Shown one piece after another: positions 1-64,000 of a stretch of DNA of 64,000 bases. A program made the position numbers and the translations under genes. The notes under the pieces are model-generated. The model searched no databases and was not told the DNA's origin. It was given only the letters and a program-made list of their open reading frames with translations. Positions within the stretch are counted from its first letter, which is position 1, and every line of letters starts with the position of its first letter. The stretch comes from Armatimonadota bacterium (lineage in GTDB: Bacteria; Armatimonadota; Fimbriimonadia; Fimbriimonadales; Fimbriimonadaceae): the NCBI GenBank assembly GCA_016125185.1, contig WGMG01000006.1:248001-312000 (forward strand), written 5' to 3'.

Positions 1-698
1 GCCAGACCGTCACCCAGTGTGTCTTCCATCTCGATAAGGATTGGCTGTCCGTACTGCACGGCTGCGGAATAGGAAGCGGCGTATTCCGGCTCGACACCGA
101 TGACCTGGACCTCGGGCTTTCGCGTCTTGACTGCCAAAGACAGACCGGCGATGAGTCCTGCACCGCCGATCGGTAAGACGATAGCGTCGACATCCGGGAT
201 TTGGTCGAGGATTTCCAGACCCAACGTTCCGGCTCCGGCGATGACGTCGATCCCGTCGAAGCCGTGTACATAGGTCATGCCGTCGCGTTCGACATACTCG
301 TCGGCCCTTTGCTTAGCCTCGGCGATGTTGTTGCCAAAAAGCTCGACTTGCGCGCCAAATTGTCGACACCGCTCTTGCTTCACCATCGGGGCGGTGACGG
401 GCATTACCACCCGAATCGGGATGCCCAACTGTTGGCCGTGGAAGGCGATTGCCAGAGCGTGATTACCGGCCGATGCAGCCACCGCGCCCCGCTTTCGCTG
501 GTCGTCGCTCAGGAGCATCAGCGCATTGCGTCCGCCTCGCTCCTTGAACGAACCCGTCTCCTGTAGGTACTCCATTTTGTTATAGATTTCGCATCCAAAC
601 ATCGAACTAAGAATGCGAGAATGGCGACACGGAGTGACGGTGATTCCCGGAAAGATCCGCTCCTTTGCGGCAAGAATTTCCTCGAAAGTTGGCCTCAT
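1..698 (-). CDS. Threonine dehydratase-like PLP enzyme, N-terminal part
   Basis: The frame opens at an ATG ending at 698 and runs leftwards off the window without a stop, giving the first 232 codons. It shows the hallmarks of fold-type-II PLP enzymes: the Schiff-base Lys in 'GSFKERGGRNA' (about K52), the substrate loop 'ASAGNHA' (about 75-81) and the phosphate loop 'LPIGGAGLIAG' (about 176-186; GGAGL instead of the usual GGGGL). Family members deaminate L-threonine or L-serine to 2-oxo acids in the cytosol. Serine racemase has the same motifs. The C-terminus that would show an ACT regulatory domain, and so separate biosynthetic IlvA from catabolic forms, lies outside the window. It is divergent from the rhamnosidase-like gene with 36 bp between the starts. 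Confidence 0.85.
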   Translation of the reverse strand, partial: MRPTFEEILAAKERIFPGITVTPCRHSRILSSMFGCEIYNKMEYLQETGSFKERGGRNALMLLSDDQRKRGAVAASAGNHALAIAFHGQQLGIPIRVVMPVTAPMVKQERCRQFGAQVELFGNNIAEAKQRADEYVERDGMTYVHGFDGIDVIAGAGTLGLEILDQIPDVDAIVLPIGGAGLIAGLSLAVKTRKPEVQVIGVEPEYAASYSAAVQYGQPILIEMEDTLGDGL

Positions 699-734
699 GG
701 CAATTCGTAAGAGTTTACAGGTTAAGCTAGCGGA

Positions 735-3143
735 ATGTCGCAGGTAACCCGGGTCGTCTTGTCGGAAGACCCTTTTTCTGCCAGCCGGACCGATTCGCCG
801 TGGAATCGCGGGCGACTCGATGCCAAGTTCATCGCCCACCCTGCCTCGGCGAACCGCCCATTCTTTGCGATTTACACACTCGCTCTCGACCTGAAGGAGG
901 ACTTGAAGACTCGGATCCACGTCACCGCCGATGAACGGTACCAACTCTTCCTCGATGGCGATCTCGTGGCGCGTGGGAGCGAGCGCGGCGACAATGAGCA
1001 TTGGTTTTACGAGAGCTATGACCTGGACCTGTCGGCTGGTGACCACCATCTTTCGGCCCTCGTGTGGTCCCTTGGAAACGATCATGCGCCTCTCGCGCAG
1101 GCAATGGTTGAGCACGGCTTTCTCTGTGTGGCCGACGACACAAACCTCAAGGCACAGTTGACCACCGGTCATGCCGCCTGGAAATGTGCTGAGGTCAAAG
1201 GGATCGAGATTGTGCCGCATTCGACGACTTATGGGGTTGGCGACCGCTTTCGATTCCTGGGCGGCCAGTTCTCGCTTTCGGCCTTGGAGGGCCGCGGCGA
1301 GCTTGTCGAACCGACGAAGTCCGAGACTCCGACACTTCCTGAAGCTGTCGATCTAAACCCCATCCGAATTCTTCGTCCGGCCTCGCTTCCGGCGATGTTC
1401 TATCGCGACTGGAAGACCTTCAAGATTCGCCACATAGGCTACTGCGAAAGCGCCGATACCGCCAGCGTCACGATCAAGAAGGAGAACGATTCTCCCAGTC
1501 AGTACCCGCGATGGCAAGATCTTCTTGATGGAAAGGACCTTACGATTCCACCGAACCAGAAGGTTCGATGCATCGTCGATCTGGATAACTATGCGTGCGC
1601 ATATTGGTATTTAACGACATCAGGAGGACAGGGCTCCAAGGTTCGGATTCATTTCCAGGAAGCACTGATCAAGAACTTTGACGATGGCGATCGCGGCAAT
1701 CGAGACGAGGTTGAGGGCGGCCATTTTGTGATGATGTGGTCACGCGCGCTCGGGTTCGGCGACGAGATCGTGCCCGGTGGCGGCAAAGAAGAGAAGTATT
1801 CGACGTTCTGGTGGGTGTCCGGCCGCTACATGGAGATCTATGTGGAGACCGGCGACCATCCGCTGATTCTGTCCGGCTTCCGCTTGGAAGAGACTCACTA
1901 CCCGGTGATCCCGCCAACTCCGCCGTTCCATTGTTCGGATGAGAAGCTGAATAAGATCGTGGACATCTGCATTCGGACCCTGCAGATGGATGCGCATGAG
2001 ACCTTCTTCGACTGCCCCTATTACGAACAGCTTCAGTACGTCGGCGACTCTCGCATTGAGTCGATGATCATGATGGCGATGACCGACGACGGGCGACTTT
2101 CGGCGAAGGCCACCGACCTCTATCGCTGGTCGATCGGCTACCGCGGCATGACGCAGTCTCGATACCCAAGCCGCAACCGCCAGTACATCCCGCCGTTCTC
2201 GATCTGGTGGGTTCTGATGGTCCACGACCAGCACGTTTGGCGGGGTGACCAGGCTCTGCTTCGTCAACTCCTACCGAGCGTACGCACGATCCTTTCCTTT
2301 TTTGAGCAATACATCGACCGGGACTCGCATTCACCCACCTTCGGGCTGATGCAGTCGCCCGACCAATGGAATTTCGTTGACTGGATTTCGGCTTGGAAAG
2401 ACGGCGTGCCGCCCGGTGGTCTGCACGGATACAGCATTGTGATCAATCTCCAATTGGTGCTGGCCCTAGAGTCCGCTGTTGAGATCGAAACGGTCTACGG
2501 ACACAATAATTCCCAGCGTCCTTTGATGGGATGGCTGCAGCAGCTTCGGCAGGCGGTGAAGAAACACCTGAACTCGGAGGGCCTTTTGCTGGATTCCCCG
2601 AGCGAAAAGACGGTTTCGGAGCAGCAGCATGCCTTGGCGCTGCTCAGCACCGACAAGGAACTCCAGGCAATCGGTGAGCGATGGTACGCCAAGGACAGGG
2701 AAGGAAGTGCCGCGACTTATTATTTCCAGCACTACCGGCACGAGGCGTTTGCCCGTTTGGGGCGATTCGACCGACTTCTGGACAATATTCGCAGCCAGTG
2801 GGGTGGCATGATCGACAAGGGATTGCGGACCACCATTGAAATGCCGGACCCGGGACGGTCCGACTGCCACGCTTGGTCAGCCCACCCGGTGCTTCATCTT
2901 CAGACAAAGATTCTTGGCCTCAGACCCATAGAAGCTCATCAGTATGAATTCCATCCTCACTTGGTCGATTTGAGTTGGGCGGAAGGATACATTTCGACCG
3001 GTAAGGGCCCGATTCATGCAAGAGTCGAAAAGGTGGGTAAGACTTGGAAGGCGAGCTTGGTGATCCCGGATGGCGTCACTGTGTCGGTTCCTGAAGTGCG
3101 CGGCTTAATTGTAGGACCAAAGACGGTAACCATCGAGCCGTAA
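735..3143 (+). CDS. GH78-type alpha-L-rhamnosidase-like glycoside hydrolase
   Basis: An 802-residue protein with no obvious signal peptide. The N-terminal about 160 residues look like a beta-sandwich carbohydrate domain ('TRIHVTADERYQLFLDGDLV'). The centre carries 'FDCPYYEQLQYVGDSR' near residue 425, the GH78 counterpart of the usual DCPQRDERLGWTGD block that supplies the catalytic acid. The (alpha/alpha)6 region continues through 'GLMQSPDQWNFVDW' to a C-terminal beta domain ('LVDLSWAEGYISTGKGPIHA'). Such enzymes remove terminal L-rhamnose from plant or bacterial glycans. The active-site block is divergent, so substrate is uncertain. Residues near 185-205 ('GRGELVEPTKSETP') look like an inserted low-complexity segment. 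A sugar ABC transporter lies 2.5 kb downstream, but a link is only suggestive. Confidence 0.8.
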   Translation: MSQVTRVVLSEDPFSASRTDSPWNRGRLDAKFIAHPASANRPFFAIYTLALDLKEDLKTRIHVTADERYQLFLDGDLVARGSERGDNEHWFYESYDLDLSAGDHHLSALVWSLGNDHAPLAQAMVEHGFLCVADDTNLKAQLTTGHAAWKCAEVKGIEIVPHSTTYGVGDRFRFLGGQFSLSALEGRGELVEPTKSETPTLPEAVDLNPIRILRPASLPAMFYRDWKTFKIRHIGYCESADTASVTIKKENDSPSQYPRWQDLLDGKDLTIPPNQKVRCIVDLDNYACAYWYLTTSGGQGSKVRIHFQEALIKNFDDGDRGNRDEVEGGHFVMMWSRALGFGDEIVPGGGKEEKYSTFWWVSGRYMEIYVETGDHPLILSGFRLEETHYPVIPPTPPFHCSDEKLNKIVDICIRTLQMDAHETFFDCPYYEQLQYVGDSRIESMIMMAMTDDGRLSAKATDLYRWSIGYRGMTQSRYPSRNRQYIPPFSIWWVLMVHDQHVWRGDQALLRQLLPSVRTILSFFEQYIDRDSHSPTFGLMQSPDQWNFVDWISAWKDGVPPGGLHGYSIVINLQLVLALESAVEIETVYGHNNSQRPLMGWLQQLRQAVKKHLNSEGLLLDSPSEKTVSEQQHALALLSTDKELQAIGERWYAKDREGSAATYYFQHYRHEAFARLGRFDRLLDNIRSQWGGMIDKGLRTTIEMPDPGRSDCHAWSAHPVLHLQTKILGLRPIEAHQYEFHPHLVDLSWAEGYISTGKGPIHARVEKVGKTWKASLVIPDGVTVSVPEVRGLIVGPKTVTIEP

Positions 3144-3556
3144 GGTCTTCAATTGAACCAATCGGCTAGACGGGGTCGTAATTAGGGTGATCAAAGTGTA
3201 AAATGTCGCCCATAAGAATTTTATTAGTACCCCACGAATGCGTGACAGCATATCTGCGAGGAAACCCCACCTATTTTGGGATATCCGAACTGGCGGCATT
3301 CCCGGCCTCTCGCAATCTGCTTGGGAATACGATTTGGGCAACTTTGTCCAAGAAAAGCTTCTTCCTAAGGGGTCTTGGCAAACAAGGACGTTGGTCGTCT
3401 TTGCAATGTTCTCGGTCATCGGTGGCCAGTTTTCAATGGGATAAATACGGGGTTATCGTTCAGTCAATTGATAGCGATTTTCCAAAATGGATTAAAGATA
3501 AAAGAAATGTGCAAGATTGCAAGGCTTTGGCATGGACTTTGTTCTGCCGTCTGTGT
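3144..3556 (+). other. 413-bp stretch with no well-supported gene
   Basis: An open frame from 3203 joins the thioredoxin-like gene below, but its first 118 codons lack family-like features, and the gene's own signal-anchor begins at 3557. A second open frame at 3238-3444 would encode 68 residues ending in a hydrophobic stretch ('TRTLVVFAMFSVIGGQF'); it lacks a clear ribosome-binding site and could be a small gene or a remnant. The stretch probably holds the promoter for the 3557-5545 cluster; its right half is AT-rich. Confidence 0.4.
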
Positions 3557-3964
3557 ATGAAAATTTGCACGGCCCTCGCGTGGCTTCTCTCGGGTACGGC
3601 TGCGGTTCTGTCGATGGGTGCCATCGTTCAGACGAAAGACCGTCCGAGCGATGACTATCTCGTATCGCAGGCAAAGGCGGCCGAAAATCGGGCGCCGAAG
3701 ATCGACTATCCGACGACCGATGTGCGCGGGCGAAAGATCCCTCAATTCGACATGCTGATCGTCATGACCGGATGTAAGTCGTGCTCCGATTTTCGTATCA
3801 AGGCGAAAACGTTCATGGATTCGCATCCCGAATGGGCTTTTCTGGTTGTAACGCCCGACATGGTGGACATGGACGGCTTTCTCAAAACTGATAACTACTA
3901 TGTTGTTGAAATGAAGGCGGGCACCAAGCTGGCAGAACTTGCTTCTGGAGTGTATCAGCGATGA
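3557..3964 (+). CDS. Membrane-anchored thioredoxin-like protein with CxxC
   Basis: The start is placed at the ATG at 3557, because a signal-anchor ('MKICTALAWLLSGTAAVLSM') begins exactly there; an open frame continues upstream to 3203 without recognisable content. The 135-residue product has a short thioredoxin-like domain: a beta-strand followed by 'MTGCKSCSDFRIKAKTF' (CKSC redox-type motif near residue 70), then 'FLVVTPDMV', where the Thr-Pro could be the cis-proline loop. It is too short for a full thioredoxin fold. The stop overlaps the start of the pseudopilin gene (ATGA, 4 bp), so the two are probably translated together. A role in handling disulfides of the Cys-containing neighbours is inference. 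Confidence 0.6.
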   Translation: MKICTALAWLLSGTAAVLSMGAIVQTKDRPSDDYLVSQAKAAENRAPKIDYPTTDVRGRKIPQFDMLIVMTGCKSCSDFRIKAKTFMDSHPEWAFLVVTPDMVDMDGFLKTDNYYVVEMKAGTKLAELASGVYQR

Positions 3965-4521
3965 GAAAGAACGGCTTTACATTGGTTGAGATTCTGAGCG
4001 TGATCGCTATTCTCGCGATCCTCTCCGCGATCTTGTTTCCCGTGATGGCAAAAGCTAGTGGCGAGGCAAAAGCGAAGGCAGCCGGTCAAAATCTTCGCGG
4101 TTTTTGGCAAGGGCTAATGTTGTATCAGAGCGACAACGACCCCAAGGTCGAGTACGGCGAGGCCCAAGAGATGGGACTTCCGTCGAGCGAAACCTTTATG
4201 AATTTCGTCAACGGCTACACACACGACTATCACAACAGTTGGCGCACTAAGACACAGTTTTTCCCGTGCGGGCTGGATCAAGATGGACCGCTCCGCTCTG
4301 TTGGCTTAATCTACGGTCCGTGGGACTACAACTGGGTGCCCGACGTTGAGAAGCTTCAAGGAGACACCATGGTCATGGCCGACAAGAACTGCAACCCGAC
4401 GGGGACTCGCCTGTTCTGTCAGTTTTGCATGAAGCGATCGATCGGCATCACCCTTGCCGGAACCATCAAGGATCGATCTAACGATAAGTGGATCGTTACT
4501 AACCAAAAGTTCTACCAATAA
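3961..4521 (+). CDS. Type IV pilin-like (pseudopilin) protein with prepilin leader
   Basis: The 186-residue protein begins 'MRKNGFTLVEILSVIAILA', a textbook prepilin leader: short basic leader, Gly/Phe cleavage site, Glu at +5, and a hydrophobic N-helix. It should be processed by prepilin peptidase and assembled by, or associated with, a type II secretion or type IV pilus machine. The globular part has four cysteines, three of them in 'CNPTGTRLFCQFC'. The architecture recalls the DUF1559/pseudopilin-like proteins that are abundant in Planctomycetes and Armatimonadota. It overlaps the upstream thioredoxin-like gene by 4 bp and is followed after 35 bp by a secreted Cys-rich peptide gene. No secretion ATPase or platform gene is in the window. 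Confidence 0.85.
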   Translation: MRKNGFTLVEILSVIAILAILSAILFPVMAKASGEAKAKAAGQNLRGFWQGLMLYQSDNDPKVEYGEAQEMGLPSSETFMNFVNGYTHDYHNSWRTKTQFFPCGLDQDGPLRSVGLIYGPWDYNWVPDVEKLQGDTMVMADKNCNPTGTRLFCQFCMKRSIGITLAGTIKDRSNDKWIVTNQKFYQ

Positions 4522-4556
4522 CCCAAGTTTCGGAAGTTGCCTTCCGGGAGTGATTC

Positions 4557-4901
4557 ATGAAAAGAAACACGAAATTATTCATCGTGAGCTTGCTTGCGTG
4601 CACGCTCATCTCATCAAATGCTTACAGTGGTAGCACGGGAACATCCGGCGGGGACGGTAAAGTGTCGGTGTGCATATCCTGCGACGAAATTCCGATTCCT
4701 AATCTGTTCTGCCCAATTGTTAGTAGCGAAAACAAACTTTGCGGCACCGAGAATTGGATCGTCAATGGAAGCCAAGACTGTCGCCGAATCATTAAGACGA
4801 CCGTTTGGTGCGAAACCGGCGGCACCCAGGTTTACACACACACGGAATGGGCCGGAACGGATACTTGGTGCAACGGAGATAACCTCGATTGCCAACACTA
4901 G
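4557..4901 (+). CDS. Small secreted cysteine-rich protein
   Basis: 114 residues with a clear signal peptide ('MKRNTKLFIVSLLACTLISS'). The mature part holds eight cysteines spread over about 85 residues ('VCISCDE', 'LFCPI', 'KLCGT', 'DCRR', 'VWCET', 'TWCNG', 'LDCQH'), an even number compatible with four disulfides. I recognise no family. The ATG follows 'ggaagttgccttccgggagtg', which offers a GGAG Shine-Dalgarno. Its position between a prepilin-type protein and an anchored protein, downstream of a CxxC thioredoxin-like protein, suggests a cluster for an exported disulfide-bonded product. Confidence 0.6.
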   Translation: MKRNTKLFIVSLLACTLISSNAYSGSTGTSGGDGKVSVCISCDEIPIPNLFCPIVSSENKLCGTENWIVNGSQDCRRIIKTTVWCETGGTQVYTHTEWAGTDTWCNGDNLDCQH

Positions 4902-4906
4902 GGACA

Positions 4907-5545
4907 ATGAAGCATCGACAAACAATTTTGGTCAGCATCGCGGCTATGATGGTCGCGGGCTACTGGTACCACCAATCCCGTCAGGATACGATTCGGACGG
5001 CCTCCGACAAGTTCGGACGGGCCGTCTTGGCCGCCGACACGGATGCGCTCTGGAACTTTTTGCCGCAGGAGGATCGCAAGTTCTACGGATTCGACAAACA
5101 GCGATTTGGCTCCTTCTGGTCTCAGGCAATTGCTCCAGGCTTCAAGCGGTTCGACTGCTATCGCATTTCCACAGGCGATTCGAATGGCTTGGAGGTCGAA
5201 TTTTGGGATTCCCGCCAGAAAGAGTACGCTAATCCAAATTGGAACCGGGCGAGGCTTCTTGTCTCTGGACAGTTGGGAGATTACTTCTCGCCCTACCTGG
5301 TGGCGTGTTCAATTTCTAATGTGTCAGTTCAGGATCCAACGGAAATCAGAACTGACCAGTATGTTCGTTTCATCAAGTTGGACCATTGGCTAACTTCTCA
5401 TCGAGGCCTCCTGGAGGGCATGGGAGTTGCAAAGATTTGTCGTGGTCCGGGTTTCGACAAAGGGCAAACCATAGACCAACTTCTCGCTGACTATCGACTT
5501 GCTCAAGTCGAGCTCAAAAAACGGGTCGCCGTCGCAAGCCTCTAG
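4907..5545 (+). CDS. Hypothetical protein with N-terminal membrane anchor
   Basis: The start is set at the ATG at 4907 ('MKHRQTILVSIAAMMVAGYW'), five bases after the stop of the Cys-rich gene; an in-frame TTG at 4889 is less likely. The 212-residue product has one N-terminal transmembrane anchor and an exported domain starting with a helical 'SDKFGRAVLAADTDALWNFL' reminiscent of small NTF2-like or DUF4878-like domains (a weak impression). It contains three cysteines. It is the last gene of the apparent four-gene cluster from 3557. Function unknown. Confidence 0.55.
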   Translation: MKHRQTILVSIAAMMVAGYWYHQSRQDTIRTASDKFGRAVLAADTDALWNFLPQEDRKFYGFDKQRFGSFWSQAIAPGFKRFDCYRISTGDSNGLEVEFWDSRQKEYANPNWNRARLLVSGQLGDYFSPYLVACSISNVSVQDPTEIRTDQYVRFIKLDHWLTSHRGLLEGMGVAKICRGPGFDKGQTIDQLLADYRLAQVELKKRVAVASL

Positions 5546-5623
5546 CTTAGGCGGGGACCCTTTCCAATTTTTTACAGACCGTTCCTTGAGTTTGAGTCAG
5601 ATTCAACGGTAAGGTATCCCACA

Positions 5624-7090
5624 ATGCTGAAAACCGTCGGTCTGACAAAGGCGTATGAAGCCACGGTCGCCCTTGATGCTTTCGATTTCGAGGTTCATGC
5701 CGGAGAGGTAGTCGGCGTTATTGGCGAAAATGGGGCGGGCAAAAGCACGCTGATGAAGCTCCTGTCGGGCATTATCCAGCCCACCGCCGGGCACATTGAA
5801 GTCGACGAAAAACCAGTGCGGATGAAGGACACCACCCACGCTTCTCGCCTGGGAATTCAGATCGTCCATCAGGAGCTAAACCTGATTCCAACCCTCAGCG
5901 CCGAGGATAATCTTTTCCTCGGAGCCGAAAAAGGAAGCGCCCTGGTCGATCGGAACGCAACTCGTCGGGAAGCGGTCAGCTTGCTTGATCGGGTTGGGGC
6001 GAAGTTCGCGCCGACGACCCTTTGCGAAGACCTGTCTATTGCCGAGCAGCAGCTCGTCGAGATCGCCAAAGCCCTGTCAAAGAAAGCGCGCCTTCTCATC
6101 CTCGACGAGCCCACAGCGGTTTTGAGCGATGTCGAATCGCGGATGCTCTTTGACATTGTCGCAAAGCTGCGAGCCGACGGCGTCGCCATCCTCTATGTTT
6201 CCCACCGCCTTCCCGAAATCCTCGAAATCTGCTCGCGGATCGTGGTCCTTCGCGATGGCCAAAAAGTCGCCGATCAGGATCCAACTGGTCTCTCCGAAAG
6301 CGATCTTGCGAACCTGATGGTGGGGCGAAAACTCGAAGACGTCTTTCCGGACAAAGCCCCGATCCAAGACGAGATGGTCCTCGAAGTCGAAAGCTTTTCG
6401 GTGCCCGGTTACGCAAAAGGAGTTTCGTTCTCGGTCAAGGCGGGAGAAATTCTTGGCTTCGCTGGGCTCATCGGATCGGGACGGACGGAAACTTGCGAGG
6501 GAGTTGTCGGAGTTCGAAGCGGACGGGGGAAAGTCTCCGTTCGTGGCAAAACGCTCCCCAGTCTCTCGATAACGGCCACCAAAAAGGCGGGCCTTGTCTA
6601 CGTCTCGGAGGACCGGAAAGGGAAGGGCCTGGTGGTGAGCATGTCTATCGAAGAAAACATGGCCCTCGCCAACCTCAATTCCCTTAACTCGACCAAGAAG
6701 AGGCTTGCGAATGCTGCGAAGTGGATTGGCGACCTAAAAATTAAAGTGCCCGACGCCAGCCTACCCATGACATCGCTCTCCGGGGGGAATCAACAAAAAT
6801 GTTCCGTGGCCAAGTGGCTTGAAACCGATCCAGCCGTCATCATTCTCGACGAACCGACCCGTGGTATCGACGTTGGGTCGAAGGCCGAAATGTACCGGCT
6901 GATTGCCTCGTTGGCCGAATCGGGCCTAGCCTGCATCGTCATCTCTAGCGAGATGCCAGAATTGATCGGCTTGGCTCACCGAGTCGCCGTGTTTCGAGAG
7001 GGAAGAATAGTGGGCGAACTGGTGGGTGAAGATATTAGCGAAGCCAAGATCATGGCATTGGCGGCAGGTGTGGAAGGAGAAGCAGCGTGA
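5624..7090 (+). CDS. Sugar ABC transporter ATP-binding protein (RbsA/MglA type)
   Basis: A 488-residue protein with two fused nucleotide-binding domains, as in the CUT2 family. The first half has Walker A 'GENGAGKSTLMKLLSG', signature 'LSIAEQQLVEIAKAL' and Walker B 'LLILDEPTAVL'. The second half has the degenerate Walker A 'GLIGSGRTE' typical of RbsA/MglA/XylG, signature 'LSGGNQQKCSVAKWL' and 'VIILDEPTRGIDVGSKAE'. It powers import of a monosaccharide through the permease encoded next (4-bp overlap) with the binding protein after that. Ribose, galactose, xylose, rhamnose and autoinducer-2 importers all share this design, so the substrate cannot be read from the sequence. Confidence 0.93.
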   Translation: MLKTVGLTKAYEATVALDAFDFEVHAGEVVGVIGENGAGKSTLMKLLSGIIQPTAGHIEVDEKPVRMKDTTHASRLGIQIVHQELNLIPTLSAEDNLFLGAEKGSALVDRNATRREAVSLLDRVGAKFAPTTLCEDLSIAEQQLVEIAKALSKKARLLILDEPTAVLSDVESRMLFDIVAKLRADGVAILYVSHRLPEILEICSRIVVLRDGQKVADQDPTGLSESDLANLMVGRKLEDVFPDKAPIQDEMVLEVESFSVPGYAKGVSFSVKAGEILGFAGLIGSGRTETCEGVVGVRSGRGKVSVRGKTLPSLSITATKKAGLVYVSEDRKGKGLVVSMSIEENMALANLNSLNSTKKRLANAAKWIGDLKIKVPDASLPMTSLSGGNQQKCSVAKWLETDPAVIILDEPTRGIDVGSKAEMYRLIASLAESGLACIVISSEMPELIGLAHRVAVFREGRIVGELVGEDISEAKIMALAAGVEGEAA

Positions 7091-8052
7091 AGAAATTTAT
7101 ACAACAATATGGGGCTCTAATTGCACTGATCGTGCTGATCATCTTCAACACGATTTGGCAGGGTCACGACTTCTACGCCGCTGAAAACATCCGAAATATC
7201 CTCGCCCAAAACTCGGCTAAGGGCATGATCGCTATCGGGATGACCCTTGTTATCATTGCTGGCGGAATCGATCTCTCGGTCGGCAGCATGGTTGGCCTGC
7301 TGAGCGTCCTTATCTTGCTGGGCCTCAATAAATGGAACAGCATGCCCGCTGCTTACGGCATTGCCATCTTCGGTGGGATCCTTATCGGTTTCTTCAATGG
7401 CCTCCTGGTTTCGCTGGGGCGCATCGCGCCTTTCGTGGCCACACTGGCAGGGCTCGGTGCCTTTCGCTCACTAGCGATGGCTATCACCAATGCGGGGCAG
7501 GTCACGACCACCAATCCAAACTTTGAGAACATCGCAAATGGTGGATTTCCCCTTCCGGGACTCCACACTGTCTCCGGCGATCCGTTGGTTATCTACTGGC
7601 CGATTCTCGTCTTCTTTGGACTGGGGGCCATTGCTGCTTTCATTCTCAACCGCTCAGTATTTGGCCGACGCCTCATCGCGACCGGCGCTAACGAGCAAGC
7701 TTCCGAGTATTCGGGCATCAAAACCAATTCGGTCAAGCTGGCCAGCTACTCGCTCCTTGGTCTGATGACGGGCATTGCCGCCCTCTGCCTTACCGCCCGC
7801 TACAACTCGGCCTCGTCCGCCACCCAGGGCCTCTACTATGAACTCGACGCCATCGCCGCCGTGGTGATTGGGGGAACAAGCCTCTCCGGTGGACGAGGGC
7901 GAATCGGAACCACCGTCATCGGCGTCCTGATCCTTGGTTTAGTCGATAACATGCTCACCACCAAAGGCATCGACTCTAACTGGCAGGGCTGTGTAAAAGG
8001 TGTTATCATCCTACTTGCTGTACTGTTGCAGCGCAACAGCTCACGAAAGTAA
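7087..8052 (+). CDS. Sugar ABC transporter permease (RbsC type)
   Basis: 321 residues, almost entirely hydrophobic helices. The family blocks are intact: 'GMTLVIIAGGIDLSVGSM' near residue 56 and 'AVVIGGTSLSGGRGRIGTTV' near residue 260, the latter being the EAA-like coupling loop of CUT2 permeases. It would form the transmembrane channel, probably as a homodimer. It overlaps the ATPase gene by 4 bp and is followed 16 bp later by the binding-protein gene, forming one operon. Confidence 0.93.
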   Translation: MKKFIQQYGALIALIVLIIFNTIWQGHDFYAAENIRNILAQNSAKGMIAIGMTLVIIAGGIDLSVGSMVGLLSVLILLGLNKWNSMPAAYGIAIFGGILIGFFNGLLVSLGRIAPFVATLAGLGAFRSLAMAITNAGQVTTTNPNFENIANGGFPLPGLHTVSGDPLVIYWPILVFFGLGAIAAFILNRSVFGRRLIATGANEQASEYSGIKTNSVKLASYSLLGLMTGIAALCLTARYNSASSATQGLYYELDAIAAVVIGGTSLSGGRGRIGTTVIGVLILGLVDNMLTTKGIDSNWQGCVKGVIILLAVLLQRNSSRK

Positions 8053-8068
8053 AACCAAGAGCAAATCA

Positions 8069-9094
8069 ATGAAGACAAAATCGCTATTGAAATACGGCCT
8101 CGTCGCGATGGCCGCCCTCATGATGGTCGCGTGCGACAACAGTTCCGGCGGCACCAATTCCGATGCTTCCTCCAGTTCGGCATCGTCGTCAAATACGAAC
8201 ACCGCTACGAAGAAGTTCAAGATCGGCGTTTCGATTCCCGCCGCCGATCATGGCTGGACGGCTGGCGTTAAGTATTGGGCCGACGAGGAAGCCAAGAAGC
8301 ATCCAGAAATCGACTTCGACATTCAAACCGCCGATTCACCCGATAAGCAGATCTCTCAGCTCGAAGCGATGGCCACCAAGAAGATTGACGCCCTCGTTAT
8401 TCTCGCTACCGAAAGCGCCCCGGTGACGCCTGCGGCCAAGAAGCTGAAGGATCAGGGCATCTTCATTGTCAACGTAGACCGCGGTTTCACGGACGCGTCC
8501 ATCGCCGACATCTTCCTTGCCGGCGATAACAAGAAGTTCGGTACGATGTCGGCTGAGTTCATGGCCGACAAGTTGAAGGGCAAAGGCAACATTCTGGTCC
8601 TCGAGGGAATCCCCTGCACTGTCAATACGGACCGAGTGGATGCCGCCAAAGCCGTCTTCGCTAAGTATCCGGGAATCAAGATTCTCGCGAGCCAGTCGGG
8701 AATGTGGAACCAGCAGAAGGCCTACGACGTGATGCAGACGATGCTCACGGCCAATAAGCAGGTTGACGCCATCTGGGCCCAAGACGACGACATGGCGCTT
8801 GGTGCCGAGCGAGCCCTCAAGCAGGCCGGACGCGATAAGGGAGTTTGGATGCTCGGAGGAGCGGGAATGAAGGACATCGTCAAGCGAGTAAAGGACAACG
8901 ATCCGATGTTCCCAGCCGATGTCACCTATCCACCTTCCATGATCGCCGATGGTATCAAGGCCGCAGTCGAAACGCTAGAAAGCAAGTCGAAGGATGAGCT
9001 GAAGAACTTCAAGCACGAAGACCGCGAAATCAAGATCGATTTGGTCACGCCAGCTAACGCGTCGGACTTCTACTTCGAGAATTCGGTCTACTAG
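8069..9094 (+). CDS. Sugar-binding lipoprotein of CUT2 ABC transporter (RbsB type)
   Basis: The ATG at 8069 is chosen because it gives a lipoprotein signal peptide ('KYGLVAMAALMMVACDNSSG', lipobox ending at the Cys); the open frame extends 23 codons further upstream without sense. After a Ser/Asn-rich linker comes a periplasmic-binding-protein type I fold: 'FKIGVSIPAADHGWTAGVKY', 'IDALVILATESAPVTPAAKK', 'FIVNVDRGF' and 'AIWAQDDDMALGAERAL', all typical of RbsB-like proteins. It would capture the sugar in the periplasm and hand it to the 7087-8052 permease. Confidence 0.93.
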   Translation: MKTKSLLKYGLVAMAALMMVACDNSSGGTNSDASSSSASSSNTNTATKKFKIGVSIPAADHGWTAGVKYWADEEAKKHPEIDFDIQTADSPDKQISQLEAMATKKIDALVILATESAPVTPAAKKLKDQGIFIVNVDRGFTDASIADIFLAGDNKKFGTMSAEFMADKLKGKGNILVLEGIPCTVNTDRVDAAKAVFAKYPGIKILASQSGMWNQQKAYDVMQTMLTANKQVDAIWAQDDDMALGAERALKQAGRDKGVWMLGGAGMKDIVKRVKDNDPMFPADVTYPPSMIADGIKAAVETLESKSKDELKNFKHEDREIKIDLVTPANASDFYFENSVY

Positions 9095-9124
9095 GGCCGA
9101 ATCGAAACCTTCAAGCCGGACGAG

Positions 9125-10357
9125 TTACTCGCCCGGCTTGCTTTTGTCTTTGGCCATCGCGTCGGCGATGACCGTTCCCAGAATCTGCTTGATGGGCAAC
9201 AAGGTCTCGATCAGCTTTCGGTTGGTCTGGTGTTCCTTCGAGTACGAGAAATCGACGAAATAGGCTCGCCCGGCTTCTTCGCTCGTAAAGCTGATTCCCA
9301 CTGTCGATCGCACTCCGGCTTCTTCGTATACCGCCTTCTCCATCGACGCGGCCTTAGGGAAGTCCTTCATCGTGTCCATGATCCAGAAGTCCCGTTCTCC
9401 AACCTGCTTTCGCAGCCAAGGGAAGAAGGAAAGGGGAATTGGCTGGTAGTTGCCAACCAGAATCTCTTCGCCCGTCTTTTGCCAAGCGTAATCGATGTTG
9501 AAGGTTCCTTTCTGCAGGTCGATTTCTCCGATCATCGAACGATCGGCTCCGAGGAATGTAGCAACGGCTTCCAGCGTCCGAATGATCTCCCTCGGCTGCT
9601 GCTTGGGATTCGCCTTCATGTGCTCGATGGCGCGATTGGTCAACAGTTCGCTCAGTTGCGACTTGGCCCGAAGCTCGTTCTTGTCCTTGACGATGCTCGT
9701 GACATCCTTGTAGAGAATGAGGTTTCCAACCGGATTTCCTTTCACGGTTAGCGTGCAGAAAGTTCGTTCGAGAATCTTGCCGTCTGTCATCACCAATTGA
9801 TCGACGGTCCTTTCTGCACCTGCCCCACCGAGGGTCCGCAGTCGGTTGATCGTCGTATAGTCGGTGCTGATCGTCCGATTGCGCGAGTTGGCCAGGAAGT
9901 ACTCAAGGTCGGTGCCGATGATCTCTTTCGGGGTCAATTCGCATCCCGCCAGGTAACAAAGCTGTTCGTTGACGTAGGTAACCTTAAATCCGTTGCTCGT
10001 GAACAAGACGCCGACATCGAGCAGATTCATCAGCGAATTTAGATGGGCGGTGGCCACTTGCTGCTGCTGTTCGGCCACACTCTTTTCGCGGAGCTCCTTC
10101 TTGAGGGTTCGTCGCTCGGTGTCAACCTTGTCGATCTGGAATTCGAACCGTTGGCGCAAAAATGTGGCAACGACCTCCGTGCGACTGGACGAATTATATT
10201 TGACCATAATCCGCTTCCAGTAGGTCGAAACGGTATCCGTACTGATGCCCAGGAGTTGAGCAATCGTTTTGTCGGTCTTACCGTCGGCGGCAAGCCAGAT
10301 CACTTGGTGTTCCCTGGACATGCCTTCGAATTCGAATTGAGAGATATTATCGATCAT
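9125..10357 (-). CDS. Regulator with N-terminal LuxR-type HTH, PAS and GAF-like domains
   Basis: A 410-residue protein with an unusual order. A LuxR/GerE-type helix-turn-helix comes first (about residues 10-65, 'DKTIAQLLGISTDTVSTYWK'). A coiled-coil-like stretch rich in Lys/Glu/Gln follows, then a PAS-like sensor (about 105-220, 'LLDVGVLFTSNGFKVTYVNE') and a C-terminal GAF-like region (about 255-405). There are no kinase or cyclase motifs, so it is probably a one-component DNA-binding sensor. It is convergent with the sugar transporter operon, whose last gene ends 30 bp away, so it need not control it. Confidence 0.75.
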   Translation of the reverse strand: MIDNISQFEFEGMSREHQVIWLAADGKTDKTIAQLLGISTDTVSTYWKRIMVKYNSSSRTEVVATFLRQRFEFQIDKVDTERRTLKKELREKSVAEQQQQVATAHLNSLMNLLDVGVLFTSNGFKVTYVNEQLCYLAGCELTPKEIIGTDLEYFLANSRNRTISTDYTTINRLRTLGGAGAERTVDQLVMTDGKILERTFCTLTVKGNPVGNLILYKDVTSIVKDKNELRAKSQLSELLTNRAIEHMKANPKQQPREIIRTLEAVATFLGADRSMIGEIDLQKGTFNIDYAWQKTGEEILVGNYQPIPLSFFPWLRKQVGERDFWIMDTMKDFPKAASMEKAVYEEAGVRSTVGISFTSEEAGRAYFVDFSYSKEHQTNRKLIETLLPIKQILGTVIADAMAKDKSKPGE

Positions 10358-10493
10358 AGCAACAAATGAGTAGGTGGGGTGGTTTAAATATTAAGACGGT
10401 TGCGGACCTCGGTCCTTTGCACGATAAAACGTTACCACTCCAGGAGGCCCACCCGGAACTGGTAATAGCCCCAGGAATTTCGATGTCGCGATT

Positions 10494-11720
10494 TTACCGT
10501 GAACCTCGCAGAGTTTCCAGAGCTTTCGCGATCACCGGGTCTGGTTCGTTGTCTTTGCGAACAGCCGTGACCTCGACGTCTGGCTGAATGGGGTTCGCTT
10601 CAAGGCGGACACCCTTAATGGTGACGTAGTCAGAGACTGGGATTTGGATGCTGAATCCTTCGGTCAATTTGGTAAAGACGGAACTCAATACCGCACCTGC
10701 CGACCGAGTGCCGATGACTTTGGCATCAACATTCTCCTTGAGTGCGGCGGTGCAGATTTCGCTGGCGCTTGCCGATCCGCGATTAATCAGAACGGCGATC
10801 TTTCCTTTGAAGGGATCCACTTTGCCCTTTCTCGTTTTTGCCTTCCTTGGAGCCCACCCGGCCATCGCTTCCGGTGTGGTTGCCCCGTCCGGTTTGGCCT
10901 TCGTATACTCTTCGACGACGCGACGAGACAGAAACGTTCCGTAGTCTGTATTTTCTGGCAATAAGAGCGAAAGAAAGTGATTGAGGTTGTTCACCGCGCC
11001 GCCGCCGTTGGACCGTAGATCGATGATCAGATACTTCGCTTTCTTATTCGCTTCGGCGATCAAACTGTCGATGTTGTCGCGGTCGTAGCCAAATGAGAAA
11101 GTGGCCAGGCGGAGTACGGCTGCGTCATCGCCTTCCCAGGTCAGCGTCTCTTTGCGGACGGTGGAAAACTCTTTCAGCTCCAGGCTCACCTGCTTAACCG
11201 ATCCGTCCGGCTTCTCAACTTCGATATCAAATTTAGCACCCTTCTGGCCGTCCCCGATGCTGGCGCTCGTCGGCTTTTCGCCGTTGACTTTCAGAATAAG
11301 GTCTTTCTCTTCGATGCCGGCTTCCTTGGCCGGGCTACCGTCAATTACGCGTCGAACACGAAGGCCCTTCTCTTCGACCGTGCCCAAAAAGCCGGTTCCC
11401 GTCGTCGTGGTCTTGCCCCGCTGGGTCGTCGCCCGCGGAGTCTGCAAGCGGCAGTGGCTGATGCCGAATTCCCGCAGAGCCTGGTTTACGGTGCGGGTAA
11501 ACGAGTTCACGTCTTCGTCTTTGGCAATCTCGTCCTTTTTCTGATCGATGAACTCGGTCCACTTAGAAAAGTCGACGCCAGGCACGAAAGCCCGGGTACT
11601 CAGTGTCTCCTGGATGGACTTGAGGACGTTGTCTTTCTGCTCGGCCGTCAGGCTCTGAGCAAAGGAGGCGGTTGCGACGAACGCCGCGACCAGCAGCGGC
11701 AAAACTCGTCTCATGAACAT
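10494..11720 (-). CDS. Secreted S41-family (C-terminal processing type) peptidase with PDZ
   Basis: The start is placed at 11720, giving signal peptide 'MFMRRVLPLLVAAFVATASF'; an ATG two codons later is equally possible, and a longer frame begins at 11789. A PDZ domain covers the first half ('RRVIDGSPAKEAGIEEKDLI'), followed by the S41 domain with 'YLIIDLRSNGGG' and the nucleophile block 'NRGSASASEI'. In CtpA-type proteases the catalytic Lys lies in a GxxxxGKG segment; here the matching stretch reads 'GTRSAGAVLSS', so that Lys is absent at the expected place. It may use another arrangement, as in the S41B/tricorn branch, or be a non-classical protease. Confidence 0.85.
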   Translation of the reverse strand: MFMRRVLPLLVAAFVATASFAQSLTAEQKDNVLKSIQETLSTRAFVPGVDFSKWTEFIDQKKDEIAKDEDVNSFTRTVNQALREFGISHCRLQTPRATTQRGKTTTTGTGFLGTVEEKGLRVRRVIDGSPAKEAGIEEKDLILKVNGEKPTSASIGDGQKGAKFDIEVEKPDGSVKQVSLELKEFSTVRKETLTWEGDDAAVLRLATFSFGYDRDNIDSLIAEANKKAKYLIIDLRSNGGGAVNNLNHFLSLLLPENTDYGTFLSRRVVEEYTKAKPDGATTPEAMAGWAPRKAKTRKGKVDPFKGKIAVLINRGSASASEICTAALKENVDAKVIGTRSAGAVLSSVFTKLTEGFSIQIPVSDYVTIKGVRLEANPIQPDVEVTAVRKDNEPDPVIAKALETLRGSR

Positions 11721-11860
11721 AATGGTTACTTTAGCGAATTTCGCAAAAAATGTGGGGTTTTTCCCGCACGATTTCGTCCGGTGTCCCAAACATTTCCGTC
11801 AGACTTCCGAACAGTCGGAAGTCCAGGAAAAACAGGTGAAGCAACCTAAGGTTAGCTTTG

Positions 11861-12493
11861 TCAGTAGCGGCCGGTAGCTTCTTCCATCTGTTGGCCCATG
11901 TACAGTCGGATTCGCGTCGTATCGCCGGACTTCCCGGCCAAGAAGAGTCTTTCCAGTTTCGAATGGCCCTGGATTAAGGCTCCTCGATGCTGACCAATCT
12001 GCTCCTTATTCTCCTCACCCACTGTGTCCGAACTAGAAATCGCCTCGTCGAGCTCCTTCAGTTGGGACTCGAACGATTTCATCTTGTACGTCGGCATCGA
12101 TTTGTTTACGATGCAGTCAGAAATGATCTGCTCCACATCCGGGCTGATCGAGGCGTCGAAGGTTCGCCAAATCGTCCCGCCGCCGCTTAGCACCTCGCCG
12201 ACCCGGTGGGCGTTGGATGCAAAGTCGATCGTTTCTTTTCGGGCGCTGCTTAACCACTCTTGGCGACTTCGCGAAAGTCGCTTCATCGCCCGGTCGTTGA
12301 GATTTCGAAGGGCGATGCCATACTTCTCATCGGCATCGCACATGTCGCGGGTGCTCAGTCCAACCTTCGAACCGTAGAGGTCCGACCACTTCTTGCGGCC
12401 CATCGCCACAATCTGCTCCGGGGTCTTGCCCAGGTAGTTGGCTCGATTCCACTGAATCGCGAAATATCCGACGACGAACGGTACGATCGACAT
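11861..12493 (-). CDS. Hypothetical protein with short N-terminal hydrophobic segment
   Basis: 210 residues opening with one hydrophobic stretch ('MSIVPFVVGYFAIQWNRANY') and then mostly charged helices. No known motif is recognised. It sits between the S41 peptidase gene and the phosphatase gene on the same strand, about 140 bp from the former and 29 bp from the latter. The C-terminal part ('RIRLYMGQQMEEATGRY') looks helical. Confidence 0.6.
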   Translation of the reverse strand: MSIVPFVVGYFAIQWNRANYLGKTPEQIVAMGRKKWSDLYGSKVGLSTRDMCDADEKYGIALRNLNDRAMKRLSRSRQEWLSSARKETIDFASNAHRVGEVLSGGGTIWRTFDASISPDVEQIISDCIVNKSMPTYKMKSFESQLKELDEAISSSDTVGEENKEQIGQHRGALIQGHSKLERLFLAGKSGDTTRIRLYMGQQMEEATGRY

Positions 12494-12522
12494 GCGTTAC
12501 AAAATTAAAACGCCGATCTCAC

Positions 12523-13011
12523 CTATTTCGTTCGGGTTATTTCGTGCATGCGCGAGAGCTTCACCAAAACTTCATCGGTCGCTCGATCCAAAAGCTGGTA
12601 AACCTGCTCGAAATCCTTTTGATCGCCGTAATACGGATCGGGTACGAACTCACCCTTCGTCGCCGCGTCCCAGTCGAGGATCAGGGAGACCTTTTCGGCC
12701 TTCCCATCGGGCCATCGTCGCAAGTCAGACAAATTCATGTCGTCCATTGCGAAGAGGTGGTCGAACTCCTCAAAATCTTGGCTCCGCACTTGCCGTGCTC
12801 GACTGTATTGATGAATCCCGTGATCGCGAAGGGTGCGTATCGTGCGGTGGTCGGGATTGTCTCCAACGTGCCAGTTGCCTGTTCCCGCCGAATCGATCCG
12901 AAAATGGTGGTCCAGCCCAGCCGTCTGCACCTTGTGGCGAAAGACCGACTCCGCCATTGGGCTCCGGCAGATGTTGCCCAGGCAGACGAACAGAACGGAA
13001 ACTTGGGGCAC
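12523..13011 (-). CDS. Low-molecular-weight protein-tyrosine phosphatase
   Basis: The product shows the complete LMW-PTP signature: P-loop 'VCLGNICRSP' (CX5R, nucleophile Cys about residue 10) near the N-terminus, and the general-acid block 'DPYYG' near the C-terminus. 'SAGTGNWHVG' is also a family landmark. The start is put at a GTG (13011), because LMW-PTPs begin just before the P-loop strand; a TTG at 13035 would add eight residues. It hydrolyses phosphotyrosine or small phosphate monoesters in the cytosol. It lies between two unrelated small genes on the same strand. Confidence 0.9.
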   Translation of the reverse strand: MPQVSVLFVCLGNICRSPMAESVFRHKVQTAGLDHHFRIDSAGTGNWHVGDNPDHRTIRTLRDHGIHQYSRARQVRSQDFEEFDHLFAMDDMNLSDLRRWPDGKAEKVSLILDWDAATKGEFVPDPYYGDQKDFEQVYQLLDRATDEVLVKLSRMHEITRTK

Positions 13012-13042
13012 CGAATAGTTTAGCCGATGCCCCAATCACGTC

Positions 13043-13408
13043 CTACATCATCGACGGGTCGTAGTAGAACTTCTCCCAAACGATCTTGCCGTCCTTCACT
13101 TGGTACAGCGCAATCTCGCTCATCTTGAAGTTCTGGCCGCCCTCTTTGGTCGTCAGGTCATAGGTCAGGTGAACGGCGAACTTGTCGTCGTTCGGGTACG
13201 GACCCATAATCTCGACGCCGTTGTTCGTGAACTGGCTGTTGAACCATTCTGCCTTGCCCTTACAAGCTTCCACACCTTTGCTTTCGCGCATCTCTCCGCC
13301 TGCTTCGATGCTCACGATATCGGGAGCATAAAGCTCCGACATGGCCGTCGATTCTTGACCGGCTTTGATAAGTTCGACGAGGCGATTGGCGACATCCATA
13401 GTTGTCAT
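13043..13408 (-). CDS. SnoaL/NTF2-like fold protein
   Basis: About 121 residues with the pattern of small NTF2-like (SnoaL/ketosteroid-isomerase-like) proteins: N-terminal helices ('VANRLVELIKAGQESTAMSE'), 'LYAPDIVSIEAGG', and a curved sheet ending 'DGKIVWEKFYYDPSMM'. The ATG at 13408 is preferred; the frame opens at 13426 and a further ATG lies at 13399. Such proteins are often binding or isomerase-like domains with no conserved catalytic residue, so no reaction is assigned. Confidence 0.75.
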   Translation of the reverse strand: MTTMDVANRLVELIKAGQESTAMSELYAPDIVSIEAGGEMRESKGVEACKGKAEWFNSQFTNNGVEIMGPYPNDDKFAVHLTYDLTTKEGGQNFKMSEIALYQVKDGKIVWEKFYYDPSMM

Positions 13409-13553
13409 ATCGCATAGGATAGCCAAACTCCCGAAGGTTTTCCTTTTGCTGGGCGAAATTTAATGAGCCATAGGCCGGTTTTGGTACGTTCGTTCCAGCG
13501 TTTTTTGTTCAAGCCGGTTTCGCTCATTGGTTACGAAGCGTAGAACACTGGGT

Positions 13554-14276
13554 ATGTCGAACAATGCGCTCATTTCGGGAGCGAACAAGGGAATTGGAAT
13601 CGAAACCGCTCGCCAGCTTGGAAAGCTTGGTTACAAAGTCTATCTTGGCGCTCGGGACATTGTCAAAGGAGAAGCCGCCGAGGCTGAGCTCAAAGCCGAG
13701 GGCCTGAATGTCGAATTCGTCCTGCTCGACATGTCGGCTCCATCCACCTTCCAGACGGTTTACAATCACATCGAAAGCCTTGACGGCCATCTCGACGTAT
13801 TGGTCAACAACGCAGGCGTGATCCTCGACTTCGGAGTGACTCCCTCAGAACTCCCCATCGAAAAACTCAAAGAGACCTTCGACGTCAACTTTTTTGCCCA
13901 GGTCGAACTTACTCAACTCCTGCTTCCACTCATCAAGAAATCTCTGGCGGGGCGCATCGTCAACGTAAGCTCGATCCTTGGCTCGTTGACCCTCAATAGC
14001 GACCCCACCAGCGCCTTGGGCGACTGGCGCTCGCTTGGCTATAACTCGTCCAAGGCCGCGCTTAACGCCTTTACGACTCTCCTCGCCTTCGAACTCCGCA
14101 ACACCAAGATCAAAGTCAACTCTGCTCATCCGGGATGGGTCAAGACTGACCTCGGCGGTCCGAACGCCCTTTTAGATCTAGAAGACGGAGCGAAGACGAG
14201 CGTCTGGCTCGCGACGTTGCCGGACGATGGACCAACCGGCGGCTTTTACCATTTGCAGGCTAAGTTACCCTGGTAA
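13554..14276 (+). CDS. Short-chain dehydrogenase/reductase
   Basis: 240 residues from the ATG at 13554 (the frame opens 27 bp earlier, but the Rossmann strand starts here). The family motifs are clear: cofactor loop 'SGANKGIGIE' at the N-terminus, 'NNAGV', catalytic Ser in 'VSSILGS' and 'YNSSKAAL' with the YxxxK pair. It should be an NAD(P)-dependent oxidoreductase. The substrate is unknown; the sequence resembles plant-like carbonyl-reductase SDRs. A palindrome begins immediately after the stop codon. Confidence 0.92.
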   Translation: MSNNALISGANKGIGIETARQLGKLGYKVYLGARDIVKGEAAEAELKAEGLNVEFVLLDMSAPSTFQTVYNHIESLDGHLDVLVNNAGVILDFGVTPSELPIEKLKETFDVNFFAQVELTQLLLPLIKKSLAGRIVNVSSILGSLTLNSDPTSALGDWRSLGYNSSKAALNAFTTLLAFELRNTKIKVNSAHPGWVKTDLGGPNALLDLEDGAKTSVWLATLPDDGPTGGFYHLQAKLPW

Positions 14277-14319
14277 TTAGTTCGTCATGCGAACTTAAAT
14301 AATTCGTAGAACGAACTAA
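14277..14319. repeat. 43-bp imperfect palindrome (TTAGTTCGT...ACGAACTAA)
   Basis: Outer arms TTAGTTCGT (14277-14285) and ACGAACTAA (14311-14319) are perfect; a second inner pair CGAA/TTCG lies at equal distance from the centre, around an AT-rich core. It lies directly after the stop of the SDR gene, between convergent genes. The stem is AT-rich with no T-tract, so it looks more like a dimeric-regulator binding site than an intrinsic terminator. Confidence 0.6.
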
Positions 14320-14365
14320 ATTTGGAATCGTCATGATCACTATGTTGCTTACGCTGGTTGGAAGC

Positions 14366-15709
14366 TTACGACCGGCCGTACCGATTCAACACCGTCGCCA
14401 ACATGTCGCACGGCTCCGGCTTCGTCAGGTCGGGCACCCGCGTCGGATCGAACCGGTAGTAAAGGCACCGAATCAAAAGCCCCTCATATTTCGCCAAGTC
14501 TTCTGGCTTGGTCACATTGGCCGCTTCGGCGATTGCCTGCAGAGCCGGTCCAACCGATCCGATGTTCCCGGTATTCACCTTGCGGTCCAGAAACACGGCT
14601 TTCCCGGCCTCCGACTTCACAAAATCGGACAGGGGGCGAATCACTTTCTGCCCACCCAGGGTGAACACCACTTTGTCGTTCATCGGCCAATAGATCGTCT
14701 TGGCCGCGCGCAACTGTAAGAGGCGGAACGGACGGTACATGCCTGCTCGCTGAAAAGCTGCGATGAGCCGCTTATCCGAAATCACTTGCGTATTGGCATC
14801 AGGGCCAACCTTCTCAGTACCGGTCTCTAGGTCCAGCGCCACGATCTTCTCTTCCGGCGTCACGTCGATCCCAAACCGGTGGAAGTCCTGCTCAAAATCT
14901 GCCGGGCTTTCCTGCTTGTACTCCAGCATCGCCTGACCCAGAGACCCGCCTCCTTCCTTCAGTGACGCGAATTGAATAAAGCCCACCGAGATGAATCCCG
15001 TATCGTAGGTGTTGATCGCGTCGAAACCTCCTTCAAGAATCGAAACCGACTTGAAAACCTTTGAATCCGAGTCGTCGTACCCGGCATCGTGCAGGATCGA
15101 TGTCAATTCATCTGGCGGAATCTGCTTGATCTCCGTCCCCTCTGAATTCACTCCGTTGTCGAACCGGAAATACGCGTACCGTGGGCGCATGTTGACGTTG
15201 TCCGAATAGTTAAGCGTCATGTCGTCGAACTTCACCGCGATGGAATTCGGACGGACGTTCGCCGCAAACGCTGGTGGCATGCCAAACTTCGTTACAAAAG
15301 TGTCGCTGGGCGGCATGGGTTCGACCACTTCAGTCGGATACTTCGGCGCGCGACGCTCCTGCTTCGCATTCAAAACTTCGGCTGCGCAGGTTGCCAAGTA
15401 TCGGTCGCGCGCCACCCGTGCGTCAATCCATTTCTCCCACTGCGCCTCTTCGGGCGAGTTCGGCGCGGGAATTTGACCTGGTGGCGTCTTGCCTCGCCCG
15501 CGCAGATGGTTGTAGTCCCAAAGCCACTTGGAGCCCTGCGTCGTCAGGCGAACAACGTATTTGCTCGAAGGCGCAACGCTATAGCGCCCCGGCTCGTTCC
15601 ACCACTTCAGAATCTGGTCCTTTTCGGCATCGGTCCAATACCCAGCCTGCCCAAGCGAAAGGGCGGCCATACCGAAAAGGAGAAGGGAAGCCGTCAGGGG
15701 CTTTTGCAT
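14366..15709 (-). CDS. Secreted hypothetical protein
   Basis: 447 residues with a signal peptide ('MQKPLTASLLLFGMAALSLG'). I recognise no family with certainty. The central block 'SILEGGFDAINTYDTGFISV' followed by 'GFIQFA' recalls lysozyme-like or baseplate-associated domains that carry 'SWGFIQF' motifs, but this is a faint resemblance. The ATG lies 2 bp after the hslU stop, so it is probably co-transcribed with hslU. Confidence 0.6.
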   Translation of the reverse strand: MQKPLTASLLLFGMAALSLGQAGYWTDAEKDQILKWWNEPGRYSVAPSSKYVVRLTTQGSKWLWDYNHLRGRGKTPPGQIPAPNSPEEAQWEKWIDARVARDRYLATCAAEVLNAKQERRAPKYPTEVVEPMPPSDTFVTKFGMPPAFAANVRPNSIAVKFDDMTLNYSDNVNMRPRYAYFRFDNGVNSEGTEIKQIPPDELTSILHDAGYDDSDSKVFKSVSILEGGFDAINTYDTGFISVGFIQFASLKEGGGSLGQAMLEYKQESPADFEQDFHRFGIDVTPEEKIVALDLETGTEKVGPDANTQVISDKRLIAAFQRAGMYRPFRLLQLRAAKTIYWPMNDKVVFTLGGQKVIRPLSDFVKSEAGKAVFLDRKVNTGNIGSVGPALQAIAEAANVTKPEDLAKYEGLLIRCLYYRFDPTRVPDLTKPEPCDMLATVLNRYGRS

Positions 15710-15711
15710 CG

Positions 15712-17085
15712 CTACACCATTAATTTCGCTTTTTCAAGGTTGGCGACAAAGTCTTCCAGCTTTTCGCGGACCAGCGGCCCAGTGTAGGTCACCTGCTTCG
15801 GTGCCTTTTCTGGGGCATCGAACAGGACCTCGTGCAAAAGCAGTTCCATCATTGTCTGCAACCTTCGCGCACCTATATTGTCGGCGGTTTTGTTCACTTG
15901 TTCAGCCAGCCGTGCGATTTCGTCGATCGCGTCGGGACTAAAGTCAACGTTCACACCCTCCACCTTCAGCAGGCTCTGATACTGACGAATCAGCGCGTTC
16001 TTCGGCTCGGTCAAAATCTTGCGGAAATCTGTACTGGTCAGCGGCTCTAGCTCAACCCGGATCGGCAGACGTCCCTGCAATTCGGGAATCAGGTCGCTCG
16101 GCTTCGAAATATGGAAGGCGCCGGCCGCCACGAAGAGAATGTGTTCCGTCTTCACGGGGCCAAATTTCGTCTGCACGGTCGAGCCTTCGATGATCGGCAG
16201 AAGGTCTCGCTGGACGCCCTCTCGGCTGACGTCTGGACCGCTTCCGCCGCTTTTGCCGGCTACCTTATCAATTTCGTCGATGAAGATGATGCCGGTCTGC
16301 TCGGCGCGATGGACGGCCTCACGATGAACGCTATGTCGGTCGATCAGCTTGCCCGCTTCCTCTTCGATCAGGATGCTCATGGCTTCGCCGACCGTAGCTT
16401 TGCGCATCACGCGTTTGTTGCCGAAGGGGTTGGTGAGCTGGTTCATGTCGAAGCCCATCTCCTCCATGCCGCCCGGCGTGAAAACCTGCATAAACGGGTT
16501 CGAGGGTTCCTCGACATCGAACTCGATCATTTCGTCGCGGTGCTGGCCCGCTAGAATTTCCTCCCGTAGTTGCTCTTTGCGGGCATCTTGTTCTGCTGCC
16601 CGCTTCTCCCAATCGATCATCTCGTCTTCGTCGGGATAGAAGCTGTTGGTGACCCGTTCTGAGTCGAGCAAGTCGACAACTCGGTCGACTGCATATCGAT
16701 GCGCGTCTTCCTGTACGACCGCAGTGCGCTCCTTCTCAACCAGTCGAACCGCGGTCGAAACCAATTCGCGAACCATCGATTCGACATCGCGGCCCACATA
16801 GCCAACCTCGGTGAACTTGGTCGCTTCGACCTTCACAAACGGTGCGCGGGCCAACTGGGCCAGGCGTCGGGCAATTTCCGTCTTGCCCACACCGGTCGGA
16901 CCAATCATCAAGATGTTCTTTGGTTGAACGTCGTCCCTCTCTTGTTCGGGCAGTTGTTGTCGTCGGTATCGGTTTCGGAGAGCAACGGCGACCGCCCGCT
17001 TGGCGGCAGTCTGCCCGATGATGTACTTATCGAGTTCATCGACGATTTGACGCGGTGTCAAATCCTCGACGGGAGGAACATTCAC
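15712..17085 (-). CDS. hslU: HslU-type AAA+ unfoldase
   Basis: 457 residues closely following HslU/ClpY: 'TPRQIVDELDKYIIGQTAAK' at the N-terminus, Walker A 'GPTGVGKT' (about 62-69), pore loop 'TEVGYVGRDVES' (GYVG about 95-98), an intermediate I-domain, Walker B 'GIIFIDEIDKVAG' and sensor 'LQGRLPIRVEL'. HslU unfolds proteins and feeds them to the HslV peptidase. No hslV lies beside it, although the two are usually adjacent. The extreme C-terminus reads 'NLEKAKLMV' rather than the usual DLSRxIL tail that inserts into HslV. Confidence 0.93.
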   Translation of the reverse strand: MNVPPVEDLTPRQIVDELDKYIIGQTAAKRAVAVALRNRYRRQQLPEQERDDVQPKNILMIGPTGVGKTEIARRLAQLARAPFVKVEATKFTEVGYVGRDVESMVRELVSTAVRLVEKERTAVVQEDAHRYAVDRVVDLLDSERVTNSFYPDEDEMIDWEKRAAEQDARKEQLREEILAGQHRDEMIEFDVEEPSNPFMQVFTPGGMEEMGFDMNQLTNPFGNKRVMRKATVGEAMSILIEEEAGKLIDRHSVHREAVHRAEQTGIIFIDEIDKVAGKSGGSGPDVSREGVQRDLLPIIEGSTVQTKFGPVKTEHILFVAAGAFHISKPSDLIPELQGRLPIRVELEPLTSTDFRKILTEPKNALIRQYQSLLKVEGVNVDFSPDAIDEIARLAEQVNKTADNIGARRLQTMMELLLHEVLFDAPEKAPKQVTYTGPLVREKLEDFVANLEKAKLMV

Positions 17086-17102
17086 AACATTGATTATGGC
17101 CT

Positions 17103-17158
17103 GAATTCGAATCTGGAGCGAATTCGAACAAGAGTGGGAAACATCTTAACAATGTTAA
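17103..17158. promoter_or_regulatory. Divergent hslU/porin intergenic region with repeats and palindrome
   Basis: Two copies of GAATTCGAA start 17 bp apart (17103-17111 and 17120-17128), and a perfect 13-bp palindrome TTAACAATGTTAA lies at 17146-17158, itself flanked by ACATC and GATGT. The region lies between the starts of hslU (17085) and the porin gene (17197), so these are candidate operators. No regulator can be named. Confidence 0.4.
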
Positions 17159-17196
17159 AGAGATGTTGTTAATAATTCGGTACGCTGGTTGACGCA

Positions 17197-18249
17197 ATGA
17201 TGAGGGGATTGCTGATCCTGCCAGTGCTTGGTCTGGCCGGACTTGCCTACTGTTTCGACAATTCGACACCGACGACAAAACTGGAAACCAACAAGGGGTG
17301 GTTTAGCGGCTACTTCCAGGTCCAGTATTTCGCCACCGACCGATCGGGCGCTCAATCGGGAGCGTTCAAAGTCCGACGAGAAAAGTTGGCGTACAACTAC
17401 CTTGCCGATGAGCGAACGATGGGCCGATTCAGCGTGGAATTCGCGTCCGGCTCCAATGAATCGACCGCTCAGGTCCGCGAAGGATACATCCAGTATCGTC
17501 CGAATACGTTCGAGACAAAATCTGGCCCCGCCTTTACGATTGGCGCACAAGACACGCCGATTGGTTACGAGGTGAAATACTCGTCGTCTAACCGGAAGTG
17601 GCCCGAGCAGTCGGCTTACGAAAAGGCCTACTTCGACGGGGAGAGCGGGAAGGGCCTGCTGTACCAAAACGGCAACGAGGACAACTATTGGTACGTCGGA
17701 CTTTGGGATTCTCTGACCGTCAACGATAAGGAGCAGGCCAACTCGTCCACCGCCGGAGAGGTAGGAACTATTGCAGGTATCCGCGCCAAGTCCGGTCCGT
17801 GGGAAGGTGGAATTTCTGGCCTGAATGGCAAGCGGCCTGCCTACTCGTCGGGAAGCACCAACCTGGCGTCCACGGATCGACGGTTCGGGTACCTCGACCT
17901 TCGCTATCACCCTGCGGGTTCGCGACTCGACGTTCGAAGCGAGTACATGGTCGGCAAGGACCGCGTGCCGTTAGCAGCAGTCGCCGCTGGGACCCCGACG
18001 ACCGGTGCCCATGTGAATGTCGACTATATGCTGAACGACTCCGACACGTTTGTCGCTCGGTATGAAACCTTCGACCGAGACAAGGACACGCCCGGAACCA
18101 CGCAGACGTTGTACGGTGCCGCATACGTCCGCGACGTAAGCAAGTACCTCCGGCTAACACTGGCGACCGACTGGAACAAGAATCCGAACAACCCGGCGGG
18201 CCAAACTTCGTACCGAACGTTTACATTCCGCGTTCAGTTCAAGTTTTAG
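17197..18249 (+). CDS. Outer-membrane porin, phosphate-selective porin O/P-like
   Basis: 350 residues with an N-terminal signal peptide ('MMRGLLILPVLGLAGLAYCF') and alternating beta-strand patterns throughout ('GWFSGYFQVQYFATDRSG', 'LAYNYLADERTMGRFSVEFA'). The C-terminus 'RTFTFRVQFKF' ends in Phe, the signal recognised by the BAM complex. The order of strands and the 'KVRREKLAYNY' start fit the OprO/OprP-like family. It should be a diffusion channel in the outer membrane, and is direct evidence that the organism has one. The transported solute is unknown. It is divergent from hslU. Confidence 0.75.
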   Translation: MMRGLLILPVLGLAGLAYCFDNSTPTTKLETNKGWFSGYFQVQYFATDRSGAQSGAFKVRREKLAYNYLADERTMGRFSVEFASGSNESTAQVREGYIQYRPNTFETKSGPAFTIGAQDTPIGYEVKYSSSNRKWPEQSAYEKAYFDGESGKGLLYQNGNEDNYWYVGLWDSLTVNDKEQANSSTAGEVGTIAGIRAKSGPWEGGISGLNGKRPAYSSGSTNLASTDRRFGYLDLRYHPAGSRLDVRSEYMVGKDRVPLAAVAAGTPTTGAHVNVDYMLNDSDTFVARYETFDRDKDTPGTTQTLYGAAYVRDVSKYLRLTLATDWNKNPNNPAGQTSYRTFTFRVQFKF

Positions 18250-18301
18250 TCCCCATGCGGATGGTTGCGGGGCCGCCATCGTACAAACTATTGGAGTACA
18301 T

Positions 18302-19921
18302 ATGGCTACCGCAACCATTTCCGTGACCGATCCCCTCAACTGGCAGTCCGACGGCCGACCCGTGCCCGAGGTCTCCAAAGGGAACAGATATCTGATCGGT
18401 GGCGAAATTCGCGAATGGTCAGGGCAGACCAACGAAGTTCAATCCTGCCTCTTTTTCAACTGGAACGATGGTATCGTTCGACCCAAACTCGGCTATGCGC
18501 CTGTCCTCGACGCCAACGAGGCGCTCGATGCGCTAAAAGCCGCTACTGCTGCCTGGGACAACGGCCAGGGCAAATGGCCAACCATGACGGTCGCCGCCCG
18601 AATCGAAGCCGTCGAAGGCTTCGTCCAGCGCATGAAGGCTGTGCGCGAAGAAGTCGTCGAGCTCATCATGTGGGAGATCGGCAAAAACCTCCCGGACGCG
18701 CAAAAAGAATTCGATCGAACCGTTCAATACATCGAAGACACCATCCAGGCGCTGAAGGATCTCGACCGCAAAAACTCTGGCTTTAGCGTGGAGAAAGGCT
18801 TCCTCGCCCAGATTCGTCGGTCACCGTTTGGTCCAACTTTGTGCATGGGACCTTATAACTATCCGCTCAATGAGACCTTCACGACCCTCTTGCCCGCCAT
18901 CATCATGGGCAACCCGGTCATCTCCAAACTCCCTCGTTTCGGACAGCTTCTCAACACTCCTTTGCTCGAAGCGTTCCGGGATTCGTTCCCGTCCGGCGTT
19001 GTTAACATCATCAATGGTCGAGGCACCGAGATCATCCCACCGATCCTTCAGCAGGGCGGCATTGAGCTTCTTGCATTCATCGGCGGGTCCAAGACGGCCG
19101 ATCAGCTTAAGACGTACCACCCGAAGCCGCACCGTCTGAAGTCGATCCTCTCGCTAGACGCCAAGAACCTGGCCGTCATTCTGCCGGATGCGGACATGAA
19201 GGTCACGATTCCGCAGCTCATCGCCGGAACGCTGGGCTTCAACGGCCAGCGATGCACTGCGCTCAAGATTCTCTTCGTCCACAAGTCGCGCGTCGATGAA
19301 CTGATCGAACAACTGAGCCAAGCCGTCGATGACCTCCAAGCTGGCCTGCCGTGGCGCAAAGGTGTGGCCCTCACGCCACTCGCTGACCTGAAAGCCACAA
19401 CATGGCTTCGCGAACTCATTGACGAAGCCGTCTCGATGGGTGCCAAGGTCGTCAACCCAGGCGGTGGGGAAGTCATCGAGAACTTCATGAAACCCGCGAT
19501 CGTCTATCCGGTAACCCCCGAGATGCGCCTTCACGAGGTCGAGCAGTTCGGGCCGATCATCCCAATCCGCGCTTACGAGGACATTTCCGAAGTGATGGAC
19601 TACGCGGTTGAAACACAATTCGGCCAGCAGGTCTCGCTCTTTGGCTACGACCCCAAGGTTCTTGGCCCGCTGATCGACGCGATGGTGAATCAGGTCTCCC
19701 GCGTGAACCTCAATGTGCAGTGCCAGCGTGGCCCCGACACCTTCCCGTTCACCGGTCGAAAGGCGTCGGCTGAGGGGACGCTCTCGGTCGCCGATGCGCT
19801 CAAGCGCTTCTCGATCCGAACCCTCGTCGCTACCGACTACTCAGAGGCGAATCGCGACCTGATCAACTCGATCATCGCCGCGCGAAGCAGTAACTTCCTG
19901 ACGACGGACTTTCTGTTCTAA
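18302..19921 (+). CDS. gapN: Aldehyde dehydrogenase, probable NADP-dependent glyceraldehyde-3-phosphate dehydrogenase
   Basis: 539 residues of the ALDH superfamily, with a GGAG ribosome-binding site seven bases before the ATG. It has the cofactor segment 'GPYNYPLNETFTTLLPAIIM', catalytic Cys in 'FNGQRCTALK' (about residue 317), and a C-terminal 'PFTGRKASAEGTLSVADALK' plus 'FSIRTLVAT' as in non-phosphorylating GAPDH (GapN). GapN oxidises glyceraldehyde-3-phosphate directly to 3-phosphoglycerate with NADP, bypassing substrate-level phosphorylation and supplying NADPH. Other ALDHs cannot be fully excluded from motifs alone. Confidence 0.85.
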   Translation: MATATISVTDPLNWQSDGRPVPEVSKGNRYLIGGEIREWSGQTNEVQSCLFFNWNDGIVRPKLGYAPVLDANEALDALKAATAAWDNGQGKWPTMTVAARIEAVEGFVQRMKAVREEVVELIMWEIGKNLPDAQKEFDRTVQYIEDTIQALKDLDRKNSGFSVEKGFLAQIRRSPFGPTLCMGPYNYPLNETFTTLLPAIIMGNPVISKLPRFGQLLNTPLLEAFRDSFPSGVVNIINGRGTEIIPPILQQGGIELLAFIGGSKTADQLKTYHPKPHRLKSILSLDAKNLAVILPDADMKVTIPQLIAGTLGFNGQRCTALKILFVHKSRVDELIEQLSQAVDDLQAGLPWRKGVALTPLADLKATTWLRELIDEAVSMGAKVVNPGGGEVIENFMKPAIVYPVTPEMRLHEVEQFGPIIPIRAYEDISEVMDYAVETQFGQQVSLFGYDPKVLGPLIDAMVNQVSRVNLNVQCQRGPDTFPFTGRKASAEGTLSVADALKRFSIRTLVATDYSEANRDLINSIIAARSSNFLTTDFLF

Positions 19922-20059
19922 GGCTAGATTGGAGATTATGCCGGACCACAAAACGTTGGTCCGGCTAGTTCTTATCAGATGTCGCAATGGTTTCGAACCT
20001 AAAGGGATACCTCTCCGAAGAGGTCGGTGACGTACGAACCGGGTCAGGGGTTCGAGGGC

Positions 20060-20884
20060 TCAGTCGCCGCTCGCAACAAACTCTAGCTCTTCCGCCAACC
20101 TTCGCGCATGTGTCATATGCGCTTCTGGAGTCTCGCCCGCATAGCTCCAAACATGCCACTTGCCCTTGTCGTACCGTCGCAAAAGCCGCTGGCCATAGAT
20201 CGTCGACGCCGGACAATCCCCAAAGCGAACATCCTGCATGACCCCGCCCGTCGCTTCCACTAAGGCCCGGGCGACCTCCCATGTTCCCGCGTAGGGCGGT
20301 GTAATCTGCGAGGTCGTCATGATCACGGACGTCTTCCCGGCGATCGCCCGCTCGGCTAGCGGCTTCCAGCAAAGCACATCTGCCGGGTCGGGCTTCCGGG
20401 CCGTACTCTTGGGATCGAGTCCACCATACATCGAGTCGCCCAAGATTACGGTGCGTAAGTGTCCGAGTACATACGGGTCAGCCACCAGGGCTCGCACTGC
20501 TCCATAACCCGCCGAAAAGCTTGAAAAGTTGAGGTCGGAAACCTTTGCGCCCACCGATGATTCGACCGCCTGGACCCAACGCGAGAACACCTTCTTGCCC
20601 AAAAACGGCTTTTCGTACACGCTGGACCCCTGCCCCAAATTGAACACGAGGAGTAGGTCATGGTTTTGCCCACGCTGATACTCGGATACCACGTACCACG
20701 CCGCCGAGTGAAAATGGGTCCAAAGGTGATTCTTCCGCCTTGGCTTCCATCCATCGGGCACGAAGAGGGTCGCCGTGGTTCCGTCGACCGTAATGTCTTG
20801 GGTCTTGCCTCCGGTGATCGCCACTGGCGGACCCAGCACCCGCTCCTTCATGACGACCGGATCCTGCGCAGCGAGCCACACCAT
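20060..20884 (-). CDS. Alpha/beta-hydrolase-like protein
   Basis: 274 residues from the ATG at 20884, which lies 4 bp after the ruvC stop; the longer frame from 20950 overlaps ruvC and is unlikely. 'DLNFSSFSAGYGAVRAL' holds a GxSxG-like nucleophile elbow (SFSAG) in the middle, with strand 'LRTVILGDSMYGG' and a candidate C-terminal His ('EAHMTHARRL'). This suggests an esterase or peptidase-like fold. There is no clear signal peptide. Substrate unknown. It probably shares a transcript with ruvC. Confidence 0.6.
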   Translation of the reverse strand: MVWLAAQDPVVMKERVLGPPVAITGGKTQDITVDGTTATLFVPDGWKPRRKNHLWTHFHSAAWYVVSEYQRGQNHDLLLVFNLGQGSSVYEKPFLGKKVFSRWVQAVESSVGAKVSDLNFSSFSAGYGAVRALVADPYVLGHLRTVILGDSMYGGLDPKSTARKPDPADVLCWKPLAERAIAGKTSVIMTTSQITPPYAGTWEVARALVEATGGVMQDVRFGDCPASTIYGQRLLRRYDKGKWHVWSYAGETPEAHMTHARRLAEELEFVASGD

Positions 20885-20888
20885 GAGC

Positions 20889-21365
20889 CTATTTTGGCAT
20901 GGTCGCCCGGAATGAATGGCAGATAGCGATGGCCAAAGCGTCGGCCACATCGTCCGGTTTCGGGTCTTCCTTCAAGGCTAATAATCGCCGAACCATGAAA
21001 GTGATTTGCTTCTTATCCGCATTGCCGTTTCCGACAACCGCTTGCTTCACTTCGGGCGGTGAGTACTCCGACCATTGCATTCCTGTGTCTGCGGCCGCCA
21101 AAAGAACCGTTCCCAGCGCCTTTGCGACGTCCATTCCCGTCGTCACATTCTTTGTAAACAGCAGCCGTTCGGTCGCCATCGCGTCGGGATGATGCTTCTC
21201 GATCAGTTCTAAGACGCCATCGTGAATCATTTTCAATCGCTCGGGCAAGGCGATCTTAGGCGTCTTGATCAGCCCGTAGTCGATGCATTCGATCTTCGAC
21301 CCAACCCGCCGCACCACGCCGAATCCGACGCGCTCTAGGCCAGGGTCAATTCCGAGTGTTAGCAT
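20889..21365 (-). CDS. ruvC: Crossover junction endodeoxyribonuclease RuvC
   Basis: 158 residues starting 'MLTLGIDPGLERVGFGVV', with the first catalytic Asp in IDPG. The second acidic site lies in 'MATERLLFTKN' and the last pair in 'PKPDDVADALAIAICH'. 'VGNGNADKKQI' is also a RuvC landmark. It resolves Holliday junctions during homologous recombination together with RuvAB, which are not in this window. Length matches the family. Confidence 0.93.
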   Translation of the reverse strand: MLTLGIDPGLERVGFGVVRRVGSKIECIDYGLIKTPKIALPERLKMIHDGVLELIEKHHPDAMATERLLFTKNVTTGMDVAKALGTVLLAAADTGMQWSEYSPPEVKQAVVGNGNADKKQITFMVRRLLALKEDPKPDDVADALAIAICHSFRATMPK

Positions 21366-21494
21366 ATGTCATTCGTTGCCTCAGCCATTTCGTGGCTCGA
21401 CAGCCCCAGTTCGGCAATTCTGCCTTTCATTGAACCCTACTGCACAAGTAGGAAAGCGCCCTCAATAGACCGATTTGGCCGGACGTCAAAGCAG

Positions 21495-21524
21495 TTGTGG
21501 GGCAAACCAATGTTTGCCCCACAA
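21495..21524. terminator. Strong hairpin, probable terminator of the 21540-22415 gene
   Basis: A perfect 13-bp stem TTGTGGGGCAAAC / GTTTGCCCCACAA with a 4-base loop lies 15 bp beyond the stop of the minus-strand propeller lipoprotein gene. No long T-tract follows on either strand, so it may act as a pausing or processing hairpin instead of a classical intrinsic terminator. Confidence 0.6.
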
Positions 21525-21539
21525 TTCCTTAACAAGTGC

Positions 21540-22415
21540 CTAGCGAGCCCAGCTGGCGTCGACTTCCGTTGCCGTATCGGTGGTCACGCGGGCGGCACCA
21601 GTTCCGTCAAGGTTCACCGTGTACAGCTTGTCATCGTTAGCGTCCGTGTAGATGATTTTCGTGCCATCATAGGAAAAATCCGGATATCGTCCATCGATCA
21701 CGTGGGTCGAGCCCGTTCCGTTGGCGTTCATGACGTAGATTCCGCTGTTCAACGTGTAAAGGATCTTGCTCCCGTTGGGCGACCACTGGGCGTAGAATTC
21801 GTCACCAGCCGTGGTTCCCAGTGAAGTCTGATTGGTTCCGTCCGCATTCATGACGAAAATGTCCTCGCTACCATCCCTTGTGCTGATGAAGAGGATTTTG
21901 GTGCCATCTGGAGACCAACGCGCATGGGTGTTGTCTCCCGATGTCGTGAGTCTCACGATATTCGATCCATCCACATTCATGGAGTAAATGTCATCAGCAA
22001 TCGTGCCCGGGTTTGCCAGGTCGCTGTCAAATGCAATCTTTGCACCGTTTGGCGAAATGCTCGGATAGAAGCCGTAAGCGGTTCCCAAATCAAAATACTG
22101 ATTGTTGGTTCCGTCCGAATTGATGATGGCAATTCTATGGGGCGCAGAACTGATTTCGGCGTAAACAACCTTGCTTCCATCGTGCGACCAGGCCGGACGT
22201 TCAGCACCGCCGGTGAAGGTCAGCCGAAGTCGATCGGTACCATCAGGATTCATCGTGTAAATGTCTTCGCTTGGACCTTCGGCACGCGTGTACACGATCT
22301 TCGCTGCCGTTCCGCTGGTCGCGCCGCCGCCACCGCCACAAGCCGCAATTGTCAAAACAAGACTACCGAACGCAAGCATTTGCCCCCATCGAGGGCGATT
22401 CTCTTTCTTAACCAT
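21540..22415 (-). CDS. TolB-like beta-propeller lipoprotein
   Basis: The ATG at 22415 follows a GGGG-type ribosome-binding site and gives a lipoprotein signal peptide ('MLAFGSLVLTIAACGGGGG'). The mature 270 residues are tandem PD40/WD40-like TolB repeats: 'SHDGSKVVYAE', 'SPNGAKIAFDS', 'SPDGTKILFIS', 'SPNGSKILYTL' and 'SYDGTKIIYTD', each near a repeated 'MNADGT'-type turn. This yields a roughly six-bladed propeller. It is probably a periplasmic or surface binding protein; no Pal/Tol genes are nearby. Confidence 0.85.
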   Translation of the reverse strand: MVKKENRPRWGQMLAFGSLVLTIAACGGGGGATSGTAAKIVYTRAEGPSEDIYTMNPDGTDRLRLTFTGGAERPAWSHDGSKVVYAEISSAPHRIAIINSDGTNNQYFDLGTAYGFYPSISPNGAKIAFDSDLANPGTIADDIYSMNVDGSNIVRLTTSGDNTHARWSPDGTKILFISTRDGSEDIFVMNADGTNQTSLGTTAGDEFYAQWSPNGSKILYTLNSGIYVMNANGTGSTHVIDGRYPDFSYDGTKIIYTDANDDKLYTVNLDGTGAARVTTDTATEVDASWAR

Positions 22416-22507
22416 AAAAAAGACCCCACCGCACTTCAATGTGAAAAGCGGTTTCGGAATTATACAGGACCAAGCAACTTTGCTGGACAATATGGTAGGT
22501 AAATTCC

Positions 22508-24331
22508 CTAAATCCGCTTAAAGAGCCGCAAAAGGTCGTCGTGCGTTAGGGTCGCCGTGATCGGACGGCCATGCGGGCAGTGATAAGGGTTCTCGGTCGT
22601 CGCCAAATCGATCATCAGTTTCTCCATCTCGGCATGGCTCAGCACGTCGCCCGACTTCACCGCCATCTTGCACGAAGACATGATCCAAATCTGCTCTCGC
22701 GTTGGCACCAACTTACGAGTCACTGAAGACTCGACCATCTCGTCGATGAGGTCCTTCAGGTGCTTGATCGGGTCTTTGCTCCGAAGCGCTGCCGGCACAG
22801 CGCGAACCACATAAGCGTCCCCACCGAACGATTCGAGATCGAAGCCCACCGATCGAATCTCATCCAACTTTTCTTCCAGCAAGAGCGCCGCCCGACGATC
22901 CAAATGCAGCGTCTGCGGCATCAAAAGGTTCTGTTTCTCGATCAGTGAGGATCGCTTCAATCCACAAAGATATTCATAGAGAATGCGCTCATGCGCCACA
23001 TGTTGGTCCACGATCACCAGTCCGTGCCGCGTTTCCGCGATGATAAATGTCTTCATCGCTTGCCCGATGATCCTTAGATCGTCGAGCAACTGAATATAGG
23101 GCATCGCTTCCTGCGCAAGCGCTGGGTTTGCCGCCAGGTTGCTCGGCACAAACTGGTCGAAGTCGATCTTCGGTTGCGCTAGCTCGGGAGCCGTAACCGC
23201 CGCCTGTCCGCCCAGTGGCGACTGCGCAAAGAAGGAAAGTTCGGAAGACGAAGCAAATGGTGGCGCTTGGACCTGCCTCAGGGCTTGGTTGGCGAGGGCA
23301 ATTTGCGCCGCACTCGGCATCATTCCGTGGGCTAGCAAGGCCTCTCGGATGCAAACTCGCAGTCCTTCGAATGCCGCTCCCTCATGTTGGAACTTCACCT
23401 CGCTCTTCGTAGGCGACACATTGACGTCGATCCGCGAAGGCTCGATTTCGATGTTCAGCGCCACGAGCGGGAACCGCCGCTCCGGCGTCAAATCCCGGAA
23501 AGCCTGATCCAACGCTACCGTCAGCGTCCGGCTCTTCATCGGCCGCCCGTTCACATATAGATACTGCAAGTTTCGCGTCGGCTTAGTGATATGCGGCGGC
23601 GACACAAAACCCTGAATCCGAATCCCACCGAGCACCGCGTCGACCGGGACCAGCGACCGCGCAGTATCGCGACCCCACACGTCGGAAATCGCCTCCAACT
23701 GCTCGCCGCTCCCACTCGTTTGGATCACCTTCTGCCCGTTATGCGTGAGGTAGAAAGCGACTCCCGGATTGGCGATGGCGTATTTCATCACGAAGTCCAC
23801 GGCTTGCCCCACCTCCGTGGTGTCGCTCTTCAAAAACTTGAGCCGCGCCGGCGTATTGTAGAACAGGTCCTCTACCCGAATTTCGGTCCCTTGCGGACCA
23901 GCGACGGCGGTATCCGGCAGGACGTCGCCACCCTCGACACGAACAACGGTCCGCATGCCGTCCTCGATCGCCGTCGATATCGTCATTCGCGACACTGAGC
24001 CAATCGACGGAATCGCTTCTCCCCGAAAACCGAGTGACCGAACCTCAATCAGGTCGTCCAATCCGCGAATTTTCGAGGTCGCATGGCGCAACAGGCACAT
24101 GCGCGCCTCCTCCGAGGTCATTCCGCATCCGTTGTCGCTGACCCGGATCAGATCTCGACCGGCCCCGACTAACTCGATCTCGATGCGTGTTGCCCCCGCA
24201 TCCAACGAGTTCTCCACCAACTCCTTGACCACCGCCGCCGGGCGCTCCACAACTTCGCCCGCCGCGATTTGGTTGATCGTGTTCGGATCGAGGAGCTGAA
24301 TTCGAGAAGGAGACAGGGAAGGAATAACCAT
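22508..24331 (-). CDS. mutL: DNA mismatch repair protein MutL
   Basis: 607 residues from the ATG at 24331 (the open frame extends 103 codons upstream without family similarity). The GHKL ATPase region has 'INQIAAGEVVERPAAVVKEL', 'DNGCGM', 'GFRGEAIPSIGSV' and 'GTEIRVEDLFYNTPARLKF'. The C-terminal domain has 'DQHVAHERILYE', matching the metal-binding endonuclease motif DQHAX2EX4E except Ala to Val, plus 'SCKMAVKSGD' and 'CPHGRP'. This suggests a nicking MutL, as found in bacteria without MutH. It couples MutS recognition to strand incision. Divergent from the TlpA-like gene. Confidence 0.95.
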   Translation of the reverse strand: MVIPSLSPSRIQLLDPNTINQIAAGEVVERPAAVVKELVENSLDAGATRIEIELVGAGRDLIRVSDNGCGMTSEEARMCLLRHATSKIRGLDDLIEVRSLGFRGEAIPSIGSVSRMTISTAIEDGMRTVVRVEGGDVLPDTAVAGPQGTEIRVEDLFYNTPARLKFLKSDTTEVGQAVDFVMKYAIANPGVAFYLTHNGQKVIQTSGSGEQLEAISDVWGRDTARSLVPVDAVLGGIRIQGFVSPPHITKPTRNLQYLYVNGRPMKSRTLTVALDQAFRDLTPERRFPLVALNIEIEPSRIDVNVSPTKSEVKFQHEGAAFEGLRVCIREALLAHGMMPSAAQIALANQALRQVQAPPFASSSELSFFAQSPLGGQAAVTAPELAQPKIDFDQFVPSNLAANPALAQEAMPYIQLLDDLRIIGQAMKTFIIAETRHGLVIVDQHVAHERILYEYLCGLKRSSLIEKQNLLMPQTLHLDRRAALLLEEKLDEIRSVGFDLESFGGDAYVVRAVPAALRSKDPIKHLKDLIDEMVESSVTRKLVPTREQIWIMSSCKMAVKSGDVLSHAEMEKLMIDLATTENPYHCPHGRPITATLTHDDLLRLFKRI

Positions 24332-24428
24332 TATTGTGAAGGACTGTTTCCTCGCCGACGGCAGGAAAACAATAAAACAGACGATTCCCGACACGAATCC
24401 ATCGCAAAATTCCGTATGATAGGGAATC

Positions 24429-25523
24429 ATGCGTATCCGGACCGCATTAGCAATTCTTTCCGCCGCAGCGATTTCATCTTTCGCCGCCGCGCAGTCGTCC
24501 CTCCCACCTGCTCTCCACGTTGGAGACGATGCTCCGAAGCTCCCCATCATCGGAGTCGTAAAGGGCAACCACACTCCCGATTCCCTCACTGGAAAGACCA
24601 CGGTGGTCGAGTTCTGGGCCACTTGGTGCGGCCCCTGCATCGCTTCGATGCCCCACCTAAGCGACCTCGCCGACCACTACAAAGGCAAGGTGGACTTCTA
24701 CAGCGTCAACACGTGGGACTACAATGGCAAAACCCCGGGCGAAAAGGAAGAGGTCGAAAGCCACAAGACCCGCGTCAACGATTGGGTCACCAAAAACACG
24801 GCCAAGATGCGATACAACATCGTCCTCGATGACCAAAAGGACACGATTTCCACTTCTTGGATGTTCGCCGCTGGTCGATATGGCATCCCCTGCGCCTTCA
24901 TCATCAACGACGAAGGCAAAATCGCCTGGGTCGGTCACCCCATGCAGATGGAGAAGCCGCTCGAAGAGATCTCGGCTCACACGTGGGACATCAAGGCGTT
25001 TATGGCGACCGCTAACCCCGAGATCGACAAGGCCCGCGAGGACCGGCAGGTTCAACTGAATATTTCTGCCGCTGTGAAGGCCAACGACAAGGCAACCCTC
25101 GATTCGATCATCAACGAGTCGAAGACGAAGGATAACACCATTTCGATGGTCATCAGCATGTCGTCGCGGTCCAACCCGACGCTCGCGCTCGATTACGTGA
25201 AGCAGTACTTCGGCAAGGAAGGCGAAACGGGAACCCCTCAGTGGGCTCAAACCTTCATGATGCTCGCAATGAGCGTCAAGGAGGATGCCGACAAGGCTGC
25301 TCTCGCCAAATTCTCCGAGACCAACGCCAACGCAGCAAAGCCGGCTACCGCCGCCTTGATCTACACCTACCACGCACGAGTTCTCAACTCGACGGGCGAT
25401 AAGGCCGCCGCGATGGTTTGGATCGACAAAGCCAAGGCCGCCGTCGATACCTTCGAGCCGAGCAACCAAAAAGACGCGATCAAGACCTTTATCGATTCGA
25501 CCGCCAAGTCGTTCAAGTCGTAA
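24429..25523 (+). CDS. Secreted TlpA-family thioredoxin with helical C-terminal extension
   Basis: 364 residues with signal peptide ('MRIRTALAILSAAAISSFAA'). Residues about 30-180 form a TlpA/ResA-like thioredoxin with active site 'FWATWCGPCIASMP' and 'GIPCAFIINDEGKIAWVG', where Ile-Pro is the cis-proline. The C-terminal half is helical and TPR-like ('ANDKATLDSIINES', 'WIDKAKAAVDTFE'). It is probably a periplasmic thiol reductase. Transcription ends at a good hairpin (25541). Confidence 0.88.
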   Translation: MRIRTALAILSAAAISSFAAAQSSLPPALHVGDDAPKLPIIGVVKGNHTPDSLTGKTTVVEFWATWCGPCIASMPHLSDLADHYKGKVDFYSVNTWDYNGKTPGEKEEVESHKTRVNDWVTKNTAKMRYNIVLDDQKDTISTSWMFAAGRYGIPCAFIINDEGKIAWVGHPMQMEKPLEEISAHTWDIKAFMATANPEIDKAREDRQVQLNISAAVKANDKATLDSIINESKTKDNTISMVISMSSRSNPTLALDYVKQYFGKEGETGTPQWAQTFMMLAMSVKEDADKAALAKFSETNANAAKPATAALIYTYHARVLNSTGDKAAAMVWIDKAKAAVDTFEPSNQKDAIKTFIDSTAKSFKS

Positions 25524-25540
25524 CTCGCGACGAAAGACAC

Positions 25541-25583
25541 AAGCCTTCCCGCTTCTCGTTGAGAGACTTGGGGAGGCTTTTTG
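25541..25583 (+). terminator. Rho-independent terminator after the TlpA-like gene
   Basis: AAGCCTTCCC at 25541-25550 pairs with GGGGAGGCTT about 20 bases later, and the stem is followed by a run of five T's. It lies 18 bp after the stop codon of the 24429-25523 gene and separates it from motA. Confidence 0.8.
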
Positions 25584-25706
25584 TTGACGCAGGTGCTGAC
25601 ACGACGGTGGAAAACTATCGGCCCCAAAACCCAGAACCCGGTAAATTTACCACCTGTCATTTTCTACTGCTTATGGAACAGAAGACCCGAGGGTACTTGG
25701 GTCTAA

Positions 25707-26564
25707 ATGTTTACGATCATTGGAGTCGTCATTGTTCTTGTTGCGGTTATTGTGGGCTACATCATGCACCACGGCAACATTGGCGTGCTCATCCAGATCA
25801 ACGAAATCATCATCCTGGTCGGTGCCGGTTTCGGTTCACTGATGGCTGGCCATGGGATGGCTGGCGTCCAGGGTGCGATCAAGGGCACCCTCGGCATCTT
25901 GAAGCCGGACCCCTATACGAAGCAGGCCTTTACCGACCTGCTGAAGATGATGTACCAACTCTTCAATGTCGCACGAAAAGAGGGGTTGCTCGGCCTCGAA
26001 AAGCACATCGAAGATCCGTCGAAATCCGATATTCTCGGTAAGTACCCGACATTCATCAATAACCATCACGCATCCGACTTCTTCTGTGACACCCTCAAAG
26101 TCATCCTGTCGGGTTCGGTGGGGCCGCATGACCTCAGCGAAATGATGGAGCTCGACCTCGAAGTCGCCCATCACGCTGCGATGCTTCCGTCCCAGGCCAT
26201 CCAGACGACCTCGGACGCTATGCCTGGCTTCGGAATCGTTGCCGCGGTTCTCGGCGTTATCATCACGATGGGCAAGATCGGTGGCGAAGCCGCCGCCATC
26301 GGCGAGTCGGTCGCTGCCGCTCTGGTCGGAACGTTCATGGGAATCTTGATCGCGTACGGCATCCTGTCTCCTCTGTCTAAGGCGATGGAGCTTCGACTGG
26401 CTAGCGAAGGCGCCTATATGAACTGCATCCGCCATGCGCTTTTCAGCTTCGCCCGCGGCGAAGCCCCGATCACCTGTGTCGAATTCGCTCGTCGAAACAT
26501 CGACCCAGCCGTCCGCCCCGGCTTCACCGAAATGGAGAACGCTGTGAAGGAAAAAGCGGCGTGA
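25707..26564 (+). CDS. motA: Flagellar motor stator protein MotA
   Basis: 285 residues with four hydrophobic helices in the MotA arrangement: 'MFTIIGVVIVLVAVIVGYIM', 'IILVGAGFGSLMAG', 'MPGFGIVAAVLGVIITMGKI' (conserved Pro-Gly) and 'GTFMGILIAYGILSPLS'. The cytoplasmic loop keeps the charged stretch 'LFNVARKEGLLGLE', which contacts FliG in known motors. With MotB it forms the ion-driven stator. The motB gene follows, but only after a 471-bp interruption holding an antisense pseudogene, although the two are normally adjacent. Confidence 0.95.
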   Translation: MFTIIGVVIVLVAVIVGYIMHHGNIGVLIQINEIIILVGAGFGSLMAGHGMAGVQGAIKGTLGILKPDPYTKQAFTDLLKMMYQLFNVARKEGLLGLEKHIEDPSKSDILGKYPTFINNHHASDFFCDTLKVILSGSVGPHDLSEMMELDLEVAHHAAMLPSQAIQTTSDAMPGFGIVAAVLGVIITMGKIGGEAAAIGESVAAALVGTFMGILIAYGILSPLSKAMELRLASEGAYMNCIRHALFSFARGEAPITCVEFARRNIDPAVRPGFTEMENAVKEKAA

Positions 26565-26569
26565 TAAAG

Positions 26570-26594
26570 AGCCTCAAGCCTCAAGCCTCTAGCC
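26570..26594 (+). repeat. Left heptanucleotide array / inverted terminal repeat
   Basis: Heptads AGCCTCA, AGCCTCA, AGCCTCT, AGCCTTA begin at 26570, five bases after the motA stop. The 25 bases at 26570-26594 match the reverse complement of 27008-27032 at 21 of 25 positions, by hand alignment. Confidence 0.75.
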
Positions 26595-26608
26595 TTAAGC
26601 GGTTGGAG

Positions 26609-26986
26609 CTAGGTAGCTGGCTTCAGCTTCGAAATGAGGCTGGAGATCATTTTGTTCAATTCCTGCAACCGATCGATGAAAGTCGAAATCTCATCGACAT
26701 AACCGAGGTCGAAGGCAATAATGAGCAGAGTTTCGAGTTCCTGCGCGGAACCAAGGCTAATGAAAAGAAAGCGGCAAAACTCGGAGTCAGAACTTCGACC
26801 GTGCCCCTAAGCAATATTGGTGGGAACGGAAACTGCGGCTCGCTGAATTTGAGAAATAAGGCCGAAGGGCTCCTCGGCAGGAAACGTCTGGCAAAGTCGG
26901 TAAAGATCGACGCACAGAACTTTGCTCTTTTCCCAAATCTGCAGATCTCGAAAGTTCGATTTTCTCGTACTGCGCTTGTCGGATAT
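26609..26986 (-). pseudogene. Decayed four-helix-bundle protein (S23/IVP family)
   Basis: Reading the minus strand from 26986 gives 126 codons that match the family all along: 'NFRDLQIWEKSKVL', 'LYRLCQTFPAEEPFGLISQI', 'QRAAVSVPTNIA', then 'GHGRSSDSEFCRFL', 'SLGSAQELETLLIIAFDLGY' and a last helix. Two lesions are seen. Codon 60 is TAG exactly where the invariant Glu of NIAEG should be (one change from GAG). The first codon is ATA before 'SDKRSTRKSN', where ATG is expected. No frameshift is needed, so decay is recent. Because of the stop it is absent from simple ORF lists. Intact relatives bind structured RNA or are Avd-like; function here is lost or requires readthrough. Confidence 0.85.
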
Positions 26987-27007
26987 TACTCGCAGTTAGG
27001 TGCTTGC

Positions 27008-27032
27008 GGCTTGCGGCTTGCGGCTGGAGGCT
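27008..27032 (-). repeat. Right heptanucleotide array / inverted terminal repeat
   Basis: Three exact GCTTGCG heptads from 27002, then GCTGGAG and GCTG, ending four bases before the motB ATG. The GGAGG inside this array is the only visible ribosome-binding site for motB. Confidence 0.75.
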
Positions 27033-27035
27033 GTC

Positions 27036-27926
27036 ATGGCTAACGACGCAATCATCATCAAGAAGAAAAAAGTCGCCGGGCACGGCGGCCACCACGGCGG
27101 CTCATGGAAAGTCGCTTACGCGGACTTCGTTACGGCAATGATGGCGTTCTTCATGGTCCTTTGGATCATGGGACTCTCGGACGAAACCAAAGCGTCGATC
27201 CAAGGCTACTTTAACGACCCCGCCGGGTTCATGAAGAATCCGCCGGTAAGCCGCGTTGTGATTCCGCGCCCTGGCAAGTCGTTTGCAAGTCCGAAGCAGC
27301 AACGTGCATCGGGCAGCGGTACCGGTCAATACGAGGGAACGAGCCCGACGGAAGAAGAAGAGAGCAAAGCCGTTGCCAACGAGGTGAAGCAGAAGCTTTA
27401 CGGTCTGCCTGACATTGACCACGTGATCATCACCGAGACATCCGAGGGAATCCAAATCGAATTCCTCGAAGACGTCACCAGCGTCTTTTTCGAGTCGGGA
27501 AGCGCCATCATCAGCCCCCTCGGCACCAAGATCATCAAGAAGATCACCCCAATTGTGAAGGACACTGGGCGCTTCATCGTGCTGGAAGGTCACACGGATA
27601 GAAAACCATACGCGGGCAAGGATTACACCAACTGGGAACTGAGCTCGGATCGTGCTAATGCCTTCCGAAAGGCTCTCAACGCTGATGGGATTCCGACCAA
27701 CCGATTTAAGGAAGTTCGCGCATTGGCGGATACGAAGCTGAAGTTCCCCGGCAATCCGTTCGCCGCTGGCAATCGCCGCGTAACGCTTTTGCTTCCATGG
27801 GGCAAGCTCGCTGCCAAGGCCAACGTACACAAACTGCGAAATGAGTCCATCCGAAGTTCGATCGGATTCGGGGGCGACAAGCCGTTCAACATCATGGCTC
27901 CGACCGTGCACGAACCGCATTTATAG
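27036..27926 (+). CDS. motB: Flagellar motor stator protein MotB
   Basis: 296 residues from the ATG at 27036, preceded by GGAGG; the frame is open to 27000, but that part is the repeat array. After a basic cytoplasmic tail comes the single transmembrane helix with the proton-binding Asp in 'WKVAYADFVTAMMAFFMVLW' (about D30). A plug/linker follows, then an OmpA-like peptidoglycan-binding domain: 'FIVLEGHTDRKPYAG', 'WELSSDRANAFRKAL' and 'GNRRVTLLL'. It anchors MotA stators to the cell wall. Flagellar basal-body genes are not in the window. Confidence 0.95.
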   Translation: MANDAIIIKKKKVAGHGGHHGGSWKVAYADFVTAMMAFFMVLWIMGLSDETKASIQGYFNDPAGFMKNPPVSRVVIPRPGKSFASPKQQRASGSGTGQYEGTSPTEEEESKAVANEVKQKLYGLPDIDHVIITETSEGIQIEFLEDVTSVFFESGSAIISPLGTKIIKKITPIVKDTGRFIVLEGHTDRKPYAGKDYTNWELSSDRANAFRKALNADGIPTNRFKEVRALADTKLKFPGNPFAAGNRRVTLLLPWGKLAAKANVHKLRNESIRSSIGFGGDKPFNIMAPTVHEPHL

Positions 27927-27977
27927 TCGCTCCTTTTCAACCGCGTGCCGCGTCTGGATTGAGGAAGGAAACTTTCG

Positions 27978-28274
27978 ATGGCAGAACTTTGCGGAAATCT
28001 GTGGGAACATAACCTCGCGCGAGTTGTCATTGTGGACGTCACGGATGACTACCGGCTCATGCAGCCGCCCCTCCCCAGCGACTTTTACCCAGTCCTGAAG
28101 GAGACCTACATGCCCAAGTACAAGCTGATCGACCGGTTGCCTGCAACCGAGTTGGTCAGCGGTTACTTGTACGACTGGCATGAGTCACCCGAAAACGACC
28201 ACGATGTATGGTACGTGGGGGTTGTGCTCGAAGAGCTGGCGAACGAACTCTTAGCGAATACTATTCACGCCTAA
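27978..28274 (+). CDS. Hypothetical small protein
   Basis: 98 residues starting 'MAELCGNLWEHNLARVVIVD', with a good AGGAAGGAAA ribosome-binding site upstream. There is no signal peptide, transmembrane segment or recognised motif; the protein is acidic and mixed alpha/beta by pattern ('WYVGVVLEELANELLAN'). It follows motB by 51 bp and may share its transcript. Confidence 0.55.
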   Translation: MAELCGNLWEHNLARVVIVDVTDDYRLMQPPLPSDFYPVLKETYMPKYKLIDRLPATELVSGYLYDWHESPENDHDVWYVGVVLEELANELLANTIHA

Positions 28275-28422
28275 GTGTTATTACTAGCTGGTATACATGC
28301 CTGCAAATTACGCAGTAATGCGTGGTTTTACCGGTAATTTATCTGGTTTTCTGATAGAAATTAACGCAAATTGCCTAGCTGAAGGAATTACGGGTTTACA
28401 ATTCACTTCGTTTGAGGGAACG

Positions 28423-29292
28423 ATGAAGAACCCAACTAAAATTACTTCTATTCTAGGCTTGCTTGGTAGCGTTGCCGCTGCCCATGCGCAAACGGTCTAC
28501 AGCAATAACTACGCTCCTGGTGACTACTTCACCAATGCCGGTAGCTCGGCGGCCAACCAGGTCGTCAATGGCGTCCAAGGTGGCGGACCCGAACAGGTCA
28601 CGTACCGCGAAACCAAGAACAACGGAACGGTCGGTATCAACACGAACCTGCCCCGAAGCGGCAACGGTTCGGCTTGGTTCAGCACGGTCGGAACGGCGAA
28701 CGGCAAGTCCGAGATCGCACTGAGCACCGGCTTCTCCGCCGCCGGAGACTCCACCGGAGTGCTCGGTCAATTCGATGACATGACCGCTTTCGGAGCCGAC
28801 TTATACACGCAGTCGTCGCCCGATAGCGGCAACCAGTCGCCGATCCTCCGCCTTGAGCTCTACAGCCCGACGGACGGTGGCGGACGATACGGTCAACTCG
28901 TCTTCGATACGGCCTGGACACCCAGCCACTACGGAACGTTCGACTACAACCAGTGGAACACCGTCGATCTGCTGACCAACGCCGGCAGTATGTGGATGCG
29001 CGCCACCAGCGGCATCAACACAGCATACGACCCAGGTACGGGAGACAACCACGAGCGAACGCTCGCCGACTGGATGACCGTCCTTGGTGGCAAAAACTAC
29101 AGCGTGATCAGCGTTAACGCCGGTATTGGTACATTCAACGGGTCATTCGAAGGCGCGATGGATAACCTGTCGATCGGCTTCAACGGTGACAATCACGTCT
29201 ACAATTTCGAAGCGGTTCCCGAACCGGCTTCGGTATGCGCCCTCGGCTTGGGAGCCCTGGCTCTGCTTCGACGCAAGCGAACCAGGAAATAA
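28423..29292 (+). CDS. PEP-CTERM sorted secreted protein
   Basis: The ATG at 28423 gives signal peptide 'MKNPTKITSILGLLGSVAAA'; an upstream open frame to 28297 lacks sense. The mature 270-residue domain is beta-rich and Gly/Ser/Asn-rich. It ends with a PEP-CTERM tail: 'VPEPASVCALGLGALALL' followed by 'RRKRTRK', the signal processed by exosortase. It is probably cell-surface or matrix-associated. No exosortase gene is in the window. A 148-bp leader separates it from the preceding gene. Confidence 0.85.
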   Translation: MKNPTKITSILGLLGSVAAAHAQTVYSNNYAPGDYFTNAGSSAANQVVNGVQGGGPEQVTYRETKNNGTVGINTNLPRSGNGSAWFSTVGTANGKSEIALSTGFSAAGDSTGVLGQFDDMTAFGADLYTQSSPDSGNQSPILRLELYSPTDGGGRYGQLVFDTAWTPSHYGTFDYNQWNTVDLLTNAGSMWMRATSGINTAYDPGTGDNHERTLADWMTVLGGKNYSVISVNAGIGTFNGSFEGAMDNLSIGFNGDNHVYNFEAVPEPASVCALGLGALALLRRKRTRK

Positions 29293-29328
29293 GCTGACAA
29301 TTCAATAAACCAAATAAAGAAACCACGC

Positions 29329-29359
29329 GGGCCGCTTCGTCAGGAGCGGCCCTTAACAT
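29329..29359 (+). terminator. Hairpin terminator after the PEP-CTERM gene
   Basis: Stem GGGCCGCT (29329-29336) and AGCGGCCC (29345-29352) with an 8-base loop, followed by TTAACATTTT. It lies 37 bp after the stop at 29292. Confidence 0.7.
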
Positions 29360-29377
29360 TTTCGTCACAATAAGGCG

Positions 29378-30112
29378 ATGGAACTCCGCGTCATGACCTT
29401 CAACATCCGTAACGGCCTTGCCGAGGATGGTCCGAACGGCTGGGAGTTTCGCAAACACAAAACCGCCGAAACCATTCGCCAAGCATCCCCCGACGTCTTT
29501 GGTCTTCAAGAAGTCTTTGACTTTCAACTCGACTATTTGGTGGACCAGCTTTCCGAATACGAGTGCTACTCGGTCGGGAGAGACGACGGCCAAACCGCAG
29601 GTGAGCACTGTTCGATTCTGTGGAGAAAAGGTGTCTTCCATCGAGCGGATGCAGGCACTTTTTGGTTTTCCGACGAACCCGAAGCGCCCGGATCGATGAC
29701 CTGGGGAAACCAGATCACGCGCATCTGTTCATGGGTCGATTTTGCCGAGGGATTCCGATTTCTCAATGTCCACCTCGACCATGCCCACGCCGAATCACGA
29801 CGCAAAAGCGTCGATCTCCTACTGAATCGTCTGCCCACAACTCCGTGGATACTGGTCGGTGACTTCAACGCCGAACCCGAATGGCCAGAAATGAAGGCGC
29901 TGTCAAATTCGTCAAAGGTCGAGCTTGTGACGGCGACCAACAAAATCGGTACCTTCCATAATTTTGGCGGAGGCATTGGTGGCGAAAGGATCGATCACAT
30001 CGTCTTGCCAGCAGGTACCAACTATCGTGATACCCAGGTGATCGTCTCGGAAACAGGGATCCCTTTTCCGAGCGACCATTACCCTGTTGTTAGTACCGTC
30101 AAGATCAGCTAA
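29378..30112 (+). CDS. Endonuclease/exonuclease/phosphatase (EEP) family hydrolase
   Basis: 244 residues with all EEP landmarks: 'MELRVMTFNIRNG' (metal-region Asn), 'DVFGLQEV' (catalytic Glu), 'FLNVHLDH', 'ILVGDFNAEP' (Asp/Asn), 'ERIDHIVLP' and 'PSDHYPV' (catalytic His). It lacks a signal peptide. Family members cleave phosphodiesters in nucleic acids or lipids; the compact size fits small EEP phosphatases of unknown substrate. The 3' end overlaps the convergent regulator gene by 4 bp. Confidence 0.9.
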   Translation: MELRVMTFNIRNGLAEDGPNGWEFRKHKTAETIRQASPDVFGLQEVFDFQLDYLVDQLSEYECYSVGRDDGQTAGEHCSILWRKGVFHRADAGTFWFSDEPEAPGSMTWGNQITRICSWVDFAEGFRFLNVHLDHAHAESRRKSVDLLLNRLPTTPWILVGDFNAEPEWPEMKALSNSSKVELVTATNKIGTFHNFGGGIGGERIDHIVLPAGTNYRDTQVIVSETGIPFPSDHYPVVSTVKIS

Positions 30113-31386
30113 GAAAGACACCGCTCTCCAAGGTCGATCCCCGAGATGCGGCGGAGGTGTGCCTCCATGGTCGAGAATGCAAACTCCAAGTGGTGGGTGC
30201 GAGCCGTATCGGCAAGTTCTCGGTATTCGCGTGACAGATCGCTTCGAGACAGTTTGGATACGGCTGCCAGGTCGTATGTCCGCGAAAGCAGCTCGATAAG
30301 CGGACGGCCGCTCCGGCTCGCGGAATGATGGTCGAGAACATCCGCATACTCCCGCGAGCGTAGCCCAAACATCTTATGATAGCTATCCACGACATCCTGC
30401 CAATAGGCAGACTCAAACTGACCGCATTGTCCGTCGTCAACATGTGTGAAGGTTCGGTTTCGAACGTCAACCAGCAGTTGATGGGCCCCTTCGTACTGGC
30501 CGCTCTCCAAAAGGTAGCCCGAACGCACGAGTGAAGGAAAGGGAAGACTGTGATCGGGAATCCGCCGCTCGGCTGACAACGCCAGCCGCCGAAGGGACTG
30601 CCGGTCTTGCAGTGGGTTGGTACGCCTTGTCAAAAAGACACGTGCCGCAATCCAGTAGCAGTACCCCGAGGTTAAGTCGAATCCGATTTCACCACCGATG
30701 CGAATGCCATTTGATGCGAGTTGAAGGACTTCGGTGTTGCGACCCCGCACCAAGGACCAGTAGGACCGAGAAGCATAAATCCAAGCCAGTATCCGTTTGG
30801 CATCGCGGCTGGAGAGGGCCAGCTGCTCGGCTCGGTGCGTCAGTTCGATGCCCCACAGCTCACCGTATTCAACTGGTTGAGTCGTGCATGACCGCCAGTA
30901 TTGGTCATAGCTTGCAAAGCACCCCGCAACATCAAGCTGCCGAATTTCGGCGCGAAGGGTTGCTAGCTGATCGTGAAGTGGCTCGCGAGCCGTCAAGAGC
31001 TTTCTCATCGACTCCATCTGGGCTATCGACGGCAATGCCACACCAGACTCCCATTTGGAAATGGTGCTTTGCTGAACTCCCATCTCTTCGGCGAGCCGAG
31101 CCTGCGAGAATCCATGGGATTGTCGAAGGGTGCGGATCGCTACGCCGTTCCATGCACGCCGATCAAACAAGGCATGCTCCGTGAGGAATGATTCGATCCC
31201 GGTCGGGCCCATCTCCAGGGAATTCAGAAACTCACGAAGAACGCGACTTGAGGGGCGAGTTGTGTCTTTCTCCCAGCGTAACAAGGTGGCATGATCGATT
31301 CCCGCCGTCCGAGCCTGTTGACGCACACTCCGACCGAGGCTCAAACGAGCCGACCGGAGAGCTTCGCCAAGCGATTCGCTGGACAT
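30109..31386 (-). CDS. Regulator with two XRE-type helix-turn-helix domains and helical C-terminus
   Basis: 425 residues from the ATG at 31386. Two HTH domains stand in tandem: about 5-60 ('AGIDHATLLRWEKDTTRPSS') and about 78-130 ('MGVQQSTISKWESGVALPS'). The remaining 290 residues are helical and TPR-like ('RAEQLALSSRDAKRILAWIY', 'LLESGQYEGAHQLL'). This architecture recalls peptide-sensing RRNPP-type regulators, but no exported signalling peptide gene is evident nearby, so ligand sensing is only possible. It is divergent from the PEP-CTERM gene at 31540. Confidence 0.75.
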   Translation of the reverse strand: MSSESLGEALRSARLSLGRSVRQQARTAGIDHATLLRWEKDTTRPSSRVLREFLNSLEMGPTGIESFLTEHALFDRRAWNGVAIRTLRQSHGFSQARLAEEMGVQQSTISKWESGVALPSIAQMESMRKLLTAREPLHDQLATLRAEIRQLDVAGCFASYDQYWRSCTTQPVEYGELWGIELTHRAEQLALSSRDAKRILAWIYASRSYWSLVRGRNTEVLQLASNGIRIGGEIGFDLTSGYCYWIAARVFLTRRTNPLQDRQSLRRLALSAERRIPDHSLPFPSLVRSGYLLESGQYEGAHQLLVDVRNRTFTHVDDGQCGQFESAYWQDVVDSYHKMFGLRSREYADVLDHHSASRSGRPLIELLSRTYDLAAVSKLSRSDLSREYRELADTARTHHLEFAFSTMEAHLRRISGIDLGERCLS

Positions 31387-31539
31387 CGAAATATCATACA
31401 AGAGGAAGTTGGGTTCCTTGATTGGGGATTTCGCCAAACCTGGTGCAAGTTGGGAATATCGTCCTCCATTTGAGTTGCCACGAATTCTATAGCGGAAACT
31501 GACGTCGAGGCGTGGCGACGCGATCGCCGCCGTTGACTA

Positions 31540-32124
31540 ATGAAAGTGAATCGAATTGTTTTGAGTGGTGGGGTGATCCTTGCCGCTTCCATGGCTTCTG
31601 CAACCGACTTGAATTTTTCTGGATCGGCTGACGATGCGTTTGTCGCGTACGTCAGCACGAATCCAAATGTGACCGGCACCTCATTCGTGAGTGGAAGCAG
31701 TTGGGGAGTGACCTACACCGGCAACTTCACGCTAACTCCAGGAACCACGAACTATCTGCACATCGACGCCTTCGATGTAGCTGGAGCACCTTCGATGTTG
31801 ATCGCCCAACTGGGACTGAGCGACAGCTCGTTTTGGTTCGATGACATGACCCAGTCGGCTCTAAGTGGAGATTCCAATTGGTCGGCTAGCCTGGTCGGTT
31901 TTGGGGGCGCGACAACGCCGATTATCGATGAAGGCGTGAATGGGACGAGTCCATGGGGTTCTCGTCCCAACATCGATCCCAACGCCCACTTTGTTTGGAC
32001 CGACGGGAATGTTTCAGATCACCGCTACTTCACCGTGCAGATCAATACCGTCCCCGAACCTGCGGAATTGACCGTCCTTGGCCTGGGAATTCTTCCGTTT
32101 TTGAGACTGCGGAAAGGCTGCTAA
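31540..32124 (+). CDS. PEP-CTERM sorted secreted protein
   Basis: 194 residues with signal peptide ('MKVNRIVLSGGVILAASMAS') and a beta-rich Ser/Thr/Gly domain. The C-terminus carries the sorting tag: 'VPEPAELTVLGLGILPFL' then 'RLRKGC'. It lies divergently from the double-XRE regulator, 153 bp between starts, so it is a candidate target of that regulator. Confidence 0.8.
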   Translation: MKVNRIVLSGGVILAASMASATDLNFSGSADDAFVAYVSTNPNVTGTSFVSGSSWGVTYTGNFTLTPGTTNYLHIDAFDVAGAPSMLIAQLGLSDSSFWFDDMTQSALSGDSNWSASLVGFGGATTPIIDEGVNGTSPWGSRPNIDPNAHFVWTDGNVSDHRYFTVQINTVPEPAELTVLGLGILPFLRLRKGC

Positions 32125-32217
32125 ACGCCGTTTCGCTTCCGGTTCGCCGGGATGTGGGGGAGGGGGACCAATTGACGGGGTAAGGGATATGTCAAACTTA
32201 TCTCACGAGACCCAAAG

Positions 32218-33675
32218 ATGCCGATCGTATCCGTCAATATCCCCCAAATTGGAGAAGGGCTACACGAAGCCCGTGTCGTCGCGTTGCTGAAGCAGCCTGG
32301 CGATAAGGTTCGACGCGATGAGCCGATCTACCAAATGGAGACGGACAAAGCGGTGATGGACGTCGAATCTCCGGTCGAAGGAACCCTCGTTTCCTGGTCG
32401 GCAAAAGTCGACGATATCGTGCCAATTGGTGCCGAAATTGCGAAGTTCGAAACGGGAGGCGACGCCCCAGAAGTGACTGCGGCACCCGTTCAACCCGCTC
32501 AATCTGGCGTCGCCTCGCTTTTCGTTCCGCAGATTGGAGAGGGGCTTCAAGAAGCCCGCATCGTAGCCTTTCTAAAGAATCCAGGTGACGATGTGAAGCG
32601 AGACGAGCCCATCTACCAGATGGAGACCGACAAGGCCGTCATGGACGTCGAATCTCCTTACGCCGGCAAGCTCGTGGAGTGGACTGCGAAGGTCGACGAT
32701 GTCGTCGCCATCGGTGCGGAAGTCGGCCGAATGGAAGTCGGCGAAGGGGTGGCCGTTGCCGCCGCACCTGCTCACGGTGCTTCTGCACCGGTTCAGACCC
32801 GAACTCAGCGAACGGTTCAGGCTCCAGCGGGTGGCGTTAAACTCCAGGGCATTCCGCCTCGCTCGCGAGCCTATGCAAAGGAGAAGGGTATCGCGCCCGA
32901 AGCGCTCGTGACGATTCCGTTTGCTGGCTCCAAGATCATGCCGGCTGATATCGACGCCTTCCTTGCGGGTGGTGCGACAAGCCAGGTCTCCTCGAGCGGA
33001 CTCAAATACACCGAAAAGGCTCTGCCTGGCAAGCAACGGGTGCTCAATAGTCGCATGGTTCGCTCTAATTCGTTGGTCGTGCCTGGAACGATGACCGTCG
33101 TCGCGAAATGGAGTCCGATCGAAGATGAAAGGGCCCGACTCAAGGCCAGCGGAAGCAATTTCCAGCCGAGCGCCTTCACCATGTTTTCCTTTGCCGTGAC
33201 GAAGGCAATGAGCGAGTACCCTGCATTTCGCAGCTCGCTGGCGGGCGACGACAAGCTTCGCACCTACGATAACGTCTCCCTTGGAATCGCCGTGTCACTA
33301 CCGGGTGACGAACTAGTCATCGCCGTAGTCGACGGAGCCGATGCGCTCGGATGGAAGGAGTTCGCATCCGCTATGCGTGAGCGAATTGACCTCGCACGGT
33401 CCGGCAAAGACCAGGCTCATGAAGCGGTCACCGTTTCGCTCACCAATATGCAGGCATTCGGTCTGCGAGACGCAATTCCGGTCGTCGTGGCTCCTAGCAT
33501 GGCGACGATCTTCCTTGGAGAAACGTTCCGCGACATTGACGAAGCCGGCCGACTTCAAAAAGTCGTCAATATAACGATGACGTTCGATCATCGCCTGGCT
33601 AACGGCGTTGGCGCCGCTGAATTCTTGAACAAAGTGAAAGAGTACGTAGAAAACATCTCCGAGGTCCTCAAGTGA
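32218..33675 (+). CDS. Dihydrolipoamide acyltransferase (E2) of a 2-oxoacid dehydrogenase complex
   Basis: 485 residues in E2 order. Two lipoyl domains carry 'YQMETDKAVMDVESP' (K44 and an equivalent Lys near 144), then an Ala/Pro linker, a peripheral-subunit-binding domain (about 205-245, 'GIPPRSRAYAKEKGIAPEAL') and a catalytic domain. The active-site block reads 'FDHRLANGVGAAEFLNKV', i.e. His present but the usual Asp of HxxxDG replaced by Asn. E2 transfers acyl groups from lipoamide to CoA. E1 and E3 genes are not adjacent. The downstream genes suggest a branched-chain oxoacid complex; pyruvate or 2-oxoglutarate complexes remain possible. Confidence 0.88.
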   Translation: MPIVSVNIPQIGEGLHEARVVALLKQPGDKVRRDEPIYQMETDKAVMDVESPVEGTLVSWSAKVDDIVPIGAEIAKFETGGDAPEVTAAPVQPAQSGVASLFVPQIGEGLQEARIVAFLKNPGDDVKRDEPIYQMETDKAVMDVESPYAGKLVEWTAKVDDVVAIGAEVGRMEVGEGVAVAAAPAHGASAPVQTRTQRTVQAPAGGVKLQGIPPRSRAYAKEKGIAPEALVTIPFAGSKIMPADIDAFLAGGATSQVSSSGLKYTEKALPGKQRVLNSRMVRSNSLVVPGTMTVVAKWSPIEDERARLKASGSNFQPSAFTMFSFAVTKAMSEYPAFRSSLAGDDKLRTYDNVSLGIAVSLPGDELVIAVVDGADALGWKEFASAMRERIDLARSGKDQAHEAVTVSLTNMQAFGLRDAIPVVVAPSMATIFLGETFRDIDEAGRLQKVVNITMTFDHRLANGVGAAEFLNKVKEYVENISEVLK

Positions 33676-34379
33676 AGCCGCTCATCGGCATCACGATCGA
33701 GGCCGAATTCGACGCCGCCAATGACCGATCCAATGGCAAGCTGATCCTGAACTGGAACTATGCCGATCAGGTTGCCGAGGCGGGCGGTAACCCGATCCTC
33801 ATCACGCCGATGACGGATTTGGAGTGGGCGGCGAAGGCCATCGACGGTTGGTTGATCCCGGGTGGGGCGGACATGGACGCATCTCACTTCGGCGAAGAGA
33901 ATCATCCCAAGGTCGAGCCGATGAATCCCAAGCGATGGGAAATGGAGAACACAATGTACGGGCTCGTCGATCCTGAAATGCCTGTGCTGGGAATCTGCTT
34001 TGGGTGCCAATTCATCAACGTCAAGCGTGGCGGAAGCCTGATTCAGCACCTTCCCGATGTCGTTAGCCACGAAGAGCACAGCGGAGGGACGATGCAAGCC
34101 TATGAACTGGTTGGTGCCTCGAAGCTCTCAAGTTTTGCGGGAACGGCCAGGGTGGAAGGGAAGAGCTACCACCACCAGGCGATTAACCGAGTTGGAGGTG
34201 GACTTGAGGTCGTGGCCAAGCACGATGACGGAACCATTGAGGCGGTCGAAGACCCAAGCAAATCGTTCTTCGTCGGTGTTCAGTGGCATCCGGAACGAAC
34301 GCCCGACGACTTCGCCACCCAAAATCTGTTCCGCGCGTTTGTTCGAGCCGCCGAGGCGTATTCTAGAACGAAGCCATGA
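33672..34379 (+). CDS. Class I glutamine amidotransferase-like / peptidase C26 family protein
   Basis: 235 residues from a GTG overlapping the E2 stop (GTGA). It has the glutaminase triad features: 'DGWLIPGGADMD', nucleophile Cys in 'LGICFGCQFIN' and 'VGVQWHPERT' with His and Glu. This is the gamma-glutamyl-gamma-aminobutyrate hydrolase (PuuD-like) pattern, hydrolysing gamma-glutamyl amides. Why it lies inside an E2/biotin carrier/HMG-CoA lyase operon is unclear. It overlaps the next gene by 4 bp. Confidence 0.88.
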   Translation: MKPLIGITIEAEFDAANDRSNGKLILNWNYADQVAEAGGNPILITPMTDLEWAAKAIDGWLIPGGADMDASHFGEENHPKVEPMNPKRWEMENTMYGLVDPEMPVLGICFGCQFINVKRGGSLIQHLPDVVSHEEHSGGTMQAYELVGASKLSSFAGTARVEGKSYHHQAINRVGGGLEVVAKHDDGTIEAVEDPSKSFFVGVQWHPERTPDDFATQNLFRAFVRAAEAYSRTKP

Positions 34380-34804
34380 GATATTTCCTGAACGGGGAGC
34401 CGGTCGAATTTGAGGAGAACTTCGAGGTCTCCCAGTTGCCCGACCGCCTTCAAGTTCGGACCACTCAAGGCTCCTTTTCTGCGCTTGCCGTTCGAGACGG
34501 CGACGCCATCCTCGTCTCCTACCGTGGCAACCAATTTCGCCTTGAAACCCGCGTTGCTCGATCTCAAGCATCGGGTGGGGCTAAAAGCGGCGAGTACCGA
34601 GCGCCCATGCCTGGCCAAATCGTCGATGTCCTCGTCGAGGTCGGTGCGAGTGTTGCCAAAGGGCAAAAGATACTGGTGTTAGAGGCCATGAAGACCCAGC
34701 AACCGTTCGTTTCACCCTTCGATGGCGTTCTGACCAAGCTGTCGGCGGTGAAGGGTGCCCAGGTCGCCAGCGATGAGCTTTTGGCCGTCGTCGAACCAAA
34801 ATGA
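34376..34804 (+). CDS. Biotin carboxyl carrier domain protein
   Basis: 142 residues. The C-terminal 70 form a biotinyl domain with 'YRAPMPGQIVDVLVEVGASV' and the biotinylation site 'VLEAMKTQQP' (K106; AMKT instead of AMKM). The N-terminal half is an unassigned beta-rich region. It would carry CO2 for a biotin-dependent carboxylase such as methylcrotonyl-CoA carboxylase, suggested by HMG-CoA lyase directly downstream (4-bp overlap). The carboxylase subunits are not in the window. birA at 59640 could biotinylate it. Confidence 0.85.
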   Translation: MRYFLNGEPVEFEENFEVSQLPDRLQVRTTQGSFSALAVRDGDAILVSYRGNQFRLETRVARSQASGGAKSGEYRAPMPGQIVDVLVEVGASVAKGQKILVLEAMKTQQPFVSPFDGVLTKLSAVKGAQVASDELLAVVEPK

Positions 34805-35682
34805 GCGATATCCGGATCATCGAAGTTTCGCCACGGGACGGACTGCAGAACGAAAAGGTCGTGGTACCCACCGAACAGAAAGCCGAACTGGTACGGAATC
34901 TCCTCGGCGCGGGACTCACTGAAATCGAAGTAAGCAGTTTCGTTTCGCCAAAGTGGGTTCCTCAACTGGGCGACATCGAAGACCTGTGGCCGATGCTTCC
35001 GCCAAGTGGAATCTATTCGGCTCTGGTGCCAAATGAGCGAGGGTTGGAGCGAGCGAAGGCGCTTGGCGTTGAGCGAATCGCTCTCTTTACGGCCGCCAGC
35101 GATGCCTTCACTCAGAAGAACATCAACATGACCGTCGATGAGTCTCTGGAGGTCTTTGCGAGGATTCGGCAAGAGTTCAAAGGCTTTGTTCGCGGCTACG
35201 TGAGCACGATCTTCGAGTGTCCTTATGCTGGGCTTATCGAACCCAAAAAGGTTCGTGAGGTGGTCGATCGATTGTTCGAAATCGGAGTCGATGAAGTCTC
35301 GCTCGGCGATACCATCGGCGTCGGGGTTCCTCACGAAGTTCAAAAGTTAGCGGATGAACTCAACGGAGTTCCCAAAGAGAAGGTGGTTTGGCACTTCCAC
35401 GACACGCGCGGAACGGCGATCGCCAATGTGGCGGCCACACTCGATCTCGGCTACACGTCCTTTGATTCCAGCGCGGCTGGCCTCGGCGGATGCCCTTATG
35501 CAAAGGGCGCGGGCGGAAACCTTGCTACTGAGGATTTGGTGTACTTTGCGGAGCGTTCTGGCCTGAAGACTGGGGTTGATTGGCAGAGGTTGGCGCAGGC
35601 AACCCTGCCGGTGCTGAAGACGTTGCAGAAGGCTCCGACGGCAAAGGCTCAGTTGGCGGCGCTGGCTTCCTTGTCGCACTAA
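34801..35682 (+). CDS. Hydroxymethylglutaryl-CoA lyase
   Basis: 293 residues of the HMGL/DRE-TIM family: 'IIEVSPRDGLQNEK' (metal-binding Asp, catalytic Arg), 'EIEVSSFVSPKWVPQL', 'VSLGDTIGVGVP', 'WHFHDTRGTAIAN' (metal His pair) and 'GLGGCPYAKGAGGNLATEDL' with the flexible-loop Cys. It splits HMG-CoA into acetyl-CoA and acetoacetate, the last step of leucine breakdown. Its last 158 bp overlap the 3' end of the convergent membrane-protein gene. Confidence 0.93.
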   Translation: MSDIRIIEVSPRDGLQNEKVVVPTEQKAELVRNLLGAGLTEIEVSSFVSPKWVPQLGDIEDLWPMLPPSGIYSALVPNERGLERAKALGVERIALFTAASDAFTQKNINMTVDESLEVFARIRQEFKGFVRGYVSTIFECPYAGLIEPKKVREVVDRLFEIGVDEVSLGDTIGVGVPHEVQKLADELNGVPKEKVVWHFHDTRGTAIANVAATLDLGYTSFDSSAAGLGGCPYAKGAGGNLATEDLVYFAERSGLKTGVDWQRLAQATLPVLKTLQKAPTAKAQLAALASLSH

Positions 35683-36559
35683 AGATCAGGCCGCCGATGA
35701 CGAGTAGGGTAAGCACGATCGTCGACGCCTTTTCATCCTTGCTGAGGTTGAATTCGCGGCGGTTGACGAGCAAGGTCACCAAGCCGATGGGTACGAGGGC
35801 TGGTAACGCCCACCCGGTCGCCAAGACGAGAATCATGTAGCCGATTAGAACCGGGATCATGATCTTCATCGTCTCTTTGGGGCGCATGCCGAACCGATAC
35901 ATCGCCAGAAAAAAGGCTCCGAGAAAGACCAAATCTGCTGGCCCGACCAGGGCGGCCGTGGCGGGCGATGCGTTGGAGACGTTGTGATGCTGCGAGGTGG
36001 CCCTTGGAATCGCCATGCCTGCTTGCTGAAGTAAGCCGGGGTGGCTTTTCATGAGCTTTTGAGTGACGCCGACCGGCGTGAGAACGAGAAAAATATCGAA
36101 CCCAACGAGGAAGATCGCGACGGGGATGAGGATGTTCTTCTCGCGTAGCAGACTGGAAATAAGCGCACCAAGACCGATACACCAAATCATCAGCCCGGTT
36201 TGGGCGATTGCGAGGAACAGGATGGACGTGAACCCCTTTCCACCAAAAATGTTGTTGGCCAGCGAGATGGCGGCGACCTGAAGAAAGACGCCAACCAGGA
36301 GGATGAGAATCGCGAGTTGAGGGTTAGGCTTCTCGGACATTGCCCGATAGATCGCGAAGATCGTTCCCAGGAAGACGCCGATGAGGAGAAGGAAGTTGAG
36401 GAAGGGAAGGATGGCGTTTGGGAACGGAATGAACGGGAGCGCCATGCGAAGCGCCGCGAGTAGCGCGACGATGATGGCGAAGTCACGGTAGCCAGTGCCC
36501 CGGCTCTCGGGGCCCGCGCTTTCGGGCCTAGGATATAAGGCTTCTTGGCTCAGATTCAT
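35525..36559 (-). CDS. Multi-pass membrane protein with Pro/Ser-rich C-terminal tail
   Basis: 344 residues from the ATG at 36559 (an upstream start at 36580 is possible). About eight hydrophobic helices ('DFAIIVALLAALRMALPFI', 'FLNFLLLIGVFLGTIFAIY', 'MIPVLIGYMILVLATGWALP') are followed by a low-complexity tail of about 50 residues rich in Pro, Ser, Ala and Gln. The tail is encoded opposite the end of the HMG-CoA lyase gene. Family not recognised. The 5' end overlaps the glycosyltransferase gene by 32 bp, implying co-translation. Confidence 0.7.
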   Translation of the reverse strand: MNLSQEALYPRPESAGPESRGTGYRDFAIIVALLAALRMALPFIPFPNAILPFLNFLLLIGVFLGTIFAIYRAMSEKPNPQLAILILLVGVFLQVAAISLANNIFGGKGFTSILFLAIAQTGLMIWCIGLGALISSLLREKNILIPVAIFLVGFDIFLVLTPVGVTQKLMKSHPGLLQQAGMAIPRATSQHHNVSNASPATAALVGPADLVFLGAFFLAMYRFGMRPKETMKIMIPVLIGYMILVLATGWALPALVPIGLVTLLVNRREFNLSKDEKASTIVLTLLVIGGLIFSATRKPAPPTEPLPSEPSATSSAPAGLPAPTSANQPQSSGQNAPQSTPNPQ

Positions 36560-37715
36560 GGCGTGCCCTTCCTTGGTCAATTGCTAAGTTGTACACCTCG
36601 AGGACTCGGTTACACATCGCTTCGGTCGTATTGAGTTTAGCGGTTCGCTCGGCTCCAGCGCAAAGGCGTGTGTAGAGTTCATCGCTTTCCAAAACACTCA
36701 ACACGGATTCGGCAAGACTTGCTTCATCATTTTTGGTCGCAAAACCGTTTTCGCCAGGAACAATCGCTTCGGAGGCACCGCCTCCGTCCACGACTACGGC
36801 GGGAATGCCGTACTGCATGGCTTCGTTAAGAACGAGACCTTGCGTCTCGGTCACGCTGGCAAAAGTGAACAAGTCGGCGGCGGCATAGTAGCGATCGACG
36901 TCATATCGAGGGACCGAGCCAACGAAGCGAACCTTGTCTCCAATGCCGTGTTTCGAGGCCAGGGCGAGGCATTCCTCGCGATAGGGCCCATCGCCGACGA
37001 GCCAAAGGCGGGTTCGGGGCTCATTATCGGTGACGATTTTGGCCATGCCCAAGAGGGTGCTGAGATTCTTTTCTTTGGCGAGGCGGCCGACGTAGAGCAG
37101 AATCCGCTGGTCGGGCGGGATTTCGAGTTGTTGTCGTGCTTCGGCGCGCGGGATTAATTGTGGCTTGGGAACGCCGGTGGGGATGACTGTGATCGGCCTC
37201 TCGACACCGTGCCGAAGGAGCCAGCGGCGGGAAACCTCGGTTGGCGTGATGACTTGGTCGACGCTGTTGTAATAGAAGTTAGTGTGCTTGGCAACGCGGA
37301 AGCGGATGTATCGGCGGGGAAAGGCCGACATGTAGTGTGCATATCGGTCGTAAAGCGTGTGATAGGTCGAAACGATGGGAATCTCGTGGGATTCGGCCCA
37401 GCGGAGCCCCACGAACCCGACGATGAAAGGCGTATGGGTATGGATGACATCGAATTCGTGCTTTCGAAACCGACGAAGTTTCCTCCAAAAGGGAGGGTAG
37501 GCGATGGGATGCCCCTTACTCCAAGGCGTATCCATCGCGCGAAAGCGGATGGTATTGGGGTCTGTTTCCTGATGTCCGGGAAAGCGAGGCGCGAAAATGT
37601 GGACGCTGTGGCCCTGGTTTCGCAACTCCTGAACGAGAGAATTGATGCTAATGCTGACGCCGTTTCGAACGGGCAGGGCGCTATCCGAGAAGATGGCGAT
37701 GCGTAGCGGCTTCAT
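36528..37715 (-). CDS. GT4-family glycosyltransferase
   Basis: 395 residues with GT-B fold and GT4 landmarks: 'MKPLRIAIFSDSALPVRNGV' with the N-terminal glycine loop, 'DVIHTHTPF', 'ILLYVGRLAKEKNL', 'LWLVGDGPYREECL' and the donor-binding 'FASVTETQGLVLNEAMQYGI' (ExxGxxxxE variant). The 'HTPF...STYHTLYDRY' region resembles diacylglycerol glucosyltransferases and mannosyltransferases acting on membrane lipids. It is followed by an overlapping membrane-protein gene. The precise acceptor is unknown. Confidence 0.9.
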   Translation of the reverse strand: MKPLRIAIFSDSALPVRNGVSISINSLVQELRNQGHSVHIFAPRFPGHQETDPNTIRFRAMDTPWSKGHPIAYPPFWRKLRRFRKHEFDVIHTHTPFIVGFVGLRWAESHEIPIVSTYHTLYDRYAHYMSAFPRRYIRFRVAKHTNFYYNSVDQVITPTEVSRRWLLRHGVERPITVIPTGVPKPQLIPRAEARQQLEIPPDQRILLYVGRLAKEKNLSTLLGMAKIVTDNEPRTRLWLVGDGPYREECLALASKHGIGDKVRFVGSVPRYDVDRYYAAADLFTFASVTETQGLVLNEAMQYGIPAVVVDGGGASEAIVPGENGFATKNDEASLAESVLSVLESDELYTRLCAGAERTAKLNTTEAMCNRVLEVYNLAIDQGRARHESEPRSLIS

Positions 37716-37742
37716 TCTCCAGCTAGGAGTTTACTGCCTGCG

Positions 37743-38270
37743 TCACTCTTCAGGGAATCGACCGTGCTTTTCGACGAAGCGGACAACGTCGCTGAGCAAA
37801 AACCGTCGCTGACCGCCTTTGGTTCGGTGGTGATGGAGCCAACCTCGGTTGGTATACCGACGCACCGTGGTCGGACAGACGCCGAGCAGGCGGCTCACCT
37901 CTTCCAAACTTAACTGCGGATCGAGCAGGCGCTTGATCAGTTCTTGGCGGGTTTCTTTGAATTCGCCTCGGTAGTAGTGAGAGGTCACACCGTCATCGTA
38001 AAGAGAAGCCAAAAAAGTGACGCTGTTGGGTAGATTGGCCCATACTTTCTGCAGTTCTGGGTCGATGGCGTTGGCCACGACGTGGTTGGACTTGCGGCGA
38101 GGACGGGGGGCACTCATCTCGGTCTTTCGGAACTTGCCGCGGGGTAGTTTGACTTGGCCAGAGACGTACTTTTTGATGCTGGGAAGGTCTTTTTCGGCGG
38201 CTTCGCTTGGCCGGTCTAAAAAGGCGCTTTCTATGTACTGCAAGGGGTCAAAATTTTTCTTCGTAGGCAT
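37743..38270 (-). CDS. MerR-like helix-turn-helix DNA-binding protein
   Basis: 175 residues. The C-terminal 60 hold a MerR/excisionase-type winged HTH: 'LSLEEVSRLLGVCPTTVRRY' then 'GWLHHHRTKGGQRRFLLSDV'. The first about 110 residues are basic and unassigned. It lies between queA and the glycosyltransferase on the same strand. Targets are unknown. Confidence 0.75.
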   Translation of the reverse strand: MPTKKNFDPLQYIESAFLDRPSEAAEKDLPSIKKYVSGQVKLPRGKFRKTEMSAPRPRRKSNHVVANAIDPELQKVWANLPNSVTFLASLYDDGVTSHYYRGEFKETRQELIKRLLDPQLSLEEVSRLLGVCPTTVRRYTNRGWLHHHRTKGGQRRFLLSDVVRFVEKHGRFPEE

Positions 38271-38285
38271 ATGCTATTGATTTTA

Positions 38286-39317
38286 TCAAAAACCAGAACT
38301 TTTGAGTAGGAGCATCGAATCGCCAAAGCTTAAAAATCGATATTTGAGTTCAATTGCCTGCCGATAGGCCTCAAAAATCGAATTTTTCGACGCGAGGGCC
38401 GAAATCATGAGAAGCATGGTCGTTTTGGGGAGATGGAAGTTGGTAAACATTCCGTCGACGATTTTGAACTCGTAGCCGGGAGTGATGAATATGCGCGATT
38501 CTTGCCGCCCAGGTTGCACTTTTCGGCACGAAATGGCACGAGTTTCGAGGGTGCGGACGGCGGTTGTTCCGACGGCGATGACGCGTCCTTGGGCTTGATT
38601 GATCGTTTTAGCAGCCTCGGGCGTGATTTCGCACACTTCTCCGTGCATTTTGTGCTGCGAAATGTCCTCGACTTGGACGGGTCGAAAAGTGTCGATTCCG
38701 ACGTGCAGCGTGACGGTTGCGATAGCAATTCCTTTGGCTTTGAGTTGGTCCAAAATTTCGTCGGTAAAGTGGAGGCCGGCGGTGGGTGCGGCGGCACTGC
38801 CGGGCGACTGACCGAATACGGTTTGATAGCGTTCGGAATCGTCGAGGCGCTCGGTGATGTAGGGCGGGAGAGGCATCTCGCCGATTTTTGAGAGTGTTTT
38901 GTATAAGTCTGAGCCTTGAGATTCTAACTTAACGATGCGAGTTGGATCGTCGCCTTCAGCAAGAACTCGGCCGGTGACGCCTTCGCCGAGGGTGAACTTG
39001 GCACCGGGCTTGAGGCGACGAGCCGGTTTGACGAGAGCTTCGAAGACGCCAGGTTCGAGTTCTTTGAGGGCGAGGATTTCCACTTCACCGCCGGTTTCCT
39101 TGCGGCCGTGGAAGCGCCAGGCATTGACCCGAGTGTCGTTGAGGACGAGAACGTCGCCGGGTTGAAGGATATCGACGACGTCGCGAAACATGCGGTGGTG
39201 GACCTCACCGGACTCGGGATCGAGGTGGAGCAAGCGGGATGCGGCGCGATCGGCGAGTGGGGTTTGAGCAATCAACTCCTCGGGTAGATCGTAGTCAGAA
39301 TCGCTTAGACGTACCAG
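38286..39317 (-). CDS. queA: S-adenosylmethionine:tRNA ribosyltransferase-isomerase
   Basis: QueA adds the cyclopentanediol precursor to 7-aminomethyl-7-deazaguanine in tRNA, making epoxyqueuosine. Family blocks are intact: 'LVLNDTRVNAWRFHGRKETG', 'GSAAAPTAGLHFTDEIL', 'VTLHVGIDTFRPV' and 'FITPGYEFKIVDGMFTNFHL'. The conserved N-terminus 'RLSDSDYDLPEELIAQTP' is encoded upstream of the first conventional start (TTG, 39275), and no ATG, GTG or TTG precedes it in frame before the Shine-Dalgarno. The best start is CTG at 39317, seven bases after GGAGGAGG. This overlaps the HAD gene by 13 bp and gives 343 residues, the normal length. Confidence 0.88.
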   Translation of the reverse strand: MVRLSDSDYDLPEELIAQTPLADRAASRLLHLDPESGEVHHRMFRDVVDILQPGDVLVLNDTRVNAWRFHGRKETGGEVEILALKELEPGVFEALVKPARRLKPGAKFTLGEGVTGRVLAEGDDPTRIVKLESQGSDLYKTLSKIGEMPLPPYITERLDDSERYQTVFGQSPGSAAAPTAGLHFTDEILDQLKAKGIAIATVTLHVGIDTFRPVQVEDISQHKMHGEVCEITPEAAKTINQAQGRVIAVGTTAVRTLETRAISCRKVQPGRQESRIFITPGYEFKIVDGMFTNFHLPKTTMLLMISALASKNSIFEAYRQAIELKYRFLSFGDSMLLLKSSGF

Positions 39318-40009
39318 GAGAATGCCTCCTCCATCTGATCAAGCGAACTGATCTTTGGACGGGAGATCGTTTTGATCGAGCGGTCCAGCAGGGCTGCCGA
39401 AATGCCGAGATCCTGGGCACCTTGGAGATCGTCGGTCGGATCGTCGCCGACGTGGAAGACATCGGTGGGAGCGACACCGAAATGCCGCAGAGCGACGTTA
39501 AAGAAGTCCGCATCGGGTTTCTCGACGCCTTCTTCGAGCGAGGCGAAGACGGCGTCAAAGAATTCGGTAAGGCCGTGGGCGTCGATACACCGGTGGAGCG
39601 AATGATCCCAGTTGGAAAGGATCGCCAATTTGTATCCATGCGACTTCAGTCGTTCGAGACATGGCTTTGCATCGTCGAAGAGTTTGAACGTATTGGACGG
39701 TGTTTCGAATATTTCTTGTTCGCCGACGAGATGGAGTTCGAGGGCGTTGTCCGCGGGCATGTTCATAGCGGCGAGCCAATCGGCGACCTGCCGAACCCAA
39801 AACGACCGCCAATTTTCAAACGAGCGGGTCTGATTGACTCGCCAGAATTCGGGAAGCTTGGGGACAAAGAGTTTCATGTAAATATCGGCAGCGCCGTCTG
39901 GGAGTTCGAGACCCGCCATGTGGGCGCACCGGACGGCGAACGTGTGGGGTTGCCAGTCGGTCCAGATGAGGGTGTTGGCGCAGTCGAACGTGACCAGCTT
40001 GGGCTTCAA
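39305..40009 (-). CDS. HAD-superfamily hydrolase-like protein
   Basis: 234 residues. Motif I is 'VTFDCANTLIWTD': the nucleophile Asp is present, but the second Asp of DxD, the usual general acid, is Ala. Motif II is 'LAILSNWDHS', motif III Lys is in 'GVEKPDADFF', and motif IV is 'VFHVGDDPTDDLQGA'. The order and cap position match subfamily IA, near HDHD3/REG-2-like proteins, which also deviate at the DxD site. Phosphatase activity is therefore uncertain. It overlaps queA and the DUF2905 gene (by 4 bp). Confidence 0.85.
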   Translation of the reverse strand: MKPKLVTFDCANTLIWTDWQPHTFAVRCAHMAGLELPDGAADIYMKLFVPKLPEFWRVNQTRSFENWRSFWVRQVADWLAAMNMPADNALELHLVGEQEIFETPSNTFKLFDDAKPCLERLKSHGYKLAILSNWDHSLHRCIDAHGLTEFFDAVFASLEEGVEKPDADFFNVALRHFGVAPTDVFHVGDDPTDDLQGAQDLGISAALLDRSIKTISRPKISSLDQMEEAFSWYV

Positions 40010-40230
40010 CGATTGAACCTCGAGACGATCCAGAAAATGACGGAGAGGACGATCGAAAGGAGAATCATGGATGTGAAGGGGATGAAGATTCCGACGCCAT
40101 TCTTTTCATAAGCGATGTCGCCGGGGAGTCGACCGAAGCGGAACGGGAGCCGCTGGGAAAAGGTTAAGAGAAATCCAACGGCCAAGAGAATGCCGCCAAA
40201 AATCATCATAATTTTGCCCATTGATTCCAT
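40006..40230 (-). CDS. DUF2905 family small membrane protein
   Basis: About 74 residues with two transmembrane helices separated by the family block 'RLPFRFGRLPGDIAYEKNGV'; starts 'MESMGKIMMIFGGILLAVGF'. ATGs at 40236 and 40221 are alternatives. DUF2905 proteins are widespread and uncharacterised, often next to ruvAB or queA; here it leads the queA-containing operon. Confidence 0.85.
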   Translation of the reverse strand: MESMGKIMMIFGGILLAVGFLLTFSQRLPFRFGRLPGDIAYEKNGVGIFIPFTSMILLSIVLSVIFWIVSRFNR

Positions 40231-40328
40231 AATCAAGAAGACCTAATTTTCAGTATGGGCGCAACCGAACCCGGTTTTGGCCGTACATGATGACGAAATA
40301 GTACGTCTGAACGGCGTAAGTGATAAAC

Positions 40329-41030
40329 ATGAAGAAAGCTCTTAAAGTTGGGGGAATCGCGATCCTGCTTGCGGCGGCAGCCGCGTACGCCGCAGACGGC
40401 GTGGTTCTCAAATACGTTTACAAGAAGGACGCAGTCTCCAAGGTGCGAATCAAGGGAACCCTTGAGATGCAGGGCACCCAGGTTACCGTCGAATTGGTGA
40501 ACCAGACGAAGGTGAAAGAGGTCGGCGACGACGGCACCGCAACTCTGGAAGACGGCCTTTTGGAAGGCAAGGCGACCTTCAACGGCCAGGATATCGACAT
40601 TCCCAGCCAGCCGGCCAATATCATTGTGATGAAGGCGAACGGCGAGGTGAAGGAGATCCGAGGCGAATCGATGACGGACGACACGTACCGTCTTCAGAAC
40701 CTGATGGGATTTGTGACTCCAACCGATGCGGTCCAAGTTGGTTCCAAGTGGAACCGAGACGTTCCGGCGGACAAGGAGAAGAAGACTCCGGCCTATAAAG
40801 CCGAATACACGATCACGGGCGAAGAGACCGTTCAGGATACACCTACGTTCAAGGTGGAATACAAAGTTTACGAAACCGAAGGCACCGACCCGGCAAAGGT
40901 CGAGGGCACGGTTTGGGTCGCTAAAGATGACTGCAGCGTCGTAAAGGGTTCGGCTAAGTGGGAAAACGTTCCTCAGCCTGGCGCTCCAGTGCCGATCTCG
41001 GGCAACTTTACGATGGAGCGAATCAAGTAG
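40329..41030 (+). CDS. Secreted beta-rich hypothetical protein (first of three similar genes)
   Basis: 233 residues from the ATG at 40329 (an ATG three codons earlier is possible) with signal peptide 'MKKALKVGGIAILLAAAAAY'. The mature part has regular beta pattern and a Gly-x-Lys-Trp block ('AVQVGSKWNRDVPADKEKK') shared in style with the genes at 41096 and 41820. No family is named with confidence. It ends at a strong terminator (41051), so it is its own transcript. Confidence 0.65.
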   Translation: MKKALKVGGIAILLAAAAAYAADGVVLKYVYKKDAVSKVRIKGTLEMQGTQVTVELVNQTKVKEVGDDGTATLEDGLLEGKATFNGQDIDIPSQPANIIVMKANGEVKEIRGESMTDDTYRLQNLMGFVTPTDAVQVGSKWNRDVPADKEKKTPAYKAEYTITGEETVQDTPTFKVEYKVYETEGTDPAKVEGTVWVAKDDCSVVKGSAKWENVPQPGAPVPISGNFTMERIK

Positions 41031-41050
41031 GTTCGATCCTCAAAAAATGT

Positions 41051-41081
41051 AAGAGGACGGCGAACGCCGCCCTCTTTTTTT
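41051..41081 (+). terminator. Rho-independent terminator
   Basis: GAGG-A-CGGCG-AA-CGCCG-C-CCTC forms a GC-rich hairpin followed directly by seven T's. It lies 21 bp after the stop of the 40329-41030 gene. Confidence 0.92.
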
Positions 41082-41095
41082 GTGTTTAATCCGTT

Positions 41096-41779
41096 ATGAT
41101 TTCTTCATCGATGGTCAGTTTCGGCCTTTTAGTTCTTGCGGCTTTCACTCCTTACCAGGAGTATTCGATGGGGCGTCCCTTAAAGGAAGACGACTCGTTT
41201 GTGATGCAGACTCTCACGAGCATCCAGGCGGGCGATTCTAAAGTCGTGACGGATGGCAAGTTTGAACATCAGTGCACCGATGTGGACGAGAACGGCATCC
41301 AGCACATCCAGGCAACCTGCATCGAAGGGACGGTTCGGCGAGGCAGCGGCGACCCGGAGTCGATGAAGGGTGAGTACTACAACTATTACTTAAACACGCA
41401 TGGGGTTCAATTCGACTACGAAGACATCCGCCCGAGCTGGAAAGAAAATCCGATTGCCGTCATCGAAAGCGAGCTTCATTGGACACTGAAGGTGCATACG
41501 GTGGTGGCAGAGGAAACGTGGACAGACAAAAGCGCCTATACGCAGTACAAGATCACGGTTGGCAAGCCCAAGCAGTTTATGAAATGCGAGTGCATCGAGG
41601 TGGTTCGAAAAGGCGATTTTACCAACGGGATTACGGGCACGTTTAAGGAAGATAGCTGGTATCGGACCTCGGATGGCCAACTGATGTACCGAGAGACGAC
41701 CGCGGACGATGTTTCTTCGGCGGACATCGGGACGATTCAGTACCTTGAACGGACCGAATTTGTGTCCTCAAAGTATTGA
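41096..41779 (+). CDS. Secreted hypothetical protein (second of three similar genes)
   Basis: 227 residues with an N-terminal hydrophobic signal ('MISSSMVSFGLLVLAAFTPY'). The beta-rich body resembles its neighbours in layout: an early 'QTLTSIQAGDSKVVTDGKFE' strand set and a late 'GTFKEDSWYRTSDGQLMYRE' passage describing strands around conserved Trp/Tyr. Four cysteines occur. Function unknown. Confidence 0.6.
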   Translation: MISSSMVSFGLLVLAAFTPYQEYSMGRPLKEDDSFVMQTLTSIQAGDSKVVTDGKFEHQCTDVDENGIQHIQATCIEGTVRRGSGDPESMKGEYYNYYLNTHGVQFDYEDIRPSWKENPIAVIESELHWTLKVHTVVAEETWTDKSAYTQYKITVGKPKQFMKCECIEVVRKGDFTNGITGTFKEDSWYRTSDGQLMYRETTADDVSSADIGTIQYLERTEFVSSKY

Positions 41780-41819
41780 ATTTTGTCAATTTTTCCTGGC
41801 ATCAACGCATCATAGTAAT

Positions 41820-42512
41820 GTGAAACTTGTTCACCCACTTTTTCTTGCGGTCTTTGCGACAGCCCTCGTCGGATTTCAGGCCGAAGATACCTACACGCTT
41901 CGCCAAAAGCCGGTGAAGGATACGGTCGAAATCTACCAGACCACGATTCATGCTTCGACCGAAGAAGGCGACTTCATTTACGACGTGAAGGATAAGACGA
42001 AGGTCACGAAGGTAGAGGATGACGGAGCGTATGAGGCGGAAACGACCGTGCTGGGGGGCAAGATTACGATCGGCGGCGAGGAGCACGTCATTGACCCCGA
42101 CGATGCGCCCAAGACCGAGAAATACGACAAAGATGGCAATAAGATCAAGGACGCGGGCGACGACGATGAGGACGAAGATGATCCGGTCAGTCAGGTTTTC
42201 CAGCAGTACTTCGACTTTCGCCCCGACAAAGCGGTGAAGGTCGGCGATACGTGGACGCATGAGTCCGATTTTGGGACCCTTAAGCTGAAGCTGGAAGGAA
42301 AGGAGAAGGTCGGTGACGTGGAGTGCCTGAAAGTAACGGCGACGGGGACGCTGAGCAAGAAGGATGCGACGGGCGATGCCACCGGAACTTTCTATCTGCG
42401 GGTGGCCGATTTTTCGCCGGAAAAGGTTGAGGCGACGATCGACAATCCAAGTTTCGGCGAAGGGCAGTCGATGAAGAAGATTGAGATTAAGCTGGTCCGC
42501 GTGGCTGAGTAA
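41820..42512 (+). CDS. Secreted hypothetical protein (third of three similar genes)
   Basis: The GTG at 41820 is preferred because it begins a signal peptide ('KLVHPLFLAVFATALVGFQA'); the frame is open from 41709 inside the previous gene. 230 residues, beta-rich, with an acidic insert ('DAGDDDEDEDDPVSQ', possibly Ca-binding) and the block 'AVKVGDTWTHESDFGTLKLK', which parallels 'AVQVGSKWNRD' of the first gene. This supports a tandem family. Function unknown. Confidence 0.65.
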   Translation: MKLVHPLFLAVFATALVGFQAEDTYTLRQKPVKDTVEIYQTTIHASTEEGDFIYDVKDKTKVTKVEDDGAYEAETTVLGGKITIGGEEHVIDPDDAPKTEKYDKDGNKIKDAGDDDEDEDDPVSQVFQQYFDFRPDKAVKVGDTWTHESDFGTLKLKLEGKEKVGDVECLKVTATGTLSKKDATGDATGTFYLRVADFSPEKVEATIDNPSFGEGQSMKKIEIKLVRVAE

Positions 42513-42600
42513 GGGTTTTCCAAGCACTTTCTTGCAGCGGAATTTGTCTGCGGATTTTCCCCTCTCGTCGTTCTGCGCGAAACCTAGCGGAACGCCACTC

Positions 42601-42630
42601 TCTCCAAATTTCCTTCGGAGAATTTGGAGA
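42601..42630. terminator. Strong hairpin between convergent genes
   Basis: TCTCCAAATT (42601-42610) pairs perfectly with AATTTGGAGA (42621-42630), with further TCC/GGA pairing in the loop. It lies between the ends of the 41820 gene and tdk. A second inverted repeat, CTTCGCCAG (42694-42702) with CTGGCGAAG (42729-42737), abuts the tdk stop. Either could end transcription; neither has a T-tract. Confidence 0.5.
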
Positions 42631-42738
42631 AAGACACTTGAGACTTGTGGCGCGGGCGAGGGGGAACCGGTACCAATGCCACCCGGGTTTGTACTTCGCC
42701 AGGGCGGGATGCGCTTTGCAAAGACCTACTGGCGAAGC

Positions 42739-43323
42739 CTAAGCCTTCTTCTTGCCCTTGCGGATTTCGAAGCAGTTGCGGCAACGGGCTTCGTAACTCT
42801 CAGTTGCGCCGATGAGGACGATGGGGTCGTCCCAGTGAGCCGGCTTGCCGTCGACCATTCGATAGGTGTGTGATGCGGTTGCACCGCACTTCATGCAGAT
42901 AGCGCGGAGCTTGATGACCTCGTCGGCCACGGCGAGGAGAAAGGGCATGGGGCCGAAGGGTTGGCGTCGGAAATCTTGGTCGAGGCCGGCGCAGATGACG
43001 TCCATGCCTTTGTCTGCCATCTCGACGCACAGGTCGACAATCGAATTGTCAAAGAATTGGACTTCTTCGATGAGCAGCACTTGGGTTTCTTTTTTGACCT
43101 TGGCTCGGAGCTCGGCGACGTTTTTGGCGGTGTCAGCCTCGTGTTGAATGCCCATATGGGAGACGACCATGGTTTGGTGGTAACGGTCATCGACGCTGGG
43201 CTTGAATACTTGGACCCGCTTCTTGGCATAAAGGCTTCGGCGAGCAAGGCGGATGAGCTCCTCGCTCTTACCGGCGTACATGCTTCCGCATACTATGGTG
43301 AGTTTGCCCAGGGGTTTACTCAT
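42739..43323 (-). CDS. tdk: Thymidine kinase (type II)
   Basis: 194 residues: Walker A 'VCGSMYAGKSEELIRL' near the N-terminus, 'LLIEEVQFFD' with the catalytic Glu region, 'VICAGLDQDFRRQPFGPM' (lasso precursor region), and a zinc site from 'CMKCG' and 'CRNC'. It phosphorylates thymidine to dTMP in the salvage pathway. Its start overlaps the end of the upstream fmdB-like gene by 8 bp, so the two form an operon. Confidence 0.95.
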   Translation of the reverse strand: MSKPLGKLTIVCGSMYAGKSEELIRLARRSLYAKKRVQVFKPSVDDRYHQTMVVSHMGIQHEADTAKNVAELRAKVKKETQVLLIEEVQFFDNSIVDLCVEMADKGMDVICAGLDQDFRRQPFGPMPFLLAVADEVIKLRAICMKCGATASHTYRMVDGKPAHWDDPIVLIGATESYEARCRNCFEIRKGKKKA

Positions 43324-43642
43324 CGTCTCCTTTGCCCTCCATATCGGCTTCGAACATCGCTTCCATCTCGTCGCTTACGTCGTCATCGGTAGCCTTGCCC
43401 ATTTCGCGCATGAGGCTGCGCATCTCGGCTCCCGAATCGGGCTCGTCCATGAATTCTAACTGATCGGCGATGGCGTCGATGCGGTCATCTTCGCTTCGAT
43501 AGCGAGCAAATTTGCTAACGAGCTTGGCGACCTTGGCGCTTTTGCAGTTCGGGCAGATCACTTCTTCGGTTCCGGCGACGACTCCGACCAGGGTTGAGAA
43601 TTTGTTTTGGCAATCCTGGCACCGGTACTCATAGATGGGCAC
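43316..43642 (-). CDS. FmdB-type zinc-ribbon protein
   Basis: 108 residues from a GTG at 43642 ('PIYEYRCQDCQNKFSTLVGV'), with the second Cys pair in 'ICPNCKS'. This N-terminal zinc ribbon defines the FmdB regulatory-protein family. The C-terminus is acidic and Met-rich ('DEMEAMFEADMEGKGDDE'). Function is unproven in the family. The upstream region contains two heptamer arrays. Confidence 0.85.
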   Translation of the reverse strand: MPIYEYRCQDCQNKFSTLVGVVAGTEEVICPNCKSAKVAKLVSKFARYRSEDDRIDAIADQLEFMDEPDSGAEMRSLMREMGKATDDDVSDEMEAMFEADMEGKGDDE

Positions 43643-43664
43643 GGGGAGAGGATACCTTTGGAGG

Positions 43665-43706
43665 GCACAGAGCACAGAGCACAGAGCACAGAGTGCGGAG
43701 TGCTAG
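43665..43706. repeat. Tandem heptamer array GCACAGA
   Basis: Four exact GCACAGA units (43665-43692) followed by two degenerate units (gtgcgga, gtgctag). It starts 23 bp upstream of the fmdB-like start, in the divergent intergenic region. Confidence 0.9.
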
Positions 43707-43715
43707 CCTCCTTTC

Positions 43716-43777
43716 AGTTGGGAGTTGGGAGTTGGGAGTTGGGAGTTGGGAGTTGGGAGTTGGGAGTTGGGAGTTGG
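43716..43777. repeat. Tandem heptamer array AGTTGGG, about 8.9 copies
   Basis: Eight perfect AGTTGGG units from 43716 plus a partial one; another copy and a half recurs at 43812-43822 after a CCCCGAT/ATCGGGG hairpin (43778-43793). Perfect tandem units are prone to slippage. The array lies between the divergent starts at 43642 and 43899. Confidence 0.95.
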
Positions 43778-43898
43778 CCCCGATGAATCGGGGTCTTCGC
43801 TTCGCTACGAGAGTTGGGAGTTTTGACGTATCTTTTATTTGCAAACGTGATATAGTCTTGAAACCAGACGATAAGGGTCAAAGTCGGGCAATTGGGTT

Positions 43899-44483
43899 AT
43901 GGGCAGTTCAACGATCAGTATTTCGACTTCTTCGCAGGTGATCAACTATGCGACGCCGCTTCCTCCCGCTACGCTGCCCACGATTACAATCGACGGGACT
44001 CCTCTGGCGGCACCCAATAATCCATACTCTCCGACCGGATATCAGGTTGTGGTTTTCAACTCGACCAAGCCGGTCACCGATCCGACTGCGCTCCTTGCAA
44101 ACGTGGCTTTTGGGGTCGGGAACGATCCGGGCACGAACAGTTGGTGGAATACGTACCAGTACGTGTATTCGAACATGCTCTCGCTCATCCTCAACACGGG
44201 GAATATCGACGAGCAGTTTCTGCTGATCGTGAGTTTTGGGCTGGACAACAATATGCCGCCCACCAACGACATGCTTTCGACGATGCTGAACTTAGGCGCG
44301 AACGGGCAATTGCAGAAGTGGGAGACGACCTGTGACCCAGGTAGTCAAGTCGGGAATGCCAATAGCTGGGTTTCGTATCCAGCGAGCTACATCCTCGTCG
44401 GGTCGTCGGGATGGGGGTATGGCGAAGGCGAAGAGGCCTATCAGAATACAGCGGGCCCGTTGTCGCTGAATTACAGTTTTTAA
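43899..44483 (+). CDS. Hypothetical protein
   Basis: 194 residues beginning 'MGSSTISISTSSQVINYATP', with no signal peptide. It is rich in Asn, Ser, Thr, Pro and aromatic residues, with 'WWNTYQYVYSNMLSLILNTG' in the middle and a beta-like C-terminus 'GPLSLNYSF'. I recognise no family. It is followed 11 bp later by a glycosyltransferase gene, so they probably form one unit. AT-rich bases with a TTGACG (43823) and TATAGT (43851) precede it, but their 22-bp spacing is long for a promoter. Confidence 0.55.
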   Translation: MGSSTISISTSSQVINYATPLPPATLPTITIDGTPLAAPNNPYSPTGYQVVVFNSTKPVTDPTALLANVAFGVGNDPGTNSWWNTYQYVYSNMLSLILNTGNIDEQFLLIVSFGLDNNMPPTNDMLSTMLNLGANGQLQKWETTCDPGSQVGNANSWVSYPASYILVGSSGWGYGEGEEAYQNTAGPLSLNYSF

Positions 44484-44494
44484 GGAGGAAACAA

Positions 44495-45694
44495 ATGCTA
44501 CACGAGTCACCAAGTCCACTCTTACTCCCGCAGGAGGCCCCCCAGAAAGGGAGGCTGCTAGCGGTGGGACCCGGAGGGTTTGCGACGGGATTCGGTCGGG
44601 TATTCCGACGGGTTTTGGGGCATTTGTGCGACACGTTTGAAGTTGTGCATTTCTCGCCTAACTTGATTGAGGAGCCGTTGCCAGGCCCCTATCCGGTCCT
44701 GCCTCGCCAAGTTCGGGGCGATGTGTTTGGCCGCGAGGCACTGCCGGAAATTTTGGATGAATTTGATCCTGACTTGGTTCTGCTGTTCCATGATCCGCCG
44801 TTTTGGAGCGTGCATCGGGAGACGATTGCGGCGCATCAGTCAAAATCGGGCGGGCGGCCATTCTGCGCTTTCTACTGTCCGATCGAGTGGCCAGACATCA
44901 ATCCCGAGATTTTGCGCGGCATGAAGGGTGTCGACCTTCTGGTCCTGTACACGCGATTTGGCCTTGAGGTGACGATGTCGGCGTTTCGGGAAAGTCCCTC
45001 GGAGATGCCACCGGCGGCGATTATTCCGCATGGGGTGGATACCGAGATTTTTCGACCTTTGTTCGGCGGTTCTCGGCGGCAAGCTAAACGGCATCTCTTT
45101 CCTTCTCAGCCCGAACTTTGGGACTCCTTCATGGTCTTGAATGCCAATCGGAACTGTCCTCGTAAACGACTGGACCTGACGATGGAGGCGTTCGCCCTGC
45201 TGACGCTACGGCACAGTGACCTTTATCTGTATCTGCATACCGGCATGGAGGATTGCGGAATCGACGTTCTGGATTATGCGGAGCAGTTGGGAATCCGGGA
45301 CCGACTGGTGGTGACGCATATGGATCCGAAACAGCCGCAACTCTGCGACGAGGAACTGAATCTGATCTATAACGCCTGCGACATTGGGCTGAACACGTCG
45401 TCCGGGGAGGGGTGGGGCTTGGTGTCGTTCGAACATGCGGCGACGGGTGCGCCGCAGATCGTGCCCGGGCACACGGCCTGCCGCGAGAATTGGCTTGGTC
45501 GTGCCGAGGTTTTGCCGGTCGAAGACGGCTTGGTGTCGGTCGAGGATATTGCCGAGGCGATCGAACGGCTGTACCTGGATCGCGGCTTGCGCCGGACGCT
45601 ATCGGATATTGGGCTGGAGTACGTCCACGAGCCACGGTTCGAGTGGTGCCGAATCGGGGAAGAGTGGCGACGACTGTTGCTTTCGGCGCTTTAG
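44495..45694 (+). CDS. GT4-like glycosyltransferase
   Basis: The ATG at 44495 has an excellent ribosome-binding site (AAGGAGG, 5 bp spacing); the frame continues upstream inside the previous gene. 399 residues with GT-B features: 'RLLAVGPGGFATGFGRVFRR', 'IIPHGVDTEIFRPLF', 'NANRNCPRKRLDLTMEAFAL' and 'TSSGEGWGLVSFEHAATGAP' (donor-site ExxxxxxxE). Cytosolic; acceptor unknown. The preceding hypothetical protein may be a substrate or partner (inference). Confidence 0.85.
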   Translation: MLHESPSPLLLPQEAPQKGRLLAVGPGGFATGFGRVFRRVLGHLCDTFEVVHFSPNLIEEPLPGPYPVLPRQVRGDVFGREALPEILDEFDPDLVLLFHDPPFWSVHRETIAAHQSKSGGRPFCAFYCPIEWPDINPEILRGMKGVDLLVLYTRFGLEVTMSAFRESPSEMPPAAIIPHGVDTEIFRPLFGGSRRQAKRHLFPSQPELWDSFMVLNANRNCPRKRLDLTMEAFALLTLRHSDLYLYLHTGMEDCGIDVLDYAEQLGIRDRLVVTHMDPKQPQLCDEELNLIYNACDIGLNTSSGEGWGLVSFEHAATGAPQIVPGHTACRENWLGRAEVLPVEDGLVSVEDIAEAIERLYLDRGLRRTLSDIGLEYVHEPRFEWCRIGEEWRRLLLSAL

Positions 45695-45695
45695 G

Positions 45696-46760
45696 CTAGT
45701 TTTTTGCTAGGTGAAGTATGTACGTCGAAATAACGCTTCGCGTGGACACAAACCGTGACTCGTCGCGGTCAGTTATTTCTTCGTCTCCACCCATTTCGAA
45801 GGCCAAATCGCCACGATCATTTGCATCGACGGCTCCTTCGTACATCGTCTTTAATGTTGTAACTTTATTGGCTAGACTTGGACATATTTTAATGAGTGGC
45901 ACCGGGTTGCCAAGATCATTCCACAGGCAGGGATAGTTGAAGATTTTGTCGTCGGACTTCTTTTCGCGTTGAAATCCGAAGAACCAGGCTTTTCCGTCTA
46001 GATGAAATCTCACTAGATCGAACGATGCATGATCAAAGCGTAGCGGCTTTCCGGTTGGGTCAAGGTAGACGAACGCATTGCCTTCGGAGACGATCATAGA
46101 ACCGTCCTCATACACGTGTTTGGGGTCTGCTACCGGCGCATGGTAGACGATCTCGGGATTGCCTGAACCATGAATCCTTACGACTTCCGACTCATGCATC
46201 TCATCTTGATGAGAGTAAGCCAGGTATCCCTCGCAACCGGTCACACTGTCCGCTGGAACAATCTTCGAGAGGAGGTGGATTTCAGGCTTGTCGCTTTTGT
46301 TGGTATAGATTCCGTATTGGCTAACGTAGTAGCGGTTCATCGTATCGCAGATTCGCAGCGGGCGCAAGACCACGTTTCTTCCATCAATTGGAGCCTGAAT
46401 GACCTGCTTGTCGAGAAACTTGGCGGGTTGGTTATCCTTGGTTAGGAAGCCATTGACCGGAAAGTCCTTCAATTGGCCATTGGACAGTATCTTGAGTTTT
46501 GGAATTTCAACTTGATAGCCCTGTAGGTCTCCCCATGACGGGTACTTTGCCTCTCTGGCGTCCATTTCGTTACCGCGGTATCCAGCGAAATCGGCTGATT
46601 GAATCAGCACATCTCCATTGGGAGCCACTTGAAAGAGACGGCCCTTTACGCTTGTCTCGAAAGTGAAATGCGGACAGTCGGTGGGGATCGGCCCTGCAGA
46701 GGGTTTCGAACATCCGACCCCAAGGATGATGGCCATGATGGCTGCGTACCGGATCTTCAT
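45696..46760 (-). CDS. Lipoprotein of unknown function
   Basis: 354 residues from the ATG at 46760 with a lipobox ('MKIRYAAIMAIILGVGCSKP'). The body looks propeller-like, with short repeated strand pairs ('LFQVAPNGDVLIQS', 'LKILSNGQLKDFPV'). It overlaps the upstream gene by 4 bp. The two proteins share layout and phrases such as 'NGQL', suggesting divergent paralogues. Convergent with the 44495 glycosyltransferase gene, ending 1 bp from its stop. Confidence 0.65.
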   Translation of the reverse strand: MKIRYAAIMAIILGVGCSKPSAGPIPTDCPHFTFETSVKGRLFQVAPNGDVLIQSADFAGYRGNEMDAREAKYPSWGDLQGYQVEIPKLKILSNGQLKDFPVNGFLTKDNQPAKFLDKQVIQAPIDGRNVVLRPLRICDTMNRYYVSQYGIYTNKSDKPEIHLLSKIVPADSVTGCEGYLAYSHQDEMHESEVVRIHGSGNPEIVYHAPVADPKHVYEDGSMIVSEGNAFVYLDPTGKPLRFDHASFDLVRFHLDGKAWFFGFQREKKSDDKIFNYPCLWNDLGNPVPLIKICPSLANKVTTLKTMYEGAVDANDRGDLAFEMGGDEEITDRDESRFVSTRSVISTYILHLAKN

Positions 46761-47926
46761 TCGCCCTTCCTCAAAATGACGACGTGCCAAAATCCATTTC
46801 TTCTTTGAGTCCCGTACATATTGCCTCTATCGTCGAGGTACCTAATATTTAGGTCGATATACGGTCCGAGTAGCGGCTGAAAATCGAACCACTTGCCATT
46901 TTGGACCAGCGCTAAGCAAAAGTCATACGGAATTGTAAAGTGACCAAGCTTTGAGGGGTGAAGGCGACTGTATTCCATCACATAGTCTCCGTGCGAGTTC
47001 GGAGACAGGTCGTTTATCGAAATCACATTTGGAGGAACGCCGACTTGTTCAAAATGGCCAGTCTGGGTGTATCGGTAGACGGGAGGCTGGGGCAGTGTTC
47101 GGGAAGCAAAGTACGCAGCATTTGGGGAAAGGGCCATAAATGATCCATCTACACCAGCAGGTAACTCGATTGGATTGATGCTTCCGTTTACCAAGGTGGC
47201 AAAAGTGTGGCTCTCGGTTTTCCAGATCGAGTCTGAGTAACTGTTTTCTCGAAGGACCGTTCCCATTCCCGTGGAGCCGCCAGAGACGCTATAGTTCTTG
47301 GTTGCAACCTGTTCAGTGGGCTTGTCCAGTCTCCACACTCGTGGTCCACGGTCAAAGTAGGACAGGACTTCATTAGTTACACGAATTTCCGGCACGGTTC
47401 CTTGGGAGTTTTCGAAGACACCTCTTCGGACTTCATCGTTCTTGAACTGTCTTTCTCCAATCGTGATATTGGGATTATCCTTGGAGTTTGTCAGGACGAC
47501 TAGTTGACCATTTGGAGTGAGCTTAACGACATCTGTGGTTAGGAAGTCCTTGATTGAGCCATCCCGTCTACGTAGACGGTAAACGGGGGCGGCCAGATCA
47601 GCGGTAGTCCGGTCAAAGCCGTCGATATCCTTGTATGGCTTCCCAACGGGCTCGTTCCCAAACCATTTCATGAGGATATCGCCAGCCTCGGAAACACTCA
47701 ATATCTCGCCGATTCCCAAGTCAATGGGTTTGTAGTGAAGTTGGCGTGGATCTCCTTCTTCTAGCTTTGGTCCAGGAATTGGGCCAAGGGTTCCCTTTTG
47801 GAATTGCTTGTAGTACTCAGCTTCTTTCGCACTATAGGAGTTTTTGGTGCGATAGACATACCAGGCAAATGCGCCCACAAGACATGCCGTAATGGCTCCA
47901 ATTCTGGCTAGCGACTGTCTCTTCAT
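46757..47926 (-). CDS. Membrane-anchored exported protein of unknown function
   Basis: 389 residues with one N-terminal anchor ('RIGAITACLVGAFAWYVYRT') and a large extracytoplasmic beta-rich domain, again propeller-like ('IGEILSVSEAGDILMKWFG', 'VKLTPNGQLVVLTN'). Probable paralogue and operon partner of the following lipoprotein gene. No catalytic motif seen. Confidence 0.6.
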   Translation of the reverse strand: MKRQSLARIGAITACLVGAFAWYVYRTKNSYSAKEAEYYKQFQKGTLGPIPGPKLEEGDPRQLHYKPIDLGIGEILSVSEAGDILMKWFGNEPVGKPYKDIDGFDRTTADLAAPVYRLRRRDGSIKDFLTTDVVKLTPNGQLVVLTNSKDNPNITIGERQFKNDEVRRGVFENSQGTVPEIRVTNEVLSYFDRGPRVWRLDKPTEQVATKNYSVSGGSTGMGTVLRENSYSDSIWKTESHTFATLVNGSINPIELPAGVDGSFMALSPNAAYFASRTLPQPPVYRYTQTGHFEQVGVPPNVISINDLSPNSHGDYVMEYSRLHPSKLGHFTIPYDFCLALVQNGKWFDFQPLLGPYIDLNIRYLDDRGNMYGTQRRNGFWHVVILRKGE

Positions 47927-48048
47927 GGATAAAACCTGAGATGAAATTATACAGACTATTTGGATTAGGCATGCTTTGCGAATTTTTGCCTGCGGAGTGG
48001 AATTCTAGCATTAGGTTTAGCTGATCCACTGTAAACTGTACGGAGATC

Positions 48049-48702
48049 ATGACTGCCGCTCTTGCTTTTTTCATCGTTGTCGGTCAGGCGAAAGGAAAGC
48101 CAAAGACTCCGCCCGCAAAACCCAAGACGTCGGTGACGCAGAAGAAGAAGGCTACCGCCCCGAAGACTTCCTCGACGAAGGTTTCGACGACCAAGAAGAC
48201 CACTGCGGCTCCGGCCAAGGTGGCCGCGCCATCGAACAAGATCGTTTTGGGGTCGGATGTGGATACGATTGCGCGGGTACGGCCTGGGCACTATGTCGCG
48301 GATCGCGATGTGCGGACGCTGCCGAAGTTGCATGATGTCTCGAACGATCAGTTGAACGTGTTTTCGGGCAAGGTTTACGTGATTCCGGCAGACGAAAAAG
48401 CGTCGCCGCAAATCTTCAACTTTGTCGGTGGTCGGCAGCGACTGTTCAATTCGGAGAAGGGGACGGTCGAGGTTGGGCAGTCGCTTTACGACTTCGTGCA
48501 TTCGCAGGATGCGAAGTCGGATATCCGGGTGGCCGATCCAACGGCGGCAAATTTTGAGGTTTTGTTGCCGAAGGAAGCGAAGAAGCTGGACGGATTCTCA
48601 GGCACGATTACCTACTTCGTGCAGGACATGAAGCCGGAGCAGTCTTTGACGCTGACCTTGAAGTCTGGGAAGGTCGTCGGGTCTTCGCGTCCGCTGTCTT
48701 AG
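48049..48702 (+). CDS. Exported protein with Lys/Thr/Pro-rich N-terminal segment
   Basis: 217 residues. A short hydrophobic N-terminus ('MTAALAFFIVVGQAKG') leads into about 50 residues dominated by Lys, Thr, Ser, Ala and Pro, then a compact beta-rich domain ('IVLGSDVDTIARVRPGHYVA' to 'SLTLTLKSGKVVGSSRPL'). The linker composition strongly resembles the secreted protein at 48943-49293. Function unknown. Confidence 0.55.
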   Translation: MTAALAFFIVVGQAKGKPKTPPAKPKTSVTQKKKATAPKTSSTKVSTTKKTTAAPAKVAAPSNKIVLGSDVDTIARVRPGHYVADRDVRTLPKLHDVSNDQLNVFSGKVYVIPADEKASPQIFNFVGGRQRLFNSEKGTVEVGQSLYDFVHSQDAKSDIRVADPTAANFEVLLPKEAKKLDGFSGTITYFVQDMKPEQSLTLTLKSGKVVGSSRPLS

Positions 48703-48887
48703 ATGGCGCGGTGCGGCTAAGATACAATCGCCCCTTCAGGGCTCAAAATTGGTTTCAAGGAAACCGGTAGCCCGCGGCTCATTGGATGCGAGCAAATCTG
48801 AAAAGTGTCTCACCTGTGCTTTTTGGGCATGGGCTTTCTGCTGAGCACGAATCTCACTATGGATAGGAAGGGACAAAACGGCCAGGC

Positions 48888-48918
48888 AAAAAAAGACCCC
48901 GGCTGCGGCAAGCCGGGG
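48888..48918 (-). terminator. Rho-independent terminator of the 48943-49293 gene
   Basis: On the minus strand CCCCGGCT/AGCCGGGG (8 bp, 6-base loop) is followed by TC and seven T's. It starts 25 bp after the stop codon at 48943. Confidence 0.9.
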
Positions 48919-48942
48919 CGAAGGAATGGTTAAGATAGGAGG

Positions 48943-49293
48943 TTAGTGCGACTTCTTGGGAGCGCTCGGAGCGGTCGTCGCCTTCTTGGCAGCCGGCTTA
49001 GTGGCAGTCTTTGCCATCGGCTTGGTTGAAGATTTCTTGGAAGTTGTCTTAGTGGTCGCCTTGTGAGCAGTCGCCTTGTGAGCGGTGGCCTTGGTGGACT
49101 TCGTCGACTTGGTCGTCTTCGTGGTCTTGCTGGACTTGGTCGTCGACTTGGTGGTCTTCGTCGTCTTGGTGGTTGCCTTCACGGCCGGCTTCTTGGCCGG
49201 AGTTTTCGTCGTGGAGGTCTTGGTGGAGCCCTGCGCGAAACTCATTGCCATGGCGGCGGCAAGGATCAAAGATGAGATTATTTTGGTACTCAT
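48943..49293 (-). CDS. Secreted Lys/Thr/Ser-rich low-complexity protein
   Basis: 116 residues: a signal peptide ('MSTKIISSLILAAAMAMSFA') followed by almost pure Lys-Thr-Ser-Ala repeats ('TTKTTKTTKSTTKSSKTTKT', 'KATAHKATAHKATTKT'). The composition resembles histone H1 C-terminal tails, but the signal peptide argues for export, where polycations bind nucleic acids, teichoic-like polymers or lipopolysaccharide. The clear terminator downstream supports a real gene. Function unknown. Confidence 0.7.
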   Translation of the reverse strand: MSTKIISSLILAAAMAMSFAQGSTKTSTTKTPAKKPAVKATTKTTKTTKSTTKSSKTTKTTKSTKSTKATAHKATAHKATTKTTSKKSSTKPMAKTATKPAAKKATTAPSAPKKSH

Positions 49294-49471
49294 GTTCGAA
49301 TGGATATTACATTACCTTCGAGGCTTTAGTTCCAACAAATTTCGAAATTTTCAAAAAACTTTTGTCCTGGCAATGTGATCAGGTTCAAGAGCGGTTGGGA
49401 CTGCCTTGAAAATGGCCTGGAAACGGGTACAACGATCTGTTGATTTTTGATTTCTCGACAGGTGGCGATCG

Positions 49472-50185
49472 ATGAATGTTCGGGCTCTGGCGGCACCGGG
49501 CATTGGCGCAGTGAAAGATAACTGGCGGCCGATCGTACTGATTCAGATTTGCTTTGTCGTGTTCGTTGCCCTGTTCTACTCCTTACCCTCGCTCCAGTCC
49601 TTGCCGGATCGGATTTCTGATTTTCGAGCCGCTGTGACGAGACCGGTTTTTGTGATCGGATCGATTTGGCTCGTCAGCATTCTGGTTCCTGAGATCGCCA
49701 AGCGGCTGACCGGTCAAAAGCCGATTCCGCTAACCTGGAAAGACGTCGTTCTACGAATGGTGTACTTTGCGGTGGTGGGCATGGCGGTCGACTCGCTTTA
49801 TAACTGGATGGATGTAGCCTACGGAGCGTCGAATGCGGCGCATGGGCTCAATTATTCGGCGGTGGTGAAGAAGATCTTGACGGACCAGTTCGTGTTCTCT
49901 CCGCTGGTTTCGATGCCGCTGGCGGCGCTGACGTTTTTATATCAGGACAGCGGATTTTCGGCTTCCTCTTCGATGGACCGCTTGCGGCGCGGTGAGTTCT
50001 GGAAACGATTTTTCCCGCTGCTGATGACTTGTTGGATGTACTTTGGGCCGGTGACGATCGCGATGTATTGCCTTCCGGTCGGACTAATTTTTCCCGTGGC
50101 AATGACTGCCAACGCGGCGTGGGGCATTATTGTGGTGGCAGTGGGAACACATGGGGGCGATGTGCCGGAGGGAGGAGTGACATGA
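49472..50185 (+). CDS. Multi-pass membrane protein, weakly Mpv17/PMP22-like
   Basis: 237 residues with four to six transmembrane helices. The second half ('KKILTDQFVFSPLVSMPLAA', 'FWKRFFPLLMTCWMYFGPVT') recalls the Mpv17/PMP22 pattern DQ...P...W..WP, but key residues differ and I hold this loosely. Its last codons overlap the DUF554 gene (ATGA). Confidence 0.6.
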   Translation: MNVRALAAPGIGAVKDNWRPIVLIQICFVVFVALFYSLPSLQSLPDRISDFRAAVTRPVFVIGSIWLVSILVPEIAKRLTGQKPIPLTWKDVVLRMVYFAVVGMAVDSLYNWMDVAYGASNAAHGLNYSAVVKKILTDQFVFSPLVSMPLAALTFLYQDSGFSASSSMDRLRRGEFWKRFFPLLMTCWMYFGPVTIAMYCLPVGLIFPVAMTANAAWGIIVVAVGTHGGDVPEGGVT

Positions 50186-50907
50186 GGGGAACGCTACTGA
50201 ATACGGCGACGGTGACAGTGGGCTCGCTGATCGGGCTTGCGATTGGGAAGTTTATTCCGGCCGATGCGCAGGGAATTGCGCTGAACGGGTTGGGGCTTGT
50301 GGTGGTGGGCATCGGCGTCAAGATGTTTTTGGGTTCGAAGAACACGCTGATCGTGGCGGGCTCCATCGCGCTAGGCGGCATTTTGGGTTACTTGCTCCAC
50401 ATTCAGACCGGGTTGGACCAATTGGCAATTTGGGTAAAGACCTCGGTTGGTGGCGGCGGTCGGTTTAGCGAGGGTCTGGTGGCGGCGGTGGTGCTATTCT
50501 GCGTGGGACCGATGACCATCTTGGGATGCTTGCAGGATGGGCTGGAAGGGAAGAGCGAACTGCTTGCGCTGAAGTCGACGATGGACGGGGTGGCGGCGCT
50601 GTTCTTTACGGTCGCCTACGGCGTTGGCGTGCTGTTTTCGGCGGCGTTCGTGCTGATCATCCAAGGCGCTTTGACGCTGGCGGCCAAGCCGCTGTCGTTT
50701 TTGCGCGAGGATTCGGAGCTCTTGGCCGAGTTTGAGGGGACAGGCGGGCCGATTATGATTGCGATTGCTCTGTCGCTATTGGATGTGAAACGGCTTCCGA
50801 CGGCAAACTATCTTCCGGCGCTGTTGCTTGCGCCTCTGACGGTGCTGGCTGTCCGCCGTCTTTCTTCTCGTCGTGCGGGTGCCGAGTCCATGAAATCAGA
50901 AGCATAA
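50182..50907 (+). CDS. DUF554 family membrane protein (YdfK-like)
   Basis: 241 residues from the ATG at 50182. Family features: 'MRGTLLNTATVTVGSLIGLA', 'LFCVGPMTILGCLQDGLEG' and 'ALKSTMDGVAALFFTVAYGV', with about seven helices. Function uncharacterised. It is translationally coupled to the previous gene. Its last 155 bp lie opposite the 3' end of lspA. Confidence 0.9.
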   Translation: MRGTLLNTATVTVGSLIGLAIGKFIPADAQGIALNGLGLVVVGIGVKMFLGSKNTLIVAGSIALGGILGYLLHIQTGLDQLAIWVKTSVGGGGRFSEGLVAAVVLFCVGPMTILGCLQDGLEGKSELLALKSTMDGVAALFFTVAYGVGVLFSAAFVLIIQGALTLAAKPLSFLREDSELLAEFEGTGGPIMIAIALSLLDVKRLPTANYLPALLLAPLTVLAVRRLSSRRAGAESMKSEA

Positions 50908-51364
50908 CCATCGCGACGGTGATGCAGGAGTCGGCGACATTGAAGACGGGGAAGTCGTTCATCCGTCCGTGCGTGATGTTGGCCAGGCGAACCAGAAACA
51001 TATCGGTGACGCCCATGTCGCTGTGGAAGAGCCGGTCGTAAAGGTTGCCGATCGCGCCGCTGGCGAGGAGCCCGAGCGCGACGCTTCCCCAACGAGATTC
51101 GTTGGGGTTTTTGTAGATCGAACGGATGGCCACGATGGCGATGGCAATCGCGATGGGGGTCATCAGAAGTGCAGTGCCCTGGAGCAGACCAAACGCGATA
51201 CCCTTGTTGTAGGTCAGCGTGATCTCGAAGACGCCGGGCCAAGGTCCACCAGGCCAGGATTCGCCGGGGCGGAGCGCGCCACGAACCCAGGCCTTAACGG
51301 CCTGGTCGAGGATAACCGTCAGGATGAAGACGGACCAGAAGATAACGAGGCGACTTTTGTTCAA
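50753..51364 (-). CDS. lspA: Lipoprotein signal peptidase (signal peptidase II)
   Basis: 203 residues. Family motifs are present: 'LDQAVKAWV', 'TYNKGIAFGLLQG', 'ASGAIGNLYDRL' (first catalytic Asp) and 'FPVFNVADSCIT' (second catalytic Asp), with four transmembrane helices. It cleaves prolipoproteins at the lipobox Cys, matching the many lipoproteins here. The last about 40 residues are a charged, Pro/Ser/Ala-rich tail absent from normal LspA and encoded antisense to the DUF554 gene. It overlaps ileS by 4 bp; ileS-lspA is a common gene pair. Confidence 0.93.
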   Translation of the reverse strand: MNKSRLVIFWSVFILTVILDQAVKAWVRGALRPGESWPGGPWPGVFEITLTYNKGIAFGLLQGTALLMTPIAIAIAIVAIRSIYKNPNESRWGSVALGLLASGAIGNLYDRLFHSDMGVTDMFLVRLANITHGRMNDFPVFNVADSCITVAMVMLLISWTRHPHDEKKDGGQPAPSEAQATAPEDSLPSEAVSHPIATEQSQS

Positions 51365-54141
51365 GCGCCAACCGCCTCGCGATCCCGCCGGCTGAGGTAG
51401 ACCTTTTCGCCATCGACTTCGACCTCTTCGACATCTGGGCGTCGGACGCGGCTACGGACGCACTCGTGGTAAGGCGTTCGTTCGAATCGCACCTCGGAGT
51501 CGCCACTGTAGAGTTCGACCCAACTTGTTTTGAAGTAGTTCGCGAGGTCGGCGCGCGGGAACTGGTCGAGCGTCTCCTTGGTTTCGTCGTCAGTGGTGAT
51601 GTAGACGACAACCTCCTGGGCGTTCTTGATACCATCGGTGCCCTTGAAGGTTTCGAACGCACCGTTGACGGATTGCCGCACGGCCTGGAGGACCGAGAAG
51701 CGAACCTGGATGGCGGAAGCTTCGATGTCTTGGAGCCGGGACGAATCAGGTCGGGCGAAGGTCGATTCGTGGACCGAGTTGCAGGGCAGGCCCATCGTGT
51801 CGTGCATCTTCTTCCAGGATTCCTCGGCAGTGTGGACGAGGACAGGGGCGACGAGTTGGATGATCGCCTTGGCGACACGGAAGCAGGCTTCCTGGGTGCT
51901 TCGTCGGCGGGGGCTGTCCTCCTTATCGCAGTACATATGATCCTTGATTGCGTCGGAATAGAAGGACGAGAGCTGTTGGCGGCAGAAGTTGTGGACGGCC
52001 GACATGACGGCGCCGAAATCGAACTCTTCGTAGGAGGCGACGCAGTCGTCGATGAGCAGATCGGTCTGCTCGACGATCCATTCGTCGAGTTCGAAGAGCT
52101 GGGCCGAAGCCGAGCTTGGGCGGTAGCCCTTGAGGTTGCCGATGAGGAAGCGAAGGGCGTTGCGGACGTTGCGGTAGCTTTCGCCGAACTGCTTGAGGAG
52201 GTCGTCGGAGCAGGGGACGTCGTTGACGTAGTCCGTACCCGCGACCCAGTACCGCACGATATCCGCACCGTATTGGTCGGACGCGGCGACAGGATCGACC
52301 ACGTTACCCAGTCGCTTCGACATCTTGAGACCTTTGGCGTCGGTGACGAAGCCGTGAGTGAGGACGGCCTTATAGGGCGCGTGGTCACGGGTGGCCTGAC
52401 CGATGATCAGCGACGAGTTGAACCAACCGCGATGCTGGTCAGAGCCCTCCAGGTAGAGGTCGGCGGGCCACTGCTCCTGCCATTCCTTGTAGACGTTGCC
52501 TTCCAGGACGCAAAGCGAGGTTGAACCAGAGTCGAACCAGACGTCGAGGACGTCGGTCTCCTTGGTGAACTCGGTTTCGCCGGTCTCAGGGTGGGTGTAC
52601 TCGGACGGGAGGATTTCAGAGGCTTCTTTGGTGAACCAGGCATCGGAGCCCTCGCGCTCGACTAACTCGGCGACGAGTTCGATAGCGACGGGGTCCATGA
52701 CGGGGATGCGAGACTTGGCTCCGTAGAAGATCGGGATTCCAACGCCCCACGGCCGCTGGCGCGAGATGCACCAGTCGGGGCGATGCTTGATCATGGACTC
52801 GATGCGGGTTTGACCTTGCGGTGGATACCAGCGCACGGCGTCGATGCTCGTGAGCATTCGATGGCGGAGGTTGTCGTGTTCGAGGTTGACAAACCACTGT
52901 TCGGTGGCGCGGAAGATGATCGGCTGGCCGTCGCGCTCGGCGTATGGGTAGCTGTGCGAGTAGTCGTAGGCTTTGAGCAGGGCTCCGACCTGGGCGAGGC
53001 GATCGACCACGACGGTATCGCAGTTCTTATAGTAAACGCCTTCGAACTCACCGGCTTCGTGAGTCAGGACGCCTTTCTCGTCGACGGTGTTGGGCACGGG
53101 CAGACCGTAGGCTTGGCCCGTAAAGAAGTCGTCGCGACCGTGGCTGGGTGCCGTATGGACAACACCCGTACCGTCTTCGGTGGTGACGTAGTCGGCCATG
53201 ACGGCGATGCTCGGTTGGTCGAAAATCGGGTGCTTGAACTTCATGTTCTCGAAGTTGATGCCTTCGAGGACTTTGACGACCTTGGGCTCCTCCCATCCGA
53301 GCTCGGCTTCGAGCTTGGGGGCGAGGTCTTCCAGCACCAAGTAGTGGTCAAGGCCGACCTTGATAAGGGCGTACTTGAGTTCGGGATGGAAGGCGCAGGC
53401 GAGGTTAGCGGGAATGGTCCACGGGGTCGTGGTCCAGATGATGGTGTAAACGTTGTCGATGCCTTCGAAGAGCTTGTTTGGGTCCTCCAGCAAGGGGAAG
53501 CGAACATAGATCGCCTTGCTAACGTGGTCGTTGTAGACGATCTCGGTGTCGGCGAGGGCAGTTCGGCTGGTGGGGCTCCAGAGGGTGGGGCGCAGACCTT
53601 TGTAGACGTAGCCGCCAAGAACCAGGCGCTTGAAGGTGCGGACGATTTCGGCTTCGAACCGAAAGTCCATGGTGGTGTACGGCTTCTCCCAGAGGCCAAA
53701 GACGCCGAGGCGGCGGAACTGGTCCGACTGCACCTTCAGGTATTCGGCGGCGTGGTCGCGGCAAGCCTGACGAAGTTCGGGGATGGTCGGCGTAACCTTT
53801 TTGTCGGCGAACTTCTTCATGACGGCCTGCTCGATGGGGAGACCGTGGTTGTCGAAGCCGGGGACGTATGGCGTTCGATATCCCATCATGCACCGGCTTT
53901 TCACGACAAAATCCTTGAGGATTTTGTTCATGGCGGTGCCAATGTGGATGGGCGAGTTGGTGTAGGGCGGACCGTCGTGCAGGACGTAGACCGGCGCGGT
54001 CTTTCGCGCCTCTTGAAGCCGATGGTAAATCTTCTCGCTATCCCAAATAATTTGAATCTGCGGTTCCAGAGAAGGCAGATTTGCCTTCATCGGTATCGTC
54101 GCGTCAGCGTCCGGCAGATGGAGGGTAGCTTTGAAGTCCAT
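51361..54141 (-). CDS. ileS: Isoleucyl-tRNA synthetase
   Basis: 926 residues of class I synthetase. The HIGH box region is 'DGPPYTNSPIHIGTAMNKIL' (HIGT variant, seen in other IleRS), editing-domain blocks include 'IWTTTPWTIPANLACAF' and 'GTGVVHTAPSHGRDDF', and the second signature is 'LKMSKRLGNVVDP'. The anticodon-binding domain follows. The extreme C-terminus ('YHECVRSRVRRPDVEEVEVD') lacks the four-Cys zinc finger of E. coli-type IleRS. It charges tRNA-Ile. Co-transcribed with lspA. Confidence 0.95.
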   Translation of the reverse strand: MDFKATLHLPDADATIPMKANLPSLEPQIQIIWDSEKIYHRLQEARKTAPVYVLHDGPPYTNSPIHIGTAMNKILKDFVVKSRCMMGYRTPYVPGFDNHGLPIEQAVMKKFADKKVTPTIPELRQACRDHAAEYLKVQSDQFRRLGVFGLWEKPYTTMDFRFEAEIVRTFKRLVLGGYVYKGLRPTLWSPTSRTALADTEIVYNDHVSKAIYVRFPLLEDPNKLFEGIDNVYTIIWTTTPWTIPANLACAFHPELKYALIKVGLDHYLVLEDLAPKLEAELGWEEPKVVKVLEGINFENMKFKHPIFDQPSIAVMADYVTTEDGTGVVHTAPSHGRDDFFTGQAYGLPVPNTVDEKGVLTHEAGEFEGVYYKNCDTVVVDRLAQVGALLKAYDYSHSYPYAERDGQPIIFRATEQWFVNLEHDNLRHRMLTSIDAVRWYPPQGQTRIESMIKHRPDWCISRQRPWGVGIPIFYGAKSRIPVMDPVAIELVAELVEREGSDAWFTKEASEILPSEYTHPETGETEFTKETDVLDVWFDSGSTSLCVLEGNVYKEWQEQWPADLYLEGSDQHRGWFNSSLIIGQATRDHAPYKAVLTHGFVTDAKGLKMSKRLGNVVDPVAASDQYGADIVRYWVAGTDYVNDVPCSDDLLKQFGESYRNVRNALRFLIGNLKGYRPSSASAQLFELDEWIVEQTDLLIDDCVASYEEFDFGAVMSAVHNFCRQQLSSFYSDAIKDHMYCDKEDSPRRRSTQEACFRVAKAIIQLVAPVLVHTAEESWKKMHDTMGLPCNSVHESTFARPDSSRLQDIEASAIQVRFSVLQAVRQSVNGAFETFKGTDGIKNAQEVVVYITTDDETKETLDQFPRADLANYFKTSWVELYSGDSEVRFERTPYHECVRSRVRRPDVEEVEVDGEKVYLSRRDREAVGA

Positions 54142-54176
54142 TTGAACGCAAAAGTTTACCTTTGCGTGGTTCTTTG

Positions 54177-54461
54177 TTATTCTTTCGTCTCGACGTTGGC
54201 CGGGTTACAGGCACAGGTGGACTGGTCGCCCGTGCATTCCGTCGCGGTGGATTCCTCGGTTTTTGCGGGAGAAGGGGAATGCTTGGCGGAGTCGTTGACG
54301 TAGAAACCAGAACCTTTGAACATGATCGCGGTGGGTTGGATCAGGCGTTTTACGGTACCTTGAGAACCACACTTGCAATCTTTTAACGGGTCTTCGGTGA
54401 TCCTCTGCTCGACTTCATAGACTTCGTTGCAGGCGGAACATTCGTAAACGTAGGTTGGCAT
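54177..54461 (-). CDS. FmdB-type zinc-ribbon protein
   Basis: 94 residues starting 'MPTYVYECSACNEVYEVEQR', with a second Cys pair in 'DCKCGS': the FmdB zinc ribbon. 'AIMFKGSGFYVNDSA' after the ribbon is typical of the family. The C-terminal tail contains extra cysteines ('CTGDQSTCACN'). It lies just upstream of ileS on the same strand and is divergent from the TerC gene. Confidence 0.88.
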   Translation of the reverse strand: MPTYVYECSACNEVYEVEQRITEDPLKDCKCGSQGTVKRLIQPTAIMFKGSGFYVNDSAKHSPSPAKTEESTATECTGDQSTCACNPANVETKE

Positions 54462-54502
54462 AGGACGAAATACATTTTGAACGATTCACGGCGGGGAAGG
54501 AA

Positions 54503-55282
54503 ATGGTAGGACCGTGGGGCCAAGTGATCGAGGTCCGGGACCTCGCCAGCATTGCCGCTCTCGCCGTCCTCGAGGGTCTGCTGTCCGCCGACAACGCTTT
54601 GGTGCTGGCGATCATGGTCAAGCATCTACCGCACGATCGCCAGAAGAAGGCGCTTCTTTATGGCCTGGGCGGGGCGTTTGTGTTCCGTTTTTTGGCGATT
54701 CTGTTCGCCACGATTGTGCTGAAGCAGTGGTGGCTTCAGGCGCTAGGTGCGCTGTATCTGATGTTTGTGACCGGAAAGCACTTCTTTGGGGCGGCGGCGT
54801 GTCGAGACGTAAAGCCGGTCGAACGGGGCTTTTGGGCCACGGTGGTCGTGGTCGAGATTACCGACATCGCATTTGCGGTGGACTCGGTTTTGGCAGGCAT
54901 TACATTCGTTGGCAACGACCAAACGAAGATCTGGGTCGTGTTTTTCGGGGCGATCGTGGGCATTGTGCTGTTGCGGTTCGCGGCGAGCGTGTTCATTCGG
55001 TTGCTGGAGAAGTATCCGTCGCTGGACCATGTGGCGTACCTGCTGGTGGGCTGGGTCGGCGTGAAACTGGCGCTGATCTCGGGGAATTCGTGGTCGGAGG
55101 CGGACCCGACAAGGTTTCATATTCCCGAGCTTTCGCCGATGCTGTTTTGGACGGTGCTGTTGATCATCGCGATTGTGGGCGGGGTGTGGGCGATCCGACA
55201 CGAGGATCGGCTTCCTCCGGTCGAGGAGGAGGGTTCTATTGAGGAAGAGCCGGAGCGCGAGGTTTTGGAGCAGGGTCGGTGA
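54503..55282 (+). CDS. TerC/Alx family integral membrane protein
   Basis: 259 residues with about seven helices. The two TerC signatures are present: 'EGLLSADNALVLAIMVKHLP' and 'VEITDIAFAVDSVLAGITFV', each with acidic residues in the membrane. Members are implicated in manganese export and metal homeostasis during protein secretion. The ATG follows GGGGAAGGAA. Only 41 bp separate it from the divergent FmdB start, so there is no room for a manganese riboswitch leader. Confidence 0.92.
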   Translation: MVGPWGQVIEVRDLASIAALAVLEGLLSADNALVLAIMVKHLPHDRQKKALLYGLGGAFVFRFLAILFATIVLKQWWLQALGALYLMFVTGKHFFGAAACRDVKPVERGFWATVVVVEITDIAFAVDSVLAGITFVGNDQTKIWVVFFGAIVGIVLLRFAASVFIRLLEKYPSLDHVAYLLVGWVGVKLALISGNSWSEADPTRFHIPELSPMLFWTVLLIIAIVGGVWAIRHEDRLPPVEEEGSIEEEPEREVLEQGR

Positions 55283-55344
55283 TGGGCCTTCAGCGGTAAA
55301 CGGCTTTTGGGACTCACCCGGTTCGCTCACGAGTTCGCTTACCG

Positions 55345-55371
55345 GCCTCTCTAGCCAGAGAGGCATCTTTT
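55345..55371 (+). terminator. Probable terminator after the TerC gene
   Basis: GCCTCTCT (55345-55352) and AGAGAGGC (55357-55364) form a perfect 8-bp stem with a 4-base loop, followed by ATCTTTT. Confidence 0.7.
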
Positions 55372-55476
55372 GCTGGCCGAAATTTGATAGATGAGACGAT
55401 CTCGATCCTAAAGGATCGGAAATCCTTGCGGCGGACTCCAATTTGTTTGGGATAGGGGTATCGTTTGCTTTGGCTT

Positions 55477-56553
55477 ATGTCGAAAAAGTTACGAATTGGA
55501 ATTATCGGCTCGGGTGGGATCGCCCAGGGCTGTCATATGAGAGGGTATGCCACGATGCCTGATCTTTGTGAGATGGTGGCGGTTTGCGACGTTAACGAAA
55601 AGATTGCGAAGGAAGCGGCAGAAAAGTACGGAGTCGGCAAGGTTTACACCGACTACAAAGAGATGCTGGCAGCGGGAGAGGTCGATGCCGTCTCGGTCGC
55701 TACTCCTAACAAGTTTCACAAAGATCCGACTATCGACGCTTTGAATGCAGGCGTCCACGTTTTGTGCGAAAAGCCGCTGGCGATGAATGCGGCAGAAGCG
55801 AAGGAAATGTGCGCGGCGGCGCGCGAGAGCGGCAAGATTCTGCAGGTCGCGCTCCAGAGCCGATTCAGCGGTCCGGGCCGATTCATGAAGTCCTACATCG
55901 ATGAGGGCAACATGGGTGACATTTATTTTGCGCGCGCCCAAGCTCTGCGCCGACGTGGCGTGCCCCACTGGGGAGTCTTCATCGACAAAGAAAAGCAGGG
56001 CGGCGGTCCCCTGATCGACATCGGCGTCCACATCCTCGACTTCACGCTGTTCCTGATGGGCTACCCGAAGCCGGTGAGCGCGAGCGGTAAGACTTGGGAC
56101 ATGCTGGGCAAGAACCCCGAACTGACCAACAACTTTGGCGAGTACGACCGATCGAAGTTCACGGTTGAAGACTTCGCAGTGGGCCTGATCAAGTTTGACA
56201 ACGGCGCGGTGGTCTCGCTGGAGAGCTCGTTCATGGCGAACATCGGCGACGGTGACTCGATGCGGACACAACTGTTCGGAACCAAGGCGGGCGCAAACGT
56301 GAAGATTTGGGGCGACGACCCGATCGAAATCTACACCGAGAGCAACAAGCAACTCTTCGATATGAAGCCGCGCAACGTGCCGCACGTCGAGTCGGCGCAC
56401 ACGGCCGAAGTGGTCGCGTTTGTGAACGCGATTTTGGAAGGGAAGGAGTCGCCGGTGCCCGGTCTGAACGGACTGATCCTCAACGCGATCTTCGACGCGC
56501 TCTACAAGAGTAGCGAGACGGGCCGCGAAGAGTTGGTCGACGTCTCGTATTGA
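55477..56553 (+). CDS. Gfo/Idh/MocA family oxidoreductase
   Basis: 358 residues from the ATG at 55477. N-terminal Rossmann fold 'LRIGIIGSGGIAQGCHM', then 'VDAVSVATPNKFHKDPTIDA' and the family block 'GVHVLCEKPLAMNAAEAKEM' with the EKP catalytic Lys. The C-terminal domain has 'GGGPLIDIGVHILDFTLFLM' with the conserved D..H. These NAD(P) enzymes oxidise sugars, inositols or similar polyols. It is one of two such genes within 2.5 kb, separated by a small lipoprotein gene. Confidence 0.93.
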   Translation: MSKKLRIGIIGSGGIAQGCHMRGYATMPDLCEMVAVCDVNEKIAKEAAEKYGVGKVYTDYKEMLAAGEVDAVSVATPNKFHKDPTIDALNAGVHVLCEKPLAMNAAEAKEMCAAARESGKILQVALQSRFSGPGRFMKSYIDEGNMGDIYFARAQALRRRGVPHWGVFIDKEKQGGGPLIDIGVHILDFTLFLMGYPKPVSASGKTWDMLGKNPELTNNFGEYDRSKFTVEDFAVGLIKFDNGAVVSLESSFMANIGDGDSMRTQLFGTKAGANVKIWGDDPIEIYTESNKQLFDMKPRNVPHVESAHTAEVVAFVNAILEGKESPVPGLNGLILNAIFDALYKSSETGREELVDVSY

Positions 56554-56567
56554 GGTAACTTATTAAC

Positions 56568-56933
56568 GTGAAGGCATGGACCGCTGTTCCCATCGTTCTC
56601 TTTGTTCTGATCGCATCGTCGGGATGTCGATTTAAGAGCCCAGAGAGCTTCCAGAGTGCAACGACGAAGATCGAATACCCCGCGACGATTAAGGGTGATA
56701 AGTATTCGAACGGAGGCGAAGCTAGCGCTACCGGAGGAACCAAGGTTACGACCCAATACGGCGCAGGCGCCAAGACGGGGCCGGGCACGACGATGGACAC
56801 CCAGCGCGACCAACCGGCTATGGGAACCGGCACTCGACCGGGTGAAAACCCTGGCGTGGGAACGCCGAACGGACCGGCCTATCAGGGCAATCCGAGCGAC
56901 TTCCAGGCCTCGACCGGCGGCAACCGAGGTTAA
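56568..56933 (+). CDS. Small Gly/Thr-rich lipoprotein
   Basis: 121 residues from a GTG at 56568 with a lipobox ('VPIVLFVLIASSGCRFKSPE'). The mature part is Gly, Thr, Asn and Pro rich and looks disordered. It lies 14 bp after one Gfo/Idh/MocA gene and 19 bp before another, so all three are probably co-transcribed. No family is recognised. Confidence 0.65.
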   Translation: MKAWTAVPIVLFVLIASSGCRFKSPESFQSATTKIEYPATIKGDKYSNGGEASATGGTKVTTQYGAGAKTGPGTTMDTQRDQPAMGTGTRPGENPGVGTPNGPAYQGNPSDFQASTGGNRG

Positions 56934-56952
56934 TTTCTAGGACATCTGAACC

Positions 56953-57957
56953 ATGGCTCGATTGGGACTCATGGGCTGTGGTTCGGTGGCCGATTTTGGG
57001 CATTTGCCCGCTATTCAACGCATCCCCGAATTGGAGATTGCGGCTTTGTTCGACCCGGTCCCTGGGCGGGCAAAAATGTACGCAGAGAAGTTTGGCGGGG
57101 TCCCTTTCACTAGCGAAGAAGAGTTCTTTGCCAGCGGCCTCGATGCGGTTGTGGTCGCATCCCCGCTTTTCACCCACCACGATAACGTGATGCAGTGCGC
57201 CGAGCACGGCGTTCATGTGCTGTGCGAAAAGCCGATCGCCACCAACGAGGACGAGGCGGCGGACATGATCGCGGTGATGGAGGACAGCGGGAAGGGGTTC
57301 TTTGTCGGGTTTGTTTACCGATTCAGCCATTCGGCGCTTCAGCTCAAGCATTGGATTCAGGAGGGCGTGATCGGGAAGGTGAAGCACCTCCGAATGGTTT
57401 ATATGTGGAACCTGCACGGCCAATGGATGCAGGACGGAAAAGGGAAGTGGATCGTCAGCCCGATGTGGGAGGGGCGAATGATCGAGGGCGGTCCGTTGAT
57501 CGACTGCGGCGTGCATCAAATCGACCTTTGCCGATGGATGACGGGCTTGGAGATCAAGTCATGGGATGGGTTTGGGACGTGGGTTTCCAACTATGAGGCG
57601 CCGGACCATGTGGTGGCGCACCTTCAGCTTGAGAATGGTGTGACGGCTTCGATCGAAGTGAGCTTTACGTATGGGCACACCGTTCGTGATCCGCGGTCGG
57701 TGTTTACGTACGAAGTGATCGGTACGGGCGGGTTGGCGCGGTTTGACCGCGATGGGTATCTACTGGAGGTTCGAGACGGTCAGGGTGTGCATACGGTTCC
57801 AGGGTCGGGCGAGAAGAACTTTGACGGGATGTACCTTCAGTTCGCCGAGTTTTTGCGCACCGGGCATACAGGAGATTTGGCGACGCCGCAGGATGCGATG
57901 ATCGCGACGGAAATCGCGGTGGATTGTACGGATAAGGCAATTCAGAAGCGGGGCTAA
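56953..57957 (+). CDS. Gfo/Idh/MocA family oxidoreductase
   Basis: 334 residues: Rossmann start 'ARLGLMGCGSVADFGHLPAI', 'GLDAVVVASPLFTHHDNVMQ', the catalytic block 'GVHVLCEKPIATNEDEA', and 'GGPLIDCGVHQIDLCRWMTG' in the C-terminal domain. NAD(P)-dependent sugar or polyol dehydrogenase of unknown substrate. It differs clearly from the 55477 enzyme, so the pair is an old duplication or separate acquisition. Confidence 0.92.
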   Translation: MARLGLMGCGSVADFGHLPAIQRIPELEIAALFDPVPGRAKMYAEKFGGVPFTSEEEFFASGLDAVVVASPLFTHHDNVMQCAEHGVHVLCEKPIATNEDEAADMIAVMEDSGKGFFVGFVYRFSHSALQLKHWIQEGVIGKVKHLRMVYMWNLHGQWMQDGKGKWIVSPMWEGRMIEGGPLIDCGVHQIDLCRWMTGLEIKSWDGFGTWVSNYEAPDHVVAHLQLENGVTASIEVSFTYGHTVRDPRSVFTYEVIGTGGLARFDRDGYLLEVRDGQGVHTVPGSGEKNFDGMYLQFAEFLRTGHTGDLATPQDAMIATEIAVDCTDKAIQKRG

Positions 57958-58225
57958 GAGTTTGTTTGGCGGTCGTAACGACCGGGTCGCCCCGATTCCG
58001 TTTCACTCCATTTCCCTCGCTTTGCTCGGCGGGGTCTTCGACTTCGCTCCTCGGACTTTTCAGCTATGACGGCTGTCCAGGGGTCTACGTTTCGCTTCGA
58101 CGCCCTGGCTACCAGCTATGACCCGCTGGGTCACGGGAGTCAAGCGAGATTGGGTGGAACGGGGATGAAGCTGGAGAAGCTGGGACTATCTGGCTAGTCC
58201 GGTGGCTTAATGATACAATGCGATT
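57958..58225. other. 268-bp intergenic region with short dispersed repeats
   Basis: No gene is seen. It holds a direct repeat CAGCTATGAC (58061-58070, 58113-58122) and, between the copies, an inverted pair CCAGGG (58077-58082) / CCCTGG (58103-58108). The stretch CGGGGTCTTCGACTTCGCT (58030-58048) closely matches CGGGGTCTTCGCTTCGCT (43789-43806), which lies beside the heptamer arrays. Confidence 0.5.
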
Positions 58226-58771
58226 ATGAAAGCGTGGTTTTTGATGCCCGTTGCTCTTCTCGTCATTGGCTGTTCGAGTTCTTCTGGTACATCATCCGAC
58301 ACGCATACGATTGGCGATGCGATGTCTTCGTCCAGTGATTCGAGCGGAACCAAGGATGCGGCCAATATGGAGGCGGATAAGACGCGTGAAAAATCGATGA
58401 CGGGCCCAGACGCGGCGTCTACTTCGGGCGAGAAGAAGTTTGAGGACGACGTTTTCAAGGTGCCGATCTATGCGGGCGCAAAGGAAATGCCCTACACTCG
58501 CCTCATGATGGATACGGACGCATCGAAGAGCTATAACTGCACTTTTCAATCCAGTGACGATCCCGACAAGATCGCCGACTTTTATAAGACGGAAGCGGCC
58601 AAGGTCGGTAAGGTGGTCGATTTGTCGGTTGGATCGAAGCCTGGCACTGGTTTTCGGGTGGTTGCGGCCGATGTAACTGACAACGAAAAGCTTCAGATTC
58701 AGATCATGAAGAATCCGAAGGATGGCATCAGCGCTATTTCCATGCACTACATTATCACGAAGAAGAAGTAG
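58226..58771 (+). CDS. Lipoprotein of unknown function
   Basis: 181 residues with a lipobox ('MKAWFLMPVALLVIGCSSSS'), a Ser/Thr/Asp-rich linker, and a C-terminal globular domain: 'FKVPIYAGAKEMPYTRLMMD' and 'FQSSDDPDKIADFYKTEAAK'. The latter pattern ('vPiYPgA...sssDdpdkVvaFYk') is seen in many bacterial lipoproteins of unknown role. Confidence 0.7.
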   Translation: MKAWFLMPVALLVIGCSSSSGTSSDTHTIGDAMSSSSDSSGTKDAANMEADKTREKSMTGPDAASTSGEKKFEDDVFKVPIYAGAKEMPYTRLMMDTDASKSYNCTFQSSDDPDKIADFYKTEAAKVGKVVDLSVGSKPGTGFRVVAADVTDNEKLQIQIMKNPKDGISAISMHYIITKKK

Positions 58772-58797
58772 CCGGGCCGCGCAAGTAAACTAAGGGC

Positions 58798-59643
58798 ATG
58801 AGCGTTTGGCTACCTCCGGTGCCGTATGGTTGGGAGGACCTGGTTAGCAATGCCCTTTGCGAAGACATTGGGACGGGCGATGTCTCGGCGGCGAATCTGC
58901 CGCATGGCCGCATGGCGGAATGGTATATCGAGGCTCAAGGCTCGGGCGTGGTTTGCGGACTTGGCATCGTTGAAAGTCTGATGCAACCGACGGAGGACAA
59001 CGAATCCATCTCCTTTTTTGCTCGCGACGGCGATGAAGTTGTGCCAAGCAAGATCGTGGCCAAGGGCGTTTTGGCAGCCTCGGATGCTCTGCAGTACGAG
59101 CGAACGGCTCTCAACTTTTTGATGCATATGAGTGGGGTGGCGACGGCGACTCACCAGTTTGTGGAGAAGGTGGAGGGCACCAAGGCGCGGATCGTCGATA
59201 CTCGGAAAACCCTGCCTGGTCTGCGGCTCCTGCAGAAGTATGCAGTGCGATGCGGTGGCGGGGCCAACCACCGAATGGGGTTATACGACGCGGTGATGAT
59301 CAAGGACAACCACATTCAGGCGCATGGCTCGATCACGAATGCGGTGACGGCGGTGAGAAGCGGGCTTGGCCATATGATTAAGATTGAGATCGAGTGTGAG
59401 ACCGAGGATCAGGTTCGTGAAGCGCTGCAGTCTCGGTGCGAAGTGGTGATGCTGGACAATATGGTTCCGGCGGAGATGGCGCAGATCGTGCACCGATATG
59501 CAGGACAGGCGGTTTTTGAGGCAAGCGGAGGGGTGAACCTGGAGACGGTTCGGGAGATCGCGGAGACCGGTGTCGATGTGATTTCGGTGGGTTCGATCAC
59601 GCACTCGGTGCCGTCGCTGTCGTTCCATATGGAGCTTTCGTGA
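58798..59643 (+). CDS. nadC: Nicotinate-nucleotide pyrophosphorylase (carboxylating)
   Basis: 281 residues with QPRTase motifs: 'NALCEDIGTGDVSAANLP', 'YERTALNFLMHMSGVAT', 'VDTRKTLPGLRLLQKYAVRC', 'GGGANHRMGLYDAVMIKDNH' and 'VISVGSITHSVPSLSFHMEL'. It makes nicotinate mononucleotide from quinolinate and PRPP in de novo NAD synthesis. The stop overlaps the GTG start of birA. nadA and nadB are not in the window. Confidence 0.96.
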   Translation: MSVWLPPVPYGWEDLVSNALCEDIGTGDVSAANLPHGRMAEWYIEAQGSGVVCGLGIVESLMQPTEDNESISFFARDGDEVVPSKIVAKGVLAASDALQYERTALNFLMHMSGVATATHQFVEKVEGTKARIVDTRKTLPGLRLLQKYAVRCGGGANHRMGLYDAVMIKDNHIQAHGSITNAVTAVRSGLGHMIKIEIECETEDQVREALQSRCEVVMLDNMVPAEMAQIVHRYAGQAVFEASGGVNLETVREIAETGVDVISVGSITHSVPSLSFHMELS

Positions 59644-60320
59644 CCCTTTCCGGTCCGGTCGTCTACCTGCCTTCGGTTCACTCCACCCAGGATGAGATCA
59701 AGAAGACGTTGACCGGGCTGGTATGGACAACGGACCAAACGGCAGGACGTGGCCGATTCGACCGGAAGTGGCATTCAGAGGCGGGGAAGGGGTTGGCGGT
59801 GTCGATCGCGTTTCCCGAATATCGGGGTTTTGCGCGGCCTTATCTGATCAGTATGTGGATCTGCCTGGGGCTGGCTGAGGAATTCGGGCTTCGGATTCAG
59901 TGGCCCAACGACTTGGTTTTGAACCGAAAAAAGGTGTCGGGGGTGCTGACGGAGGTGGTGGACGAGGTTCCGGTTGTCGGGATTGGGATCAACGTTGGGC
60001 CGATGACTTTTCCTGAGGAACTGTCATTGCGGGCGACGAGCTTTGCCAATGAAGGGCACCTGCTGGCGTCGGTCGAGGATGTGTTTTCGCGGTTTTTGTC
60101 GGTCCTGGAGCGGTTACCTGCGGTGCCTTCGACGTGGGCCGGAGTGGAGCCGACCTGGCAGCGGTTCGACGACACGGAGGGGAAGGTTTTTCGTTTGCAC
60201 GACGGGCGCGTCGGGATCGCGCGCGGGATTTCGTCGGAAGGCGAGTTGATTTGGAGCGGGGATGGCGGGGAGCAGAGGGTGCCCTTTGCCGAGGCGCTGT
60301 GGGGCGTGAGCGCGAGTTAG
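59640..60320 (+). CDS. birA: Biotin--[acetyl-CoA-carboxylase] ligase
   Basis: 226 residues starting at a GTG that overlaps the nadC stop. The catalytic biotin loop 'TDQTAGRGRFDRKWHS' and the blocks 'IQWPNDLVLNRKKVSGVLTE' and 'VGIGINVG' define biotin protein ligase. The N-terminal DNA-binding domain of E. coli BirA is absent, so it is a monofunctional type. It would charge the biotin carrier encoded at 34376 among other targets. A C-terminal domain ('GKVFRLHDGRVGIARGISSE') is present. Confidence 0.93.
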   Translation: MTLSGPVVYLPSVHSTQDEIKKTLTGLVWTTDQTAGRGRFDRKWHSEAGKGLAVSIAFPEYRGFARPYLISMWICLGLAEEFGLRIQWPNDLVLNRKKVSGVLTEVVDEVPVVGIGINVGPMTFPEELSLRATSFANEGHLLASVEDVFSRFLSVLERLPAVPSTWAGVEPTWQRFDDTEGKVFRLHDGRVGIARGISSEGELIWSGDGGEQRVPFAEALWGVSAS

Positions 60321-60545
60321 GGTTTTAACTATCTGCATAGTCTTCGTCTACGGTCTACCCGAAGTTAGCGGAATTTAGGTTTTGGTTCCTTAGCCTCAGA
60401 AACTCAGCTTTGGCCATAGTAGTCCTGGACTCCTTCCTCGGCACTGAGTCAGAGACAGCGCGACCCCTAAGCTGTCAGGTCCATTCTCATCTGCAATTGC
60501 AATCAATATTGAATGCCCGGGCTCGTAGAGGGCCATTCGGATAGA

Positions 60546-61457
60546 ATGACTATATTGATTGAGGGTCCGTCTTTCGAAATTATTGGTAAGACTGCGGATG
60601 TCGCGCACGAGGCATTTTGGTGGCATCGCGGGTACAGAGAGTTCTTTGAGGACCTTGGAACTCCAGACGGCATCGTTGATAGGGCTTATGCAGAGGCTGG
60701 CTCTCATAAGAGTTCGATTTGCCGTTCCATCCTTAAGCAGTTGTGCCGTTCTGGCCCACCTGGAATTCCCGTGGCATGGAAGATTGTCTTTGCAATCCGC
60801 GATATGTCAGGGCCAGTTCATACAGATAATTGCAATGAAGAAGCATTTAGAAGGAAACACGCACGCCTACTCGAATCTCTTGCTGGAAAGACCGATGAAA
60901 TTGACTTCGCGGCAAAGGCAGCGAAAGAAGAGGCGGACATCCAAAGAGCCTTTCAAACTCGGTCAACGGAACTTGGTCGAATTAGAGATCGCTTTTGGGA
61001 GCTAATGACTGATCCTGATGTCGATAAGCAAGGCCGAGGTTATGAGCTAGAACGAATCGTGGGGCGTCTGTGTGCCGCTCATGAAATCCCCTATGAAAAA
61101 CCCAAGAGCTTGCCGGGACAGCAATCGGACGGATCAATAAAGTTTGGTGGGAAGCACTTTGTTCTGGAGACAAGGTGGCGCAAAGAAAAGGCGGAATTTG
61201 AGGACATCAGCAAATTGAGTGCCAAGGCCCGTGCGAGAACTGTTGGAACGCTTGGGCTGTTTATCTCAATGGAAGGCTTTACCAAGAATGGGGTCAATTT
61301 GTGGCTTCAATCGGGCAATCAACGAGACTGCATATTAGTACATGGCGGAGAATTCGTGAAAGTAATTGACCAATTCATTGCCTGGCCAGATGCGCTCAAC
61401 CAAATGATTGACCAGGCGGCTTCTCATGGAAAGGTCCTTATTGAACTTACAATCTGA
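60546..61457 (+). CDS. Restriction-endonuclease-like (Mrr-type PD-(D/E)XK) protein, orphan
   Basis: 303 residues from the ATG at 60546 (an ATG at 60513 would add eleven). The C-terminal third resembles the Mrr/restriction_endonuclease-like fold: 'RGYELERIVGRLCAAHEI', then 'QSDGSIKFGGKHFVLETRWR'. Here an Asp near residue 195 and a Glu form the PD-(D/E)XK core, with Arg where the final Lys is usual (ETR). The N-terminal two thirds are unassigned helices. No methyltransferase or specificity gene is adjacent. The gene is visibly more AT-rich than its neighbours and lies at the 3' side of a tRNA gene, suggesting horizontal acquisition; a defence role is inference. Confidence 0.65.
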   Translation: MTILIEGPSFEIIGKTADVAHEAFWWHRGYREFFEDLGTPDGIVDRAYAEAGSHKSSICRSILKQLCRSGPPGIPVAWKIVFAIRDMSGPVHTDNCNEEAFRRKHARLLESLAGKTDEIDFAAKAAKEEADIQRAFQTRSTELGRIRDRFWELMTDPDVDKQGRGYELERIVGRLCAAHEIPYEKPKSLPGQQSDGSIKFGGKHFVLETRWRKEKAEFEDISKLSAKARARTVGTLGLFISMEGFTKNGVNLWLQSGNQRDCILVHGGEFVKVIDQFIAWPDALNQMIDQAASHGKVLIELTI

Positions 61458-61540
61458 ATTCAATAAGATGGACCTGTTGAATAATGGTGGCTTGACGGTT
61501 CAGCGAGAACTTGCGCTAACCCAATCCTGAAAAACAAAAA

Positions 61541-61615
61541 TGGAGCGGGCAACGAGATTCGAACCCGCGACCTACTCCTTGGCAAGGAGTCGCTCTACCA
61601 CTGAGCTATGCCCGC
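61541..61615 (-). tRNA. tRNA-Gly (anticodon GCC)
   Basis: On the minus strand from 61615: acceptor GCGGGCA pairs with TGCCCGC, the D-arm is TAGCTCAGTGGTAGAGC, the anticodon stem ACTCC/GGAGT encloses loop TTGCCAA (anticodon GCC), and the T-arm holds GGTTCGAATC. CCA is encoded (61541-61543). Without CCA it is 72 nt. Confidence 0.97.
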
Positions 61616-61628
61616 TCGCGGAAGTTAA

Positions 61629-61634
61629 ATTATA
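61629..61634 (-). promoter_or_regulatory. Probable -10 box of the tRNA-Gly promoter
   Basis: A perfect TATAAT on the minus strand ends 13 bases before the first base of the tRNA. No equally good -35 is seen. Confidence 0.5.
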
Positions 61635-61702
61635 CCCATCAAATCTTTGACGAAGGGAAGATTGGCGGCTCATTTTGTGATGAAATCTCGTCTATTACTA
61701 GG

Positions 61703-62449
61703 ATGACCCCTGAGCTAACCCACCTGATTTCCATCGTCGACGAAGCGGGCCGAAACGCGCTGGAGATGAAATCGGGGAGGGTGGTCGAGTTCAAGGGCGA
61801 CGGCTCGCATGTGACGAACGTCGATCGAGAGACGGAGCTTTGGTTGAAGGCGCGACTGCTTCCAGATTGGAAGGGGACGACGATGTGGGGCGAGGAGTTC
61901 GGCTTTGAGCCGATGGGCGAGAAAGGGCTTTGGCTGATCGACCCGATCGATGGAACCTCGAACTTTGCGCATGGATTGCCGCTTTGGGGAATTTCGGTGG
62001 CGCTGATGGACCACACGGGGCTTCAGTTGGGCGTTATTGTTCTGCCCGAGCTTGGCGTGACCTTGTCGGCAGAGCGCGGCGGCGGAGCGTTTTGGAACGG
62101 TGAGCCGATGCCGAAGATTGCGGCGGGCGAGATCGCGGTTTCCGACCTGGTGAGCGTCAACGAGACGTTGGCGAAACAGAAGGAATACGCGCTTTTGGGC
62201 AAGTACCGGCTCAGTGGGGCATTTGTCATCGACGGAGCCTTTACGGTGAAGCAGTACTACCGGGCGCTATACGGCGTCAATGAGAAGCTTTACGACATTG
62301 CGGCGTCGGTGCTGGCGGCGCGCGAGCTTGGCGCGGAGATCAAGTTTCTAGACGGGAGCGACTTCAACGAGCTCGACTGGGCACAGGACGTCAACATCCG
62401 CAAGCCGTGGGGCATGTTTCCGGCGGGAAGCAAGCTACTTCGTTCGTAG
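61703..62449 (+). CDS. Inositol monophosphatase family protein
   Basis: 248 residues with the three metal-binding blocks: 'WGEEFG', 'WLIDPIDGTSNFAHGLP' and a last block 'LYDIAASVLAARELGAEI' (Tyr-Asp in place of the usual Trp-Asp). The family includes inositol-1-phosphatase, histidinol-phosphatase and 3'-phosphoadenosine-phosphate phosphatase; the sequence does not discriminate. The 3' end overlaps the convergent peroxiredoxin-like gene by 15 bp. Confidence 0.9.
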   Translation: MTPELTHLISIVDEAGRNALEMKSGRVVEFKGDGSHVTNVDRETELWLKARLLPDWKGTTMWGEEFGFEPMGEKGLWLIDPIDGTSNFAHGLPLWGISVALMDHTGLQLGVIVLPELGVTLSAERGGGAFWNGEPMPKIAAGEIAVSDLVSVNETLAKQKEYALLGKYRLSGAFVIDGAFTVKQYYRALYGVNEKLYDIAASVLAARELGAEIKFLDGSDFNELDWAQDVNIRKPWGMFPAGSKLLRS

Positions 62450-62938
62450 CAGGCGGGCGATCTCTTCGCCCGGAAGGTTATCGGCGATGTCCGAAGCATA
62501 GTGGGCGAAGCTGACCTCGCCATCGGGATCGACACGGAAGACACCAGCCATCATCCACGGATCGTTTTTGAGCATTCCGGCGCGGTGTCCAGCTTTGAAT
62601 GCGGCGATGGAACGTCGGGCCACCGTGGGACTGACGATTTGGCTGACGCTACCTCGACGGAGTCCGAACGCTTCGTAAAGCTGCTTGTTGGGGTCGGAGA
62701 TGATGGTTTGAGGGATTTCCATCTTCGACTTGAATTCGGCGGCCTCGCTGACCTTGCCCATCGAGACAAGGACGATGTTTTCCTGCTTATACGGGCGTAG
62801 ACCCGCGATTTGCTCGCGGCAGAACATGCACCCGAAGTGGCGCAGGAATACCAGCACCAAGGGGCGATCCTTGTAGAACTCACTAAGATCGCGAGTTTTG
62901 CCACTATCGAGCGTCACTACGATTAACGGCGCGTGCAT
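62435..62938 (-). CDS. Peroxiredoxin-like (AhpC/TSA, PRXL2-type) protein
   Basis: 167 residues with thioredoxin fold: 'RPLVLVFLRHFGCMFCREQI' holds a CxxC in the place of the peroxidatic Cys, followed by 'IVLVSMGKVSEAAEF', 'ISDPNKQLYEAFGL' and 'AGVFRVDPDGEVSFAHY'. This matches the AhpC-TSA_2/PRXL2 branch, thought to be thiol oxidoreductases. No signal peptide. It is downstream of the sigma-factor gene by 9 bp, so probably co-transcribed. Confidence 0.82.
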   Translation of the reverse strand: MHAPLIVVTLDSGKTRDLSEFYKDRPLVLVFLRHFGCMFCREQIAGLRPYKQENIVLVSMGKVSEAAEFKSKMEIPQTIISDPNKQLYEAFGLRRGSVSQIVSPTVARRSIAAFKAGHRAGMLKNDPWMMAGVFRVDPDGEVSFAHYASDIADNLPGEEIARLLRTK

Positions 62939-62947
62939 CCTTTGTTT

Positions 62948-63949
62948 CTACGCGCAGTTTGCCGAATCGTCAAGCAGTTCTTTTAACGGTTTGATTCTCG
63001 ATGGGTGTTTGAGCTTCTTGAGGCTCTTTTGCTCGATCTGTCGAATTCGCTCGCGGGTCACACAGAAGTGCCGGGCAACCTCTTCGAGAGTGCGAGGCAG
63101 ACCATCGGTGAGACCGAACCGGAGCATGACGACTTCTTTTTCGCGCTCGGTGAGGGTGTCGAGGATCGACTCGATCTGGCCCCTGAGCACGGTTCGGAAG
63201 GCGGCGTCCATCGGCGTCTCCTGGTTGTTCTGGATGAATTCGCCCAGGGCCATGTCTTCGGCGTCGCCGACAGGCGAGTCGAGAGAGATGGTGCCTTGGG
63301 TGGCGCGATTGAAGTCTTGAAGACGGTCGACGCTGATGTTCAGCTTATTGGACAGTTCGCCGAGGGTGGCCTCGCGTCCGAGTTGCTGCTGCATCTGACC
63401 GGCGACCTTCATCATTCGGTTGACGGCTTCGAGTGTGTGGACGGGAACGCGGATGGTTCGGCCGTGGTCACAGATCGCTCGCGAGATGCCTTGGCGAATC
63501 CACCAAGTGGCGTAGGTGCTGAACCGGAAGCCGCGGCTGGGGTCGTATTTTTCGACCGCGCGGATGAGGCCCATATTTCCTTCCTGGATGAGATCCTGGA
63601 TGGACAAGCCGCGTCCAACGTAGCGTTTGGCGATGCTCACGACCAGTCGCAAATTCGACTCGATCAGAAGCTTTTTGCAATCCTCACAACCCTGAGCGGC
63701 GTGGTTCGAAAGTTCGAACTCCTGCTCCGGTCTGAGCAATGCGATTCTTCCGATCTTGCGGAACCACATGTGAACAGAGTCTTCATAACCCTCTTCGAGT
63801 TCGTCTAAGAACTCCTGCGGCTCGCCTTCTTCATCGAAGATGACCGGCTTCTGCCTTTCCAGATTCTCAAGCGCAATCCGTCTGGCAGGGCATCGAATGA
63901 AGTTCAGTCCGATGACTGCTGGTTCCCTTGGCCCTTCTTGTTCCGACAT
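62948..63949 (-). CDS. RNA polymerase sigma factor, sigma-70 (RpoD/SigA-like) family
   Basis: 333 residues with regions 1.2 to 4.2. Region 2 has '[20 protein letters not shown]', '[20 protein letters not shown]' and '[18 protein letters not shown]'; region 3 has '[20 protein letters not shown]'; region 4 has '[20 protein letters not shown]'. No long region 1.1 is present. It closely resembles primary sigma factors or a group 2 paralogue (RpoD- or SigB-like). Which it is cannot be told without the rest of the genome. Confidence 0.93.
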
Positions 63950-64000
63950 AACGTCAATAAATCCGTAACTTCTGCTATCGGCGGAAACCGTTAGAAAAGT

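Follow-up and report, generated by a model that had tools for sequence, protein, structure and literature searches.

An IVP pseudogene between inverted heptad arrays at motA-motB, and the recurrence of the array-gene-array layout across bacterial phyla

The window analysed here, a stretch of 64,000 nucleotides from an Armatimonadota genome, raises the question of what the 463-bp unit is (26570-27032) that separates motA from motB, and whether it is an element of its own. The unit is composed of a left heptad array, a minus-strand frame of the IVP/S23 family and an inverted right array, arranged as follows:

25707..26564, plus strand: motA, left neighbour, stop codon at 26562-26564 (ORF list)
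26570..26600, plus strand: left heptad array, AGCCTCA-type, 4.4 copies, AG reading inward (TRF, inverted-repeat arm, array census)
26609..26995, minus strand: pseudogene frame of the 23S_rRNA_IVP / S23 four-helix-bundle family, 129 codons including the stop, no canonical start (PF05635, 117.4 bits; translation)
26807..26809, minus strand: in-frame TAG (CTA on the plus strand) in the NIAEG motif (translation NIA*GHGR; one TAG inside the PF05635 match)
27002..27032, minus strand: right heptad array, GCTTGCG-type (reverse complement AGCCGCA), inverted with respect to the left array (TRF, arm)
27036..27926, plus strand: motB, right neighbour (ORF list, junction comparison)

Anatomy of the unit between motA and motB

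An earlier note, made by inspection of the window, had described heptad-built inverted ends of 25 bp matching at 21 of 25 positions. TRF detects arrays at both ends, and the arms are in fact 31 nt long, with 81% complementarity and a spacer of 401 nt. The spacing given in that note was also exact: 5 bp lie between the motA stop and the left array, and 3 bp between the right array and the motB ATG at 27036. The terminal inverted repeats are able to pair as a stem, the arms being the closing stem in the predicted RNA fold of the unit (z −3.1). When the left flank is aligned to the reverse complement of the right flank, which is the arm score used throughout with a threshold of 16, the unit scores 19; among the controls, a score of 18 is reached by 0.4% of mock genes in other loci and by 1-2% of swapped flank pairs.

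The minus-strand frame had been taken for an S23/IVP-type gene of 126 codons. The family assignment holds, with a PF05635 match at 26642-26950 (117 bits) that makes it a member of the IVP/S23 four-helix-bundle family, but the frame is not intact. No ATG, GTG or TTG occurs in the translation between the upstream TAA and the IVP domain, and the NIAEG motif is interrupted by the TAG. Hence, the IVP gene of this copy is a pseudogene. The unit contains the IVP frame alone and no transposase. At the outer end of the right array a GGAG (window 27026-27035) lies at Shine-Dalgarno distance from motB and may serve as its ribosome-binding site; GGAGG or AGAGG is similarly placed before motB in two related genomes (G002 and G009).

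Copies in the same genome and in other phyla

The 4.5-Mb genome to which the window belongs (G000) holds 11 PF05635 matches, 10 of which are standalone genes; TIGR02436 also matches a sister IVP copy. Inverted short-repeat arms were present at 10/10 of the standalone copies, built of heptads in eight, of a period of 9 in L010 and of longer composite repeats in L007. The arm score is at least 16 in nine of the ten, and the tenth, L001, has by eye AGCTTCT-type arrays on both sides. The repeats vary from copy to copy (AGAGAAC, AGTTGGC, AGGATTC, AGCCTTT, AGCACAG and others) while the two arms of one copy match; in L006 an identical irregular unit (AGCCAAGAAG) is present in both arms. Arm sequence is thus copy-specific, and the copies do not have in common the one terminal inverted repeat sequence by which an insertion sequence or MITE is recognised. 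L001 (G000:C1:722206-722517) carries a nonsense codon at position 3 (ATG AGA TAG), so that damage affects at least two of the ten standalone copies, the motA-motB pseudogene included.

The eleventh match (L011, 1486-2268; G000:C6) is a protein of 260 aa with an Arg/Gly-rich tail, encoded without arrays at the groES-groEL junction. Array-less IVPs with a long Arg/Gly/Asp-rich tail were also found in L028, L029, L081, L082 and L086. Part of the genus has such a gene at groES-groEL, and other species have there an array-bounded IVP element or nothing. The array-less protein has the appearance of a domesticated copy, and may be an RNA-binding protein of the chaperonin operon.

Recurrence was examined in a wide set of 80 loci from many phyla, 79 of them usable for arm scoring. 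The score was at least 16 in 76% of the 79 loci, versus 3.6% for mock genes placed in the same loci and 3.8% for swapped arms. Tandem periodicity was present on both sides in 93/130 loci, compared with 5/423 control windows; the period was 7 in 72 of the 93 and 8 in 15, the rest having 6, 9, 10 or 11. On the inward-reading strand the period-7 unit reads A(82%) G(94%) n n n n Y; the other positions are nearly free, and the total information is 4.06 bits, shuffled units giving 3.04 (maximum 3.23). In the 101 elements whose arms are clear, the arm has a median length of 35 nt and 83% identity, and the element spans 478 bp. Both orientations and non-operon sites occur; 65 of the 94 classified positions are between co-directional genes. 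The IVP copies read on cyanobacterial plasmids are likewise bounded by inverted arrays, one of them being placed between two ribonucleotide reductase subunits, and no IVP match was obtained in phage records. None of the 80 wide loci lies in a 23S gene as searched by short conserved words. The earlier note had asked whether other members of the family are flanked in this way. They are, at all ten standalone copies of the genome and at most copies of other phyla, and the array-gene-array layout is confirmed as a real and general observation.

Two simple accounts of the heptad sequence were discarded. As arrays of stop codons in three frames (YAG every 7 nt) the heptads make little sense, since CAG is as common as TAG there in the logo. 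Nor does heptad sequence strictly follow the protein lineage; the relationship is weak overall (Mantel rho 0.11) and stronger for close proteins.

Occupied, empty and replaced sites

Orthologues of motA were found in 30 of the 41 genomes searched. The motA-motB junction is filled in G000, G002 and G018 and empty in G001 and G015 (a 2-bp spacer and an overlapping TAATG), as it is in more distant relatives; in G009 it holds an inverted array pair without the gene (L041). An independent insertion was considered for G018, but monophyly of its IVP with the G000 and G002 copies was not rejected (p-AU 0.27). The groES-groEL junction is empty in 15 genomes and has an IVP gene in 13, and at both junctions the empty sites are devoid of any array. 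The clearest evidence comes from the sister species G013 and G014, where the DNA flanking the groES-groEL module is 95% identical on both sides and the 464 bp from groES to the groEL leader are unrelated in BLASTN, with different 10-bp arrays and IVPs that are 46% identical. Since sisters with such flanks carry entirely different modules, array-gene-array is gained or replaced as one unit, with the arrays as its edges.

Other sites add to this picture. At a fabI-like site, G000 and G002 hold sister IVPs that share AGCTTCT arms and lie in opposite orientation; in G009 the site has only a solo array built of another repeat, and in G001 it is empty. The thrS site is filled in G000 and G009 and not in G002 and G001. 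Related IVPs with the same 10-bp repeat occupy different sites in different genera (L018 and L020). No target-site duplication was recognised at the compared sites, where the filled/empty pairs are too distant for the exact target to be read. Recent, near-identical copies of the IVP element were not seen, so that any present mobility is putative.

Arrays are also found away from the gene. A census of 864 kb of the 4.5-Mb genome gave 30 period-7 arrays (at least 17/21 matches) versus 0 in shuffles, and most of them are not beside an IVP gene, being solo or mosaic (many of them mosaic) with the AG phase kept. A gene-less inverted array pair is present at C1:132829-133038. Two of the 30 arrays, adjacent and in the same orientation (AGAGCAC-type, 4 copies, and AGTTGGG, 8.9 copies), lie in the window at 43659-43781 with no IVP gene nearby. 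A gene for a 729-aa S9-type peptidase (G000:C6:512209-514637) is bounded by matching inverted heptad arrays within an outer inverted array pair. Over 41 genomes the density of AG-heptads follows the number of standalone IVP genes (Spearman 0.55, p 2e-4, phylogeny being ignored); the correlation is 0.61 within the genus, and an octad control gives 0.08 over the 41 genomes. G038 is an exception, with 62 heptad hits and no IVP. The genome G007 (many places on C1, e.g. 6363-6460 and 4311380-4311501) is rich in octad arrays (AGGCGTTG / AGGCGTTA) and not in heptads, suggesting that the repeat period shifts between lineages.

To the earlier note the unit looked like a transposase-free mobile unit, perhaps of a class not yet described, with the inverted heptads as its ends, and it had named beforehand two outcomes that would speak against this: no empty sites in relatives, and other family copies without flanking arrays. 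What was found was empty junctions in G001, G015 and others, and arrays at other copies. Its interpretation is partly supported. The array-gene-array module does behave as a unit bounded by its arrays; the copy between motA and motB is dead, and arrays occur without the gene as well. The class is not wholly undescribed either, because IVP-coding 23S rRNA intervening sequences share its anatomy (PMC4990558).

A proposed element, its alternatives and its relatives

We propose that the motA-motB unit is, more likely than not, what is left of a small selfish element, about 430-570 bp in size, in which an IVP gene is combined with tandem-array terminal inverted repeats. The terminal inverted repeats are themselves short tandem arrays of the unit AGnnnnY, usually of 7 bp, and in the model these arrays would be the functional ends. 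Both arrays would pair as a hairpin in RNA or in single-stranded DNA, and a pentameric IVP protein would bind the hairpin or the arrays. The element would be spread between sites and species by host or trans-acting machinery. Life inside operons would be tolerated as it is for 23S rRNA intervening sequences, through formation of a closing stem, which RNase III could cut out of the transcript. Solo arrays, and array pairs that lack the gene, would be non-autonomous remnants or derivatives. We know of no catalytic activity of IVP proteins. The protein 2GSC (Xcc0516), which matches the IVP profile of this analysis at 1e-38, is a toroidal homopentamer (PMC4990558).

The abundance of arrays without the gene allows a different order of events, in which the heptad arrays are primary, as dispersed tandem repeats that slippage and template switching amplify and homogenise, and the IVP genes are passengers captured between two arrays, or the array pairs are safe landing sites for many genes. 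The solo and mosaic majority of the 30 arrays in 864 kb, the gene-less inverted pairs (L041 at motA-motB and C1:132829-133038), the S9 peptidase gene between matching inverted arrays and the solo array of another repeat at the G009 fabI-like site would all be expected from it. Taking into account that: (i) the association with IVP holds across phyla and mock genes in the same loci are without it; (ii) no array is present where the motA-motB or groES-groEL junction is empty, and (iii) a copy-specific sequence is common to both arms of a copy, we give this order of events an appreciable but clearly minor share of the probability. The arms could instead be an RNA-level device, a double-stranded stem whose cutting by RNase III decouples the flanking genes of the operon, retained because it serves regulation in the host and not as a selfish element. 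The predicted closing stem, the frequent co-directional context and the excision of the Coxiella intervening sequence by RNase III agree with such a role. However, no bias towards G-U wobble was seen among the mismatches of the arms (151 vs 169, p 0.34), so that selection for an RNA stem finds no support in that test and arm matching may come instead from DNA-level copying; the patchiness, swapping and decay of the gene seen when orthologous sites are compared, as well as the existence of both orientations and of non-operon sites, also argue against regulation by the host, which we consider unlikely.

A Y1 (RAYT-type) transposase resident in the genome could also mobilise the element in trans, using the arrays as atypical REP-like ends; the layout does parallel that of REP-RAYT units. 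The same genomes have many Y1 genes (13 in G000, 26 in G009), whose density is correlated with that of IVP (rho 0.44, p 0.004) but not significantly with that of heptads (rho 0.25, p 0.11); G017 is rich in heptads and has one Y1 gene. In G000, G002 and G009 (L282-L321; 13 to 26 genes per genome) most of the Y1 genes examined lie between inverted REP-like palindromes of their own and not between matching heptad arrays. These palindromes are a repeat system separate from the heptads, and this route was set aside as very improbable. Mobilisation by a reverse transcriptase is not favoured, since no RVT_1 match was obtained in the own genome, G009 or G023. Finally, heptanucleotide repeats are common in bacteria generally, as far as the consulted portions of two reports go (PMC4679880, PMC4692102), and one could see in the unit chance or ordinary microsatellite noise beside an ordinary small gene; all matched controls refute this, leaving it next to no credit.

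A selfish element thus being the preferred reading, its distribution looks like that of a widespread, largely undescribed selfish DNA element across many bacterial phyla. A broader formulation, which we advance tentatively and at somewhat less than even chance, would make it a pan-bacterial transposase-free class whose ends are defined by a period and a conserved AG, whose arms are rewritten yet stay matched, which is maintained or spread by the IVP pentamer, and which is the source of many heptanucleotide repeats, with rRNA intervening sequences as a special case. The orphan IVP/S23 family would gain a consistent genomic context, and two old puzzles would be joined, namely where IVP-coding rRNA intervening sequences come from and why heptanucleotide repeats, the Xanthomonas inverted pairs among them, are so abundant. 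It also poses a question of mechanism, since ends that vary in sequence would have to remain matched, and to move, with no transposase. IVP genes reported within cas loci (for example cmr3-IVP-cmr2 in Pleurocapsa) were assigned CRISPR-associated functions (PMC3936711); they may be inserted elements and not functional partners. No link between IVP genes and bacterial heptanucleotide repeats was found in the open-access literature searched, and the novelty of that link is provisional.

Several known systems share parts of this anatomy. In REP-RAYT units (REPtrons), one gene lies between inverted repeats that are also dispersed alone through the genome, as here; that gene is a Y1/HUH transposase and the repeat a conserved palindrome, whereas the present unit has an IVP gene, no transposase, and tandem arrays that differ between copies. 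Avd of the diversity-generating retroelements belongs to a homologous four-helix-bundle family (PMC10053308), but reverse transcriptase, template and variable repeat are all absent here. Heptanucleotide repeats have been described as G-rich inverted pairs in Xanthomonas and Nostoc (GGGAATC), as cyanobacterial STRRs and as TAACTGA in Beggiatoaceae. Like the present ends they are 7-bp tandem arrays, in Xanthomonas often convergent inverted pairs near stop codons; in the portions of those reports consulted, they are not tied to IVP genes or to a bounded element (PMC4692102, PMC4679880).

The IVP-coding 23S rRNA intervening sequences of Leptospira and Coxiella have the same protein family, a similar size, a terminal inverted-repeat stem and tandem heptamers, and share with the elements described here a decaying ORF and a sporadic distribution (PMC4990558). 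That of Coxiella, the one published case that links array-ended elements to rRNA, measures 428 nt; it has a terminal stem of 28 bp and an S23 ORF, its tandem heptamers (GACAGAT) lie at one of the ends, and it is cleaved by RNase III (PMC4990558). Intervening sequences sit in the rRNA gene, whereas the motA-motB unit does not and its relatives lie between protein genes, in either orientation and up to ten per genome, with arms that are copy-specific tandem arrays sharing the AG. The IVP-coding intervening sequences are nevertheless the closest relatives of these elements, and we read both as one family of small selfish hairpin-ended elements.
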